A stretch of DNA of 64,000 nucleotides. It comes from Polynucleobacter sp. AP-Melu-500A-A1. Lineage in GTDB: Bacteria; Pseudomonadota; Gammaproteobacteria; Burkholderiales; Burkholderiaceae. Positions 1 to 64,000 of the stretch are shown piece by piece; the first letter of the stretch is position 1; each line of letters starts with the position of its first letter. A program made the translations under genes and the position numbers. A model generated the notes under the pieces. That model had not been told where the DNA came from, made no database searches, and saw only the letters and a program-made list of their open reading frames with translations. The stretch is from the NCBI RefSeq assembly GCF_018882125.1, contig NZ_JACVOZ010000002.1:124001-188000 (forward strand), in the 5' to 3' direction.

Positions 1-1113
1 ATGTTATATCCCTTAATGCCTTTGTATCTAGCATCTGTATTAATGGCTGGCCCCAAAGCGCTTGGCATCATTGAGGGGGTAGCAGAGGCTACTTCCAGTA
101 TCTTCAAGCTGATCTCAGGGGTAATCGTCGATAGGAGCAAAAAGACTAAACCCTGGATTGTTATTGGCTACTTGCTAGCGGGGATTAGTAGGCCACTGAT
201 TGCATTTACGAGTTCTTGGCTGGGGGTCTTGTGTATTCGTTTTACTGACCGACTGGGTAAAGGTTTACGTAGTTCGCCAAGAGATGTTCTTTTGGCAGAA
301 AGTGTGCCAGCCAGCCAAAGAGGGATTACCTATGGCTTACACCGGTCCATGGATAATGCTGGCGCGGTGATAGGCCCTTTAATTGCATTCTTTCTTCTCT
401 CTGCTGGTATTCCTCTGAGGGATATATTCCTTTGGGCAGCCTTACCAGCGGCAATTACGGTTATTTTGGCCCTGAACTTAAAAGATCCCCCAATTGCCCG
501 AGAATTAACTCCTCAAAGTTTCCAATGGAGCTTGGCGGGAATGCCGCTTAAATTTAAACGTTATATTTTTGTGGTTTCATTATTTGCTTTAAGCAACTCG
601 TCCGATATGTTTCTGTTACTGAGGGCTCGTGAAATAGGGGTGACGCAAGAGCAAATTCCCTTACTTTGGGCTGGAATCTCCCTCATCACTACATTATTTG
701 GGACACCACTATCGGCACTGTCAGATCGGTTCAGTCGCAAATACTTCATTGTGATTTCTTGGGGGATTTTTGCATTTTTCTATTCATCCATGGGCTACAC
801 AGAACTGACTGTATGGATGCTTTTGGGTTTATTTGCAGTCTATGGCCTTTTTAAAGCTGCTACCGAAGGGGTAGAGAAGGCCTTGGTGGCTGATCTAGCA
901 CCAGCCGGGATGATGGGCACTGCGTTTGGCTGGTTTAATTTAGCCTCTGGAATAATGCTACTTCCTGCTTCAATCATTTTTGGATATATGTATGAAGGGG
1001 TAGGTCCCACCTCAGCATTCCTTTTTTCAGGAATCTGTTCATCCCTAGCTGCAGTTCTCTTGGCGCTCTGGGTATTCAGAGAAGAAAAAACCCTAAGTAA
1101 ATCAGTTATTTAG
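1..1113 (+). CDS. MFS transporter, 5' end cut by window
   Basis: Major facilitator superfamily permease of the inner membrane; substrate unknown. The visible 370 residues are almost entirely hydrophobic helices. A cytoplasmic loop with VDRSKKTKP (about residues 42-51) matches the MFS loop 2-3 motif, and RFTDRLGKGLRSSPRD (about 80-95) and HRSMDNAGAVIGP (about 114-126) are typical of a bacterial MFS subgroup. The reading frame is open at base 1 and the protein begins inside what should be the first helix, so roughly 20-30 N-terminal residues probably lie upstream of the window. The gene ends in a hairpin shared with the convergent small ORF. Family call is strong; substrate cannot be given. Confidence 0.85.
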   Translation: MLYPLMPLYLASVLMAGPKALGIIEGVAEATSSIFKLISGVIVDRSKKTKPWIVIGYLLAGISRPLIAFTSSWLGVLCIRFTDRLGKGLRSSPRDVLLAESVPASQRGITYGLHRSMDNAGAVIGPLIAFFLLSAGIPLRDIFLWAALPAAITVILALNLKDPPIARELTPQSFQWSLAGMPLKFKRYIFVVSLFALSNSSDMFLLLRAREIGVTQEQIPLLWAGISLITTLFGTPLSALSDRFSRKYFIVISWGIFAFFYSSMGYTELTVWMLLGLFAVYGLFKAATEGVEKALVADLAPAGMMGTAFGWFNLASGIMLLPASIIFGYMYEGVGPTSAFLFSGICSSLAAVLLALWVFREEKTLSKSVI

Positions 1114-1124
1114 GGTTTATTTTT
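1088..1124. terminator. Bidirectional rho-independent terminator
   Basis: A perfect 9-bp stem (AAACCCTAA at 1088-1096 with TTAGGGTTT at 1110-1118) is followed by a T-rich run on the plus strand and preceded by an A run, giving T's on the minus strand. It overlaps the end of the MFS gene and lies just past the stop of the minus-strand small ORF, so it can serve both convergent genes. Confidence 0.75.
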
Positions 1125-1129
1125 AAAGC

Positions 1130-1318
1130 TTATTCTGGATGAAAATTGTTGCTGGCCATGAAGCTGATTGTGCGCTCAAAGCCTAAAATACGGATATATC
1201 TCCAGGCGATGTCACGGTATTTACTATCTAAATAGCCGATAGCGACCTCAGGATCTGTTCTCTTAGAAAGATCAATCTGTTCGATTGCACGGGCCCAACG
1301 TTTTAGTCTTGTTGACAT
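1130..1318 (-). CDS. Small hypothetical protein, 62 aa
   Basis: Basic, soluble-looking peptide beginning MSTRLKRWARAIEQ, with several Arg/Lys and no membrane segment or signal peptide; I do not recognise the family. The start was placed at the internal ATG (1318) rather than the upstream frame start at 1348, because GGAGGTG, a near-perfect Shine-Dalgarno, sits six bases before it. That ribosome site and the shared terminator argue that the gene is real. It stands alone between convergent MFS and FAD-oxidase transcription units. No function is proposed. Confidence 0.6.
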   Translation of the reverse strand: MSTRLKRWARAIEQIDLSKRTDPEVAIGYLDSKYRDIAWRYIRILGFERTISFMASNNFHPE

Positions 1319-1397
1319 ATTTGTCACCTCCATGCCCATACAACGCATTACAAATAGGCCGAGATGACAGGAATATCAAAATGTTTAATAAAAATGC

Positions 1398-2816
1398 TTA
1401 AATTGAGATCACTTTATGGGGATTGAGGATATTTTGGGGGTCTAAGGCCTTCTTAATGGCCTTCATCAGGTCATGAGCCACTTCGCCCTTGTGAGCCCTT
1501 AAACCCTCCAATTTGAGCTGCCCAACCCCATGTTCAGCAGAAATGGAACCTTTGCAGCGCTCAACTTCTTTATAAACAAGCTCATGTATTGGCTTCTCAT
1601 TGACCAAATTAAACGCTTTGAAGTCAATTCCGGGAGGGGGTGCGATGTTGTAATGGAGATTACCATCGCCTAAATGTCCAAAATTGATGATTCGAGCGCC
1701 TGGGTATTGAGTTTGAATAAGCCTATCGGTTTCGGTGATGAAGCTATCTAAGGCGGAGAGAGGGATGGTAATGTCATGCTTCAAATTAGCTCCTTCCTCA
1801 GCCTGCGCCAATGTGATGTGTTCACGCATGTGCCAGAAACTATTGGCTTGGCTGAGATTGCTGGCAATTACGGCGTCAGAAATCAGTCTAGCATCGAAAG
1901 CTTCTTCAAGAATCGTTTCAAGGAGCAACTTCACATGTGCTTCACTTTCGTGGTCGGATAATTCAATCAAAATCGTATAAGGGGGATTTCCTTTTAAAGG
2001 ATTGGCCATATGTGGGAAATGTTTTTGATTGAGTGCTAATGATTCTTTCGTCATCATCTCAAAACCCGTAAGCAAAGAAGTGGCGCGTTTCTGAAATAGA
2101 TTTAATAGGGAAATTGTAGAGCCAATATCTTGTGTCGCCACCAGAGTGGTCCATTGAGAAATCGGTAATGGATACAGCTTCATGACTGCAGCAGTAATAA
2201 TCCCCAACGTGCCTTCCGAACCTATAAATAAATCCCGCAAATCATAGCCAGTATTGTCTTTTCGTAAACCCTTCATGCCATTCCAAATTTCTCCTTGGGC
2301 TGTAACAAGCTCCAAGCCAAGACAGAGATCGCGGGTATTGCCATAGCGCAGTACATTGGTTCCGCCAGCGTTGGTGGCTAAGTTGCCACCGATCATGCAG
2401 CTGCCCTCAGCACCAAGACTTAGGGGAAATAAAAATCCCTGTTCAGCTGCTTTTTCTTGGATTGATTGCAATATGCAGCCTGCCTCAAGACTGATAGTTT
2501 GATTAGCAACATCAAGCTCGCGCACCTGATTCATGCGCTTAAGGTTAATAATAATTTGCTTACCGCTTGAGTCAGGAGTAGCTCCACCACAAAAGCCAGT
2601 GTGTCCACCTTGGGGAATGATAGCGATATTTGAGGCAGCACAAACCTTAACAATAGCAGCTACTTCTGAAGTGTTTGCTGGTAGAAGTACTGCAAGCGCT
2701 TTGCCCGTATAGCGTTTGCGCCAATCGGTTAGATATGGCGCCTTGGCTTCTTCATCGGTCAGTATATATTTGCCATTCAAGATAGCTTCAAACTCGGCAA
2801 TCAAATTTGGGTTCAT
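1398..2816 (-). CDS. FAD-linked 2-hydroxyacid dehydrogenase (D-2-HG/D-lactate type)
   Basis: FAD-dependent oxidoreductase of the GlcD/D-lactate/D-2-hydroxyglutarate dehydrogenase family, which oxidises a 2-hydroxyacid to the 2-oxoacid. The N-terminal PCMH-type FAD domain shows PQGGHTGFCGG (about 68-78), LSLGAEGSCMIGGNLATNAG (about 133-152) and DLFIGSEGTLGIIT (about 195-208). The C-terminal domain has FGHLGDGNLHYN and SAEHGVGQLK, the metal/substrate signatures of the D-2-hydroxyglutarate dehydrogenase branch. At 472 aa it is full length. Its ATG overlaps the stop of the upstream DUF2069 gene (ATGA), so the two are translationally coupled. Exact substrate is uncertain between D-lactate, glycolate and D-2-hydroxyglutarate. 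Confidence 0.88.
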   Translation of the reverse strand: MNPNLIAEFEAILNGKYILTDEEAKAPYLTDWRKRYTGKALAVLLPANTSEVAAIVKVCAASNIAIIPQGGHTGFCGGATPDSSGKQIIINLKRMNQVRELDVANQTISLEAGCILQSIQEKAAEQGFLFPLSLGAEGSCMIGGNLATNAGGTNVLRYGNTRDLCLGLELVTAQGEIWNGMKGLRKDNTGYDLRDLFIGSEGTLGIITAAVMKLYPLPISQWTTLVATQDIGSTISLLNLFQKRATSLLTGFEMMTKESLALNQKHFPHMANPLKGNPPYTILIELSDHESEAHVKLLLETILEEAFDARLISDAVIASNLSQANSFWHMREHITLAQAEEGANLKHDITIPLSALDSFITETDRLIQTQYPGARIINFGHLGDGNLHYNIAPPPGIDFKAFNLVNEKPIHELVYKEVERCKGSISAEHGVGQLKLEGLRAHKGEVAHDLMKAIKKALDPQNILNPHKVISI

Positions 2817-3199
2817 CCTTCAGCCTGTAATTTCTTTTTAGCCTTTGCCTCTTTTTTGATCGGTTTTAAGTACATCAATAAACAAATAAAGCCTGTCGTT
2901 GCCAGAATGATTTCGACTACTGCCAACCAAAAATTAGCACCCGTTTCTAATATACGAACCAATCCTTCGGTCAGGTATAGAAGAATTAACATGGAAGCCC
3001 ATTGCATGGTGTAAACCTTTCCCTTCCAGAGGCCGGGAATAGCAAACAGAAGCGGTATTCCCTTTAAAATCAGCCAGGATCCATTAGGTCGTAAAGGAGA
3101 GATAAACCATTCCCAACAAACGCAAAGTATGAATAGATCAATAAAGGCAGCCGTAGCCAATAATTGGTAAGGATTTTTATCAAGCAAGTTCTTGAACAT
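2813..3199 (-). CDS. DUF2069 family membrane protein
   Basis: 128-residue inner-membrane protein with about four hydrophobic helices (roughly 14-32, 43-57, 65-85 and 88-110) and a Lys-rich cytoplasmic tail (KKEAKAKKK). The pattern PLRPNGSWLILKGIPLLFAI followed by GLWKGKVYTMQWASML is the hallmark of the DUF2069 family common in beta- and gammaproteobacteria; its function is not known. It sits between wrbA (17 bp upstream) and the FAD oxidoreductase (4-bp overlap), suggesting a three-gene minus-strand operon. Confidence 0.8.
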   Translation of the reverse strand: MFKNLLDKNPYQLLATAAFIDLFILCVCWEWFISPLRPNGSWLILKGIPLLFAIPGLWKGKVYTMQWASMLILLYLTEGLVRILETGANFWLAVVEIILATTGFICLLMYLKPIKKEAKAKKKLQAEG

Positions 3200-3216
3200 A
3201 TAGGCGCTACCTATTC

Positions 3217-4689
<1,473 letters not shown>

Positions 4690-4767
4690 AAGAGTTCTAT
4701 TAACCCTTGATTCATAGAGGTCTTAGGGCTATATTGAATCTATAGCAGCATTATTGACGGAGACCAA

Positions 4768-5223
4768 ATGAAAGTTCGTGACATCCTGCGCGTAAAGGGC
4801 AGCACATTATTTACCGTTGCCCCTGACACTGCATTACAAACCGCAGTGCTGGTTATGAGCGAACATGATATTGGCTCCTTAGTTGTTATGACATATGACA
4901 AATTGGTTGGAATTTTGACATTCCGTGAAGTGATTTCAGCCCTAGCAACACATCATGGCAAATTAGATGGTTTACAGGTTCAATCTGTCATGAATGCACA
5001 GCCATTAACTTGCAATATGGAAACCGAAATTGACGAGGTACGTCGCATGATGCTCGTTGATCATGCACGTTATCTTCCAGTGCTTGACCAAAAAATGCTC
5101 ATGGGCGTTATTTCCTTTTATGACGTTGCTAAATCCGTCGTTGAGGCCCAAGATTTCGAAAATACGATGTTGAAGGCTTATATTCGCGATTGGCCCGAAG
5201 ATACCGAAAAAGCGCCCAGTTAA
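4768..5223 (+). CDS. CBS-domain pair protein
   Basis: Stand-alone protein of 151 aa made of two CBS motifs (about 8-60 and 72-128), the module that usually binds adenosine nucleotides and regulates partners. Signs are MSEHDIGSLVVM and LVGILTFREVISAL in the first motif, and RRMMLVDHARYLPVLD and LMGVISFYDVAKSVVE in the second. A good Shine-Dalgarno (GGAGA) lies seven bases before the ATG. It stands between yihY and aroC; the partner is not evident. Confidence 0.85.
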   Translation: MKVRDILRVKGSTLFTVAPDTALQTAVLVMSEHDIGSLVVMTYDKLVGILTFREVISALATHHGKLDGLQVQSVMNAQPLTCNMETEIDEVRRMMLVDHARYLPVLDQKMLMGVISFYDVAKSVVEAQDFENTMLKAYIRDWPEDTEKAPS

Positions 5224-5266
5224 GTAGTTCTAGACCTAAATTCGTGACAAATGACATAATATCCCT

Positions 5267-6382
5267 ATGTCAGGAAATACCTTAGGCCTCCTTTTTACCG
5301 TCACCACTTTTGGTGAGTCTCATGGCCCCGCCATTGGCGCTGTAGTTGATGGCTGCCCACCAGGCATGCAACTTTCTGAGACCGATTTACAAATCGACTT
5401 AGATCGCCGTAAGCCAGGAACATCGCGTCACGTGACGCAACGCAAAGAAGAAGATAGGGTTGAGATTTTGTCTGGGGTATTTGAGGGTAAGACCACTGGG
5501 ACGCCAATTGGTCTACTCATTCGCAATACGGATCATCGTAGCCAAGATTACGGCGATATTTTGCAAACCTTCAGGCCTGGACATGCAGACTATACCTATC
5601 ATCATAAATATGGATTTCGTGATCCCCGTGGCGGTGGTCGATCATCAGCTCGTTTGACCGCACCAGTAGTAGCTGCTGCTGCAATAGCTAAAAAGTGGTT
5701 AAACGAAAAGTATGGTACCGAGTTTTATGGCTACATGAGTCAACTTGGCGAGCTTGAAATTCCTTTTCAAGATCTAGCTCAGATTGGGCAAAACCCATTT
5801 TTTGCAGCTAATGCAGAAATGATCCCTAAGCTCGAATCCTATATGGATGAGTTGCGTAAGGCAGGGGACTCATGTGGTGCACGAATTGAGGTTCGGGCTC
5901 GCAATGTCCCAATAGGACTTGGTGAACCACTTTTTGATAAGCTCGATTCTGATATTGCACATGCCATGATGGGTATTAATGCAGTAAAAGGTGTAGAAAT
6001 CGGCGCTGGTTTTAAGTCAGTTGCCCAGCACGGTAGTGAGCACGGCGATGAACTGTTTCCAAATGGTTTTGAAAGTAATAATGCTGGCGGAACATTAGGA
6101 GGCATTAGTACAGGCCAAGATATCCGCGTATCCATTGCAATCAAGCCGACATCAAGTATTCATAGTCCAAAGCAATCCATTGATTTGGAGGGCAATTCTA
6201 TTATCGTCCAAACAAAGGGTCGTCATGACCCCTGTGTTGGTATTCGCGCAACCCCGATTGCCGAGGCTATGCTTGCCCTGGTGCTAATGGACCACGTTTT
6301 ACGTCACCGCGCTCAATGCGGCGATGTTTCTTTGCCTACAGCACCTATTCCTGCATCGCGTCCTGGCTCTAAAACTGATTAG
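5267..6382 (+). CDS. aroC: Chorismate synthase
   Basis: Catalyses the FMN-dependent conversion of 5-enolpyruvylshikimate-3-phosphate to chorismate, the last step of the shikimate pathway in the cytoplasm. All three family signatures are present: [18 protein letters not shown] (about 17-34), the [20 protein letters not shown] region (about 117-136), and [17 protein letters not shown] near residue 320. The 371-aa length is standard. No clear ribosome site precedes the ATG. A 14-bp gap to the next MFS gene suggests co-transcription. Confidence 0.96.
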
Positions 6383-6396
6383 CGCTCTTCATTGAA

Positions 6397-7554
6397 ATGA
6401 CACCACTGGTTCGCTGGGCCTTCGGGTCCTTTTTCTTTTTGTACTTTGCTTATGTTGGCCTTGTTTCTCCATATGCAAGTCTATTTTTTTTAGACCGAGG
6501 CTTCACTGTCATTGAGATTGCTGTACTGATGTCAATGCTGCAAATTACTCGCATTGTTGGACCGTTTTCCTGGGGATGGCTTTCTGATTATCTATCTAAC
6601 CGCATAGGGATCATTCGATTCTGTGCTTGTCTTGCTGCGCTGGTATTTACAACAATTTATTTTTTGCATAGCTACATTGCCTTTTTTATCTGGATGTTCG
6701 TCTTGCACACTATCTTAAGTAGCCTCATGCCTCTTGGGGAATCCGCTACAGTACACGCACTTTTTAAAGACAACTCCTTTGACAAGCGCTACGGTCGATT
6801 GCGTCTTTGGGGCTCTATTGGATTTATTGCCATGGTGCTCTTTGCTGGCGAATTATTTCAGCGCGAGGGGATTGAGTTATACCCACTAGTAGGTACCTGT
6901 GTATTTATCGCACTGGCAGTAGTGACCTTCTTATTGCATGAGCCAAAAATAGAGCGCCGCAAATTAGTTAAGGGTGAACTGTTTACGGTATTACTGAACC
7001 CTGATGTCCGCTGGTTTTTACTATCTGGTTTTTTTATGCAGTTTGCCCACGCTGCGTTTTATGTTTTTTACTCACTCTATCTTTCCAATCTTGGTTACGA
7101 TAAATTACAAATAGGGCTCTTTTGGGCTCTAGGAGTTGCAGCTGAAGTTGTCTTCTTTTATTTCCAAAGTAAAGTTTTAAGTAGGCTTGATCCCGAAGTA
7201 GTTCTTCAGGCCTCTTTTGGAATTGGTGTCATTCGATTTGCTTTAATGGCCTTTTTTCCATTCACATCTGTATTGATCTTTGCGCAAGTTATGCATGCTG
7301 GAACATTTGCAGCCCACCACAGTGCAGCTACCAAGCTTTTACAGCGCTGGTTTACAGGACCCCTTCAAGCTAGGGGGCAGGCACTCATGGCGACAGTTTC
7401 TTATGGTTTTGGAGGGACCTTAGGGGGTCTATTTGCAGGTTGGATATGGGAAGCCACACAACCTAGAGACGTCTTTGTTGTCTCTGCTTTTGCCTGCGGA
7501 TTAGCTGGCATGGCGATTCAAAAACTACGACCTCGTCGTTATCCCGCTAGATAA
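6397..7554 (+). CDS. MFS transporter, HcaT/PPP-like (MFS_1_like)
   Basis: Inner-membrane permease of 385 aa with about twelve helices. The N-terminus SFFFLYFAYVGLVSPYASLFF and the loop FSWGWLSDYLSNRIGIIRF resemble the MFS_1_like group that includes the phenylpropionate transporter HcaT and nucleoside/oligosaccharide symporter-like proteins. RYGRLRLWGSIGFI and the HHSAATKLLQRWF segment are also typical of it. Located 14 bp after aroC, convergent with the parvulin gene. Substrate is not predictable from sequence. Confidence 0.82.
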   Translation: MTPLVRWAFGSFFFLYFAYVGLVSPYASLFFLDRGFTVIEIAVLMSMLQITRIVGPFSWGWLSDYLSNRIGIIRFCACLAALVFTTIYFLHSYIAFFIWMFVLHTILSSLMPLGESATVHALFKDNSFDKRYGRLRLWGSIGFIAMVLFAGELFQREGIELYPLVGTCVFIALAVVTFLLHEPKIERRKLVKGELFTVLLNPDVRWFLLSGFFMQFAHAAFYVFYSLYLSNLGYDKLQIGLFWALGVAAEVVFFYFQSKVLSRLDPEVVLQASFGIGVIRFALMAFFPFTSVLIFAQVMHAGTFAAHHSAATKLLQRWFTGPLQARGQALMATVSYGFGGTLGGLFAGWIWEATQPRDVFVVSAFACGLAGMAIQKLRPRRYPAR

Positions 7555-7566
7555 AACTTCAAAGGC

Positions 7567-8361
7567 TTACTGAATCTTCGCCTTTGAACGGAACTTTTGC
7601 ATCATTTCAGAGAATTTTGCTTTTTGCCAATTTTGATCTGACATGATCATTTGCTTTAATTGATCTTTAATCTCTTCCATACTTGGCGCTTTTACATCAC
7701 GGACATCGACCATCTTAATAATGTGCCAGCCAAATTGAGATTTAACAGGCTTATCTGTAATCTGACCATTCTTCAATGTCACCATCGATTTAGTGAATTC
7801 AGGGACTAGTGCTTTATCAGAAACCCAGCCTAAATCTCCACCATTTGGAGCAGAGCCTGGATCTTTAGATTTGACTTTGGCGATTTCTTCGAAATTACCA
7901 CCAGCTTTAAGTTGTGCGGTAATCGCTTTTGCATCAGACTCTTTTTCAACCAAAATATGCTCAACGTGATATTCCTTGCCAGTGTATTGAGTCTTTACTG
8001 ATTCATAGGCAGCCTTAAGATCAGAATCTGCAACACCTTCCTTTTCAACATAATCTTCAAAAACAGCAGCAATTAACACACCCATGCGTGATTGCTCGAG
8101 CTGATCTCGAACAGATTCCTTTTGAATAAGACCACGCTTATCAGCTTCCTGTAAAACAAGTTCCCGTGTGACTAGCATTTCTCGAGCTTGTTCGCGAACT
8201 TGAGGACTATCTGGTTGATTCGATTTCTGAACCAATTTATCGAGCTGAGCTTTGGGAATTGCTTTGCCATTCACAATTGCAGCATTCTGAGCTAAAGCGG
8301 CGGTTGAGAAGAGACAGGCACTTAAAAAGCTGATGGCAATGAATTGTCGTTTATTGAACAT
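7567..8361 (-). CDS. Periplasmic parvulin-type peptidyl-prolyl isomerase
   Basis: Exported folding catalyst of 264 aa. A signal peptide (about 1-24, ending LFSTAALAQ) precedes a helical SurA-N-like region, and a parvulin PPIase domain (about 130-222) carries EYHVEHILVEKE, SKDPGSAPNGGDLGWV and KSQFGWHIIKMVDVRD, the standard rotamase signature. A helical tail follows. One parvulin domain and small size fit the PpiC/PrsA-like betaproteobacterial proteins beside bolA and yciB. The convergent MFS gene ends 12 bp away. Confidence 0.88.
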   Translation of the reverse strand: MFNKRQFIAISFLSACLFSTAALAQNAAIVNGKAIPKAQLDKLVQKSNQPDSPQVREQAREMLVTRELVLQEADKRGLIQKESVRDQLEQSRMGVLIAAVFEDYVEKEGVADSDLKAAYESVKTQYTGKEYHVEHILVEKESDAKAITAQLKAGGNFEEIAKVKSKDPGSAPNGGDLGWVSDKALVPEFTKSMVTLKNGQITDKPVKSQFGWHIIKMVDVRDVKAPSMEEIKDQLKQMIMSDQNWQKAKFSEMMQKFRSKAKIQ

Positions 8362-8416
8362 GATTTTTATAAAGGTAAAGGGGAAATAAGGATGCGTGGT
8401 CTATATTAAAACACTA

Positions 8417-8701
8417 TCAAGCCCAGAATTCCTCGGGGGTGAGGGCGGAGATAGTGAGGGCATGAATTTCTTGGGGAATGTGCTTGTTTAAAGCTGCATA
8501 AATTGCGCGATGGCGTGCCACTAAGCTTAAGCCCGTAAATTCCGGTGCAACGATAGTCACTTTGAAATGACCTCCACCAGTGGCAGCTCCAGCGTGACCA
8601 GCATGTAAATGGCTTTCATCATCAATTTGAAGGTGTTTAATGGTGAAGGCCTTGCTAAGATCCTCTTCGAAAGTAACTATTCTCTTTTGGTTCAGATTCA
8701 C
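8417..8701 (-). CDS. BolA family protein
   Basis: Small BolA-fold protein, generally a partner of monothiol glutaredoxins in Fe-S or redox signalling. Recognised by IDDESHLHAGHAGAATGGGHFKVTIV and LVARHRAIYAAL, where the His of RHRAIY is the conserved ligand. I chose the GTG at 8701, which overlaps the yciB stop (GTGA), giving 94 aa; a longer frame from ATG 8734 would overlap yciB by 37 bp. The pair is evidently translationally coupled. Confidence 0.88.
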   Translation of the reverse strand: MNLNQKRIVTFEEDLSKAFTIKHLQIDDESHLHAGHAGAATGGGHFKVTIVAPEFTGLSLVARHRAIYAALNKHIPQEIHALTISALTPEEFWA

Positions 8702-9246
8702 GTCTCTGTGTGCTCCATATGACGACTTAACCAAATCCCTTGAATAATGACAAAGATTACTAAGAGGCCAGTGCTCCCGAAGAGCTTGAAGTTAACCCAA
8801 GTCTCCTCAGAATATTCAAATGCAACATAGAGATTGAGTGCACCCATGAAAAAGAAAAATGCAGCCCAAGCACGATTTAATTGGTGCCAGACAGAATGAG
8901 CACTTTTTTCCTTAAGCGTCACTTGTTTACCCATCAATACTTGAATCCAGTTTTTCTGAAAGAATTCTGAGCTAATAAAGAGAACTGATGCGAATAGCCA
9001 ATATAGCGCGGTAGGTTTCAATTGAATAAAGGTTTTGTCATGAAGGAAAATGGTAAGGCTACCAAACACCAATATCATGATTAGACTGACCCATTGCATG
9101 GCATCAATTTTGCGATGACGATAGTAAACCCAGAGAATTTGACCAATCGTTGCGACCATTGCAACAATCGTAGCGGTATAGATATCACCGAACTTGAAAG
9201 CAATGAAGAACAGGATAATGGGGAAGAGGTCGAATAAAAATTTCAT
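8698..9246 (-). CDS. yciB: Intracellular septation protein A (YciB)
   Basis: Inner-membrane protein of 182 aa with about five helices. The start MKFLFDLFPIILFFIAFKFG, then DIYTATIVAMVATIGQILWVY, and the C-terminal NLYVAFEYSEETWVNFKLFG are diagnostic of the YciB/IspA family, which affects envelope integrity and cell elongation/division complexes. It lies between msrB (25 bp) and bolA (4-bp overlap), forming a likely msrB-yciB-bolA unit. Confidence 0.93.
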   Translation of the reverse strand: MKFLFDLFPIILFFIAFKFGDIYTATIVAMVATIGQILWVYYRHRKIDAMQWVSLIMILVFGSLTIFLHDKTFIQLKPTALYWLFASVLFISSEFFQKNWIQVLMGKQVTLKEKSAHSVWHQLNRAWAAFFFFMGALNLYVAFEYSEETWVNFKLFGSTGLLVIFVIIQGIWLSRHMEHTET

Positions 9247-9271
9247 GGGGCGATTATCCTGCTATTTAAAA

Positions 9272-9682
9272 TTAGTCCTTAGGATTAGGCTGAGCATTGT
9301 CGCTGGGTTCAAAACTGAGCGAGGCTGAATTGATACAGTAGCGTAATCCAGTAGGTTTAGGGCCATCATCAAATACGTGCCCAAGATGAGCGTCACAGTT
9401 AGCGCAACGCACTTCTGTCCGAACCATTCCATGACTACTGTCACGGATCTCTTTAATCGCATTTTCTTCTTCTGGGGCGTTATAACTAGGCCAGCCACAA
9501 CCGGCATCAAATTTTGTTTGAGAAAGAAAAAGGGGGGTGCCACAACAAATACACTTATATTTTCCTTGATCCCAATGATCCCAATATTTTCCAGAAAATG
9601 GACGCTCTGTTGCCGCTTCGCGTGTCACGCGATATTCCATATCACTTAAGACTGCTTTGTATTCTTGATCCGTTTTTTTCAT
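9272..9682 (-). CDS. msrB: Peptide-methionine (R)-S-oxide reductase
   Basis: Repairs methionine-R-sulfoxide in proteins using thioredoxin. The SelR/MsrB domain spans nearly the whole protein: [19 protein letters not shown], zinc ligands in KCICCG and [22 protein letters not shown], and the catalytic cysteine in [11 protein letters not shown]. The start was set at 9682 (MKKTDQEYK, 136 aa), preceded by GGGG, instead of 9706, which adds eight unsupported residues. No signal peptide, so cytoplasmic. Confidence 0.93.
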
Positions 9683-9713
9683 ATTTATAGCCCCATTATT
9701 TCTCAAAAGTTAT

Positions 9714-11180
9714 TTATGAAGAGCAACTGACTTCAACTGCTTCTAGGTTTGGTGGTGGCGGATTTGCGTATTCTTCAAAATCTGCTTGGTCATCAAATGG
9801 ATTACTTAAGATTAAATGTAACTTATACACTTCAGAAAAGTCATGCTGCTGCGCCATTGCTATTGCCCTTTGTGCCAAGTGATTGCGCAGTACAAATTTA
9901 GGATTTACTTTATCCATCATGCGTTTTCGCTCTTCATCAGAACTATTTTCGGATTGAAGGCGCAATAGGTAATCCTTAAGCCACTGATCAAATGCTTTAC
10001 GATCAATGAATTGATTTCGCAGAGGAATCATCTCGATTGGCACATGTATTTTAATATTGCCAAGTTGTCTGAAGAAGAATGTGAAGTCTACTTTTGAGTC
10101 ATGCATGGACTGCAGTAGACGCTCTAGTAGCCCGATATCTTCATCTTGGGATGTCAACAATCCCAATTTCTTTCTAAATAGCGCCTGCCATTCTTGTGCA
10201 TATTGCACTGGAAATTCATCTAACGCTGATCGCATCAATGCCAGAGCCTTTTCTGAGTCGTCTTGTAACTCCAGCAAGGGGAGGAGTGCACTAGCAAGGC
10301 AAGCCATATTCCAGTGCATGATTTGGGGCTGACGATGATAGGCATAGCGACCACCATGATCACTATGGTTGCAGATATGATTCATCTGAAAGTAATCTAA
10401 AAATCCAAAAGGGCCATAGTCCATAGTGAGCCCTAAGGCGCTAATGTTGTCACTATTCAAAACGCCATGACAAAAACCGACAGCTTGCCACTGAGCCACT
10501 AGGCTAGCATTTTTACTGGAGATATTTTTGAAAAGATCTAAATAGGGTGAATCACTCTCTATACAGTCAGGGAAGTGATTTTTAATCAACATGTCGGCAA
10601 GCTCTTGAAGTCTTATGATGTTATCTAAGGCGTTGTAATGCTCAAAGTGGCCAATGCGAATAAAACTAGGGGCAAGGCGTGCACATACCGCAGCAGTCTC
10701 AAGGGTTTCCCGCACAATAGGGAGATCGGAGCCGACAACCGAGAGTGCCCGCGTAGTTGGAATTCCTAAGGCATGCATGGCTTCACTGCATAAGAATTCT
10801 CGTATAGAAGAGCGTAGAACTGCTCTACCATCACCCATGCGTGAGTAGCGTGTCTTACCTGCCCCCTTAAGCTGCAATTCTTGACCTGCAATCTCACCCA
10901 AAAGAATTGCTCTACCATCACCAAGTTGGCCAGCCCAGACTCCAAATTGGTGGCCACTATATGCGGTAGCTAATGGCTTAGAAAATTGATAGTCACTTAC
11001 TTTCAGCTGGTTCCCCGCCAACAGCGCTAACCACGACTGGTCTTGGGGTAAGCCATTGTCATCGAGCGGAATATCCAGGAGTCTTGCCGCTGATGATGAA
11101 AATGCTACCCAGTAAGGACTGGGAATAGGGGTGGGAAGTGTCAGTTGGCAAGCATCGTCACCAGTTAATGAAAAGGCCAT
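9714..11180 (-). CDS. selO: Protein adenylyltransferase SelO (YdiU)
   Basis: Pseudokinase-fold enzyme that transfers AMP to protein hydroxyls. Visible signatures: YSGHQFGVWAGQLGDGRAIL (about 94-113), QLKGAGKTRYSRMGDGRAVL (about 122-141), REFLCSEAMHALGIPTTRAL, the metal/active-site region GVLNSDNISALGLTMDYGPF, and the C-terminal VSCSS whose cysteine forms a redox switch in characterised members. At 488 aa it is full length. It lies 8 bp beyond the longest msrB frame on the same strand. Its own promoter must lie in the short gap facing the divergent thioesterase. Confidence 0.93.
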   Translation of the reverse strand: MAFSLTGDDACQLTLPTPIPSPYWVAFSSSAARLLDIPLDDNGLPQDQSWLALLAGNQLKVSDYQFSKPLATAYSGHQFGVWAGQLGDGRAILLGEIAGQELQLKGAGKTRYSRMGDGRAVLRSSIREFLCSEAMHALGIPTTRALSVVGSDLPIVRETLETAAVCARLAPSFIRIGHFEHYNALDNIIRLQELADMLIKNHFPDCIESDSPYLDLFKNISSKNASLVAQWQAVGFCHGVLNSDNISALGLTMDYGPFGFLDYFQMNHICNHSDHGGRYAYHRQPQIMHWNMACLASALLPLLELQDDSEKALALMRSALDEFPVQYAQEWQALFRKKLGLLTSQDEDIGLLERLLQSMHDSKVDFTFFFRQLGNIKIHVPIEMIPLRNQFIDRKAFDQWLKDYLLRLQSENSSDEERKRMMDKVNPKFVLRNHLAQRAIAMAQQHDFSEVYKLHLILSNPFDDQADFEEYANPPPPNLEAVEVSCSS

Positions 11181-11236
11181 ATTGAGCTATTCTAGGTGGA
11201 AATTACAAACAAGGTTTAAGCTCGTAAAATTAACCT

Positions 11237-11719
11237 ATGAATAAACAAGTACAAATCAATCCGCAAACTCAGTTAGCCAATTTAGGTGAGGAATTAAATG
11301 TTCCCTTTCTTAAGCTTTTAGGCGTTCGCTGCCTGAGCGCCGAATTGGGCAAAGGAGAAATATTACTGGCCCTGAAGCCAGAACACACTAATACTTGGGA
11401 GGTGGCGCATGGCGGGGTTTTACTCACTCTGATGGATGTAGCAATGGCAGTTGCAGCAAGATCAGGTGACCCGGCTGATCGCAGTGTAGTCACCATTGAA
11501 CTAAAAAATAACTTCATGCAAGCCGCAAATGGTGTACTGCGCGTAAAAGCAGATACGGTACGACGTACAGTAACCATGGCCTTTTGTGAGGCTAAGCTCT
11601 ATAACGATCAGGGAGAGGTATGTTGCATGGCAACTGGTACCTTCAAATATTTAAAGCGGCTAGCTACACGCAATGCTGATGGATCTAGAGTAGTGAACGA
11701 TGACAACCGTTCAGAATAG
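11237..11719 (+). CDS. PaaI-family hotdog thioesterase
   Basis: Single hotdog-fold acyl-CoA thioesterase of 160 aa. The family motif VAHGGVLLTLMDVAMAVAAR (about 56-75) supplies the HGG and acidic active-site residues, and VVTIELKNNFMQAANGVLRV is the conserved central strand. No signal peptide, so it should act on CoA thioesters in the cytoplasm; the substrate is unknown. Divergent from selO and convergent with the NRDE gene, with only 2 bp between stop codons. Confidence 0.85.
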   Translation: MNKQVQINPQTQLANLGEELNVPFLKLLGVRCLSAELGKGEILLALKPEHTNTWEVAHGGVLLTLMDVAMAVAARSGDPADRSVVTIELKNNFMQAANGVLRVKADTVRRTVTMAFCEAKLYNDQGEVCCMATGTFKYLKRLATRNADGSRVVNDDNRSE

Positions 11720-11721
11720 AT

Positions 11722-12579
11722 CTACACCGAAAGGTTAGAGCCGGGTGCGGCGCTCAGCGCACCAGTGACCACGTCATGTCCAACAGTACCGCTTGCATCG
11801 AAACGTCGCTCTACCATTTCAAAATGACCATCTTTGCGAATACGCAAAATAGTGCTTGAGCGGGTTCCATAAGAGGGGGTTTTAATAAATGCCGGCGAGA
11901 GTGCCTTCTCCCAATCACGATTTACCCCCGTATTGGGCAGTTCATGATCGCTTGCGACATGGGTATCGGCCAATAATTTCAGGTATTGGTCTGCATTTTT
12001 AAGCTGCCCCTGATCCATCGCTAAAGTCTGGGCAAATGCAGCCACCCGATGATTTACTTTTGGCCAGGGCGTATCTAGCATGGCATTGGAAAGTCCATAA
12101 ACACCAGGCGATAAGGCTTGCTCAGGAAATACTTTTCTTGGTCGAATATTAGGACCCATCATCATTCGATTGCTAACCCAGTGCATCTCTGCATTCTCAG
12201 GATCGCTAAGATCTGCCATCAATAAATTAAATCCGTTGTACTGCGAGAATCGTTTGGAATGATTTTGAATGAAATCATTAGGGCGATCTTTATTAATCAA
12301 GTACATCAAAGAGAGTTCACCGCGGGTTCGGGCGTCTGGATTTTTTTCACTAGGAGCCCTGACGTTGGTAAGCGCTGCAAAACGTCCCGTCTTAGTAAAA
12401 CCCAACCATGTGCCAGGACTTCCCAATACATCAGCGCGATCGCGCCCTGCTAACAGATGGGGGTGCTCTGGCCACCATCCCATACCATCGGTATCACGCT
12501 CATAAAACTCATCACGATTTGCAGCCACTACCAATGGGTAGTCAGGGTGCGATTTCCAGGCAAATAAAATGAGGCACAT
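11722..12579 (-). CDS. NRDE family protein (TANGO2-like)
   Basis: 285-aa member of the NRDE/TANGO2 superfamily, an Ntn-hydrolase-like fold proposed to act in haem or acyl-lipid handling. The invariant start MCLILFAW puts Cys2 as the likely N-terminal nucleophile, followed by VAANRDEFYERDT, which contains the naming NRDE motif at about 21-24, then GSPGTWLGFTKTGRFAALTN. No membrane segment. It sits 6 bp downstream of ygfZ on the same strand, so probably co-transcribed. Biochemical role uncertain. Confidence 0.87.
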   Translation of the reverse strand: MCLILFAWKSHPDYPLVVAANRDEFYERDTDGMGWWPEHPHLLAGRDRADVLGSPGTWLGFTKTGRFAALTNVRAPSEKNPDARTRGELSLMYLINKDRPNDFIQNHSKRFSQYNGFNLLMADLSDPENAEMHWVSNRMMMGPNIRPRKVFPEQALSPGVYGLSNAMLDTPWPKVNHRVAAFAQTLAMDQGQLKNADQYLKLLADTHVASDHELPNTGVNRDWEKALSPAFIKTPSYGTRSSTILRIRKDGHFEMVERRFDASGTVGHDVVTGALSAAPGSNLSV

Positions 12580-12585
12580 ATTGGA

Positions 12586-13587
12586 TTAAATTTCCAGCAA
12601 TGGATAGGGCAATGGATCTATTTTTAACACAGGTCCTTGATTACTTCCAAGGTGAATTTCACCATGCTCAAGCGCTTCTAATTTGCATTCAATCTGAAAG
12701 TCGATCCAATTGGGGTTTTTCGCATTAACGGCGGATAAAACTACCATTCCAGCAGGCTGATCTGGGTAATCCTGGTGAAACAATTCAGTGCCAGGTGATA
12801 TATCGGAACCATCAGGGTTAGATTCCAAATGCGCTAACTGCAGCCGCCGTTTAATAGAGCCACGGTATTGACTGCGCGCGACAATCTCTTGTCCTGGGAA
12901 ACACCCCTTTTTAAAATCGACCCCGCCTACAGATTCAAAATTGATCATTTGGGGAACAAACTGTTCTTGTGTTGCTAAAACAATTCTGGGAATTGCGCTA
13001 AGCACCTCGAGACTATTCCACTGACACAATGCGTCTTCTGATAATAGAGAGGCCTCATCAGAAATAGGATTGGCTACCAGAAGTCGCGAATAGGACTGAT
13101 CTTTATTTAACACCTCTGGAAGCATCAGTGCAACGCTATCATCTCTCAAGCCAAATTTTTCAACTTGTTGTGCAGTCCCATAGATTCCCATTACGTTCCA
13201 TTGATCAGAAACATCTTTTATCTTTACCTTAGAGCGCAAGACAAACATTGAAAGACGTTTCGCAAAACTTGCTGCAATGTCTTTGCTGATAAAGAGGGTA
13301 TAGCGATTAATCGAACCTTCGGTCTCGGGGTAAAGTGCAAGCCATGCACTAGCCAATAATCTTCCCTTTACATTGCAATACCCAACCAAGCGAACAAAGT
13401 TAAAGGATCGTGCAATCTGATTGGGAGGGGTAGCCTGCAACCCCATAACGGAATTGGTCAGTTGGTTTTGAAGAAAGCTGGTCGCATCCTCGCCTTCAAT
13501 CAAGATCAGGCCCCACTGGGGGAGAAGGCTTATCCCGGATAGGGGAAAACCAGTTGAAGTAGGGTTATTTTGGGGGGTATTTGTCAT
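12586..13587 (-). CDS. ygfZ: YgfZ/GcvT-like folate-binding protein
   Basis: Tetrahydrofolate-dependent helper in Fe-S cluster maturation (YgfZ/CAF17 family). The diagnostic KGCFPGQEIVARSQYRG, holding the conserved cysteine, is present, along with LLPQWGLILIEGEDATSFLQNQLTNSV-like N-terminal sequence of the GcvT fold. The start was placed at 13587 (MTNTPQNNP, 333 aa); the frame extends to 13656 but would overlap the divergent mltG start. The 20-bp gap to mltG means the two promoters overlap. Confidence 0.88.
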   Translation of the reverse strand: MTNTPQNNPTSTGFPLSGISLLPQWGLILIEGEDATSFLQNQLTNSVMGLQATPPNQIARSFNFVRLVGYCNVKGRLLASAWLALYPETEGSINRYTLFISKDIAASFAKRLSMFVLRSKVKIKDVSDQWNVMGIYGTAQQVEKFGLRDDSVALMLPEVLNKDQSYSRLLVANPISDEASLLSEDALCQWNSLEVLSAIPRIVLATQEQFVPQMINFESVGGVDFKKGCFPGQEIVARSQYRGSIKRRLQLAHLESNPDGSDISPGTELFHQDYPDQPAGMVVLSAVNAKNPNWIDFQIECKLEALEHGEIHLGSNQGPVLKIDPLPYPLLEI

Positions 13588-13607
13588 GACCCTTTTATCA
13601 TAGCCTG

Positions 13608-14684
13608 ATGAGCAAAAAAATTCAGAGCAGAAATCTTTTCGTCCGCAATAAATCAAAGTCCCCGGGCTTCAAAAGCTACGTCCTATGGCTAGTTGCGGTT
13701 ATTGCGATTTTCTATGGATTTGTCTTTTTATTGCCTGTAGTGCCAAGAGAGGGCAACATTCCTGAGGCGCCAGTCTATAAAGTAAAGATTAAGTCTCAAT
13801 CTAGTCTTGCTGGGGTAGCTTCCCAACTTGAAGAACAAGGTGTTGGCTCTTCACCCTTATTTATTCAAATTAGCGCCAGAGCACTCTTCATTGGTTCAAA
13901 ACTAAAGCCAGGCACCTATCTCCTGCCAACAAGGGCAAGCATTGGGAAAGTTCTTTTGCAAATTGCTCGGGGAGATAGAGTCCGCGAAAGTATTGCCATT
14001 ATTCCAGGAATGACCATTTGGCAATTACGCGAGGTGGTTGATGCCCATCCAGCATTAATACACCAAACCAAAGGTATTAGCTCGAAAGAAATGCTTCAAA
14101 GCCTTGGCCTAAATTATCCGAGTGTTGAGGGAATATTTATGCCTGATACCTATATATTTGATCCTGATGAACCAGATATTAATATTTATAGAAGAGCGTC
14201 TCAAGCCATGCAAAAACAGATCGCCCAGGCTTGGGAGCAAAAGCCTGAGAAATCACCCATCAAATCACCTTATGAACTTCTGATTCTTGCCTCCATCATT
14301 GAAAAAGAAACGGGGCGCGCAAGTGACCGGGGTCAGGTATCAGCTGTATTTTTGAATCGTTTAAATAAGGCTATGCCTTTGCAAACAGATCCAACCGTTA
14401 TTTATGGAATTGGGCCCCGATTTGATGGAAATTTGCGCAAAACAGATCTTCGTAGAGACAGTCCTTACAATACTTACATGCATAAAGGATTGCCTCCAAC
14501 ACCCATAGCGATGCCTAGCCTAGAATCCATTCAGGCAGTAGTAAAGCCTGCGCAAAGTACCGCTTTGTTTTTTGTCGCTCGAGGAGATGGATCAAGTCAC
14601 TTCTCGAGTAGTCTAACTGAGCATGAAAGTGCAGTTGATCGTTATCAACGCAAGAAATCCCCAAAAGCCGACCTTAATAAATAA
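13608..14684 (+). CDS. mltG: Endolytic murein transglycosylase MltG
   Basis: Inner-membrane lytic transglycosylase that cuts nascent glycan strands and limits their length. A short basic N-terminus is followed by one membrane anchor (about 26-48, VLWLVAVIAIFYGFVFLLPV). A LysM-like region leads to the YceG catalytic domain with LASIIEKETGRASDRG, containing the catalytic Glu, LQTDPTVIYGIG, and SPYNTYMHKGLPPTPIAMPS. 358 aa is normal. First gene of mltG-tmk-holB-tatD, with 9 bp to tmk. Confidence 0.95.
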   Translation: MSKKIQSRNLFVRNKSKSPGFKSYVLWLVAVIAIFYGFVFLLPVVPREGNIPEAPVYKVKIKSQSSLAGVASQLEEQGVGSSPLFIQISARALFIGSKLKPGTYLLPTRASIGKVLLQIARGDRVRESIAIIPGMTIWQLREVVDAHPALIHQTKGISSKEMLQSLGLNYPSVEGIFMPDTYIFDPDEPDINIYRRASQAMQKQIAQAWEQKPEKSPIKSPYELLILASIIEKETGRASDRGQVSAVFLNRLNKAMPLQTDPTVIYGIGPRFDGNLRKTDLRRDSPYNTYMHKGLPPTPIAMPSLESIQAVVKPAQSTALFFVARGDGSSHFSSSLTEHESAVDRYQRKKSPKADLNK

Positions 14685-14693
14685 AGTGATCAT

Positions 14694-15332
14694 ATGAGTT
14701 CTTTACATTCGGGATTTTTTATTAGCTTTGAGGGCATTGATGGCGCTGGAAAAAGTACCCATATCGAATCATTTGCTAAGTTAATGCAAGAATCCTTTCC
14801 AGATCGTAAAGTGGTGATGACACGTGAGCCTGGCGGCACCCCACTAGGCGAACATTTACGGAAATTATTACTTGATTTACCAATGAATCTTGAAACAGAG
14901 GCATTATTAATGTTTGCGGCTCGACGTGAACATCTGGCACAAATTATTCAGCCAGCACTACAAGCCGGCAACATCGTTATTTCAGATAGGTTTACAGATG
15001 CGAGTTTTGCATATCAAGGAGGGGGTAGGGGCTTAAGTATTCAGAAGCTCAATACTCTTGAGCGCTGGGTTCAAGAGCAAGCCAACGGAGCAATTCTTCA
15101 GCCTGACTTAACGATTTTGTTCGACTTACCCGGCTCCGTAGCTGAATCTAGAAGATCAAAAGTCCGTGCTCCTGATAAATTTGAAAAAATGGATCTCCAT
15201 TTTTTTGAAAAGGTTCGCCAAGAGTACTTGCGTCGAGCCCAGGAAGATCCTAAACGCTTTCATTTAGTTGACGCCACTCAAACGCAAGAAGTAATCTGGA
15301 AGGGCCTGAAAGGGATAAAGATAAACCTATAA
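14694..15332 (+). CDS. tmk: Thymidylate kinase
   Basis: Phosphorylates dTMP to dTDP for DNA synthesis. The P-loop [12 protein letters not shown] lies at about 12-23, the DRX-type dTMP site [14 protein letters not shown] at about 43-56, and [18 protein letters not shown] at about 100-117, all standard for bacterial Tmk. The 212-aa length is typical. Its stop is immediately followed by the holB ATG, indicating coupled translation. Confidence 0.96.
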
Positions 15333-16481
15333 ATGCGTGAATTATCAAAATCTATAGAGCAGCAAAGCCAAATAGCCCCATGGCTTGAGCCATTGTGGAA
15401 TAGCTTTGACTTGAAAAATTTTCCCAATGCAGTATTAATACACGGGCAACCAGGAATTGGTAAATTTGAATTTGGCGTTCATTTAGCAAAAGCCCTTCTA
15501 TGTGAAAATTCTGGACCAATAGAATCTAAACCTTGCAACCATTGTGAAGCGTGTCACTGGTTTGATACGGCGAATCATCCTGATTTTATTGCTTTAGTGC
15601 CTGAAACGCATCGCAGATTGCTGCCTCATGCTGACTATGAAAGCGATGATTTACCTAAAAAGGGAAAATCGACTCGCGATGATTCCGATGGAGAGACTCC
15701 GGAGAAAAAAGAAAAGAAAAATATTTCCATTGAGGAAACTCGACAAGCGATAGTAAGCCTTTCGATTGGATCTCATCGCGGTGGTAACCGAGTCATTCTG
15801 ATTTATCCGCTTGAGATGTTGCGGTCTGACTCCGCAAATACATTACTGAAGTCCTTAGAAGAGCCTCCTGCAAATACGATCTTCATCTTATTGTCTGATC
15901 GTTTAGATCGTGTATTACCTACTATCCGCTCACGCTGTCGTCTACTCGGCGTACCTAGGCCTGATAGAGCAATTGGATTGGAGTGGCTCAATTCCAAAGT
16001 TAGTAACTTGTCTGATGCCAAATTCAATTTTGCCGATATTGAGACCATCTATGATGAGCAGGGTGGAGCGCCATACTCTGTTCTCAATTCTTTACTCGCT
16101 CGTCACAATAAAGATGAAAAGGATGAACTTACTATCGCACTACAAGCGTCGCGCTTTCTTCTGCAGTCAATGTCTCAGGGTGCTAGGATCAATTGGCTTG
16201 AAACTGCAGAGAAAATTCACAAGGCCCAATATCCTATTTTGCTCGCTACTATGCAACGCTGGGTTTCGGATTTACAGAATATGGCCCAAGGTGGCGCACC
16301 CAGATACTACCCAAAGCATCTTGCCACCTTACAAGCACTTTCACAAAAAGCAAATATTTCTAGGTTATTGCTGTTCTGGAGATCCCTGATCCAATCCCGC
16401 CGGTATGAAAACCACCCCTTGGCAACCAGGGTTCAGCTCGAAGCCCTACTATCTCAATATCAACAAGTATTTGAGGCTTAA
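15333..16481 (+). CDS. holB: DNA polymerase III delta' subunit
   Basis: Clamp-loader subunit that helps place the sliding clamp on primed DNA. An AAA+-like domain starts NAVLIHGQPGIGKFEFG (about 32-48); the P-loop has Phe where ATPases have Thr/Ser, as expected for a non-hydrolysing delta'. Zinc ligands appear in CNHCEACHWFDTANHPD (about 68-84), and the conserved NTLLKSLEEPPANTIFILLS follows. A strongly charged stretch at about 101-130 (Asp/Lys/Glu-rich) is an insertion compared with E. coli HolB. Gene order tmk-holB-tatD supports the call. Confidence 0.93.
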   Translation: MRELSKSIEQQSQIAPWLEPLWNSFDLKNFPNAVLIHGQPGIGKFEFGVHLAKALLCENSGPIESKPCNHCEACHWFDTANHPDFIALVPETHRRLLPHADYESDDLPKKGKSTRDDSDGETPEKKEKKNISIEETRQAIVSLSIGSHRGGNRVILIYPLEMLRSDSANTLLKSLEEPPANTIFILLSDRLDRVLPTIRSRCRLLGVPRPDRAIGLEWLNSKVSNLSDAKFNFADIETIYDEQGGAPYSVLNSLLARHNKDEKDELTIALQASRFLLQSMSQGARINWLETAEKIHKAQYPILLATMQRWVSDLQNMAQGGAPRYYPKHLATLQALSQKANISRLLLFWRSLIQSRRYENHPLATRVQLEALLSQYQQVFEA

Positions 16482-16502
16482 GGCAGACTAAAATATCGAG
16501 TC

Positions 16503-17297
16503 ATGTTCATAGACTCACACTGCCACCTCAATTTTCCTGAGTTTCAATCTCGCCTGCCGGAAGTGTTGGCGAATATGAATGCCGCTAAAGTAGATCATGC
16601 CTTGTGTATTTCTGTGGATTTACCCGATTTCCCAAATGTACTCAAACTTGCTCAAGAACATCCACATCTGTTCGCCTCCGTTGGTGTTCATCCTGACTAT
16701 GAGGATACGCCTGAGCCTAGCCTTGAGTTTTTAGTTGAGACTGCTTTAAAGCATCCTAAAATCATTGCTATAGGAGAAACAGGGCTGGACTATTACCGAA
16801 TGGGTGATCGAAGTTATGACTCTTTAGAGTGGCAAAGAGAGCGTTTTAGGACACATATACGCGCTGCCTTGGCATCTAGAAAACCACTCATCATTCACAC
16901 TCGCTCTGCATCGCTTGATACCATCAGAATCCTCAAGGAGGAGGGCGCAGATCAAATAGGTGGGGTGATGCATTGCTTTACTGAGAGCTATGAAGTGGCG
17001 AAGGCTGCCATGGACATGGGCTTTTATATCTCCTTTTCTGGAATAGTGACATTTAAGAGCGCTAAAGAGCTTCAGGAGACCTGCAAGCAAGTACCTCTAG
17101 ATAGGATGCTTATTGAGACAGATTCGCCATATTTAGCCCCAATACCTTATCGAGGCAAGATTAATGAACCAGCCTGGGTGGCCAAAGTCGCTGAATTTAT
17201 TTCCGATCTGAAGGGGGTTCCATTAGAGACATTGGGACTTCAGACATCAAATAATTTTTTCGATTGTTTTCAAATAGATAGGCAATTAACTTCATGA
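16503..17297 (+). CDS. TatD family metal-dependent hydrolase
   Basis: TIM-barrel metallohydrolase/DNase of the TatD family, 264 aa. Metal ligands are recognisable in FIDSHCHLNFPEF (2-14), AIGETGLDYY (Glu, about 93), PLIIHTRSAS (His, about 130), GVMHCFTESYE (about 155) and IETDSPYLAP (about 203). Last of the mltG-tmk-holB group and overlapping the next ORF by ATGA, so the ankyrin gene downstream is probably translationally coupled. Confidence 0.93.
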   Translation: MFIDSHCHLNFPEFQSRLPEVLANMNAAKVDHALCISVDLPDFPNVLKLAQEHPHLFASVGVHPDYEDTPEPSLEFLVETALKHPKIIAIGETGLDYYRMGDRSYDSLEWQRERFRTHIRAALASRKPLIIHTRSASLDTIRILKEEGADQIGGVMHCFTESYEVAKAAMDMGFYISFSGIVTFKSAKELQETCKQVPLDRMLIETDSPYLAPIPYRGKINEPAWVAKVAEFISDLKGVPLETLGLQTSNNFFDCFQIDRQLTS

Positions 17298-18001
17298 GCT
17301 ATCTAAAGTATTTGATTATTGCAATAACCTTAAGTCTGTCTTATATCCAGCCAGTTTTGTCACAGTCAGACTCTCAGCGTAATGAGTTCGCAAAAGCGAT
17401 GAAGTTTGATGATGTGAATACAGTTAAATCTCTGATTTCTCAGGGAATAAATCCAAATTTAGTGGATTCGAACGGTAACCCCATGTTAGTTTTGGCTATC
17501 AAAGACCGTTCATACAAAGTAATTGACATTCTTTTAGTCTCCAAGGGTATAGATGTTGATCTTTCAAATAAGCAAGGTGAAACACCATTAATGATGGCTT
17601 CAATCAATGGCGACTTGCCTTTAGTCAGGACCTTGGTACTGAAAAATAAAGCCCAACTTGATCATATAAGCTGGACTCCTTTGCATTACGCTTGTGCCAA
17701 GGGTCACCTTGACGTTGCTCAATTTCTAATTGCCAATGGGGCTAAGGTTGACTCGCTTAGCTTGGGTGGAACCACACCCTTAATGATGGCCGTTCAATCG
17801 GGTAATGAACTATTAGTCAAACTCTTACTTGATAGAGGAGCAAATCTACAGTCACGTAATGTTGAAGGCATTACTGCCATTGATATTGCAGATATTTACG
17901 GAATGCCAGAAATTAGTGAGGGATTGCGTTCGCGCTGGATGAAACTCTATAAGCAACCTTATTTGAGCACCTCAAAGCTGATCCAGCCTAAATCCCCGTA
18001 A
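17294..18001 (+). CDS. Exported ankyrin-repeat protein
   Basis: 235 aa. A signal peptide (about 1-24, LKYLIIAITLSLSYIQPVLS then Q) precedes about five ankyrin repeats between 27 and 215: MLVLAIKDRSYKVIDILL, TPLMMASINGDLPLVRTLVL, TPLHYACAKGHLDVAQFLIA, TPLMMAVQSGNELLVKLLLD and a weaker final one. Repeats imply protein binding in the periplasm; the partner is unknown. Its start codon overlaps the tatD stop, tying it to the mltG-tatD transcript. Confidence 0.82.
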   Translation: MSYLKYLIIAITLSLSYIQPVLSQSDSQRNEFAKAMKFDDVNTVKSLISQGINPNLVDSNGNPMLVLAIKDRSYKVIDILLVSKGIDVDLSNKQGETPLMMASINGDLPLVRTLVLKNKAQLDHISWTPLHYACAKGHLDVAQFLIANGAKVDSLSLGGTTPLMMAVQSGNELLVKLLLDRGANLQSRNVEGITAIDIADIYGMPEISEGLRSRWMKLYKQPYLSTSKLIQPKSP

Positions 18002-18079
18002 TACCTATCTGCGTATAATCATTATTATGTCAAATAAGAAATAGACTACTACAACCCTCCATTATTCTATTGACCACCT

Positions 18080-18580
18080 ATGCCTGAATTCTTCAATTCT
18101 CTTCCCAACGTAATGTTTGTCTTCAATGAAATTATGGGAGATCTCACTGATACGTCGATTAGGTTGATGAGCTTCGTTGCCGTGTTGGTTGTCCTAACTC
18201 ATGGAATATTGATTTTGTTGATCATGGGATGCTTTCATGCATTTGACCGAAAATATGGGAATCTGCGTCATATGCAGGTAGATATATTGGTCTATTTCAT
18301 GGTTGTATTACTTATCTTACTAAGCCACATCATTGATATTTTTATATGGACATACGCCATGGTGAGCGTAAACGTCTATCCAAGTGTTGTAAAAACCTTC
18401 TACTTTGCAGGTGAAATGTATACAAACTTAGACCATAACGACCCAGCATATAAGCTTGGGCCTCAGTGGAATATGCTCCCTATACTGATTTCATTTTCTG
18501 GATTATTTGCAGTAGCAATATCAGGCTCAGCGCTCTATGGGCTTCTGGTCTCGACATTTGCGCCACCCCCAAGAAAATAG
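18080..18580 (+). CDS. Membrane protein resembling a two-TM ion channel
   Basis: 166-aa membrane protein with hydrophobic helices at about 31-52 and 67-96, a re-entrant-like segment at 104-121 and a last helix at about 132-158. The layout (helix, FYFAGEMYT pore-like loop, then ISFSGLFAVAISGSALYGLL) resembles Ion_trans_2 potassium-channel domains. Where those proteins carry the TxGYG filter, this one has TNLDHND (115-121), so potassium selectivity is doubtful. No relative is recognised with certainty. Its stop is 1 bp from the convergent DUF3108 gene. Confidence 0.6.
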   Translation: MPEFFNSLPNVMFVFNEIMGDLTDTSIRLMSFVAVLVVLTHGILILLIMGCFHAFDRKYGNLRHMQVDILVYFMVVLLILLSHIIDIFIWTYAMVSVNVYPSVVKTFYFAGEMYTNLDHNDPAYKLGPQWNMLPILISFSGLFAVAISGSALYGLLVSTFAPPPRK

Positions 18581-18581
18581 A

Positions 18582-19541
18582 CTAAGGCAACTTATCAATA
18601 GGATTTTTCTGCTTAAAAACTAGCTCGAGCACCCGTCCATTCGATTCTAGAGATCTAATGCGGCCTGGAAGCCATTCAAGATCCTTGACTAACCAAATAT
18701 CAACCTGTCTTTTATAGGGATCGCTCTCTCGTTGCATGAGTGCATAGCGCCTTACTGATGTTTTACCTAAACTAGGAACATCATCATTAATTGCCTCACC
18801 AAAACTCTTGAATTGCCACATTTCTAAAGTGTTGTAATCAACAACGGGAATTGATCTAATGCTCCCTGGCTCATCGATTTTGTCATCTCCATTTAATAGA
18901 GATGCAATTTGGAATATGAGGCTAAATCGATCTTGAGTACCTGGCATGATAGTTGGAGTAAATTCCGGTTTCTCCGAAAAGTACATCTGCCCTGCACCTT
19001 TTTCATCTCGATCAAAACGTGAGTACCGAGGGGCTCTAGTGCCACGTTGCGTCCAATATATGGATGGAGCAATACCATAAGGATCTATTGTGCCCCTCGA
19101 TTCAAAAACAAAAGGGCCAACGAAGGCATACGGGATATTAATATAAAGACGGTAGCTATTTCCTTCAACTACCCAGTCGATCTCACCTGTTTGGTATTTC
19201 TGTCCATCAACGTAAGAATCATAGTAAATAATGCCAGATTGAGGAAGTTTAAAAGCTACGCCTTTTTGATTAGAGTTGCCACCCTGCTCCCCTCTTGAGT
19301 TTGAGGAATTAGGATCATCAATTGATGTACTGTTTTGCGTTGCTAAGGGGGGTTTATTCTTTGGGGCCTTAGCCATTTGAATTTTCTTAGGCGGCTCTAC
19401 CTTTAGTTCCGTTTTAATAATGAGATCTTCAGATATCTCTGGCGCAGAAGAAAACGAGAAAAAAGGAATACCAAAAAAGATAATCAAATGGCCCAACAAA
19501 GATAGAGCCAATGCAGCCGCTATGATCCAAAGGGACTTCAT
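18582..19541 (-). CDS. DUF3108 domain protein, membrane-anchored
   Basis: 319 aa. An N-terminal anchor (about 4-26, LWIIAAALALSLLGHLIIFF) is followed by a Lys/Pro-rich linker (KVEPPKKIQMAKAPKNKPP) like those of TonB-type periplasmic spanners. The DUF3108 domain then runs to the C-terminus, with ARYSRFDRDEKGAGQMYFSE and DIWLVKDLEWLPGRIRSLES. Family members are periplasmic and of unknown function. It is convergent with the channel-like gene. The start at 19541 fits the hydrophobic anchor. Confidence 0.78.
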   Translation of the reverse strand: MKSLWIIAAALALSLLGHLIIFFGIPFFSFSSAPEISEDLIIKTELKVEPPKKIQMAKAPKNKPPLATQNSTSIDDPNSSNSRGEQGGNSNQKGVAFKLPQSGIIYYDSYVDGQKYQTGEIDWVVEGNSYRLYINIPYAFVGPFVFESRGTIDPYGIAPSIYWTQRGTRAPRYSRFDRDEKGAGQMYFSEKPEFTPTIMPGTQDRFSLIFQIASLLNGDDKIDEPGSIRSIPVVDYNTLEMWQFKSFGEAINDDVPSLGKTSVRRYALMQRESDPYKRQVDIWLVKDLEWLPGRIRSLESNGRVLELVFKQKNPIDKLP

Positions 19542-19572
19542 ATTGTGATGATACTAATAAACTGCCGAAGCT

Positions 19573-20148
19573 TTAGTCGCAGAGAGATGCCTCAAGTAAA
19601 CGGCTATTTTTAGGAAGATTAGCTGCTAAAAAATCCATTTGATCTGCCAATATATTACGGCCTTTAAGAATCATATCTTCATACAGACTCGGCTGATATG
19701 GCGTGTAGAGCAGACCCATCCCAGCAAGCTCAGGAGTTCGATTACCTTTTCGCTGATTGCATGACCGGCAAGAGATTACTAAGTTCATCCAAGTGTATTT
19801 CCCACCACGGCTATTAGGAATGATATGTTCCGCTTCGGCTTGACTTTCATGAATGGAGTCGCCGCAGTATGCGCAAAGTCCACGATCCCGTTTGAAAAGT
19901 TTGTGCTTAGTGATAGCCGGCACAACATCGAAAAGATTTATCTTTGCGGTGCCTTTGATGGCGATGATGGAATGCAATTCAATCACGGACTGAATACCGC
20001 TAGATCTTGAAATACCTCCCCGCATTTTAAAAATGGGGTCACCTAAAGTCCAAAGCACACTACTATCAGCGTAGTGCTTAGTAGCTTCTTCTGCATTAAC
20101 CCAACCCTGGGGTATTCCACCAGCGTCTAACTTTAAGATACTCAGCAC
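19573..20148 (-). CDS. HNH endonuclease
   Basis: 191-aa protein with a C-terminal-half HNH nuclease module: paired cysteines in GLCAYCGDS and SCRSCNQRKGNRTP bind a structural zinc, and AEHIIPNSRGGKYTWMNLV carries the catalytic His. The N-terminal part (VNAEEATKHYADSSVLWTLG) resembles the common chromosomal HNH family found as a single gene in many proteobacteria. Those are not linked to a restriction system, and nothing here suggests one. Cleavage target unknown. Confidence 0.88.
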   Translation of the reverse strand: MLSILKLDAGGIPQGWVNAEEATKHYADSSVLWTLGDPIFKMRGGISRSSGIQSVIELHSIIAIKGTAKINLFDVVPAITKHKLFKRDRGLCAYCGDSIHESQAEAEHIIPNSRGGKYTWMNLVISCRSCNQRKGNRTPELAGMGLLYTPYQPSLYEDMILKGRNILADQMDFLAANLPKNSRLLEASLCD

Positions 20149-20229
20149 AAACTCTCCCTTCTCAATCTACCTTATAAGGTTGCGATTGTTTTAATCATCT
20201 TACAGAACTTATACCCTTCAATCAATCGA

Positions 20230-20817
20230 CTATTCAAATATAAATTTTAGGACTGCAGGAAGGTGTTCGGAGTAATCAGAAATGCCATGATCCCCGCCCT
20301 CAAGTATCAGTTGCTTTGCGCCAGGATAAAAGGTTGACATCTCTCGCCAATCGAGCAATTCATCTCCTTTTGCCGCAATCAAAAAGTATCGGCTTGGCTT
20401 AGATATGCCCTCAACTTGTAGGGCTTTTAGCTCGTCAATATATTCAGGACGAAAATCAAAAGGCTCGTCACTGTCGTAGGCAGTCAGCATTCCTACATGT
20501 GGCGCCAGTTCACGGGCTGCACGTACGGCAGGATTAAGAGCAACCGCTTTACACCCATATTTTTCAGCCAAATAATTGGCATAAAAACCCCCAAGCGATG
20601 ATCCAACCACAACAACTCTATCTGCATTAGATTCTTCTATATGTTTGGTAACTAGAGCCATGCTATCTTTAGGAGAGGCTAGTAATTGTGGGCAATACCA
20701 TTCGATAGGATTATTTGGGTTGGAGATGGCCTTAACAGCAGCACCTGTCATAACAGCCTTACTCGATCTTGGCGAGGATCTAAAACCATGCAAATAGACA
20801 AAGAGAGTAGATCCCAT
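20230..20817 (-). CDS. YqiA/YcfP-type alpha/beta hydrolase (esterase)
   Basis: 195-aa alpha/beta hydrolase of the UPF0227/YqiA esterase family. It opens with LFVYLHGFRSSPRSSKA (HG oxyanion region), has the nucleophile elbow VVGSSLGGFYANYLAE (Ser about 73), the acid in LIAAKGDELLDWRE and the His in EGGDHGISDYSEH. No signal peptide, so cytoplasmic. It lies 33 bp downstream of the hydroxypyruvate isomerase gene on the same strand. Substrate unknown, short-chain acyl esters likely. Confidence 0.83.
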   Translation of the reverse strand: MGSTLFVYLHGFRSSPRSSKAVMTGAAVKAISNPNNPIEWYCPQLLASPKDSMALVTKHIEESNADRVVVVGSSLGGFYANYLAEKYGCKAVALNPAVRAARELAPHVGMLTAYDSDEPFDFRPEYIDELKALQVEGISKPSRYFLIAAKGDELLDWREMSTFYPGAKQLILEGGDHGISDYSEHLPAVLKFIFE

Positions 20818-20850
20818 ATAAATACTTACCTTTCTTTTCCTAGTTGTTAA

Positions 20851-21624
20851 TTAGTATGTAGAAATCCACCCCAAACCTGCCTCAGTATTGGTAGCGGGTT
20901 TGTATTCGCAGCCTACCCAGCCCTCATAGCCAAGATCATCTAGTAATTTAAAGAGGTATGCGTAGTTAATTTCACCAGTCCCCGGCTCATTCCTTCCAGG
21001 ATTATCAGCTAGTTGAATATGAGCAATCTTGGCTAGATTGTTTTCGATAGTTTTCGAAAGCTCGCCTTCCATCCGTTGCGCATGATAGATATCGTACTGA
21101 ATAAAAAGATTATCTGAATCTACGTCACTCAGGATTTGAATTGCATGCTGAGTTTTTGATAAAAAGAAGCCTGGAATATCAAAGGTATTGATTGGCTCAA
21201 TTAAAAGCCTAATGTTGACCTTCTTGAGCTCATCGGCCGCAAATTTTAAGTTTGCAACAAAGGTGTCATGCAGTAATTTAGGATCGATTTCGCTTGGAGC
21301 TTTTCCCGCTAAACAGTTAATCTGTTTAACGCCCAGTGCCGTAGCGTATTCAATCGCCTTTTTTACCCCTTCCCGAAATTCCTCGATACGATCAGGTAAG
21401 CACGCAACACCACGTTCACCCGCATCCCAATCTCCTGCAGGCAAATTATGTAAAACCAATTTCAATTGATTTTGATCCAATTCACGCTTAATATCGGCAG
21501 CAGAATAAGCATAAGGAAAAAGAAACTCGACCCCTTTAAAACCGGAATCAGCAGCTTTTTTAAATCGCTCCATAAATGGAACTTCATTGAAAAGCATTGT
21601 CAGATTGGCGGCAAACTGAGTCAT
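20851..21624 (-). CDS. hyi: Hydroxypyruvate isomerase
   Basis: TIM-barrel isomerase converting hydroxypyruvate and tartronate semialdehyde in the glyoxylate/glycerate branch. The family start FAANLTMLFNEVPFMERF, LHNLPAGDWDAGERGVACLP, LLIEPINTFDIPGFFL with the metal-binding Glu, QYDIYHAQRMEGE and VGCEYKPATNTEAGLGW match Hyi closely; 257 aa is normal. Related enzymes such as OtnI share this fold, so substrate could differ. No glyoxylate carboligase gene is in the window. Confidence 0.88.
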   Translation of the reverse strand: MTQFAANLTMLFNEVPFMERFKKAADSGFKGVEFLFPYAYSAADIKRELDQNQLKLVLHNLPAGDWDAGERGVACLPDRIEEFREGVKKAIEYATALGVKQINCLAGKAPSEIDPKLLHDTFVANLKFAADELKKVNIRLLIEPINTFDIPGFFLSKTQHAIQILSDVDSDNLFIQYDIYHAQRMEGELSKTIENNLAKIAHIQLADNPGRNEPGTGEINYAYLFKLLDDLGYEGWVGCEYKPATNTEAGLGWISTY

Positions 21625-21774
21625 TTAATTCCCCTTTTTATCTATTAATTCCAATCATTCGATCTTAACAAAAATGAGCGTTTAGCATTAGATGGCCCTT
21701 AATTAAGTAAAACCATGAACTTTGATAAAAATAAGCTAATATTTGACATAGAAGTTTTAATTACAAAGGAAATA

Positions 21775-22383
21775 ATGAATATCAAACTTACCCCTATCGC
21801 AGTCATTCTTGCGGCTATGCTTACTAGCGCGTCTTTAATGGCTCAAACTAAGCCAACAGATACAAGCGGCACTAAACCTATGGTAATTGATGCAGCGGTT
21901 ACTGATAATCGCTACAAACTATATGAGGGTGAAGTGCTTAAAGTGGATGCTAAAACACGTACCATCACCTTTAAAAATAAAGAGGGTGAATCTAAGTTTG
22001 TTGCGGGGCCTGAAATCACTAATTTTGCTCAAATTAAAAAAGGCGATTTAGTGAATGTGTCCTATGAAACAGCTGTAGCTATTGAATTAATTAAAACTAA
22101 GAGCACTGGAGTCCGTAGCAAGGTCGAAACAAATACTGTTACGAATTCCAAGGCCAATGAAAAGCCAGCGGAAGTCATTGCAAATACGACCACCATCATT
22201 GCAGATATAGTTGGTGTAGACCGTGAAAAGAAATTGGTTTCTGTTAAAGGTCCGAGCAGCAATATCACAACTGTCACTGTTAAGAACCCTGCCCTATTGG
22301 CAGATGTTGCCGTTGGCGAACAGGTGAAAGTAGTTTACTTTGATGCGATGGCTGCATCTATAACAACTCCTAAGAAAAAATAA
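21775..22383 (+). CDS. Exported protein with duplicated beta-rich domain
   Basis: 202 aa with a signal peptide (about 1-23, PIAVILAAMLTSASLMAQ). Two similar segments follow: GEVLKVDAKTRTITFKNKEG... ending KKGDLVNVSYETAVAIEL, and ADIVGVDREKKLVSVKGPSS... ending AVGEQVKVVYFDAMAASI. They share the order of strands, suggesting an internal duplication of an OB-like or CusF-like fold. The start at 21775 has AAGGAA before it; an upstream in-frame ATG at 21715 would bury the signal peptide. Function unknown. A strong terminator follows. Confidence 0.72.
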   Translation: MNIKLTPIAVILAAMLTSASLMAQTKPTDTSGTKPMVIDAAVTDNRYKLYEGEVLKVDAKTRTITFKNKEGESKFVAGPEITNFAQIKKGDLVNVSYETAVAIELIKTKSTGVRSKVETNTVTNSKANEKPAEVIANTTTIIADIVGVDREKKLVSVKGPSSNITTVTVKNPALLADVAVGEQVKVVYFDAMAASITTPKKK

Positions 22384-22412
22384 TCTTCAAGTAGTAAGTC
22401 TTCATTAGTAAT

Positions 22413-22442
22413 AAAGCCCCGTCATTGGGGCTTTATTTTTTT
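22413..22442 (+). terminator. Rho-independent terminator
   Basis: Perfect 8-bp GC-rich stem (AAAGCCCC at 22413-22420, GGGGCTTT at 22427-22434) with a 6-nt loop and a following T run to 22442. It closes the transcript of the exported two-domain protein. Confidence 0.85.
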
Positions 22443-22469
22443 GCGGACATAGCTTGTCGAGATGATGTA

Positions 22470-22694
22470 TTATCCTAACTTTTCTATATCCTTAGTCAGA
22501 ATTCTTCTGATAATTCGGATCGTCACTTCTGGATGCAATCCTATGAGACGCTCTTGAATTAAAGTCGATCTTCTTGTTAATGAGTCAATATGCTCACCGA
22601 CGTGACGATTCGCCTCTAATACATCCTCTAATAGAGTAGTTTCAGCATACCGGCTGCTTTGTTTACTTTGATTTTTTTTGACACTTCCCGACAT
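22470..22694 (-). CDS. Small hypothetical protein, 74 aa
   Basis: Charged, probably helical protein with SSRYAETTLLEDVLEANRHV in its N-terminal half and a basic C-terminus (VTIRIIRRILTKDIEKLG). No family recognised. Its importance is positional: the first 28 codons recur, diverged and truncated, at 28794-28895 in the same orientation, so copies lie on both sides of the lipid-gene block. The second copy makes it likely that this is a genuine gene family. No clear Shine-Dalgarno before ATG 22694. Confidence 0.55.
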   Translation of the reverse strand: MSGSVKKNQSKQSSRYAETTLLEDVLEANRHVGEHIDSLTRRSTLIQERLIGLHPEVTIRIIRRILTKDIEKLG

Positions 22695-22815
22695 TAGAAC
22701 TCAACGCCTTGTTCATTGAATAATTATAGGAAAGAATATACACTTAAAATATTTACTAAATTTATAATTTGAACCTAATCTTTAATTACAACTTTAATCA
22801 AAATCCATTACTTCA

Positions 22816-23181
22816 GTGACTAAATATATACTTATGTTGCAGATTAGTATTTCAGCTCTTTACTATATGTCTGCGCCTTTCTCGCTAAACTTTTTTATCT
22901 ATTTGTTTTGGGGTATCAATTTTATTTCTGCAGTCTATCTATTAGTCAATTCAAATAAATTAGCTATCCCCTTAATTAATCCCCTAAAAAGGGTGAGATT
23001 AATTTTTACAGCCACCCTTATTTTGCTGGAACTGGTGATTAATTTAAATTCAAATTCTTATGCAGCAGATAATTTTCACGGTTTAGTGAGTGATTCGGAG
23101 GTATTGGTTACGGGCATCACTTTAGGTATTCTTTGGTTTTATAGCATTACAGTGCCAGTGACAAAGAAGATAAAAAGTTAA
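22816..23181 (+). CDS. Small hypothetical membrane protein
   Basis: 121-aa protein with about four hydrophobic helices (around 5-25, 27-43, 57-77 and 97-114) and a basic tail. Start is either GTG 22816 or ATG 22834 and neither has a good ribosome site. No family recognised. It overlaps the 3' end of the ketoacyl synthase gene by 4 bp in convergent orientation, and the upstream 120 bp is very AT-rich. As part of the accessory block it may belong to the lipid cassette, but nothing in the sequence shows that. Confidence 0.5.
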   Translation: MTKYILMLQISISALYYMSAPFSLNFFIYLFWGINFISAVYLLVNSNKLAIPLINPLKRVRLIFTATLILLELVINLNSNSYAADNFHGLVSDSEVLVTGITLGILWFYSITVPVTKKIKS

Positions 23182-24434
23182 TTCACATCCCTAGCTAATA
23201 GCAAGGAAACATTGGATCCGCCAAATGCGAATGAATTACTCATTGCATATGGAATGGGTATTTCAATTGAACGTAATGGTAAATAATTTAAATCGCATTC
23301 AGGATCGTTAATTTCTAAAAATGCTGTACCGGGTGCAATATTATTTTGCATCGCCTGTATAGTAATTAGTAGCTCTAACGCTCCAGCAGCACCAAGGGTA
23401 TGTCCATGAACAGCTTTAGTCGAGCTTATGGCTAGTTTTTTTGCCTGATCTAGCCCAAAGGTATTCTTAATAGAAATGGTTTCAGCAATATCCCCAGCTT
23501 GGGTCGCAGTTCCATGGGCGTTTATGTAAACTACCTTTTCAGCACTTAAGCCCGCATCCTTTATAGCCAATTGCATTGCTTTTGATTGTCCCAAAGGATC
23601 AGGCTTTGTGATGTGTAAGGAGTCTGATGTAGCTCCATATCCAATAATTTCAGCAAGTATTATTGCGCCCCTTTTTTTTGCGCTCGATAAAGACTCGAGG
23701 ATGATTGCTGCAGCTCCTTCACCTAATACAAATCCACTGCGATTTTTTGAAAATGGCTTACATGAATGCGCAATATTTTCAGAGTCTGGAATAGCAAGTG
23801 TTTTTAAGGCCTCCCAAGACTTAATAGAAGCAGCAGTTAAGAGGCTTTCTGCCCCACCTGCAATTGCACGATCACAATAACCATGTTTAATACTTCTATA
23901 CGCCTCTCCAATTGCATGAGCAGAGGAAGCACAAGCCGTGGAATAAGTAATTGAGGGGCCTTTAAAAGCGGTATTTAAAGAAATAAGAGCTGTGGCACCA
24001 TTAGCCATTACGCCAATGACTGTAAAAGGCCTAACTCGATCCTTACCATGGATATAAATAGTATCGTATGCATTTTCTACGGTATTGGCTCCGCCAAAAC
24101 CCGTTCCCCAAAATATCCCACTTCGATTTAGCTTTTCTACTCCCAAATCTTTTAAGCCTGAGTGTTCAAGCGCCTCTTTTGCAGCTACCCAAGATATGTG
24201 CGCAACGCGATCGTACATACCTAGCGTAGAGGAATCGAAATAATTTGTTATGTCAGCTGGAACTAGCCCTGCACAGCTTAAATTAACTGGAATAGAAAAA
24301 GAATTAGAAAAACTTGTGATGCCAGAATTACAAAGGGAAGCTTTTTGGAATTGAATATCTGAGCCAAGTCCAAGACAAGATACTGCGCCCAATCCGGTGA
24401 TAACTACCCTTCCTAAATCAGAGTCTCGACCCAT
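23178..24434 (-). CDS. Beta-ketoacyl-ACP synthase (FabF/KAS II-like)
   Basis: Condensing enzyme of 418 aa that extends acyl chains on an acyl carrier protein. The complete catalytic set is present: Cys168 in STACASSAHA, His307 in NAHGTATQAGD, Lys340 and His345 in SSTKAVHGHTLGAAGALE. The usual FabF Thr two residues before the last His is His here (HGH). It starts one base after the stop of the adjacent ACP gene and forms a minus-strand operon with it, unlike the primary fabF, which normally sits in the fab cluster. I infer a second, specialised acyl-chain pathway. Product unknown. Confidence 0.87.
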   Translation of the reverse strand: MGRDSDLGRVVITGLGAVSCLGLGSDIQFQKASLCNSGITSFSNSFSIPVNLSCAGLVPADITNYFDSSTLGMYDRVAHISWVAAKEALEHSGLKDLGVEKLNRSGIFWGTGFGGANTVENAYDTIYIHGKDRVRPFTVIGVMANGATALISLNTAFKGPSITYSTACASSAHAIGEAYRSIKHGYCDRAIAGGAESLLTAASIKSWEALKTLAIPDSENIAHSCKPFSKNRSGFVLGEGAAAIILESLSSAKKRGAIILAEIIGYGATSDSLHITKPDPLGQSKAMQLAIKDAGLSAEKVVYINAHGTATQAGDIAETISIKNTFGLDQAKKLAISSTKAVHGHTLGAAGALELLITIQAMQNNIAPGTAFLEINDPECDLNYLPLRSIEIPIPYAMSNSFAFGGSNVSLLLARDVN

Positions 24435-24435
24435 T

Positions 24436-24663
24436 TTATTTTGCTGAATCGATCAAATCAGCTACATCTTGCAATGTGACGACTTTAAAATCTTCATTTG
24501 GAAGCCGCACTTCAAAATGATCCTCCAGGTCGAATAATAATTCGATTTTTCCAAGCGAATCAACGCCTAAAGATTCCAAAGATGTTTCGGGTCCAATTTC
24601 ATCTATATTTTTATCGAATCGCTCAGCGACTTGCTGAAGCAGGACATTCATAGTGTTTGACAT
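24436..24663 (-). CDS. Acyl carrier protein
   Basis: 75-aa ACP. The phosphopantetheine site is Ser36 in LGVDSLGKIELLFDLEDHF, a standard DSL motif within the acidic helix-2 region. Overall four-helix pattern and length match type II ACPs. It overlaps the preceding DUF4118-like gene's stop by one base (TAATG) and the ketoacyl synthase follows immediately, so it is almost certainly that enzyme's dedicated carrier rather than the housekeeping AcpP. Confidence 0.9.
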   Translation of the reverse strand: MSNTMNVLLQQVAERFDKNIDEIGPETSLESLGVDSLGKIELLFDLEDHFEVRLPNEDFKVVTLQDVADLIDSAK

Positions 24664-25112
24664 TATTTTTCTTTTTTTAGGACATTCATGAGGTCATTAT
24701 CACGGTGCAATAAAATTAAATAACGTGATTCTGAAACAAACAAGAGTAGTTTTGTTTTATACCGCTCACGCTGTAAGTATTCAATTAAAACAATACAAGT
24801 AAAACCTAACAAAAAATTTAATAGCCAAACTTGAAAATCATGGTAACTGAAGATAAATTTTCCAAAGGGTGGGACAAACCAAAAATTAGCGTACAAAGTA
24901 CCCATGATAATGAATACTAAAGCCGGCCAAAAGCCAAAATAGAAGGCTCCAAATATACCCACTAAGTAATAAAACTTGTATGGATTTTCAGAGTAAAAAC
25001 TCTCTCCTGTCATATGCAGAAAAACTGAGAGCAAAGTAAAGCTGATTAGGATGTAGGTAGAGATGGCCCAAATGGGGTATTGACACCATTTTTTTGCATT
25101 TTTTAGGTTCAT
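24663..25112 (-). CDS. DUF4118-like membrane protein
   Basis: 149-aa membrane protein with four helices (about 12-34, 46-64, 65-78 and 92-112). The core GFWPALVFIIMGTLYANFWF then VPPFGKFIFSYHDFQVWLLN resembles the DUF4118 membrane domain of KdpD-type sensor kinases, but no kinase follows; the protein stops soon after the last helix with SESRYLILLHRDNDLMN. It could be an independent membrane-sensing or scaffold protein, or the remnant of a sensor. It is the first gene of the ACP-ketoacyl synthase operon. Confidence 0.65.
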   Translation of the reverse strand: MNLKNAKKWCQYPIWAISTYILISFTLLSVFLHMTGESFYSENPYKFYYLVGIFGAFYFGFWPALVFIIMGTLYANFWFVPPFGKFIFSYHDFQVWLLNFLLGFTCIVLIEYLQRERYKTKLLLFVSESRYLILLHRDNDLMNVLKKEK

Positions 25113-25147
25113 TTTGATTTTACTGTCATAAGGCCTAAAATATCTCT

Positions 25148-26029
25148 ATGAATAGTATGCAGCCTCCTCGGATAGACTCGCCCATTATTGTACTATTTCA
25201 TGGGCTTTCCTCGTCTCCAATCGAATTGTCCTATCTAGGAGACATTTTGCGCAAGAATGGGTTTCGGGTGGAAACCCCCGCTTTAAAGGGTTATGGATTT
25301 GGTGATCACGCTGGCAACTGGAATGAGTGGCTTGCTGAGGCCTGCGCTTTTGTCCAGCAATTACAAAAGACTGAATCTGCCCCAATATCTGTTGGTGGAA
25401 TTTCACTTGGGGCAACTTTGGCACTAGGAGTTGCCTCAACCCTGGATGGAATTAATGCAATCGTATGTCTTTCTACTACATTAAATTACAACGGCTGGGC
25501 TAGTCCTTGGTATCGCATATTCACTCGAGCGGGCATTTGGCTCGGCTTGGGCAAACGATTTAAATATAAAGAACGTGATCCATTTGGTATCAAAAATATC
25601 CAGATTCGAGCCCATATCAAGAAAGCTATGTTGAACTACGATATTTCTGAAGTGGGCGGTTCGTATATGACACTAAACCATATCTATCAAGCAGATAAAT
25701 TATGCTTTAACGTGAAAAAGAACCTACCGAATGTAAATGCTCCTTTGCTAGCGATTCATGCAGTCGATGATGAAATTGCCCATCCAAATAATATCGACCT
25801 TTTAGTAAAGTCAGTGAGTTCGGAAATAAAAAGAGTAATTTATCTTGGTAATAGCTATCACATGATCACCGTTGATAATGAACGTGAAACAGTTGCTTAT
25901 GAAACAGCCAATTTTTTTAAAGAAATGCACGATAGCTCAGTCATTGCAAATATCAAAAATAAAATAATTTCTCCTGAATTACAGCGTTTTCTAAGATCTG
26001 AAAAGACGCACCGAGAACTCAATAATTAA
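25148..26029 (+). CDS. Alpha/beta hydrolase (carboxylesterase/lipase type)
   Basis: 293-aa serine hydrolase resembling Est30 carboxylesterases and monoacylglycerol lipases. HGLSSSPIEL (18-27) forms the oxyanion region, GGISLGAT places the nucleophile at Ser86, Asp207/208 lies in HAVDDEIAHP and His238 in NSYHMITVD, so the triad is complete. No signal peptide. It is transcribed away from the DUF4118-ACP-ketoacyl synthase operon across only 35 bp, suggesting shared control. In this setting it could release or transfer the acyl product; that is inference. Confidence 0.83.
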   Translation: MNSMQPPRIDSPIIVLFHGLSSSPIELSYLGDILRKNGFRVETPALKGYGFGDHAGNWNEWLAEACAFVQQLQKTESAPISVGGISLGATLALGVASTLDGINAIVCLSTTLNYNGWASPWYRIFTRAGIWLGLGKRFKYKERDPFGIKNIQIRAHIKKAMLNYDISEVGGSYMTLNHIYQADKLCFNVKKNLPNVNAPLLAIHAVDDEIAHPNNIDLLVKSVSSEIKRVIYLGNSYHMITVDNERETVAYETANFFKEMHDSSVIANIKNKIISPELQRFLRSEKTHRELNN

Positions 26030-26046
26030 CTTAAGAAAATTGACTT

Positions 26047-26784
26047 GTGTTAATTTCTGAGATTTCTATCTATTTTAGTATTGCTATTGCTGGTATTTTT
26101 ATTGGAATGGAAAAGATTCGCCCTTTATATCCATATAGCTCAGATAGATCATGGCTTCTTAGGCTTCTTATCTTTGGCGGCCTTGGTGTATTTCTTACAA
26201 CGGTAATTGGTATTTATTTGGTTCCGCATTTAGGGCGCATCGCACTTTTCCCCGCTTTAACTCGCTTATTTTTGAATACTCCGGACTGGCTTAATGGCCT
26301 GATTGCTTATGTTTGTATTAGCTTTTTTGTTTATTGGTGGCACCGTTTGCGTCATCATAACAATCTTGTTTGGAGAATTTTTCATCAGATACATCACAGC
26401 ACTCATCGCATAGAAGCCTTAACAGCCATATATGCGCACCCGAGTGATTTTCTAGCAAACGCCTTCATTATTAATGTTGTTTCCTATTCTCTTTTAGGCT
26501 TAGATGTTGAGTCCGCAGCATGGGCATCTCTTTGGGTTGGCATCTTCGAATTCTGGGAGCACACTAATACACCAACACCCCACTGGCTAGGCTACATCAT
26601 CGTTAGACCTGAAATGCATCGTATTCATCATGAGCGGGATCGTCATACTAATAATTATGGTTTACCAATATGGGATATCCTTTTTAGAACTTATGAGAAT
26701 TCATCACGTAAAGTAGAGTGTGGATTTGATCTCGAAGCAGAGAGCAAAGTAAAGCTGATGTTATCTTGCCGTGATATTAGCTGA
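26047..26784 (+). CDS. Fatty acid hydroxylase/sterol desaturase superfamily protein
   Basis: 245-aa integral membrane di-iron oxygenase. All three histidine boxes are present: HRLRH (99-103), HQIHH (113-117) and HRIHH (191-195), with helices before and between them. The superfamily hydroxylates or desaturates membrane lipids, sterols or carotenoids. The start is GTG 26047; the next ATG would remove the first helix. It lies 17 bp after the hydrolase on the same strand. The precise substrate is unknown. Confidence 0.87.
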   Translation: MLISEISIYFSIAIAGIFIGMEKIRPLYPYSSDRSWLLRLLIFGGLGVFLTTVIGIYLVPHLGRIALFPALTRLFLNTPDWLNGLIAYVCISFFVYWWHRLRHHNNLVWRIFHQIHHSTHRIEALTAIYAHPSDFLANAFIINVVSYSLLGLDVESAAWASLWVGIFEFWEHTNTPTPHWLGYIIVRPEMHRIHHERDRHTNNYGLPIWDILFRTYENSSRKVECGFDLEAESKVKLMLSCRDIS

Positions 26785-26800
26785 ACGATTTCTATTCTTA

Positions 26801-27562
26801 ATGCGTAAATTCCTATTTATGCTTTTTTTCTCATATGCTATTTGCTCTTTGGCGCAAGACCAATCCTATGACGATAGTCTTCCAGACCATATAGTCGGTG
26901 ATATAGGCCTGGCTACATACACTTCTAATTTACATTTAGGTACCTATGGAACACAGACATTTTTTGCTCCCTATGCCTTTGCAGACTATAAGCGCGCTTT
27001 CGTGCGCATCGACATGTTTGGTATCAAGACTGCGAAAATTGGTTATGGCTATCTTGAATTTACTGGAAAGGCAATACTTGATAATTATGTTGTAAAGTCA
27101 CCCTACACAACAAATACTATTGTGAGGCGTTATCCTATTCCTATCGGTATTGGTACTTTCCAAGAAACTCCAATTGGCGCTTTTCTAATAAACGCCTACC
27201 ATGACTTTAGTCAATCTAAGAGTGCATTGTATGAATTTTCCTATTTTGGAAAAATTGAAACTATTGAAAAAGTTATTTTATACCCGCAGTTCGGAATTGA
27301 AAAACAGTCAAGCCAATATGCAAATTATTACTATGGCTTAACCAGTCAACAAGCCAATGCTATTGGCTATCAAAGCTACACCGCCCCTGCTACAAACAAT
27401 TTAATGGCAGGCTTCTTGCTAGAAATTCCCGTCATAGATAGCTGGTATATCAATATTTATGGAAAGCGTAAGTGGATGGGAAGCGGAATTAGTAATAGTC
27501 CTGTGATGAACCGATCATTCCAAGATAACCTCTTTATGGCATTGGCTTATCGATTTGAATAA
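26801..27562 (+). CDS. OmpV/MipA-like outer membrane protein
   Basis: 253-aa exported protein with signal peptide (about 1-18, KFLFMLFFSYAICSLAQ). The mature part is rich in alternating aromatic beta-strands and ends SPVMNRSFQDNLFMALAYRF, with a terminal Phe-Glu, like MipA/OmpV family barrels, some of which scaffold murein enzymes. The start at ATG 26801 was preferred to GTG 26771, which overlaps the preceding hydroxylase gene, because it gives a cleaner signal peptide. Following the hydroxylase on the same strand, it could display or export the modified lipid; unproven. Confidence 0.68.
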   Translation: MRKFLFMLFFSYAICSLAQDQSYDDSLPDHIVGDIGLATYTSNLHLGTYGTQTFFAPYAFADYKRAFVRIDMFGIKTAKIGYGYLEFTGKAILDNYVVKSPYTTNTIVRRYPIPIGIGTFQETPIGAFLINAYHDFSQSKSALYEFSYFGKIETIEKVILYPQFGIEKQSSQYANYYYGLTSQQANAIGYQSYTAPATNNLMAGFLLEIPVIDSWYINIYGKRKWMGSGISNSPVMNRSFQDNLFMALAYRFE

Positions 27563-27584
27563 ATGAATATTTTTTAAGTGATCG

Positions 27585-28667
27585 CTAAAGGTTATTCGCC
27601 TTTTTAGATTCCATAAGATATCCAACGCAATATAGGCCAATGCAAATAATCGTTAAGTTAATTATTTTCTCTACATAGGGTAACTGATCTCCGCTATTAA
27701 AAAAAGTGATGGAAAACATTACAGTTAAGGAAAAAATAGCAAGTACAGCATATTTACGATACCCATCTAATAAAGGGTTATAGACTCCATCAGAGGGTTT
27801 AATTTTTTTCACAGGCAGCTCTTTTTGCATCTCTGGATCCCAGGTGGGACTTCTAACCATAATAAAGAGCTTCTTAGTTAATCCTGACGATTTACTCCCC
27901 TTAGCGTAAAGATCAATAAACACTGAGCACAGGGCTAATAGAGGGTTCCAAGAATTTAATGGGATTTTTGTACCATAAATACATTCACCCTCTTCTTTCT
28001 GATAAGTACCAAAAATTCGATCCCAAATAATCAAAACAGCACCAAAATTTTTATCTATGTATTCATTATTAATGGCGTGATGAACGCGATGATTTGAAGG
28101 CGTTGAAAAAAGAAGATCAATACATCCTAATTTACTAATATGTTCAGTATGTATCCAGAATTGATAAATTAATACAAAGGAGCTGATTAGCACAAACTGA
28201 TACGGTGGAATTCCGACGAGCGCCATTATTGCAAAAAAAATGCAGGCGATGATGGGAAAAAAACTTTCTTGTCTTAATGCTGTAGAAAAATTAAATAATT
28301 GACTTTGATGATGGACGGCATGGGAACTCCAAAGTAAGCCCGATTGATGACTTAGCCTATGCAGCCAATAGTCCAAAAAATCGTAAACTAAAAAAATGCA
28401 AATCCAACCGTACCAAGTTTCCCAAAATGGGCTAAAAGTTTTAAAACCAAAATATTGGTATACCAATTCGTAGGCCCCTATTTGAAAAAAAACAAGGCAC
28501 ATCAAAATAGTTTGGCTAAGAATACCTTGACTAAGATTACTGATAGTGTCGTTTAAGCGATAAGTATTTTTATTAATCAAAAATCCATAAATAAATTCTC
28601 CCAACATTAAAATAAGGAAAACTGGGATTGCTAAAAGGACAACCTGATTAAGCAGCTGAAGGTTCAT
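27585..28667 (-). CDS. Alkylglycerol-monooxygenase-type fatty acid hydroxylase superfamily protein
   Basis: 360-aa polytopic di-iron protein. Histidine boxes: HRLSH (103-107), HAVHH (116-120) and HRVHH (193-197). The segments YRLNDTISNLSQGILSQ (36-52) and HHQSQLFNFSTALRQE (119-134) are characteristic of the TMEM195/alkylglycerol-monooxygenase branch, whose animal member cleaves ether lipids. A C-terminal extension (about 285-355) adds two or three helices. It faces the OmpV-like gene convergently. Substrate in bacteria of this branch is not established. Confidence 0.84.
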   Translation of the reverse strand: MNLQLLNQVVLLAIPVFLILMLGEFIYGFLINKNTYRLNDTISNLSQGILSQTILMCLVFFQIGAYELVYQYFGFKTFSPFWETWYGWICIFLVYDFLDYWLHRLSHQSGLLWSSHAVHHQSQLFNFSTALRQESFFPIIACIFFAIMALVGIPPYQFVLISSFVLIYQFWIHTEHISKLGCIDLLFSTPSNHRVHHAINNEYIDKNFGAVLIIWDRIFGTYQKEEGECIYGTKIPLNSWNPLLALCSVFIDLYAKGSKSSGLTKKLFIMVRSPTWDPEMQKELPVKKIKPSDGVYNPLLDGYRKYAVLAIFSLTVMFSITFFNSGDQLPYVEKIINLTIICIGLYCVGYLMESKKANNL

Positions 28668-28789
28668 ATGCTTATTTTAGTGGGGCCAATAAGTTAGTGA
28701 CAGAACCTACTCCATATCGATTTTGACTAGAAGGCTTTCGAGAACTCAATTTTATGTCTCTACCTGATCCTAAAAAATAAGGAATCCAT

Positions 28790-28840
28790 ATGTTCACAAA
28801 CATTCCAATTTTGCCTCAAGCACATCCTCTATCAATGTAG
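28790..28840 (+). other. Possible orphan gene start at a rearrangement junction
   Basis: A 16-codon frame (MFTNIPILPQAHPLSM) with a well-spaced Shine-Dalgarno, AAGGAA, five bases before its ATG. Only the part up to about 28811 is independent; beyond that the DNA is homologous to the antisense small ORF. It looks like the 5' end of an unrelated gene cut off at the junction. I cannot identify the parent gene, and chance is possible. The 120 bp between here and the hydroxylase start shows nothing else recognisable. Confidence 0.25.
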
Positions 28841-28895
28841 TTTCAGCATATTGCCCGCTTTGGCTACTTTTGTTTGCTCTCTTAATTGAAGACAT
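28794..28895 (-). pseudogene. Truncated paralogue of the 22470-22694 ORF
   Basis: From ATG 28895 the frame reads MSSIKRANKSSQSGQYAETT then LIEDVLEAKLECL and stops, 33 codons. Residues 1-28 align with the intact 74-aa protein (identical AETTL and EDVLEA blocks, and clear nucleotide similarity at 22611-22694), but homology ends abruptly at 28812 and the remaining 46 residues are missing. It is therefore a 5' fragment created by a deletion or insertion breakpoint. Confidence 0.7.
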
Positions 28896-28935
28896 GTGGA
28901 TTAGTGTAAACAAACGCGCTTAGGGTGAAAATAGA

Positions 28936-28959
28936 AAAAGCCCGATTTCTCGGGCTTTT
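28936..28959 (-). terminator. Rho-independent terminator of the tRNA cluster
   Basis: Stem AAAAGCCCG / CGGGCTTTT (28936-28944 and 28951-28959) with a 6-nt loop, giving a U-rich tail on the minus strand. It lies 13 bp beyond the 3' end of tRNA-Asp. Confidence 0.8.
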
Positions 28960-28971
28960 AGTCACTTATTC

Positions 28972-29048
28972 TGGCGGAGCGGACGGGACTCGAACCCGCG
29001 ACCCTCGGCGTGACAGGCCGATATTCTAACCAACTGAACTACCGCTCC
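28972..29048 (-). tRNA. tRNA-Asp (GTC)
   Basis: 77-nt cloverleaf with encoded CCA; acceptor stem GGAGCGG/CCGCTCC, TTCGAGTCC T-arm and anticodon GTC (complement at 29012-29014) in loop CTGTCAC. It is the last of three tRNA genes transcribed leftward next to gltX. Confidence 0.96.
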
Positions 29049-29089
29049 AAATTACAACGAGCACTGCTTTTAAAACAAACCAAAAAATC

Positions 29090-29165
29090 TGGCGTCCCCA
29101 GGGGGATTCGAACCCCCGTACTCACCGTGAAAGGGTGATGTCCTAGGCCTCTAGACGATGGGGAC
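29090..29165 (-). tRNA. tRNA-Glu (TTC)
   Basis: 76 nt with encoded CCA; acceptor GTCCCCA pairs with TGGGGAC, and anticodon TTC (complement at 29129-29131) lies in loop CTTTCAC. Sequence is close to the E. coli tRNA-Glu. Adjacent gltX charges it. Confidence 0.96.
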
Positions 29166-29200
29166 CTGGACTGCTGCAAATACCGATTATTTTAAATGCT

Positions 29201-29276
<76 letters not shown>

Positions 29277-29354
29277 GAAATCCCGCAATAAAATTACAAG
29301 GCACTTAAAACAATCCAAGATTTTAGCCTATTTTTGTGCAAGTGCGCAAATTGA

Positions 29355-30761
29355 CTAGTGGAGCACCTTGGAGAGCCTTTTAATTGCCTCATCCTTGCCC
29401 AAAACTACTAAAACAGAATCAATTGCTGGAGTCTGAGTAGTAGCAAATAATGCATAGCGAACGGGCATTGCTAAGGCGGGCATTTTAATTTGATGTTGCG
29501 CTAATACTTGTTTAAAGGCTGCTCCGTAACCCTCTTTACTCGGTTCTGCAATTTCAAGCGCTTTGATTAAATCTTGAAGTGCCGGCATGATTGTCTGAGG
29601 AATATTTTCAGCAATATGCTCAGCACTTGGGGTCGGTGGAGGGAGATAAAATAATTTAGCGCTCTGCGCAATTTCAATCAGGGTATTGGCACGGTCTTTT
29701 AAGAGTCCCACCACTTGAACAAAATTAGGTCCGCTTTCTGTATCAATGCCTAAGGCATGAGCAAAGGGCTTTGTGAGCTTCGCTAAAATCTCAGGATCAG
29801 TTTTTTGAATGTATTGATGATTTAACCAAAGTAATTTTTCTGGATTATGTTGGGCTGGTGAGCGACCTAAGCTTTCAAGATCAAACCAATCAACAAATTG
29901 CTCTTTGGTAAAAACCTCAGCATCACCATGGGACCAACCAAGACGCGCAAGATAGTTCAGAATGGCTTCGGGTAGGTACCCTGCTTTTTGATAATCACGA
30001 ACACTCATAGCCCCATTGCGTTTACTCATTTTTTCACCAGCGTCATTTAAGACTGTTGGCAAATGTGCATAAACTGGGGGTGCGCCTCCCAAAGCCCTCA
30101 TGATATTGATTTGTCTAGGAGTATTATTGACATGGTCATCTCCACGAATTACGTGGGTAATCTTCATATCCAAATCATCGACCACCACGCAGAAGTTATA
30201 AGTGGGCGTCCCATCTGGACGAGCAATGACTAAGTCATCCAATTCTTCATTGTTGATTTCAATAGACCCCTTCACAGCATCATTCCACACTACGGATCCG
30301 CCAATGGGATTTTTAAAGCGTATTACAGGTAGCACATCATTTGGGATCGGAGGAAGGGTCTTTCCTGGCTCCGGTCTCCATAAGCCGTTGTAGCGCGGCT
30401 TCTCTTTATTGGCCATTTGTTGATCACGAAGCTTATTTAACTCTTCTTCGCTCATATAGCATGGGTATGCAAGGCCACTATCAAGCATTTGCTTGATAAC
30501 CTCTCGATAACGATCTATACGTTGCATTTGGTAGATCGGGCCTTCATCTAAATCCAGCCCCAACCATGACATACCTTCAATGATGACGTCTACAGCCTCT
30601 TGAGTAGAGCGCTCAAGATCAGTGTCTTCAATCCTCAGAATAAAATCCCCTTTATTGTGACGAGCAAAAGCCCAGGGATAGAGTGCGCTACGAAGGTTTC
30701 CCAGATGAATAAAGCCAGTGGGACTGGGGGCAAAGCGGGTACGAATTTTCATAAATGACAT
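29355..30761 (-). CDS. gltX: Glutamyl-tRNA synthetase
   Basis: Class I aminoacyl-tRNA synthetase charging tRNA-Glu. The HIGH-type motif appears as [17 protein letters not shown] (about 13-29) and KMSKR as [13 protein letters not shown] (about residue 245). [17 protein letters not shown] and [15 protein letters not shown] are standard. Length 468 aa. Start ATG 30761 or the ATG three codons later (MKIRTRF), both plausible. The tRNA-Ala, Glu and Asp genes lie directly downstream in the same direction and may be read through from it. Confidence 0.96.
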
Positions 30762-30816
30762 TATCTCAGGTCAGGCAAATTAGTAGCAAAATTAAAAAAC
30801 ATGGATACTTTGACAT

Positions 30817-31782
30817 ATGAACGAATTACTTGTATTTATGTGCGACGGAGCCCCGGTACGAGGGGAAATTGTGTCGATTGGAAGCGCTTGGGAGGCTGTT
30901 TTAGAACGTCGCAACGACCCCCCTGCAGTCCGGAGAATCCTGGGTGATTTTGTTGGAGCGGCAACCCTGTTAACGGCCAGTTTAAAATTTGACGGCACCC
31001 TCATTATTCAAGCTCAAAGTAAGGGCCCAATCCAATTACTGGTCGTTGAATGCAAGTCGGATTTATCAATGCGAGCCACGGTGAAGCTCTCAGTTGATCC
31101 GTCTGATATCCCTCTGGATGCAAGCCTTGGATATCTATTGGATGCCAGTCAATCAGGAAGATTAGTCATTACATTAGATCCGGCAGATCGTGAACCGGGT
31201 CAGCCACCTTACCAGGGTATTGTTGCTTTGCAAGAACATCATGGCACCGTCATAAAACCGGTTACCAGCGCTGCAGAAGCAATCGCCCTCTATATGCAAA
31301 ATTCTGAGCAACTAGATACGCGGATTTGGTTAAGCTCCAATGAAACACATATTGGAGGTCTTCTTCTCCAACGCCTACCAAATTCTGGGGGACATGCCCA
31401 TTTAGACCCCCAGGTAGCAGCTGAAGGTTGGTCGCGTATTCAGACTTTAGGCGAAACAATTACTAGCGAAGAGCTGCTCACCCTCCCGCCTGCAACTATT
31501 TTGCGTAGACTATTTCTTGAGGAATCTGAAGAAAATGGAGTGCGTAGTTTTCCACCCCGCCCAATCAGCTTTTCCTGCCGATGCTCACGTACTAAGGTTG
31601 CCGATGTATTAAGAATGCTGGGTCAAGAAGAGGTCCAAAGCATCCTCGCTGAACAGGGGCTTGTGGAAACTGTATGCGACTTTTGTGCCAAGCCATACCG
31701 ATTTGATGCAGTCGATTGCGAGCAAGTGTTTAAAACAGATTTATTAAGCGATGCAACGAGGCCACCATCTGGAAGTCATTGA
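30817..31782 (+). CDS. hslO: Redox-regulated chaperone Hsp33
   Basis: Cytoplasmic holdase activated by oxidation. The C-terminal zinc switch is intact: Cys254 and Cys256 in FSCRCSR, Cys287 and Cys290 in VCDFCAKPYRF, separated by 30 residues. The N-terminal domain shows LGDFVGAATLLTASLKFDG and GYLLDASQSGRLVITLD. 321 aa, slightly longer than E. coli (about 290). Divergent from gltX with a 55-bp gap. Confidence 0.95.
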   Translation: MNELLVFMCDGAPVRGEIVSIGSAWEAVLERRNDPPAVRRILGDFVGAATLLTASLKFDGTLIIQAQSKGPIQLLVVECKSDLSMRATVKLSVDPSDIPLDASLGYLLDASQSGRLVITLDPADREPGQPPYQGIVALQEHHGTVIKPVTSAAEAIALYMQNSEQLDTRIWLSSNETHIGGLLLQRLPNSGGHAHLDPQVAAEGWSRIQTLGETITSEELLTLPPATILRRLFLEESEENGVRSFPPRPISFSCRCSRTKVADVLRMLGQEEVQSILAEQGLVETVCDFCAKPYRFDAVDCEQVFKTDLLSDATRPPSGSH

Positions 31783-31797
31783 AACTTAGTAAGCGCT

Positions 31798-32124
31798 TTA
31801 TTTGCCACCCACTTGCCTAGCAGTATCCTCGCTAGGGCTTGTAGAGGCTTTATCTGAAGGTAAGATTTGAACAAAATACTCGCCCTCTTTAATTAAGCCA
31901 TGCTCAACTCGAGCACGCTCTTCAATTGCTCTAGTACCATCCTTTAGGTCCTTCACATCACCCGATAATTTTGCATTGCGCAGAGCCAAGAGGCTATTTT
32001 TAGCCTCTTGTAACTCTACTTGCTTTTCCATTTCGTATACCTTAATCCATCCACCCTTACCTAACCAAAGCGGATACTGGATTGCAATAAGCAATACCAG
32101 CATAGAGTAGATGACTATTCGCAT
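31798..32124 (-). CDS. ftsB: Cell division protein FtsB
   Basis: 108-aa bitopic divisome protein linking FtsL and FtsQ. A short cytoplasmic start, one membrane helix (about 3-20, IVIYSMLVLLIAIQYPLWLG), then a coiled coil (YEMEKQVELQEAKNSLLALR) and the conserved AIEERARVEHGLIKEGE (about 66-82), typical of the DivIC/FtsB family. Directly downstream of eno, the conserved neighbourhood in beta- and gammaproteobacteria. Confidence 0.92.
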   Translation of the reverse strand: MRIVIYSMLVLLIAIQYPLWLGKGGWIKVYEMEKQVELQEAKNSLLALRNAKLSGDVKDLKDGTRAIEERARVEHGLIKEGEYFVQILPSDKASTSPSEDTARQVGGK

Positions 32125-32144
32125 AAACTAATAATTAATTAAAC

Positions 32145-33482
<1,338 letters not shown>

Positions 33483-33487
33483 TTAAT

Positions 33488-34351
33488 TTATTTAAAACTA
33501 TCCTCTAGAAATGAACCACTTCCTTTAACAACCTGATCGATTGCAACAAGCGATGCAAGCAGCTCCTTCATTCGATTTAATGGCACGGCATTAGGACCGT
33601 CTGAAAGTGCCTTGGCTGGATCTGGATGAGTCTCCATAAATAATCCGCTGACTCCAACGGCTACTGCAGCTCTTGCCAAAACAGGAACAAACTCGCGTTG
33701 ACCCCCGCTTGAACTACCTTGTCCACCAGGTAGTTGAACAGAATGGGTAGCATCAAATACAACAGGGGCAAAGGATTCACGCAAAATAGCTAAACTTCTC
33801 ATATCCGATACAAGGTTGTTGTAACCAAAAGAAGCGCCCCGCTCACAAACCATAAATTGGTCTGGCAGATTTTTTTCTGCTGCAGCAATACGAGCCTTTT
33901 CAATCACATTAAGCATCTCTTGTGGAGATAGAAATTGCCCTTTTTTGAAATTCACTGGTTTGCCACTTTGTGCACAAGCACGTATGAAATCTGTCTGGCG
34001 ACACAAAAATGCAGGTGTCTGTATCACGTCAACTACCTCAGATACTGCTTTAATCTCATTGATATCATGCACGTCAGTCAAGATGGGAACCCCAATTTGC
34101 TTTCTCACCTTGGCAAGAATTTCTAGGCCCTTCTCCATTCCCAGTCCTCTAAAAGAAGATCCCGAGGAGCGATTGGCTTTATCAAAAGATGATTTGTAAA
34201 TAAATGGTATTTGTAAAGAGTTAGTAATTTCTTTTAATTGACCGGCCACATCAATAGCGGACTGTTCGGATTCAATAACGCATGTTCCAGCAATCAGAAA
34301 AAAAGGATCTTGCAAACCTACATCAAAGCCGCATAGTTTAAATGTGCTCAT
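33488..34351 (-). CDS. kdsA: 3-deoxy-8-phosphooctulonate synthase (KDO8P synthase)
   Basis: Condenses PEP with arabinose-5-phosphate for lipopolysaccharide KDO. Recognised by [55 protein letters not shown] and [20 protein letters not shown]. Conventional position between pyrG (8-bp gap) and eno. 287 aa is normal. The Asn/Cys variation at the metal site (GTCVIESE instead of GPCVIES) is present here as Thr-Cys. Confidence 0.95.
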
Positions 34352-34359
34352 ATTCTCCC

Positions 34360-36024
<1,665 letters not shown>

Positions 36025-36134
36025 TTAAGCTCTGTTGGAAAAAGTAATTATAACGACACAGATAACGATGGCGGTAAATTGAAAATGATTAATATTGGGG
36101 GTCTAGCCATTCTCTTTGCTATTTCATACCCCAT

Positions 36135-36323
36135 ATGCGCCTCCTATTCGCCGTAGTGATCACCCTTCTTTCCCTGTTTTATTTCCTGCCATTTGCCATC
36201 GCATTCAACAGGAAAAGGGCTAACACGGGGGCAATATTCGCTTTAAACCTATTTTTGGGGTGGTCCTTGATTGGCTGGGTAGTAGCCTTAGTTTGGGCGC
36301 TCAAGGAAGAACAAGTTGTTTAA
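36135..36323 (+). CDS. Superinfection immunity-like small membrane protein
   Basis: 62 aa with two membrane helices (about 2-24 and 36-55). The string FLPFAIAFNRKRANTGAIFA followed by LNLFLGWSLIGWVVALVWAL matches the Imm_superinfect family, named for T4 Imm, which blocks DNA injection by related phages. The family is also widespread as ordinary chromosomal genes, so an anti-phage role here is not shown. No phage genes are nearby. Confidence 0.78.
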   Translation: MRLLFAVVITLLSLFYFLPFAIAFNRKRANTGAIFALNLFLGWSLIGWVVALVWALKEEQVV

Positions 36324-36416
36324 AGACACCCTGTGGTGGTTTATGCCCAACTAAAGATCAAAAAAACATGTTTTATCACCCAACTAGGCCTAATCAAAAT
36401 TCTTAGGGTTAAACTC

Positions 36417-36446
36417 TTATATAAGACTTAATTTAGTCACTATAAT
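36417..36446 (+). promoter_or_regulatory. Possible sigma-70 promoter of acnB
   Basis: A perfect TATAAT at 36441-36446 in the 190-bp leader of acnB, with a weak -35 (TTATAT, 36417-36422) 18 bp upstream. It would give a 5' UTR of about 60 bases. Surrounding DNA is strongly AT-rich, so a chance match is possible. Confidence 0.4.
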
Positions 36447-36513
36447 TGAGAAAATCGGGTGAAAATGCCTATTTGGCCTTTCAATTGATCACTTTTACCT
36501 CTTAGGAAACACA

Positions 36514-39099
36514 ATGTTAGAAGCCTATAACGCCCAAGTAGCCGAACGAGCAGCTCTGGGTATTCCAGCCCTTCCTTTAACCAAGGATCAAACAAGTGAA
36601 TTAGTAAAGTTACTAAAAAACCCGCCAGAAGGCAAAGAAGCCGAACTGGTTGAGCTCATTACGAATCGCGTCCCAGCAGGAGTTGATGACGCTGCTAAGA
36701 TAAAAGCAGAATTTTTAGATGCAGTTGCAAAAGGCACGGAAAAATCTCCACTGATTTCACGCATTAAAGCGACTGAATTGCTTGGCACCATGCTTGGCGG
36801 CTATAACATCAAACCATTAGTGGAGCTTTTGACTGATGCAGAATGTGGTGCAACTGCTGCTGCAGCTCTCAAGAAAACACTCTTGATGTTTGATTACTTT
36901 AATGACGTTCAAGAACTTGCTGAAAAAGGTAATGCAAACGCTAAGGCTGTCATGCAAAGTTGGGCCGATGCGGAGTGGTTTACTAGTCGCCCTATAGTTC
37001 CGGAAAGCATGAAACTCACAGTATTCAAAGTTACTGGCGAGACCAATACAGATGATCTCTCTCCAGCTCCTGATGCGTGGAGCCGCCCGGATATTCCATT
37101 GCATGCAACTATCATGCTCAAGAATCCTCGCCCTGGTATTGAGCCAGATGAGTCTGGTGTTCGTGGGCCAATGAAGCAAATCGCTGCTCTGCAGAAAAAA
37201 GGGAATCAGATTGCTTATGTTGGCGACGTTGTTGGTACTGGTTCTTCAAGAAAGTCCGCAACTAACTCTGTACTTTGGTGGACTGGTCAAGATATTCCAT
37301 TCGTACCCAATAAACGTTTTGGTGGTGTCTGCCTTGGTACCAATATTGCCCCTATCTTTTTCAACACTATGGAAGATTCCGGCGCCTTGCCGATTGAACT
37401 TGATGTTTCTCAAATGAATATGGGCGATGAAATTGAATTACGTCCATATGAAGGCAAAGTATTTAAGAATGGTCAGGAGATCACCAGCTTCTCTCTGAAG
37501 TCCCCTGTTATCTTGGATGAAGTGCGCGCTGGCGGCCGTATTCCGTTGATTGTTGGACGTGGCTTAACAGCCAAAGCTCGCGCAGCACTTGGATTGCCAG
37601 CTTCTACTGAATTCCGCCTCCCAGTGAGCCCGCCCGATAACAAAAAAGGTTTCAGCTTGGCTCAAAAAATTGTTGGTCGCGCTTGTGGCTTGCCAGAAGG
37701 TCAAGGCGTTCGTCCTGGAACCTATTGCGAACCACACATGACTACAGTTGGCTCACAAGACACTACTGGACCTATGACTCGTGATGAATTAAAAGACTTG
37801 GCTTGCTTAGGCTTTTCTTCTGATTTGGTCATGCAGTCTTTCTGTCATACATCTGCTTATCCAAAACCCGTTGATATTCGCACCCAACACGAATTACCAC
37901 CATTCATGACGAATCGTGGCGGCGTTGCATTACGTCCAGGCGATGGCGTGATCCATAGCTGGTTGAACCGCTTGCTACTCCCAGATACATGCGGTACAGG
38001 TGGTGATAGCCACACGCGTTTCCCAATTGGAATTTCTTTCCCAGCAGGTTCAGGTTTAGTGGCCTTTGCAGCAGCTACGGGCGTGATGCCTTTAGATATG
38101 CCTGAGTCTGTACTCATTCGCTTTAAAGGAAAGATGCAACCTGGCATCACCTTGCGTGACTTGGTAAATGCTATTCCCTTGTATGCTATCAAGAGAGGTT
38201 TACTTACTGTTGAGAAACAAGGCAAGAAAAACATTTTCTCCGGTCGCATTTTAGAAATTGAAGGTCTGCCTGATCTTAAGGTTGAACAAGCATTCGAATT
38301 ATCGGACGCCTCTGCCGAGCGCTCTGCTGGTGGATGTACAGTTCATCTCAATAAAGAACCTATCATTGAGTACATGCAATCTAATATCACTTTAATGAAG
38401 TGGATGATTGCTAATGGTTATGAAGATAAACGTACTCTTGGCCGTCGTATTAAAGCAATGGAAGCTTGGATTGCAAACCCACAACTTCTCAAAGCTGATG
38501 CAAATGCTGACTATGCTGAGATCATTGAAATTAATATTGATGAAATCAAAGAACCTATCCTTGCCTGCCCTAACGACCCAGACGATGTAAAGATATTGTC
38601 TGAAGTTGCTGGTGACAAGATTGATGAAGTCTTTATTGGTTCATGCATGACTAATATTGGTCATTTCCGTGCAGCTGGTCAAGTATTGCAAGGTAAGAAA
38701 GATATGCCAACTCGTCTATGGGTTGCTCCACCCACCAAGATGGACGCCATGGTGCTGATGGAAGAAGGTTATTACGGTATGTTGGGTGCTGCAGGCGCTC
38801 GCATGGAAAGCCCTGGCTGCTCTCTTTGCATGGGTAATCAAGCCCAAATCCGTAAGGGTTCTACTGCAGTATCCACCTCTACTCGTAACTTCCCTAACCG
38901 CTTGGGTATTGATACACGCGTCTACCTAGCTTCCGCAGAATTAGCTTCTGTAGCTGCACTCTTAGGTCGCCTACCTACTCCTAGCGAGTACTTAGAGCAA
39001 GTGAAGGCTCTGGATGCTAAAGCTGGCGAAGTATATAAATACATGAGCTTCGATAAGATCAAGTCATTTAGTGACCTTGCTGATACTGTAGTGGTGTAA
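36514..39099 (+). CDS. acnB: Aconitate hydratase B / 2-methylisocitrate dehydratase
   Basis: TCA-cycle aconitase of the AcnB type, 861 aa. Order is as in E. coli: N-terminal HEAT-like domain (about 1-160), swivel domain with [21 protein letters not shown] and [16 protein letters not shown], then the catalytic domains. The [4Fe-4S] cysteines are in [14 protein letters not shown] and [33 protein letters not shown] is a standard active-site motif. A well-placed AGGAAA ribosome site precedes the start. Confidence 0.97.
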
Positions 39100-39132
39100 T
39101 AAGAATCCCCTAACTTTTATAGCTGGGATTAA

Positions 39133-39160
39133 AAAGGCGATCACTTGATCGCCTTTTTTT
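39133..39160. terminator. Bidirectional rho-independent terminator
   Basis: Ten-bp stem AAAGGCGATC / GATCGCCTTT (39133-39142 and 39147-39156) with a 4-nt loop and a T run to 39160. It follows acnB and also lies beyond the stop of the convergent spermidine-synthase-like gene. Confidence 0.82.
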
Positions 39161-39175
39161 ATATCTTAAACTTTT

Positions 39176-39937
39176 TTAAATCGAAAGTTTACTTTCCTGT
39201 CGAGCATTTTCACGACTAATGCCTGACACCCATTTATTGGTTGGAAGACCAGTTTTTTCTAGGATGAGTTTGGCGCGTTTAGAGACATCACTCCACTGCG
39301 CCTCAAGCTTTGGACCCTTGAAAGCGATTGCAACGACATTGCAATCGTGGGACTCTGGAAATAACAAGACTCGATTATCAAATGCCTCACAGATATTCTT
39401 AAGGTTAAGATCAAAGCTCTTGTGACGTGAAAACAAGTTTACTGTCATCACGCCTGGGCTCTTAAGAAGTCCAAAACAACCTTTATAAAATTCTAATGAG
39501 CTGGCCGAAGGACCATCACAAATTGCATCATATAAATCCACTTGAACGGCATCAAATTGATTCCGATATTTACTGGATTTAACGAAGGTCTTAGCATCTG
39601 CCTGCAAAGTCTCGAGCCTACGATCATCATCTGGTGTAAAGAACATGGATCGAGCGGCAATAATGACTGAAGGATTTAATTCAACAACAGTCGTTTTAAC
39701 TGCATGGCAATAGCGGTGCTGGAACTTTGTTAATGCCCCAGTTCCTAGACCTAGTTGAGCGATCCTCATGCCTGGTTGTGTCTCTAAGAACAAAAGCCAA
39801 GCCATCATCTGTTGGTTGTACTCGAGATAAATTTCATCAGGATCGCGAATACGCATCGCTCCCTGAATGAGCTCAGTACCAAAATGAAGATAGCGAACAC
39901 CGCCACTTTCAGAAAAGGTAACTGACTCCATTAACAT
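39176..39937 (-). CDS. Spermidine synthase-like methyltransferase-fold protein
   Basis: 253 aa with the Rossmann fold of the polyamine aminopropyltransferase family: RIAQLGLGTGALTKFQHRYC (motif I), TTVVELNPSVIIAARSMF (acidic residue after strand 2), RLETLQADAKTFV and VQVDLYDAICDGPSA. The usual N-terminal beta-hairpin domain is short, and the SpeE DSSDP motif is replaced by DLYDAICDGP, so true putrescine aminopropyl transfer is uncertain. It lies just downstream of purL on the same strand. Confidence 0.75.
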   Translation of the reverse strand: MLMESVTFSESGGVRYLHFGTELIQGAMRIRDPDEIYLEYNQQMMAWLLFLETQPGMRIAQLGLGTGALTKFQHRYCHAVKTTVVELNPSVIIAARSMFFTPDDDRRLETLQADAKTFVKSSKYRNQFDAVQVDLYDAICDGPSASSLEFYKGCFGLLKSPGVMTVNLFSRHKSFDLNLKNICEAFDNRVLLFPESHDCNVVAIAFKGPKLEAQWSDVSKRAKLILEKTGLPTNKWVSGISRENARQESKLSI

Positions 39938-39950
39938 AATCTATTCGGGA

Positions 39951-42900
39951 CTAATTCGCCCAGAAGCGTGCGTTACGGAATAGGCGCAGCCAAGGACTGG
40001 CACCGTCAGGGGTATCTAACCATTCTGGTGGACACCAACTCATCTGAGCGGCACGGAATACACGCTCTGGATGGGGCATCATGACGGTAAAACGACCATC
40101 AGGTGTGGTAACCCCTGTCAAACCGCCTGGTGAGCCATTGGGATTCATTGGATAGATTTCTGTTGGATTTCCTTGATGATCAACAAAACGCATTGCTGCT
40201 AAGCCCTGCTGGCTAATCTTGTCCAGACTGCCTTGTTGACTAAAATTTGCAAAGCCTTCGCCGTGTGCAATAGCAATTGGCAATTGACTACCTTCCATAC
40301 CTTGGATAAAGATCGATGGCGATTTAAGGACTTCCGCCATTACCAAGCGGGCTTCATATTGCTCAGATTGGTTACGAGTGAATTTTGGCCATGCTTGTGC
40401 ACCAGGAATAATTCCCGCAAGATTACTCATCATTTGACAGCCATTACAAACACCTAAGGCAAAGCTGTCTTGTCGATTAAAGAAACTTGCGAATTGATCG
40501 CGCAATTGCTGATTGAATAAAATAGTTTTAGCCCAACCTTCACCAGCACCAAGAACGTCTCCATAGCTAAAGCCGCCACAAGCAATCAGACCTCGAAAAT
40601 TGTCTAGCTTGGATTTACCACTTAATAAATCAGACATATGAACATCATAACTTTCAAAGCCTGCCCAGCTCACTGCGTAAGCCATTTCCACATGAGAATT
40701 AACGCCCTGCTCACGTAAGATAGCTACTTTTGGCTTAGAATTCTTATTGATAAATGGTGCGGAAATATCCTCAGCAATATCAAATGTCACTTTAGGCGAC
40801 ACTCCTGGATCAGATAAGTTATCCAGCATGGCAAACTCAGAGTCAGCACAAGCAGGGTTGTCACGCAAACGGGCGATTTGATAACTGGTATTCATCCACA
40901 TTTTTTGCAAAACTTCACGTGGCTCTGCAAAAATATTCTTAGCATCACGCCAAATTTCAATGCGACCATTCGTATTCGGTTTGCCAATGACATGGCTACA
41001 GGCACTCAAACCTAATTTGCGCAAAATTGCAAAGGTAATATCTCGATCATCCCTGCGGACTTGAATAACCGCTCCCAGCTCTTCATTGAATAATGCCCGC
41101 ATGGTTTGCTCATGGCGTAACCCAGAAACTTGCTGCGCCCAATTTTTGGCATCGCCGTAGTCTGGCTCATGACCTGGGTCGAGTGCAATCATATCAACGT
41201 TAATAGAGATACCAACACGCGATGCAAAAGCCATTTCAGCAACACAAGCTAGTAAACCACCATCAGACCGATCGTGATATGCCAGTAATTTATTTTCTTT
41301 ACGTAACTCAATAATGGCTGCAGCTAAGGACTTAAGATCCTCTGGACTCTCAAGATCAGGAGTTGATTTACCAGATTGGTTAAGCACCTGAGCCAAAATA
41401 CTACCAGCCATACGATTCTTACCACGACCTAAGTCAATCAAAATTAGTTCAGTTTCTAAGGCTGATCCATCCTGGTTTTTGAGTTTTAGTAAAGGTGTAG
41501 CTGTTTTGCGCACATCATAAACAGAAGCAAACGCAGATATGATGAGAGAAACAGGCGCAACTACTTTCTTAGCTTCACCACCCTCGCGCCATTCGGTTGC
41601 CATCGATAAAGAATCTTTACCTACGGGTATAGAGATGCCTAAAGCGGGACACAACTCCATCCCTACCGCTTTAACAGACTCGTATAACTTTGCATCTTCA
41701 CCTGGCGCTCCGCAAGCAGCCATCCAATTTGCAGACAATTTAACATCTTCTATACGAGCAATATCGGCGGCTAAGAGATTAGTAATTGCTTCGCCTACAG
41801 CCATACGAGCAGCAGCAGGTGCATTTATCACCGCAATAGGGGTTCTCTCTCCCATAGACATGGCTTCGCCACGGTAACCCTTGAAATCCATGAAGGTAAC
41901 AGCACAATCTGCAACCGGTACTTGCCATGGACCTACAAATTGATCGCGAGCATTCAGTCCACCGACGGTTCTATCGCCGATGGTAATTAAAAAAGATTTG
42001 CTCGCAACAGTAGGTTGCTGAAGAACCCAAGCAATTGATTGTGCAAGATCAGCATCAGTAACATCTAGCTCTATAAATTCTTGTGGGACACGCTTAACAT
42101 CACGATGCATACGAGGCGGTTTTCCAAGCAGCACTTCCATCGGCATATCGATTGGTAATGCTGCATCTGAATCCTCTACCTGCTTTGAGTCAAGTAACTT
42201 TAATTGACGCTCACTCGTCGCTTCACCGACTACTGCAAATGGACAGCGTTCGCGTTCGCAGAAAGATTGGAATAAGTCTAAATCTTTAGCATCGATGGCC
42301 AAGACGTAACGTTCTTGAGACTCATTACACCAGATTTCCGCAGGGCTCATACCACTCTCTTCAAGAGGAACACTTCGCAGCTTGAATTTAGCACCCAAAC
42401 AAGCTCCGTCAGCCAATTCAGGGAAGGCATTGGATAGTCCACCTGCACCAACGTCATGAATGGACACAATCGGATTCTTCTCCCCCAGCGCTCGACAGGC
42501 ATTAATCACTTCTTGGGCACGTCTTTCCATTTCTGGATTGCCACGTTGCACTGAATCAAAATCTAAGTCTGCGGTATTGGTGCCAGTAGCAACTGAGCTG
42601 CCTGTTGCACCACCCATACCAATTCGCATGCCAGGACCACCTAGTTGAATTAAAAGGTGTCCCGGTTGAATCGCTTTCTTATCGGTATGAATGGAGTCGA
42701 TGCTTCCAATCCCGCCGGCAATCATGATGGGCTTGTGATACCCCCGACGTGTGCCATCCATAGTTTGTTCAAAAACTCTAAAATAACCACCTAAAATAGG
42801 GCGGCCAAATTCATTATTGAACGCTGCACCTCCTAGTGGACCATCAATCATGATTTGCAAAGGTGTGGCAATGCGGTCAGGCTTCCCGTACTTTTCAGCT

Positions 42901-43988
42901 TCCCATGGAAAATCTGTTCCAGGGATATTTAAATTTGAAACGGAAAAACCTGTTAAACCAGCCTTAGGACGCCCACCAACTCCAGTTGCACCTTCATCAC
43001 GTAATTCACCACCTGCACCAGTAGAGGCACCGGGGAACGGAGCAATCGCGGTTGGGTGATTATGAGTCTCTACCTTCATTAAGGTATGAACTAATCGGGT
43101 ATCTTTTTCGTAGCGATGATCAGCACCTTGCGGAATCCAAGTCTCAGATTCACAACCAACCATCACCGCTGAGTTATCCGAGTAAGCAACGATCGTGCCT
43201 TCTGGGCGTAATTGATGGGTATTTCGGATCATGGCAAATAATGAACGCTCCTGATCGTCACCATCAATAGTCCAACTAGAATTAAATATCTTATGTCGGC
43301 AGTGCTCACTATTGGCTTGTGCAAACATGATCAGCTCTACATCACTAGGATTTCGCTCAAGACGAATGAAGCTTTCCGCTAAATAAGCTACTTCATCATC
43401 AGAAAGGGCTAGACCCAATTCTTGATTAGCTTTTTCTAAAGCAGCACGACCTTTAGTTAAGACTGGAATGCGGCTCAATGGACGGTCATCCAAAGTTTGG
43501 TAGAGGGCATTTGCAGCCTCAACAGAATCTATCACCACTTCAGTCATGCGATCGTGAACTGCAGCCAAAACCGTTTGCAATTGTTGTGGGCTTAAAACTT
43601 TTTGACTCTTCCAGGCGTACTGAATTCCTCGTTCAATGCGCAATACATTCAAACCGCATTGCTGAGCAATATCTGTTGCCTTGCTTGCCCATGGTGAAAC
43701 TGTACCGAGACGAGGAATAACGATAGCCCCTTGTAGCTCACTAGACCCCTTTCCAAACCAAGATTTGCCTGGGCTCACTTTTGAAACGAAGGGTTGACCA
43801 TAAGTCAACAAACTTGATAGGACTTCTTGATTAATAGGGCTAAGCTGAGCTTCGGACCAAATGAAGTGAATAAACTGAGCCTCGATGGACTCAAGCAAAA
43901 TTCCTTGATCTGCTAATGAGGCTAAAAGTCGTTGTTGACGGAACGCGGAAAGCGCATCAGCGCCGGGCAAAAAGTGAAAAAATGACAT
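39951..43988 (-). CDS. purL: Phosphoribosylformylglycinamidine synthase
   Basis: Large single-chain FGAM synthase (1345 aa) for the fourth step of purine synthesis. Synthetase motifs include [31 protein letters not shown] and [20 protein letters not shown]. The C-terminal glutaminase domain (about 1090-1340) has the catalytic Cys in [21 protein letters not shown] and [11 protein letters not shown]. Full length and intact, as in other beta/gammaproteobacteria. No purine riboswitch is visible upstream. Confidence 0.97.
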
Positions 43989-44009
43989 CCCTAGATTATA
44001 AGGTTTAGC

Positions 44010-44684
44010 CTACAACAAACGTCCACCTTGAAGCTGCAGTTGCCGCTGACACCTGCTGGCTAGGGCTGGATCATGAGTAACCAGAATTAAGGTGGAATTA
44101 TTGGCTTTATTAAGATCAAAAAGTAGGTCAATTACCCGATTGCCACTGGTCTCATCAAGGCTACCCGTAGGCTCGTCAGCAAATAGTATGGCAGGCCGAT
44201 TAATAAATGCTCGCGCTAATGCTACCCTCTGTTGCTCCCCGCCAGACAGTGTTCTAGGAAAGTGCGTTAGTCGATCACTTAAACCTACCTTATCGAGCCA
44301 ATAGCAAGCCTCTTCTTTTGCATTTAGGGATCCCTTGAGTTCAGCTGGCAGCATGACATTTTCAAGAGCCGTCAGATGGGCTAGGAGCTGAAAAGACTGG
44401 AATACAAAGCCAACATGAGCGGACCGTAAGGCTGCCCTACCATCTTCATCGATGAGATTAAGATCTTGCCCCATTAAATTGACATTACCTGTTGTTGGAA
44501 CATCTAAGCCTGCCACCAAACTTAATAATGTACTTTTCCCAGAGCCTGAGGAGCCAGTAATGGCCACGCTTTCCCCCTGGAAGAGTTCAAAGCAAATGTC
44601 GTGCAAAATAGTCAATGTACCGTCGCTAGATAAGACGGATTTACCCAATTGATTTGCACTAAGGACTTTTACTGAGCGGCTCAT
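44010..44684 (-). CDS. ABC transporter ATP-binding protein, YbbA/LolD-like
   Basis: ATPase subunit of the MacB/LolD/YbbA group (FtsX-type permease partners), 224 aa. Walker [13 protein letters not shown]-loop [20 protein letters not shown], signature [15 protein letters not shown] and Walker [14 protein letters not shown] are intact. The start was set at 44684 (MSRSVKVL); the open frame continues upstream into the divergent esterase gene without family support. In E. coli, ybbA is divergent from tesA exactly as here, but is followed by the permease ybbP. Here purL follows, so the permease is missing or elsewhere. Confidence 0.87.
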
Positions 44685-44688
44685 AAAT

Positions 44689-45381
44689 GTGAATGCAAAT
44701 ATTCTTAAAATGATGAAACGAAACTGTTGGAAATTTATCCAATCCGGAAGAATGATAACTGCAGGTCTATTTTGCCTGTTATTGACTTTTGTCACATCGT
44801 CCTATGCGAATAACAGTATTTTAGTCATGGGCGATAGCCTATCGGCTGAATATGGACTAGCTAGAGGTACTGGATGGGTGAAACTACTTGAAGAACAACT
44901 TCAAAAGCAAGGAAGTTCCTGGACAGTATTTAATGCCAGCATTAGTGGGGAAACAAGCTCCGGTGGCCTGACTAGACTGCCTAAATTATTGGAGCAAAAA
45001 AAACCGTCGATTGTCTTATTAGAACTTGGTGCAAATGATGCGTTACGTGGTCTTTCTATTGATCAAACTGAAAATAATCTTCGAAAAATGATCCAACTGA
45101 GCAAGCGATCAGGTGCAAAAGTATTGTTATTTGGTATTCAAATCCCGCCAAACTACGGACAGGTATACACCAAAAGATTTAAGGAATTATTTGCCAAATT
45201 AGCAGCTCAGGAGCGCATTGAGTCACTGCCATTTTTTATGCAAGGACTTGCGCCGCAAACAGATTTCTTCCAGGGCGACAACATTCATCCAAACGAAAAA
45301 GCGCAAGCAATCCTTTATAAAAATGTCTGGAATGCTATGAGTCCTTATCAAAATTTACTAAGAAGTAATCCGACTCAGTAA
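44689..45381 (+). CDS. TesA-like arylesterase / thioesterase I (SGNH hydrolase)
   Basis: Exported lipolytic enzyme of the SGNH family. A signal peptide (about 22-40, MITAGLFCLLLTFVTSSYA) precedes block I ILVMGDSLSAEYGL (nucleophile Ser), block III ELGANDALRGL, and the Asp-His pair in DNIHPNEKAQ. Start could be GTG 44689, ATG 44710 or ATG 44713. Divergent from the YbbA-like ATPase, an arrangement conserved with E. coli tesA-ybbA. Convergent with ppiD, 6 bp apart. Confidence 0.88.
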   Translation: MNANILKMMKRNCWKFIQSGRMITAGLFCLLLTFVTSSYANNSILVMGDSLSAEYGLARGTGWVKLLEEQLQKQGSSWTVFNASISGETSSGGLTRLPKLLEQKKPSIVLLELGANDALRGLSIDQTENNLRKMIQLSKRSGAKVLLFGIQIPPNYGQVYTKRFKELFAKLAAQERIESLPFFMQGLAPQTDFFQGDNIHPNEKAQAILYKNVWNAMSPYQNLLRSNPTQ

Positions 45382-45387
45382 AGAGCC

Positions 45388-46848
45388 TTAACTGCCAGAG
45401 GTACTTGGCGCTTGCTTCAATGGATTGATTATTTTGACGTTTGCTGCATCGCGCCAATAGGACATAAAGCCTGCAAATTCAGCCTGAGCAGACAAGGATT
45501 GAATTTGTGCTGCCTGAGCCTTATGTATCTTTGCATCAACGCTGGCAGGTTGACGTACCTGATCTACGCGATAAAGAGTGGTCCCAACACCAGGATTCGA
45601 TACTGAAACTACAGCTGGAAATGTGTCGGGATTAATTATCATCAAATCATCCAGAGCAGATCCAACTAAATTTGCTGGTTTATTGCGAGAGATCCAGATT
45701 GGACTTGCAAAACCAATGGTACTTTTAGGGTCCTTTTGTAGAGCGGTATATCGCTCTGAGGCAGCAGCTACAGCCATCTTTTCAGCTAAACGTTGAGTAA
45801 CCTGACGCTTCACTTCAGCAGCAACTTCTTTGTAAGGCAAAGTTTGAGCTGGGTGAAAAGTCACAACTCTTGCGGAGACAAATACCCCAGGTATAGTTTG
45901 CACAGCCTCAATATTGCGCTTATTTTTTACCGCCTCATCGCCAAATAAGGACTGCACCACTTTCGGGTTTGCTAAGGGATGATCTTTAGCATTATTGATA
46001 CCTGCTCTGGTAAGACCCTTTTGGGTTTGAATACTCAGCTTTAATTTATCAGCTGCAGGCTTTAGGCTATCTGATTGATCATAGGTCAAATTAGCGAATT
46101 GATCTGCCTTTTCACCAAAGATCTTGGCATCTTCTTTGGGATCAGCTTTAAGAACGATATATTCAACATCAACAAACTCTGGGCTAACAAATAGCTTGGA
46201 ATTCGACTCATAGAATGTTTGCAGCTCTTCAGGGGAAGGATTTACCTTGGATAAATAATCTTTTGCATCATATTGTAAGGACTGCACTTGGCGCTCAGTC
46301 TCATAGAGAGTGGAAACAATCTCAGAAATTTTTGGACTTGCTAACTCAGTACGAGCTACCGAATTGAGTAATTGACTGATCTTTAGATCAAAGGCTTGGC
46401 TTGCATAGAACTGCTCTTCATTAAGACCATTGTTTGCCAAGAGCTGCTTAAAGCGCTCATCGTCAAAACTTCCATCGGGCTTATATAGCGCTCTAATCTG
46501 TGGGATGTTCTGTAGGCTCTTAATTAGCGCCTCTTTTCCAACTTGAAGCCGTAAGTTATTTACAGCAAAACCTAAAATACTTTGCTGCAAGAGCTCATTT
46601 AAAACTGCTTGACGAAATTGTAGGCTTTGGGCGATCTGAATGTTTCTACCAGCACGTTCGGCCTGACGTTTAGCTGCTACCTCGACCTCTTGGGCTGTAA
46701 TGGGCTTTCCATTGACTTTTATCAAGTCTGTTTCTTTATCTAAAAAACCGGAATAACTGGAAATACCGAAAAACGCAAATGAAGGAACAATGACCAACAT
46801 TAATGCAAACTGCATTAACCTTTGATGCTTACGAATGGTGTCTAACAT
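45388..46848 (-). CDS. ppiD: Membrane-anchored periplasmic chaperone PpiD
   Basis: SurA-N/parvulin chaperone at the inner-membrane exit of the translocon, 486 aa from ATG 46848. An anchor (about 13-31, LMQFALMLVIVPSFAFFGIS) is followed by a SurA-N domain (about 32-190), a diverged parvulin region and a helical tail. The reading frame stays open upstream through tRNA-Val, which makes a longer start impossible as biology. The KDAKIF...LKAD segment lacks a clear rotamase signature, so isomerase activity is doubtful. Gene order with lon, clpX, clpP and tig supports the call. Confidence 0.88.
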   Translation of the reverse strand: MLDTIRKHQRLMQFALMLVIVPSFAFFGISSYSGFLDKETDLIKVNGKPITAQEVEVAAKRQAERAGRNIQIAQSLQFRQAVLNELLQQSILGFAVNNLRLQVGKEALIKSLQNIPQIRALYKPDGSFDDERFKQLLANNGLNEEQFYASQAFDLKISQLLNSVARTELASPKISEIVSTLYETERQVQSLQYDAKDYLSKVNPSPEELQTFYESNSKLFVSPEFVDVEYIVLKADPKEDAKIFGEKADQFANLTYDQSDSLKPAADKLKLSIQTQKGLTRAGINNAKDHPLANPKVVQSLFGDEAVKNKRNIEAVQTIPGVFVSARVVTFHPAQTLPYKEVAAEVKRQVTQRLAEKMAVAAASERYTALQKDPKSTIGFASPIWISRNKPANLVGSALDDLMIINPDTFPAVVSVSNPGVGTTLYRVDQVRQPASVDAKIHKAQAAQIQSLSAQAEFAGFMSYWRDAANVKIINPLKQAPSTSGS

Positions 46849-46949
46849 GTATAGGGTCGCTAGTAAAAATGAAGAATTCCGATAGTTTACTAGGGGGTCG
46901 CATAAGAAGCTGGAATTGCCTGAAAAAAGGCTTTTAAGAAGTCGATATT

Positions 46950-47025
46950 TGGTGGGCGCTGAGAGGCTCGAACTCCCGACATTCTGCGTGTAAGGCAGAC
47001 GCTCTACCAGCTGAGCTAAGCGCCC
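46950..47025 (-). tRNA. tRNA-Val (TAC)
   Basis: 76 nt with encoded CCA; acceptor GGGCGCT/AGCGCCC, anticodon TAC (complement at 46990-46992) in loop CTTACAC, and GTTCGAGCC T-arm. It lies between lon and ppiD on the same strand. Confidence 0.96.
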
Positions 47026-47132
47026 CAAAAATCTTACAGGGTAGATTGTAACCTAATCGCCAAATAGAAAGCAGGATTCCGTCTAATTTAATTAAAAAGC
47101 ATCACAAAAAAAGACGGAAAATCCCACAATCC

Positions 47133-49565
47133 TTAATGCTTTAAAACATCTCCCGAAGAGATTTTTTCATTGGCTTTACTGGCTTCTGCTGCCTTTTTTG
47201 CCAACTCTTCTGGGGTTGGATCTGCTAATGCTTGTGGTGCGCGCTCTAAAGCAAGTTCCAATACTTTATCGATCCAACGAACTGGAACTATCTCAATTGC
47301 ATTCTTCACATTATCGGGAATATCGATTAAATCTTTAATATTCTCCTCTGGGATTAATGCGAGCTTGATACCACCACGATGCGCAGCCAACAATTTTTCT
47401 TTTAAACCTCCGATTGGTAATACCTCACCCCGCAAGGTTATTTCACCCGTCATTGCAACATCAGAGCGAATTGGAATGCCAGTGAAAACCGAAACTAAAG
47501 CAGTTGTAATAGCGATACCTGCTGAAGGACCATCCTTAGGGGTTGCGCCGTCAGGAAAGTGAATATGAATATCTTTTTTCTCGAAAGATTCATCCGCAAT
47601 TCCAAGGCGACGCGATCTGGATCGCACAACTGTACGAGCAGCCTCAACAGATTCTTTCATTACATCACCAATGGAACCGGTTCGTGTAATAACACCCTTA
47701 CCAGGCATGACGGCTGCTTCAATGGTTAAAAGATCACCGCCAACTTCAGTCCAGGCTAAACCGGTAACTTGACCAACTTGATTTTCTTTGCTGGCCAAAC
47801 CAAAGTCGTACATGCGAACCGAGAGGAATTTCTCAAGATTATCTGCATTCACGACAATTGGGGCAGATTCTTTTTTAAGTAGCAATAGCTTCACTACTTT
47901 GCGACAAATCTTGCTAATTTCACGCTCAAGAGATCGAACCCCTGCCTCGCGGGTGTAGTAACGAATCATGCTGCGGACAGCACTTTCCTCGATTTTTAAT
48001 TCATCCTTTTTTAAACCATTATTTTTGATTTGCTTAGGAAGTAAATAGTTCATTGCAATGCTTGTTTTCTCATCCTCGGTATACCCAGCTAAGCGAATAA
48101 TCTCTAACCGGTCAAGCAAGGGTCCAGGAATATTTAAGGAGTTAGATGTTGCAACAAACATGACATCTGACAAATCAAAATCAACCTCTACATAATGATC
48201 CTGAAAAGTATGATTTTGCTCTGGGTCCAACACTTCTAATAAGGCGCTTGCTGGATCTCCACGAAAATCCATACCCATCTTATCGACCTCATCAAGCAGG
48301 AACAATGGGTTACGTACACCGACCTTAGTAAGACTACTGAGTATCTTGCCGGGCATTGATCCAATGTAGGTTCTACGATGCCCCCGGATTTCTGATTCAT
48401 CACGTACGCCACCTAAGGCCATCCGTACAAATTTACGATTGGTCGCCCTTGCGATAGATTGACCGAGGGAGGTTTTTCCCACTCCCGGGGGGCCTACCAA
48501 GCAAAGAATAGGAGCCTTCACACGGTCAACACGTTGTTGAACAGCAAGGTATTCCAAGATACGTTCTTTAACCTTATCTAAACCATAATGATCTTCATCC
48601 AGTACTTTTTCGGCATTAGTCAGGTCATTATTGATCTTGGTTTTTTTCCTCCAGGGAAGATTTACTAAGGTGTCGATAAAGTTTCTGATTACGGTAGCTT
48701 CAGCGGACATTGGCGACATTAACTTCAATTTCTTAAGCTCAGACTCCGCTTTCTTAAGAGCCTCTTTAGGCATACGTGCAGCCTTGATGCGCTTTTCGAG
48801 CTCCTCTAAATCAGCGCCCTCTTCACCTTCACCAAGCTCTTTTTGAATTGCTTTCACTTGTTCATTCAGGTAGTACTCGCGTTGACTCTTTTCCATCTGA
48901 CGTTTAACGCGTCCACGAATACGCTTTTCTACCTGCAAAATATCAATCTCGCTTTCGAGATCTGCCAAAAGGCTTTCCAGGCGCTGCACTACATCCGTCA
49001 TCTCCAGCAAGCGCTGCTTTTGCTCTAGCTTTACTGGCAAATGAGCGCAGATGGTATCGGCCAAGCGGCTCGGGTCATCAATGCCACCAAGTGATGACAA
49101 AATTTCTTGTGGTACTTTTTTATTCAGTTTTACGTACTGATCAAACTGAGCCATGATTGCACGGCGTAATGCTTCAGTTTCATGTGCATCAAGCGCATTG
49201 ATTGCAGTTGGTGTTGCTTCACAATTGAAGTAACCCATACTGTCTTCAATCTGGCTTACTTCTGCACGTTGCACGCCTTCAACCAATACTTTGACAGTAC
49301 CGTCTGGGAGTTTAAGCATTTGAAGAATGTTGGCAATACAACCTACTTCATATAGATCTTCTATGACAGGCTCATCTTTGGCTGCTGCCTTTTGAGCAAC
49401 CAAGAGGACATTTTTACCAGTTTCCATTGCCGCTTCTAGGGCTTTGATGGATTTTGGACGTCCCACAAACAAAGGAATCACCATATGGGGAAAAACAACT
49501 ACGTCCCTTAGTGGGAGCAAAGGTAGTTGAATCGGTTCAGAGGGTAGTAATAAGTGGCCAGGCAT
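47133..49565 (-). CDS. lon: ATP-dependent protease Lon
   Basis: AAA+ serine protease for damaged and regulatory proteins, 810 aa. LAN substrate domain at about 1-205 (LPLLPLRDVVVFPHMVIPLF). AAA+ domain with Walker A LVGPPGVGKTSLGQS (about 360) and Walker B PLFLLDEVDKMGMDF. The protease domain carries the catalytic Ser in PKDGPSAGIAITTAL and Lys in GGLKEKLLAAHRGG. Directly downstream of clpX, separated by 179 bp that contain a sigma-32-like promoter; a GGAGG ribosome site precedes the ATG. Confidence 0.97.
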   Translation of the reverse strand: MPGHLLLPSEPIQLPLLPLRDVVVFPHMVIPLFVGRPKSIKALEAAMETGKNVLLVAQKAAAKDEPVIEDLYEVGCIANILQMLKLPDGTVKVLVEGVQRAEVSQIEDSMGYFNCEATPTAINALDAHETEALRRAIMAQFDQYVKLNKKVPQEILSSLGGIDDPSRLADTICAHLPVKLEQKQRLLEMTDVVQRLESLLADLESEIDILQVEKRIRGRVKRQMEKSQREYYLNEQVKAIQKELGEGEEGADLEELEKRIKAARMPKEALKKAESELKKLKLMSPMSAEATVIRNFIDTLVNLPWRKKTKINNDLTNAEKVLDEDHYGLDKVKERILEYLAVQQRVDRVKAPILCLVGPPGVGKTSLGQSIARATNRKFVRMALGGVRDESEIRGHRRTYIGSMPGKILSSLTKVGVRNPLFLLDEVDKMGMDFRGDPASALLEVLDPEQNHTFQDHYVEVDFDLSDVMFVATSNSLNIPGPLLDRLEIIRLAGYTEDEKTSIAMNYLLPKQIKNNGLKKDELKIEESAVRSMIRYYTREAGVRSLEREISKICRKVVKLLLLKKESAPIVVNADNLEKFLSVRMYDFGLASKENQVGQVTGLAWTEVGGDLLTIEAAVMPGKGVITRTGSIGDVMKESVEAARTVVRSRSRRLGIADESFEKKDIHIHFPDGATPKDGPSAGIAITTALVSVFTGIPIRSDVAMTGEITLRGEVLPIGGLKEKLLAAHRGGIKLALIPEENIKDLIDIPDNVKNAIEIVPVRWIDKVLELALERAPQALADPTPEELAKKAAEASKANEKISSGDVLKH

Positions 49566-49658
49566 AAGGCAAATCCTCCAAAGTAATCAATTCTCATTAG
49601 TCTACAAAAGTGATAGAACCACTATATGGAGACAATATTCATGAGTAGCATACTACCT

Positions 49659-49689
49659 ATATGGGTAGACCTTTGGAAAAAACAAGGGG
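49659..49689 (-). promoter_or_regulatory. Sigma-32-like heat-shock promoter of lon
   Basis: On the minus strand CCCCTTGTT (49681-49689) is followed after 15 bases by CCCATAT (49659-49665). This resembles the RpoH consensus (CTTGAA, about 14 bp, CCCATnT) with one weak position in the -35. It is about 94 bp before the lon start, and lon is a classical RpoH target. Seen by eye only; no transcription evidence. Confidence 0.45.
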
Positions 49690-49744
49690 AAAAAGTGTGA
49701 AAAATGGTCCAAAATGCCCAAAAAAGAAAGAAAACCCTAATAAA

Positions 49745-51103
49745 TTAGGCTTTTTTAGGTAATTCTGACTCAGCTACCTGTTTGTAAACAAGTAAAGGCT
49801 TGCCTCCATCAGCAATGCTACTTTCATCAATAACGACTTTTTGCACATTTTTTAATGATGGCAAGTCATACATCACATCAGTAAGCGAGCCCTCAAGGAT
49901 AGATCGAAGACCACGGGCGCCTGTTTTACGTGCAATAGCCCTTTTAGCGATAGCTGCCAAAGCCGGTTGACGAACCTCTAGCTCTGCGCCCTCCATCGTG
50001 AGCAAGGCTTGATATTGCTTTACAAGCGCATTTTTTGGCTCTGTGAGAATTTGAATTAAGGCAGTCTCATCAAGTTGAGCAAGGGTTGCCACCACTGGTA
50101 AACGACCAATCAACTCAGGAATTAATCCAAACTTAATCAGGTCTTCTGGTTCAACTTCAATCAAAAGATCGCTGATCCCTCTGTCGTCTTTACCCGGAAC
50201 AGAGGCATTAAAACCAATGCCGGTTTTGGCAGTACGCTGCTGAATAACTTTTTCTAAGCCATCAAAAGCGCCCCCGCAAATAAAGAGGATATTCGTTGTA
50301 TCAACCTGCAAGAAGTCTTGATTAGGATGCTTACGCCCACCCTGTGGTGGCACCGAAGCCATAGTGCCCTCAACCAATTTCAAGAGAGCCTGCTGGACAC
50401 CTTCACCTGAAACATCACGAGTAATCGAAGGGTTATCAGATTTTCTAGAAATTTTATCAATTTCATCGATGTAAACGATGCCACGCTGTGCTTTTTCAAC
50501 GTTGTAATCACATGCTTGTAATAGCTTTTGAATAATGTTCTCTACATCCTCACCAACATAACCAGCTTCAGTCAGGGTAGTAGCGTCTGCCATTACAAAT
50601 GGCACCTCTAACATACGTGCCAAAGTTTGAGCCAATAAAGTTTTACCGGAGCCTGTTGGCCCGATTAACAAAATATTGCTCTTGGCTAATTCAACACCAT
50701 CAACCATCGCTTTTGCTGGTAATTTTGACTCTTTTTTATCTGCCACTTCTAATGGTTTTCCGTCCTTATCCAACTTCTCTTTTTTTGGCTTCGGCAGATA
50801 TTGCAAGCGCTTGTAATGGTTGTAAACCGCAACAGCAAGGGTCTTTTTGGCATGGTCTTGACCAATAACATATTGATCAAGATTTTCACGAATCTGGTGT
50901 GGGGTTGGAAGAGAATCATTGCCTTCTTCTTTGGGTAGTTTGGCAATCTCTTCTTGAATGATGTCCGTACAAAGATCAATGCACTCATCACAAATGAATA
51001 CAGATGGACCGGCAATGAGCTTTTTGACTTCATGCTGACTCTTGCCGCAAAATGAGCAATACAGAACTTTGTCTGTTGAATTGGGTAAATTGGTATCGCT
51101 CAA
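49745..51103 (-). CDS. clpX: ClpX ATPase subunit of Clp protease
   Basis: Unfoldase that feeds ClpP, 452 aa. N-terminal C4 zinc domain with [20 protein letters not shown] and ICDEC (about 15-40). AAA+ domain with Walker [16 protein letters not shown], Walker [12 protein letters not shown], the pore loop GYVGED and the ClpP-docking IGF loop in [10 protein letters not shown]; sensor regions follow. Slightly longer than E. coli ClpX because of a charged linker ([20 protein letters not shown]). 30 bp downstream of clpP, same operon. Confidence 0.97.
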
Positions 51104-51133
51104 GTCTTTTACCTATGGTTCTGATGTACTAAA

Positions 51134-51757
51134 TTAAGGACGCTTATCAATCACTTTGTCAATCAAGCCATACTCACGAGCTTGATCGGCTGACATAAAG
51201 TTATCACGGTCAGTATCTTTAGCAATCGTTTCAATTGATTGTCCAGTGCGATCAGCCAAGATTTTATTAAGACGTTCGCGTAAATATAAAATCTCACGAG
51301 CTTGAATTTCGATGTCCGAGGCCTGACCACGAGCCCCGCCTAAGGGCTGGTGAATCATAACGCGAGAGTTCGGTAAGGCATAACGCTTACCCTTTTCACC
51401 AGCACATAATAAAAAAGCACCCATGCTGGCAGCCATACCCATACACAAGGTGCTAACGTGCGGCTTAATAAATTGCATCGTGTCATAAATCGCCAAACCA
51501 GCAGAAACAGATCCGCCCGGTGAGTTGATATAGAGAGAAATTTCTTTATCTGGATTTTCACTCTCCAGAAACAGTAGCTGCGCAATCACCAAATTAGCAG
51601 TCTGGTCATTGACTTCTCCAACCAAAAATACAACTCGTTCTCTTAAAAGACGTGAGTAAATATCATAGGCCCGCTCACCTCTACCTGAGGTTTCAATCAC
51701 CATCGGAACCAAACCTAATCCTTGAGGTTCAAAATTTTCTGATTGAAAATGATTCAT
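51134..51757 (-). CDS. clpP: ClpP protease subunit
   Basis: Tetradecameric serine protease, 207 aa. Catalytic Ser in [20 protein letters not shown] and His in [20 protein letters not shown] (both standard ClpP signatures), with the Asp in [19 protein letters not shown]. Starts [20 protein letters not shown], with the [20 protein letters not shown] motif. Lies between tig (43 bp upstream) and clpX (30 bp downstream) on the minus strand. Confidence 0.97.
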
Positions 51758-51800
51758 GATGGAGGCCTTTATAGAGTGATTGATGGCAACGATTTTTAAA

Positions 51801-53138
51801 TTAGTTCAGCTTGCTTAATTCTTCAAAGCTTACAGACTTATCGCTTACTTTGGCAAGGCAAGTGAAGTACTTGATCACATTGTCTTCAAGAACTAAGTTT
51901 TCGATGTCTTTTAAACGACTAGGATTGCTATAGAACCAACGAACAACCTCTTTTGGATCCTCATAGGTTGCCGCCTGCTCATCAATCTCAGCTTTAATTT
52001 GATCTGCAGTAGCAGCTAAATTTTGCTTCTTAACCAGCTCGCTCAAAATCAAACCTAAACGCACGCGTTTGAGGGCTTGTTCGGCAAATAATTCAGGAGG
52101 AATAGGTGCATCCTTAGCGTTAGGTACACCACGTTGCATCAAATCTTGACGTGCCCCATCCACTAAACGTTCTTGCTCAGATGCCACTAGAGACTTAGGT
52201 ACATCTAGCTCGCATAGCGAGTTTAGCTTTTCCATGACTTCATTTTTGAGCAAGGAAGAAATCCGGCGTTTTACTTCGCGCTCAAGATTTTCTTTGACTT
52301 CTTCGCGCATTTTTGCAACACCACCTTCGGCAACACCTAGTGATAAAGCAAATGCATCATCTACTGCTGGCATATGTGGCCAGTTAACAGCTTTTACAGT
52401 AATAGTGAATTCCGCTGTTTTACCAGCAACATCTTTGCCATGGTAGTCAGCAGGGAAACTTAATGGAAAGGATTTACTCTCTCCGGCTTTTAAGCCGAGG
52501 GTTGCAGCTTCGAATTCCGGAAGCATACGACCTTCGCCCAATACATATTCAAAGTTTTCGGCTTTACCACCGGCGAATTCAACACCATCAATTTTTCCAA
52601 CGAAATCAATAATGGCTTGATCACCATTTTGAGCAGCCGTGTTAGCGCCGCCATCACCATGGGCTCCAGCTTGGCCACGAGGATGGTAGTGAACTTGCTG
52701 TTTACGCAATACATCTAAGGCTCTGTCAATTTCAGCATCGCCAATATTGGTGGTGTACTTAGTAACTTCTGCAATAGCAAAGTCACCAAGCTTCACTTCA
52801 GGCAAAACTTCAAAAAAAGCTTCAAAGACAATATTGTCAGCATTGAGTTCACTCTTAGGCTCAAGGCGCGGTTGTCCTGCCAACGCAAGACCATCTTTTT
52901 GACTTTGTTCATAGAAGAGTTCAGCAGCTTTATCGAACTGAAGTTCGAAGTCAACTTGCATACCATGTTGCTTCTCAATTAAATTCTTTGGCACTTTGCC
53001 TGGACGAAATCCAGCCATCTTCATGGTCTTACCAACTTTCGCCAAGCGAGCTTCACGCGCTTTGGCCAAATCGGCGCGAGGGAATTCCAAAGTCATTTTG
53101 CGGTCTAACGAACCTAAATTTTCTATCTGCACAGCCAT
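51801..53138 (-). CDS. tig: Trigger factor
   Basis: Ribosome-bound chaperone and peptidyl-prolyl isomerase, 445 aa. The ribosome-docking loop [14 protein letters not shown] lies at 43-56, the FKBP-like domain around 172-255 ([40 protein letters not shown]) and a helical C-terminal cradle follows. A Gly/Ala-rich insertion ([16 protein letters not shown], about 155-170) separates the N-terminal and isomerase domains. First gene of tig-clpP-clpX, downstream of tRNA-Leu. Confidence 0.96.
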
Positions 53139-53194
53139 TCTCGTCTCTTAATTTAAATCAGGATATGTGAAGTCCAAGCCAAGTAGCAATCTTG

Positions 53195-53281
53195 TGGTGC
53201 GAGGAGGGGGACTCGAACCCCCACACCATTTCTGGCGTCAGGACCTAAACCTGGTGCGTCTACCAATTTCGCCATCCTCGC
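53195..53281 (-). tRNA. tRNA-Leu (TAG)
   Basis: 87-nt class II tRNA with encoded CCA; acceptor GCGAGGA/TCCTCGC, a long variable arm (GACGCCAGAAATGGTGT region) and anticodon TAG (complement at 53245-53247) in loop TTTAGGT. Sits just upstream of tig on the same strand. Confidence 0.95.
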
Positions 53282-53349
53282 GAATATCCGCAAACTCTGC
53301 CAAGCTTAAACTTCACTCTAAAGACCCTAATTCTACAATGCTTAGGGCT

Positions 53350-53940
53350 TTAGAGGATCTTGCAAGCATCTGCAAAGGATGGGCGGGGGTGACGTGGCAT
53401 CAAGCTAGCACTGTTGCCATAGCCGATATTGAGCAAAAAGTTCACTTTTACCCTGCCATCAGGGAAAAACTCAGCATTAAGCTTATCTGCATCAAAACCA
53501 CTCATGGCCCCACAATCTAAGCCAAGCGCCCTGGTTGCCATAATTAAATAAGCTCCCTGCAAACTAGAATTGCGAAAGGCTGTTGATTCAATAAACCCCT
53601 CTTTTCCAACAAACCAGCTTTTAGCATCTACATGGGGAAAGAGCGTTGGCAGATTCTCATAGAAATCCAAATTCATACCAATAATAGCTGTGACAGGTGC
53701 CTCTCGAGTTTTATCGACATTCCCTGGACTCACGCAAGCTACAAGCCGCTCCTTCTCCTTGGGGCTCTTCACAAAAAGAATCTTTGCTGGGTTGCAATTG
53801 ACCGAAGTGGGGGCAAATTTAAATAAATCATAAAGTTGCATCAGCTTTTCATCACTGACTGGTTTTGACTGCCAGGAGTTATGTGTCCGTGCTTCAGTAA
53901 ATAATTGCGCCATTGCGCGCTGTTCAATCGTATCTGCCAT
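53350..53940 (-). CDS. Malonic semialdehyde reductase-like nitroreductase (RutE/HadB family)
   Basis: FMN-dependent oxidoreductase of 196 aa. The segments EARTHNSWQSKPVSDEKLMQ, FKFAPTSVNCNPAKILFVKS, AFRNSSLQGAYLIMATRALG and DCGAMSGFDADKLNAEFF match the HadB/RutE group, in which RutE reduces malonic semialdehyde during pyrimidine breakdown. No other rut genes are in the window, so a different aldehyde or quinone substrate is possible. Transcribed toward tRNA-Leu. Confidence 0.86.
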   Translation of the reverse strand: MADTIEQRAMAQLFTEARTHNSWQSKPVSDEKLMQLYDLFKFAPTSVNCNPAKILFVKSPKEKERLVACVSPGNVDKTREAPVTAIIGMNLDFYENLPTLFPHVDAKSWFVGKEGFIESTAFRNSSLQGAYLIMATRALGLDCGAMSGFDADKLNAEFFPDGRVKVNFLLNIGYGNSASLMPRHPRPSFADACKIL

Positions 53941-53981
53941 GAATTACTCTGCCATTTCCTAAGTACTATTAATTAAATTTG

Positions 53982-54485
53982 CTATGCCTTATAAAGCAAG
54001 GCTACTGCATGGACTGCAACCCCTTCACCACGACCTAGATGACCAAGTGATTCATTCGTCTTGGCTTTTAAATTGACATGACTTGGCGTTACTGCAAGAT
54101 CTGCTGCAATATTTTTAATCATTGCTGGCAAATAGTCTGCTAATTTAGGTTTTTGGCAGATGATGGTCGCATCTACATTGCCAATTTGGAAACCAGCAGC
54201 TTGAACCTTTTGCAAGGCAGCTCGGAGCAATATTCGGCTATCCATATCTTTAAATTGTGGATCAGTATCTGGGAACAACTGTCCTATGTCATTTAAGCCG
54301 GCAGCGCCCAACAAAGCATCTGTTAGAGCATGAAGCAAAACATCCGCATCGGAGTGCCCCAAGAGACCCTTCTCATAAGGAATATGAATGCCCCCTAGTA
54401 TGAGTTTGCGATCAAGTACAAGCGCATGAACATCGTATCCCTGGCCAATACGAAACTGTGGTGTGTGTGTTGTTATTTGAGTCAT
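53982..54485 (-). CDS. ispF: 2-C-methyl-D-erythritol 2,4-cyclodiphosphate synthase
   Basis: Fifth MEP-pathway enzyme for isoprenoid precursors, 167 aa. Zinc ligands are in GQGYDVHAL (Asp, His) and [23 protein letters not shown]; substrate loop in [18 protein letters not shown]; the C-terminal [20 protein letters not shown] signature is intact. It lies 10 bp downstream of ispD on the same strand, the common pairing. Confidence 0.96.
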
Positions 54486-54495
54486 AAGAGATTCT

Positions 54496-55245
54496 TTATT
54501 TACCAGTTGACTGTAATATGATTTGCATCAATTCCCAATCTGCTGGATGAGTAACCTTTAGATTCCGAGTGGCGCCTTCAATCAGCAGAGGTTTAATTCC
54601 CGCTAGCTCCATTGCACTTGCCTCATCAGTTACATCAAGCTCAAGTCGAATGGCATCAGTGAGTGCATCATGCAGACTTTTCAAGCCAAACATTTGCGGT
54701 GTTTGTGCTTGCCACAAGCGTTCTCTAGGAATGGTCTTTTCTGAATGTGGCAAATTACCCGCTACAGCCGAATCCAAATCTGCTTGTTTTAAGGTATCAG
54801 CTAATGGCATAGCCAAAAGACCACCTACGTTGGATATCTTGACCGCCTGAAATAACTTTTCAATGAGTTCAGGAGTAATACCAGGCCTTGCAGCATCATG
54901 AACCATCACCCAGTCATTTATAGGCAGACCAGACTCCAGCATTTTTCCCAGGGTATTGCGAACGGTTTCCTGCCTTGTAGGACCACCAGTTGGCAGAAAA
55001 TGAATTGGCTTTTTACCTTGTGCAAATTTTTTTAGGATGGGATTATCTATAAATCCAGGGCTCACACCAATCCAAATAGATTCAACATGCGGACTTTGAA
55101 GAAATGCCTCCACCGCATATGACAACATAGGCTTTCCAGCCAACTGCCTAAACTGCTTGGGCAAGTCACCTCCCAGACGTGACCCACTTCCTGCCGTTGG
55201 CAAGAGAGCGTGACACTTTGCTATTGATTGGTTTCCTAAGCCCAT
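54496..55245 (-). CDS. ispD: 2-C-methyl-D-erythritol 4-phosphate cytidylyltransferase
   Basis: Third MEP-pathway enzyme, 249 aa from ATG 55245. The CTP loop [20 protein letters not shown] shows the family Gly-rich pattern, followed by [20 protein letters not shown] and the [20 protein letters not shown] signature; [17 protein letters not shown] lies further on. The start was moved from ATG 55281, which would overlap the divergent mfd gene, to 55245; 23 bp separate the two starts. Operon with ispF. Confidence 0.94.
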
Positions 55246-55268
55246 ACCTGATTCTATAATGAGCCCAG

Positions 55269-58200
55269 ATGTTTGATGCATTAAATCCAGTAACCCCCAT
55301 ACCCGCTCCGCGGGCTGGGCAGCGCTTTACCTATTCAGGGTTAGTTGGCTCAGCAGATGCGGCCTTAATTGCCCAATCAGCCTTACGTTACCGTAACGAT
55401 TTTTCTGTCATGGTGGTTTTTTGTGCCCAGGCACAAGAGGCCCAACGTCTCTTAGAGGAAATCCCTACTTTTGCGCCGCAGCTTAAAACCCGTCTTCTGC
55501 CAGACTGGGAAATCCTTCCATACGATCACTTTTCCCCACATCAAGATTTAGTATCCGAGCGTCTGGCTACTTTGTATGAGTTGCTCAATGGAAGCTGCGA
55601 TATTGTTTTAGTACCCATTACAACTGCCTTACAGAAATTAGGGCCGCCCCATTTTCTTTCTGGGCACACCTTTTTCTTTCGGCAAGGAGACAGGTTGAAT
55701 GAGGGAGCACTAAGACTTCAGTTACAACAGGCAGGCTACGATCCAGTTAGCGCAGTAATGCGACCTGGTGAATACAGCATTCGCGGTGGACTTATTGACT
55801 TCTTTCCAATGGGATCAAATCTTCCCTACCGCTTAGATCTATTTGGTGATGAGATTGAACAAATCCGCGCCTTTGATCCCGATACCCAACGCAGTCTTTA
55901 TCCAGTTAAAGAAGTCCGCCTCTTACCTGGTCATGAATTTCCGTTTGACGATGATTCACGTACTGCATTTCGAGGGCGCTGGAGAGAGGTCTTCGAAGGA
56001 GATCCATCAAGATGCTCTATCTATAAAGATGCAAACTTAGGCATACCAAGTGCTGGCATTGAGTCCTATCTTCCATTGTTTTTCAATGAGAGCTCTACTG
56101 TATTTGATTATTTTCCACGTTCAGGCGATCCAGTATGGATTCTGAGCATTGGTGATCTAGAGGAAACTATCCGCACCTTTTGGAAAGATACTCAATCACG
56201 ATATGAGTTCTTAAAGCATGATCTTGATCGTCCCATACTACCCCCTAAGGAACTTTTTCTAGATGTAGATGAATTTTTTTCAACAGCCAAACCCTATGCG
56301 CGCTTAGTTTTAGAAAAGGGTGTAACAGAGTCAGCCCAATTTCAATCAGTACCCGATATTGCCGTCCATCGTAAAGAGACTGACCCCGTTGCAAGCTTGC
56401 GAAATTTGCTCACAAATCAGACGGGGCGAGTTTTGATCTGTGCAGACAGTGCTGGACGAAAGGAATCCATTCGACAGCTATTTGAAGAAAGTAATGCTCT
56501 TGCAGGGCAAGATGGCAAACCGCTATTTCTATTAAAGCCCGAAGGATTTGAAGGGGTTGCAGAGTTTATTAAAAGCGATTCGCCGTTTGGCCTTGTTACA
56601 GCCTCTCTTTTTAATGGTTTTTCCTGGCCTGCAGAAAATTTAATCATTCTTACAGAGGCGGAATTATTCACCTCTACAGCAAGGCAAAGACGTCAGGGTA
56701 AAGGATCAGAGTCAGCCGACCCGGATATGCTGTTTAAAGATTTATCCGAACTTAAAATTGGTGATCCGGTAGTGCATGCAGAACATGGTATTGGAAGATA
56801 TCAAGGCTTAGTTTTGCTAAATCTGGCAACTCAAAAAGAAGCACCTGTTTTTGAAGAATTTTTACATTTGCAATATGCAGGCCAAGCTACTCTTTACGTG
56901 CCAGTCCAGCAATTACAAATGGTGACACGTTATGCTGGCTCTGACCCCGACTCAGCACCATTACATCAGCTAGGATCAGGTCAATGGGATAAAGCTAAGC
57001 GCAAAGCAGCACAGCAAATTCGTGATACTGCCGCTGAATTATTGAGCCTATATGCGGCCAGAGCAATTCGCAAAGGTCATGCATTTGAATTTTCTGCACA
57101 TGATTATGCTGCCTTTTCCGAAAGTTTTGGGTTTGAGGAAACACCGGATCAAGCCAATGCCATTGCTGCAGTCATCGGGGATATGACCAGTGGAACACCC
57201 ATGGATCGCTTAGTATGCGGTGATGTTGGTTTCGGTAAGACCGAAGTTGCTCTTCGGGCCAGTTTTGTTGCAGTCATGGGTGGCAAGCAGGTAGCTATCC
57301 TAGCTCCAACTACCCTACTCGCAGAACAACATGTGGCAACCTGGAAAGATCGTTTCGCAGATTGGCCTGTGCGAATCGTAGAGCTGTCACGTTTTAAAAC
57401 TACTAAGGAAATTAATGCCGCCTTAGAGGCTATCGCTAAAGGTGATGCCGATATCATCATTGGTACGCATAAATTACTTTCTAAAGAAACTCAATTTGCC
57501 AACCTGGGTCTTGTGATTGTGGATGAGGAGCATCGCTTCGGAGTTCGCCAAAAGGATGCGTTAAAAGCATTGCGAGCAGAAGTCGATATATTGACCCTCA
57601 CAGCTACGCCGATACCAAGAACTTTAGGGATGGCAATGGAAGGCTTACGGGAATTTTCCATCATCGCCACAGCACCGCAAAAGCGCTTGGCGATTAAAAC
57701 CTTTGTACGAAGAGAAGGAGATAGCGTCATTAGAGAGGCCGTATTACGTGAAATCAAACGTGGGGGTCAGGTGTATTTCCTCCACAATGAAGTGGAAACC
57801 ATTGAAAATCGTAAACATGCTCTTCAGGAATTGATACCGGAAGCAAGTATTAGCGTTGCCCACGGCCAAATGCATGAGCGTGAGCTAGAGTCAGTAATGA
57901 GAGAGTTTGTTACGCAAAGAACCAATATCTTGCTCTGTACTACCATTATTGAAACCGGAATTGACGTACCTACTGCCAACACTATCATCATGCATCGCGC
58001 AGATAAATTTGGCCTAGCTCAATTACATCAACTTCGTGGTCGCGTGGGTCGATCCCATCACCAGGCATACGCCTATTTACTTGTTCCTGATCCTGAGGCT
58101 CTTAGCAAACAGGCACAATTACGACTCAATGCCATTCAGGCGATGGAAGAGCTTGGCTCAGGCTTCTATTTGGCCATGCATGATCTTGAAATTCGTGGAG

Positions 58201-58811
58201 CTGGAGAAGTATTGGGTGATAAGCAGTCAGGTGAAATTCATGAAATTGGTTTTCAGCTATATACAGAAATGCTCAATCGTGCAGTGAAATCGCTCCGTAG
58301 CGGTAAAGAACCAGATCTACTATCCCCACTTCAAGCAACTACCGATGTCAATCTGGGGGTTCCTGCTCTATTGCCTAGCGACTACTGTCCTGATGTTCAT
58401 GAGCGCTTATCTTTATATAAACGGTTTGCTGGAACTAATGATTTTTCACAATTGATGGGGTTGCGGGAAGAGCTCGTTGATCGCTTTGGTGACCTACCAG
58501 ATCAAGCCAAATCATTTTATGAAACGCATCGATTGCGTTTAGAAATGACTGGTTTTGGGATCAAGAAGATTGATGCGACACCTGCATCAATACAAATTCA
58601 ATTTATTCCGAATCCACCCATCGATCCAATGAAGATTATTCAGTTAATTCAAAGCTCAAAATATATTCAACTCAATGGCCAAGACAAACTGAAGGTTCTA
58701 CCTCAAAAAGACCGTGAGTTTGAGAAGTTAGAGCAGCGCCTAGATGCAATAAGGCAAATACTACGGCGACTCAATGAATCTGCCATGCTCAATTCAGCAC
58801 AAGCCAATTAA
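55269..58811 (+). CDS. mfd: Transcription-repair coupling factor
   Basis: Removes stalled RNA polymerase and recruits nucleotide-excision repair; 1180 aa. The UvrB-like N-terminal part includes LPDWEILPYDHFSPHQDLVS; the RNA-polymerase-interacting domain starts KIGDPVVHAEHGIGRYQGLV. The SF2 translocase has Walker A CGDVGFGKTEVALRA, DEEH box IVDEEHRFGV, LTATPIPRTL and the TRG/motif VI region RGRVGRSHHQAYAY. A C-terminal domain with YCPDVHERLSLYKRF completes it. Divergent from ispD. Confidence 0.97.
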   Translation: MFDALNPVTPIPAPRAGQRFTYSGLVGSADAALIAQSALRYRNDFSVMVVFCAQAQEAQRLLEEIPTFAPQLKTRLLPDWEILPYDHFSPHQDLVSERLATLYELLNGSCDIVLVPITTALQKLGPPHFLSGHTFFFRQGDRLNEGALRLQLQQAGYDPVSAVMRPGEYSIRGGLIDFFPMGSNLPYRLDLFGDEIEQIRAFDPDTQRSLYPVKEVRLLPGHEFPFDDDSRTAFRGRWREVFEGDPSRCSIYKDANLGIPSAGIESYLPLFFNESSTVFDYFPRSGDPVWILSIGDLEETIRTFWKDTQSRYEFLKHDLDRPILPPKELFLDVDEFFSTAKPYARLVLEKGVTESAQFQSVPDIAVHRKETDPVASLRNLLTNQTGRVLICADSAGRKESIRQLFEESNALAGQDGKPLFLLKPEGFEGVAEFIKSDSPFGLVTASLFNGFSWPAENLIILTEAELFTSTARQRRQGKGSESADPDMLFKDLSELKIGDPVVHAEHGIGRYQGLVLLNLATQKEAPVFEEFLHLQYAGQATLYVPVQQLQMVTRYAGSDPDSAPLHQLGSGQWDKAKRKAAQQIRDTAAELLSLYAARAIRKGHAFEFSAHDYAAFSESFGFEETPDQANAIAAVIGDMTSGTPMDRLVCGDVGFGKTEVALRASFVAVMGGKQVAILAPTTLLAEQHVATWKDRFADWPVRIVELSRFKTTKEINAALEAIAKGDADIIIGTHKLLSKETQFANLGLVIVDEEHRFGVRQKDALKALRAEVDILTLTATPIPRTLGMAMEGLREFSIIATAPQKRLAIKTFVRREGDSVIREAVLREIKRGGQVYFLHNEVETIENRKHALQELIPEASISVAHGQMHERELESVMREFVTQRTNILLCTTIIETGIDVPTANTIIMHRADKFGLAQLHQLRGRVGRSHHQAYAYLLVPDPEALSKQAQLRLNAIQAMEELGSGFYLAMHDLEIRGAGEVLGDKQSGEIHEIGFQLYTEMLNRAVKSLRSGKEPDLLSPLQATTDVNLGVPALLPSDYCPDVHERLSLYKRFAGTNDFSQLMGLREELVDRFGDLPDQAKSFYETHRLRLEMTGFGIKKIDATPASIQIQFIPNPPIDPMKIIQLIQSSKYIQLNGQDKLKVLPQKDREFEKLEQRLDAIRQILRRLNESAMLNSAQAN

Positions 58812-58830
58812 CCCCACTATCATTAGATAC

Positions 58831-59718
58831 ATGAGCTATCAATCCCTTGTTGCTATTTCTCAATCACCTATTTCTGAAAAAATGGTCTTTGAGCTCAAGG
58901 ACCATGCATCAAAATTTGGCGCCTCTTTGCACACTAGCGATAGTCAAACTACTCATGGTCACTACCATTTAGCTAGCTGGGAAATAAGCCAGCATCTTGA
59001 TTCACCCCAAAGGCAATTATTGCGAGGGATAGCCAGCAGTTTTTATACTGATCTTTGTTTCCTAAAGCCTAAATTTCAGCCAAGTGCCATCAAAGTTTTA
59101 GCAATGGACATGGATTCAACCCTGATTAACATTGAATGCATTGATGAAATTGCTGATTTCACTGGAAAAAAATCGGCTGTCGCCCAAATTACTGAAGCAA
59201 CCATGCGTGGTGAAATAAAAGATTTCAAAGAGAGCTTGCGTCGACGAGTTGCTCTTTTGGAGGGTGTATCTGCTGATTCATTAGAGTCTGTTTACCGTGA
59301 AAGATTACGTCTTAATCCTGGTGCTGCTGAACTTTTGGCAGGCGCTCATGAGCGTGGCATCTATACCCTGCTTGTTTCTGGAGGCTTTACTTTCTTTACA
59401 GAAAAATTACGCGAGCAATTTGGTCTAAAACAAACACAAGCCAATACTCTCGAAATTATTGACGGCAAACTCACTGGTAAGGTCATCGGTGAGATCGTTG
59501 ATGGTATGGCTAAAGCCGCTTATCTCGATCAGACATGCTTGGAATTGGGATACACCAAAGAAAATGCCATAGCAATGGGTGATGGGGCCAATGACCTCAT
59601 CATGATGAATGGCTCAGGTATTAGCGTGGCATATAAGGCAAAGCCCGTTGTAAAAGAAAAAACCGACGCGGCTTTTGACCATGTCGGCTTAGATGCAGCC
59701 TTACTCTTACTTGCCTAA
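58831..59718 (+). CDS. serB: Phosphoserine phosphatase
   Basis: Last step of serine synthesis, 295 aa. HAD motif I MDMDSTLINIECIDEI (nucleophile Asp93, Asp95), motif II LVSGGFTFF, and motif III/IV AMGDGANDLIMM are all present; the cap region GKKSAVAQITEATMRGEI is typical of SerB. An N-terminal ACT-like segment precedes it. The start was placed at ATG 58831, 19 bp after mfd, rather than the earlier ATG inside mfd. Confidence 0.95.
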   Translation: MSYQSLVAISQSPISEKMVFELKDHASKFGASLHTSDSQTTHGHYHLASWEISQHLDSPQRQLLRGIASSFYTDLCFLKPKFQPSAIKVLAMDMDSTLINIECIDEIADFTGKKSAVAQITEATMRGEIKDFKESLRRRVALLEGVSADSLESVYRERLRLNPGAAELLAGAHERGIYTLLVSGGFTFFTEKLREQFGLKQTQANTLEIIDGKLTGKVIGEIVDGMAKAAYLDQTCLELGYTKENAIAMGDGANDLIMMNGSGISVAYKAKPVVKEKTDAAFDHVGLDAALLLLA

Positions 59719-59745
59719 GTTCATACTTAAGCAAGCTACGCCTTT

Positions 59746-60930
59746 TTACATACGTTCGAAAATAGTCGCAATACCTTGACCGCCACCAATACACATGGTG
59801 ACCAAGGCATATTTCCCTTGAACACGATGTAACTCATGAATTGCTTTAGTAGCGATAGCAGCACCAGAACATCCAATCGGATGCCCTAACGCAATTGCGC
59901 CACCATTCACGTTTGTCTTTGCTGGATCAAGTCCTAAGCCTTTAGTAACGGCTAATGCCTGCGCCGCAAACGCTTCGTTCGATTCAATCACATCCATTTG
60001 CTCAAGCTTCAGACCAGCACGTTCGAGCGCAAGCTTCGTTGCTGGGATTGGACCTTCACCCATGATATGGTTTGGCACACCTGCAACAGCGTAAGACACT
60101 AGACGGGCGATAGCTTTATGACCAGCCTTCTGGGCTGTTTCAGCATCAGCCAAAACAAAGAAAGCGGCACCGTCATTAATACCCGAGGCGTTACCTGCAG
60201 TTACAGAGCCACCCTCTTTTTTGAATACAGCCTTCATCTTGCCAAGAGTTTCCATCGTGGTGTCAGGCTTACAATGCTCATCGGTATCAAATACCACGTC
60301 ACCTTTACGAGACTTAATAGTGATTGGCACGATTTGTGATTTGAAACGGCCCTCTTTAATGGCATGTGCCGCGCGACGATGAGACTCAACCGCTAATGCG
60401 TCCTGCTCTTCGCGAGTTAACTTCCACTTTTCAACGAGGTTCTCAGCAGTAACGCCCATATGGCCAACACCAAATGGGTCTGTCAATACTGCTACCATTA
60501 AGTCGAGCATTTTGGTGTCGCCCATGCGAGCACCGCTCCGCATTGCTGGTGATCCATACATGCCACGTGACATGACTTCTACGCCACCGCCAACACCATA
60601 ATCACAATCACCCAGCATGATTTGTTGAGCAGTAGTCACAATTGCTTGTAAGCCAGAGCTGCACAAACGATTTAAAGCCATTGCGACTGATTCCATTGGC
60701 AAGCCAGCCTGGATCGCAGCTACTCGAGCAACATAAGCATAGCGACTATCGGTCGGGATGGTATTGCCTACAGTCACGTAATTAATAAGGGCTGGATCAA
60801 CGCCAGAACGAGCCACTGCCTCTTTCATCACAATACCGCCGAGCTCAGAAGGCTCAAAGCTACTGAGAGCACCATTGAAGGCACCGATAGCGGAACGAAC
60901 TGCACTTAAGACAACGACATCACGACTCAT
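59746..60930 (-). CDS. Acetyl-CoA C-acyltransferase (beta-ketothiolase)
   Basis: Biosynthetic-type thiolase of 394 aa that joins acyl-CoAs. Catalytic residues: Cys in ALNRLCSSGLQAI (about 90), His in GGAIALGHPIGCSGA and Cys in TMCIGGGQGIATIF. It resembles BktB-type enzymes that supply 3-ketoacyl-CoA for polyhydroxyalkanoate synthesis. The phaC-phaB-phaR genes lie nearby upstream (separated by rimO) on the same strand, consistent with that role. Start at 60930, preceded by GGGG; an earlier in-frame start at 60954 adds eight residues without support. Confidence 0.9.
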   Translation of the reverse strand: MSRDVVVLSAVRSAIGAFNGALSSFEPSELGGIVMKEAVARSGVDPALINYVTVGNTIPTDSRYAYVARVAAIQAGLPMESVAMALNRLCSSGLQAIVTTAQQIMLGDCDYGVGGGVEVMSRGMYGSPAMRSGARMGDTKMLDLMVAVLTDPFGVGHMGVTAENLVEKWKLTREEQDALAVESHRRAAHAIKEGRFKSQIVPITIKSRKGDVVFDTDEHCKPDTTMETLGKMKAVFKKEGGSVTAGNASGINDGAAFFVLADAETAQKAGHKAIARLVSYAVAGVPNHIMGEGPIPATKLALERAGLKLEQMDVIESNEAFAAQALAVTKGLGLDPAKTNVNGGAIALGHPIGCSGAAIATKAIHELHRVQGKYALVTMCIGGGQGIATIFERM

Positions 60931-60999
60931 AAAAATCCCCTTAGCTGAACCCAAAAATAGGCTTAATTAATAATACAACTATCATTTTTATTACATTGC

Positions 61000-62358
61000 T
61001 CAAGTTTCGGCTATTAGGTCATGCCCTTGGGAGTCAATGACCGTTACACGGATGATTTCACCCACACGATAGCGTTTAGAAGGCTTATTGGCTGGCAAAA
61101 CCCGCACTAATCCGTCAATTTCAGGGGCGTCACCACTTGTGCGACCAATTCCGCCCGATTCATCAATGCGATCAATCAGGACTTGAATACGTTTGCCTAT
61201 TTTTTTAGCAAGACGCTTAATGGAAATGTCTTCAGCTTTAGCCATAAAACGAGCGCGCCGCTCTTCTCTAATCAGATCAGGCAATGGATTTTCTAGCTGA
61301 TTAGCAAGTGCCCCATCCACTGGAGAATAAGCAAAGCACCCTGCCCGATCTATTTGCGCTTCATCCAAGAAATTAAGAAGATATTCGAATTCTTCCTCGG
61401 TCTCTCCTGGAAAGCCGGCAATAAAAGTACTACGTATCACCAGATCAGGGCATGTATTGCGCCAAGCCAAAATACGCTCTAAGTTCTTTTCGCCGCTAGC
61501 AGGCCGCTTCATTCTTTTAAGAACATCGGGATGTGCATGCTGCAAAGGAATGTCTAAATAAGGCAAGACTCCATAACCATGCTCTGAAAATTCTGCCATC
61601 AATGGCAAGATATCATCAACATGGGGATAAGGATAAACATAATGCAATCTTACCCAAGCTTGATGCTCACGTGCAATTTGATTTAAAGCATTTACCAGAT
61701 CAAACATGCGCGTCTTTACTGGCTTACCATCCCAAAAGCCGGTTCGATATTGAATATCAACCCCATAGGCACTGGTATCTTGAGATACAACTAGTAACTC
61801 TTTAACCCCAGATTCAAATAAACGTTTAGCTTCAAGCAAGACTTCACCAATCGGTCTAGAAACTAAATCACCGCGAAGATTGGGAATAATGCAGAAGGTA
61901 CAACGGTGATTACAACCTTCAGAAATTTTAAGGTAAGCATAGTGCTTGGGTGTCAGCTTAACCCCTGTTGGTGGCACTAAATCCATGAAGGGATCATGAG
62001 GTTTGGGTAAATGCAAGTGGATTGCTTGCATCACTTCAGCGGTGGCATGAGGCCCAGTAACAGCAAGGACTTTAGGGTGAATGCTTTGGATCAGATCACT
62101 GCCATCTGCATTCTTTCTAGCGCCTAAGCAACCAGTGACAATGACCTTACCATTGGCCGCAAGAGCATCACCGATGGCAGAAAGACTTTCTTCAACTGCA
62201 GAATCAATAAAGCCACAAGTATTGACCACTACCAAATCTGCGCCGGAATAATCCTTAGCAGTCTCATACCCTTCAGCACTGAGTTGGGTCAGAATTAATT
62301 CAGAGTCGACTAAGGCCTTAGGACAACCTAAGGATACAAAACCAATTTTTCCTGCCAC
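61000..62358 (-). CDS. rimO: Ribosomal protein S12 methylthiotransferase RimO
   Basis: Radical-SAM enzyme that methylthiolates an Asp of ribosomal protein S12; 452 aa. The N-terminal MTTase domain has cysteines in [22 protein letters not shown] and VTGCLGAR, and the radical SAM motif is [19 protein letters not shown] (about 147-165). A C-terminal TRAM domain follows ([16 protein letters not shown]). 3 bp downstream of phaR. Confidence 0.96.
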
Positions 62359-62360
62359 AA

Positions 62361-62921
62361 CTATTCTTTTTCTGTTTTAGTAGGCTGGGGAGTAAACGGA
62401 AAGCCACCAAAAATATTTTGTGACCCTTGCATTTGTTCTTGCATCTTAATAAACAAGTCTTTGCTTTGATCCATATAACTGCCCATCAAATTCTGCATGA
62501 GGGGATTTTGCAGGTTGAGCATCTGAGACCATGCCTCAGGAGTACTTCCAGCGCCCAAGCCTTTAGTTTGATCGCCCAACTTATGATGAATATCAACAAA
62601 AGATTGCATGGTCTTTTCGAGGTAATTTCCCATTAGACCTTGCATGGAGTTTCCATAAAAGCGAATAATTTGCGAAAGCATTTGCGAAGAAAAAACGGGT
62701 GCGCCGCCAGCCTCTTCTTCTAGAATTATTTGCAAGAGAATATTGCGCGTCAGCTCTTCTTCGGTTTTGGCATCAATCACCTTAAATACTTCGTTTGCCA
62801 TGACTAGAGCTTTAATGTCAGCTAAAGTGACATAGGTACTTGTTTGAGTGTCATATAAACGACGATTGGGATACTTCTTAATAAGTCGCTCTTCGCCAAC
62901 TCGCTTTGTTCGGGTAACCAT
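62361..62921 (-). CDS. phaR: Polyhydroxyalkanoate synthesis repressor PhaR
   Basis: Transcriptional regulator that binds PHA granules and phasin promoters, 186 aa. The N-terminal PHB_acc_N domain ([20 protein letters not shown] then [14 protein letters not shown], about 13-46) binds DNA. The following PHB_acc repeats ([20 protein letters not shown]) sense polymer. The C-terminal part is Gln/Met-rich. Typical position downstream of phaB. Confidence 0.95.
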
Positions 62922-63029
62922 AATTTTCCTTACTTAGTACTGCAACGCAACATCAGCATAGTTTATCCCTAGTTTGACCAAAAGGTAAATTCAATGCGTC
63001 GCGCCGTTGCAAATCTTGTATTAATAGGA

Positions 63030-63770
63030 TTAGCCAGTATGTATACCGCCATTTAATGAGAAATCTGCGCCGGTTGCATAGCCGCCATCATCCGAGGCAA
63101 TCCAGCAGCATATTGATGCAATTTCATCAGGAGTGCCTAAACGCTTGACTGGAATGCCAGAAACGATCTTTTCTAGCACATCCTCACGGATCGCTTTAAC
63201 CATGTCAGTTCCAATATAGCCAGGAGAAACAGTGTTGACTGTGACACCCTTGGTGGCAACTTCTTGCGCTAAAGCCATTGTGAAGCCATGCAAACCCGCT
63301 TTGGCAGTGGAGTAATTGGCTTGGCCAAACTGCCCTTTTTGACCATTCACTGAGGAGATATTAATAATTCTTCCCCAATTGTTATCTACCATACCCTCAA
63401 TCACCTGTTTTGTAACATTAAATAAGGAGTTCAGATTGGTATCAATGACTGCCTTCCATGCCTCGGGGGTCATTTTGCGAAATACGCTATCACGCGTAAT
63501 ACCGGCGTTATTCACCAGCACATCAACCCGGCCTACCTCTGCCTTAACCTTCTCAAATGCAGCAACAGTGCTATCCCAATCTGAGACATTACCCTCAGAA
63601 GCAATGAAATCAAATCCAAGCGCTTTTTGTTCACCGATCCAACGGTCTTTACGTGGTGAATTCGGGCCGCAACCAGCAATCACCTTAAATCCATCCTTTG
63701 CTAGGCGTTGGCAAATAGCAGTACCGATACCACCCATGCCACCAGTTACATATGCGACTTTTTGAGACAT
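63030..63770 (-). CDS. phaB: Acetoacetyl-CoA reductase
   Basis: NADPH-dependent short-chain dehydrogenase giving (R)-3-hydroxybutyryl-CoA for PHB, 246 aa. Cofactor site YVTGGMGGIGTAICQRL (about 7-23), NNAGITRDSVFRKM, catalytic Ser in INISSVNGQKGQFGQANYST and the YSTAK Tyr/Lys, with the C-terminal NGGIHTG typical of PhaB. Between phaC and phaR on the minus strand. Confidence 0.95.
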   Translation of the reverse strand: MSQKVAYVTGGMGGIGTAICQRLAKDGFKVIAGCGPNSPRKDRWIGEQKALGFDFIASEGNVSDWDSTVAAFEKVKAEVGRVDVLVNNAGITRDSVFRKMTPEAWKAVIDTNLNSLFNVTKQVIEGMVDNNWGRIINISSVNGQKGQFGQANYSTAKAGLHGFTMALAQEVATKGVTVNTVSPGYIGTDMVKAIREDVLEKIVSGIPVKRLGTPDEIASICCWIASDDGGYATGADFSLNGGIHTG

Positions 63771-63800
63771 TACTTTCCCCTTGTAAAAAACACTCGTTAA

Positions 63801-64000
63801 TTAGTTGATTGCTGTTGCAGCTTTTTCTTTGACATACACTCCAGGCGCTGCTTCCATCTTTTTGTACTTTGCGTTTCCAAAAGTATTGGAGACGGGTTTT
63901 TGCTCTCCACCAAACTGCTCTAGCCATTTGGTGTAATTGGGCCACCAACTTCCTGTCATTTGCTTAGCCCCCTCTAACCACGCTTGGGCAGTAGGTGCTA
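63801..64000 (-). CDS. phaC: Polyhydroxyalkanoate synthase, C-terminal fragment
   Basis: Only the last 66 codons are in the window; the gene continues beyond base 64000. The translation ends TGSWWPNYTKWLEQFGGEQK then PVSNTFGNAKYKKMEAAPG, YVKEKAATAIN and a stop. The GSWWPxxxxWL and AAPGxYV patterns are the conserved tail of class I PhaC. Located 30 bp upstream of phaB in the same direction, as in the standard phaCB operon. Confidence 0.88.
   Translation of the reverse strand, partial: APTAQAWLEGAKQMTGSWWPNYTKWLEQFGGEQKPVSNTFGNAKYKKMEAAPGVYVKEKAATAIN

What the first reader, a model, noticed from the sequence alone, without database searches (positions are those of the whole stretch)
22470..28895. 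Accessory lipid-tailoring cassette of unknown product
Seen: adjacent genes for a ketoacyl-ACP synthase with complete active site, a dedicated ACP, a DUF4118-like membrane protein, a serine hydrolase, two three-histidine-box membrane oxygenases and an OmpV-like outer-membrane protein. Established: each family handles acyl chains, membrane lipids or the outer membrane. Inference: together they make, oxygenate and perhaps display a special lipid or acyl compound at the envelope. I know no described pathway with exactly this set, which makes it the best candidate for an undescribed system here.
Basis: partly seen in the sequence, partly recalled or inferred. Interest (0 to 1): 0.75.

Follow-up and report, generated by a model that had tools for sequence, protein, structure and literature searches.

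The report
Mobile envelope-lipid gene cassette in Polynucleobacter
A freshwater bacterium carries a tight cluster of eight genes that look able to build and oxidise an acyl chain in the cell envelope; related genomes suggest that the genes travel together and that they are built around an older pair of genes whose joint job I found nowhere described.

Summary
All seven named families are present at 22470-28895, with intact active-site motifs. An eighth gene was missed: a 121-aa membrane protein at 22816-23181 (TM121). The host belongs to Polynucleobacter.

The genes look like one co-inherited unit. TM121-KS-ACP-DUF4118-hydrolase-FAH1 keeps one order in 10 of 10 complete loci. MipA and FAH2 are added in 5 of 11 cassette genomes. 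Trees of KS, FAH1, hydrolase and TM121 contradict the gltX tree in the same direction, which points to joint transfer; DUF4118 and ACP trees do not settle it. dN/dS against the nearest relative is 0.06-0.18.

The unit is modular. The DUF4118-hydrolase pair is older (adjacent in 30 of 30 loci from seven genera and 9 of 9 plasmid loci). FAH1-TM121 recurs in other betaproteobacteria. KS-ACP was found only with this cassette.

Most likely reading: KS and ACP make a special acyl-ACP, FAH1 and FAH2 oxygenate the resulting lipid in the inner membrane, and the hydrolase with DUF4118 (and MipA) edits or monitors it. Substrate, product and 'display' are not shown. By curated cut-offs it is neither OlsE nor housekeeping FabF. 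Partly supported; new variant of a known kind.

The parts
22816..23181 (+). TM121: 121-aa membrane protein of no named family, convergent with KS (4-bp overlap)
   Evidence: No Pfam/NCBIfam match. Next to KS in 10 of 10 complete loci. AF2 model pLDDT 86.5, all helical; no PDB fold match at E<=0.001. Distant copies (28-33% identity) lie one gene away from FAH1 in 7 other betaproteobacterial loci.
23178..24434 (-). KS: FabF-type beta-ketoacyl-ACP synthase, C168-H307-H345, K340
   Evidence: FabF equivalog model 412.7 bits, under its cut-off 493.75; passes the PRK07314 subfamily (395.8 against 387). In 340 genomes of the order the next best hit is 457 bits against 824 for the window (at most 5 candidates per genome were scored).
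24436..24663 (-). Dedicated acyl carrier protein, Ser36 attachment site
   Evidence: PF00550 47.4 bits; under the cut-off of each of the 15 NCBIfam models it hits; 69-84% identical to 8 other cassette ACPs.
24663..25112 (-). DUF4118 membrane protein, partner of the hydrolase
   Evidence: PF13493 41.5 bits. A DUF4118 gene lies beside the hydrolase in 30 of 30 loci returned by a family search and 9 of 9 plasmid loci.
25148..26029 (+). HYD: probably cytosolic alpha/beta serine hydrolase, monoacylglycerol-lipase/Est30-like
   Evidence: PF12146 64 bits. Nearest solved: lipase 7e04, thermostable monoacylglycerol lipases, Est30. GISLG motif, no N-terminal hydrophobic segment in a simple hydropathy scan.
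26047..26784 (+). FAH1: fatty-acid-hydroxylase-superfamily membrane oxygenase
   Evidence: PF04116 93.9 bits. OlsE model 46.8 bits against cut-off 475. H99, H103, H113, H116, H117, H191, H194, H195 invariant in 19 aligned sequences, window included; H104 varies.
26771..27562 (+). MipA/OmpV-family outer-membrane protein, 14-bp overlap with FAH1; optional
   Evidence: PF06629 69.6 bits. Beside FAH1 in 5 of 11 cassette genomes.
27585..28667 (-). FAH2: second fatty-acid-hydroxylase-superfamily protein, with extra C-terminal hydrophobic segments; optional
   Evidence: PF04116 98.8 bits. Strong orthologues (E<=1e-150) in 5 of 151 genomes, each beside the cassette MipA. OlsE model 59.1 bits against 475.
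22470..22694 (-). Small ORF at the left edge; a related stretch lies at the right edge
   Evidence: 73% identity over 93 bp between the two edges. G147 also has a matching ORF on each side. May be an insertion footprint; function unknown.
28778..28870 (.). Right-edge degenerate copy of the small edge repeat
   Evidence: blastn of 22401-22760 against 28701-28960.

Best explanation
The stretch is a horizontally mobile envelope-lipid cassette of eight genes. Its older core is a DUF4118 membrane protein plus a monoacylglycerol-lipase-like hydrolase, in some lineages with a MipA outer-membrane barrel. In some Polynucleobacter a dedicated KS and ACP and a membrane oxygenase with its small membrane partner (FAH1-TM121) were added; FAH2 and an adjacent MipA are present in a subset. 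Proposed working: (1) KS extends an acyl chain on the dedicated ACP, with housekeeping reductases and dehydratases doing any reduction because the cassette holds none; (2) a housekeeping acyltransferase puts the acyl group on a membrane lipid; (3) FAH1 and FAH2 hydroxylate it in the inner membrane; (4) the hydrolase, held or controlled at the membrane by DUF4118, removes or turns over the acyl group; (5) MipA reports or transmits the state of the outer membrane. Shown: gene content, motifs, conserved order, modular history, selection. Well supported but not proven: joint transfer. Inferred: every catalytic step, the lipid nature of the product, and the roles of DUF4118, TM121 and MipA.
For: Families and motifs. 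Same order in 10 of 10 complete loci. Strong KS in 12 of 151 genomes: 11 with the cassette, and G105, where a broken KS lies by gltX. Window+G147 form a group with G001/G049/G061 in outgroup-rooted trees of FAH1 (support 99), HYD (87), KS (86) and TM121 (84), whereas gltX joins window+G147 with the G002 group (98) (trees, supports recounted). Identities of all six core genes go the same way. DUF4118 beside HYD in 30 of 30 family loci and 9 of 9 plasmid loci, with MipA in 8 of those 9. HYD and MipA both present in 50 of 151 genomes, one alone in 7; on a tree of 36 of the 151 genomes, chosen by me, 7 independent pairs, same direction in 5.7 on average, opposite in 0, sign test median p 0.031, range 0.031-0.125. 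dN/dS 0.06-0.18.
Against: No substrate or product evidence of any kind. The site beside gltX is an insertion hotspot that in other genomes holds TolC-like, M48 protease and other genes, so part of the grouping may be a shared landing place. HYD and DUF4118 exist without KS/ACP, so they are not specific to the KS product. The DUF4118 tree does not resolve the grouping and the short ACP tree leans the other way with support 49. Only 8 of 30 family loci show MipA within 1.5 kb of HYD. The FAH1 model was of low confidence (pLDDT 69.5) and matched nothing in the PDB library at E<=0.001. G011 keeps FAH1, TM121, HYD and DUF4118 with a MmgE/PrpD-family gene and no KS/ACP; G108, G073 and G094 hold FAH1 or TM121 apart from a cassette.
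Confidence: 0.45

Rival explanations
1. The cassette makes a small diffusible or pigment-like acyl compound (signal, antibiotic, surfactant) rather than a structural membrane lipid: KS-ACP produce a beta-ketoacyl chain, HYD releases it as a thioesterase/esterase, FAH1/FAH2 oxidise it, MipA lets it out.
For: KS plus ACP with oxygenases and a hydrolase resembles small secondary-metabolite clusters; the best plasmid-borne KS hit (45.6%) sits with an ACP, a KAS III-type protein, a methyltransferase and an FAD enzyme in Caballeronia.
Against: No exporter, further tailoring enzyme or regulator was recognised in the cassette. HYD is found without KS/ACP, so it is not a dedicated release enzyme. The several membrane proteins suggest a membrane-bound substrate.
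Confidence: 0.25
2. FAH1 and FAH2 hydroxylate an ornithine-type amino lipid, with the KS-ACP pair supplying its 3-hydroxy acyl chain to an OlsB-like acyltransferase encoded elsewhere.
For: OlsE is the only NCBIfam family hit by both FAHs. A PF13444 gene is present in 11 of 11 cassette genomes; the window genome's copy scores 180.6 and 172.2 bits with two OlsB models.
Against: OlsE scores are 46.8 and 59.1 against a cut-off of 475; the OlsB scores are under their cut-offs of 350 and 320. PF13444 also matches in 29 of 30 KS-free genomes tried, in one of them (G027) only partly, so there is no co-distribution. The neighbours scanned are LpxH-like and glycosyltransferase-like; no OlsA was seen among the five proteins scanned.
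Confidence: 0.12
3. Hotspot hitch-hiking: an envelope module (DUF4118-HYD, MipA) and unrelated lipid genes share an insertion site downstream of gltX and the tRNA cluster and do not act in one pathway.
For: Empty and differently filled versions of the same site; modules separable in other genomes.
Against: In G001, G049 and G061 the same six genes in the same order lie on another contig than gltX and with neighbours unlike those of the window (draft assemblies). Strong KS was found only with the full set, apart from the broken G105 copy. HYD-FAH1-MipA and KS-ACP-DUF4118 are close-packed and co-oriented.
Confidence: 0.18

Closest known systems
FabF (beta-ketoacyl-ACP synthase II) with housekeeping ACP
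   Same: Same family and catalytic motif; the best solved matches are KAS II/FabF entries
   Different: Below the FabF equivalog cut-off (412.7 against 493.75); sits with its own ACP; strong orthologues in 12 of 151 genus genomes only
OlsE, ornithine-lipid hydroxylase (fatty acid hydroxylase superfamily)
   Same: PF04116 with three histidine boxes; only NCBIfam hit of both FAHs
   Different: 46.8 and 59.1 bits against a cut-off of 475; no Ols gene recognised in the cassette
MipBA of Pseudomonas aeruginosa (MipA barrel plus partner; proposed polymyxin co-sensor with ParRS; PMC10936184, abstract and passages read)
   Same: MipA-family barrel encoded with an envelope partner; the paper notes two-component genes beside most mipA loci it screened and a shorter serine-hydrolase-domain gene beside mipA in Achromobacter
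   Different: Partners here are DUF4118 and a lipase-like hydrolase, not MipB; no two-component gene among the ten ORFs scanned (21715-28667); no regulatory evidence
Monoacylglycerol lipase / carboxylesterase Est30
   Same: Nearest solved hydrolases by profile (E 4.6e-26 to 1e-20), GxSxG motif
   Different: About 290 aa with a C-terminal SPELQRFLR-like tail in 10 of 11 aligned sequences; beside DUF4118 in every locus checked
Dedicated-ACP acyl systems such as AcpXL of rhizobial lipid A (recalled, from no call)
   Same: A special ACP and KS outside the housekeeping set
   Different: No dehydratase, dehydrogenase or lipid A acyltransferase recognised in the cassette

Membership tests
FabF housekeeping KAS II | Score above the FabF equivalog cut-off | tested here: not met
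   412.7 against 493.75 bits
FabF housekeeping KAS II | Cys-His-His active site with the conserved Lys | tested here: met
   C168, H307, H345, K340, invariant in 10 aligned cassette KS
FabF housekeeping KAS II | Present in all genomes of the genus | tested here: not met
   Strong match (E<=1e-130) in 12 of 151
OlsE ornithine-lipid hydroxylase | Score above the OlsE equivalog cut-off | tested here: not met
   FAH1 46.8, FAH2 59.1 against 475
OlsE ornithine-lipid hydroxylase | Histidine boxes of the superfamily | tested here: met
   Both FAHs; for FAH1 eight box histidines invariant in 19 aligned sequences
OlsE ornithine-lipid hydroxylase | Acts on ornithine lipid | not testable with these tools
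   Needs lipid analysis; the OlsB-like gene is widespread in the genus and below cut-off
MipA/OmpV outer-membrane family | PF06629 above gathering score | tested here: met
   69.6 against 24.2
MipA/OmpV outer-membrane family | OmpV equivalog of Vibrio | tested here: not met
   41.1 against 400
MipBA-type sensor | MipB partner in operon and two-component genes beside it | tested here: not met
   None among the ten ORFs scanned, 21715-28667; the rest of the window was not scanned
DUF4118-hydrolase module (unnamed) | DUF4118 gene directly beside the hydrolase | tested here: met
   30 of 30 family loci, window included; 9 of 9 plasmid loci; 12 of 12 genus HYD loci fetched
DUF4118-hydrolase module (unnamed) | MipA beside the hydrolase or co-occurring with it | tested here: inconclusive
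   Adjacent in 8 of 9 plasmid loci; within 1.5 kb in 8 of 30 family loci (four MipA query sequences at E<=1e-3, which may miss divergent ones); co-occurs in 50 of 151 genus genomes

The most novel reading that the evidence does not exclude
DUF4118-hydrolase, with MipA in many lineages, is an undescribed device of Burkholderiaceae that watches or edits acyl groups of the envelope. In some Polynucleobacter it has been joined to a private KS-ACP pair and two membrane oxygenases (with the new membrane family TM121), so that the cell makes and controls an oxygenated acyl lipid not yet known; the whole is passed between lineages as one block.
Probability: 0.3. Interest if true: 0.72.

Novelty: new variant of a known kind. 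Interest (0 to 1): 0.52.

Why it matters
Polynucleobacter includes groups described as frequently very abundant in freshwater plankton (abstract of PMC7522526 as shown in a search listing). A lipid made by a mobile cassette present in 11 of 151 sampled genomes would be a clear genotype-to-envelope trait. The DUF4118-hydrolase pair has a wider reach: it gives two families a testable partnership in at least seven genera of the family. TM121 is a conserved membrane family without a name in Pfam or NCBIfam.

Tried and rejected
TM121 as a known fold: good AF2 model, no PDB match at E<=0.001; left unnamed. FAH1 fold: model only pLDDT 69.5 and no useful match. FAH1 function from distant relatives: neighbours of two relatives at about 40% identity (Pedobacter L076, Flavobacterium L099) were scanned and one more (Mucilaginibacter L072) read by eye; one neighbour is a cNMP-binding protein (L099), another looks like one (L072), and no lipid pathway was seen. 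Carotenoid hydroxylase (CrtZ) was considered from recall and dropped because neither FAH hit such a model. KS relatives outside the genus: 15 genomes of the order gave hits of 436-457 bits, not examined further. FAH2 against PDB sequences gave only chance-looking rows; MipA and the FAH1 profile gave none. An order-wide TM121 search found only the window's own copy among 399 genomes; few genus genomes were in that draw, and the distant copies of L055-L066 were not in the query. Literature: no paper in the library held DUF4118+MipA+hydrolase, Polynucleobacter+'fatty acid hydroxylase', the five lipid terms, DUF4118+esterase, the OlsE terms or the dedicated-ACP terms; Polynucleobacter+'ornithine lipid' gave one paper, not opened; Polynucleobacter+'genomic island'+'fatty acid' gave 13, none of the 12 listed opened. 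The library is open-access PMC only, so absence there is weak evidence.


Full report
What is there. The window lies at G000:C4:124001-188000; genus relatives with the same neighbourhood are named Polynucleobacter. One gene was missed, a 121-aa membrane protein at 22816-23181 (TM121), conserved in every complete cassette locus. Gene order is TM121(+), KS(-), ACP(-), DUF4118(-), hydrolase HYD(+), FAH1(+), MipA(+), FAH2(-), with gaps of -14 to +35 bp. The stretch is GC-poor (37.6% against 42.9 and 44.4% in the flanks) and all eight genes are under purifying selection against G147, dN/dS 0.06-0.18; a closer pair, G019-G148, gives 0.00-0.20 for five genes and 0.63 for TM121 on almost no changes.

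One unit. In 151 genus genomes a strong KS match (E<=1e-130) occurs in 12, a strong FAH1 match (E below 1e-96) in 13, TM121 in 15 and a strong FAH2 match (E below 1e-150) in 5. Eleven genomes carry the cassette. In ten the six genes TM121-KS-ACP-DUF4118-HYD-FAH1 lie in one order. In the eleventh, G123, the pieces seen run to contig ends and HYD was not found. MipA and FAH2 follow FAH1 in five of the eleven. Exceptions: G105 has a broken KS beside gltX; G011 has HYD, DUF4118, a MmgE/PrpD-family gene, FAH1 and TM121 without KS and ACP; G108 has FAH1 and TM121 at separate places; G073 and G094 have TM121 without strong FAH1 or KS.

Joint movement. In gltX the window is 86-88% identical to G002, G026, G019, G070 and G148 and 77% to G001, G049 and G061. 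For all six core genes the order is reversed: 60-80% to the G001 group and 44-71% to the G002 group (the G002 ACP was not in that count). In trees rooted with outgroups, window+G147 group with G001/G049/G061 for FAH1 (99), HYD (87), KS (86) and TM121 (84), whereas gltX groups window+G147 with the G002 group (98). The DUF4118 tree does not resolve the point and the short ACP tree leans the other way with 49 (trees, supports). In G001, G049 and G061 the cassette lies on another contig than gltX, with neighbours unlike those of the window; in G049 and G123 the gltX-side site holds other genes. Genomes such as G024, G013, G052, G144 and G079 have gltX next, or nearly next, to the CusF-like gene, that is, an empty site. 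The simplest account is transfer of the block between Polynucleobacter lineages; an old duplication with differential loss is not excluded.

Modules. (a) DUF4118-HYD is older than the cassette. A search of 160 family genomes found HYD-like matches in 73; 30 of the best-scoring loci were returned and examined (8 of the genus, window included, and 22 of six other genera). All 30 have a DUF4118 gene beside HYD, and 8 show MipA within the 1.5-kb flank. The other places, many of them of a weaker class, were not examined. In nine Caballeronia and Paraburkholderia plasmid loci (two of them one species) DUF4118 precedes HYD in 9 and MipA follows in 8 (Pfam confirms MipA in the three tested). In the genus, HYD is found in 53 of 151 genomes and MipA in 54, both in 50; on a gltX tree of 36 genomes that I chose because loci were at hand, 7 independent pairs give the same direction in 5.7 on average and the opposite in none, median p 0.031, range 0.031-0.125. 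Of 12 HYD loci fetched from genus genomes without KS, 12 have DUF4118 beside HYD, 6 the family of a TolC-like protein, 7 an M48-protease family and 5 MipA nearby (family names from one or two members each). (b) A TM121 relative lies near FAH1 in 7 of the 17 betaproteobacterial loci L055-L071; in L057 the protein between them is a TPR/glycosyltransferase-41 protein. (c) KS-ACP was found only with this cassette in the genomes searched (one search scored at most five candidates per genome).

How it may work. Known for the families (recalled): KS condenses acyl chains on ACP; PF04116 proteins hydroxylate or desaturate lipids in the membrane. HYD is nearest to monoacylglycerol lipases and Est30 among solved proteins. 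Inferred: the KS-ACP pair makes a special acyl-ACP, using housekeeping reductases; FAH1 and FAH2 oxygenate the lipid that receives it; HYD with DUF4118 edits it; MipA senses or passes on envelope state, by analogy with MipBA of P. aeruginosa (PMC10936184, abstract and passages). No step after gene identity is shown. The rival of a diffusible product stands. The ornithine-lipid version is weakened because the OlsB-like family is widespread (11 of 11 cassette genomes, 29 of 30 KS-free ones tried) and the window genome's copy is under the curated OlsB cut-offs.

Membership. The KS is not the housekeeping FabF by cut-off and distribution. The FAHs are not OlsE by its cut-off. The MipA protein is a PF06629 member but not the Vibrio OmpV equivalog. 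DUF4118-HYD meets its defining neighbour feature in every locus checked, and I found no published name for it (in one search only 8 of 29 papers were listed, none of the 8 with DUF4118).

Verdict. 'Together they act as one system' is well supported by order, co-occurrence, selection and the trees of four of six core genes. 'They make, oxygenate and display a special lipid' is a reasonable but unproven reading; 'display' has no support. The parts are known kinds in a combination for which I found no description, with a wider and possibly more useful finding in the DUF4118-hydrolase pair.

Noticed in passing
window 25113-25147: DUF4118 and HYD start codons face each other across 35 bp in the window; from the coordinates used the gap is roughly 26-53 bp in the ten cassette loci, very short for two divergent promoters. 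Start codons were not verified.
   Followed up: partly
window 22470-22694 and 28778-28870: Related small-ORF sequence at both edges of the cassette, same orientation, 73% over 93 bp; G147 has a copy on each side too. Possible insertion or recombination footprint.
   Followed up: partly
window 28972-29276 and gltX 29355-30761: tRNA-Asp/Glu/Ala cluster beside gltX flanks a variable site: in other genomes it is empty or holds HYD-DUF4118 with TolC-like, M48 protease, DUF2147, MipA or CHAD/CYTH genes.
   Followed up: partly
L051:8755-10224 and L050:2777-4252: A MmgE/PrpD-family protein lies beside FAH1 in two cassette variants, once without KS and ACP, once with them.
   Followed up: partly
L055, L057, L059, L063-L066: TM121 relative and FAH1 flank a protein of about 745-749 aa in betaproteobacterial MAGs; in L057 it is a TPR/glycosyltransferase-41 protein.
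   Followed up: partly
L161:8532-13239: Caballeronia sp. SBC2 plasmid: KAS III-type protein, methyltransferase, FAD enzyme, ACP and a KS 45.6% identical to the window's; looks like a small acyl or aromatic metabolite cluster.
   Followed up: no
L186 (G105:C1:833700-846000): Broken KS in two pieces beside gltX in a 1.7-Mb genome: decay of the cassette.
   Followed up: no
L204:6533-9751: Widespread OlsB-like acyltransferase, co-oriented with an LpxH-like phosphatase and a lipid-glycosyltransferase-like protein; possible unrecognised core lipid pathway of the genus.
   Followed up: no
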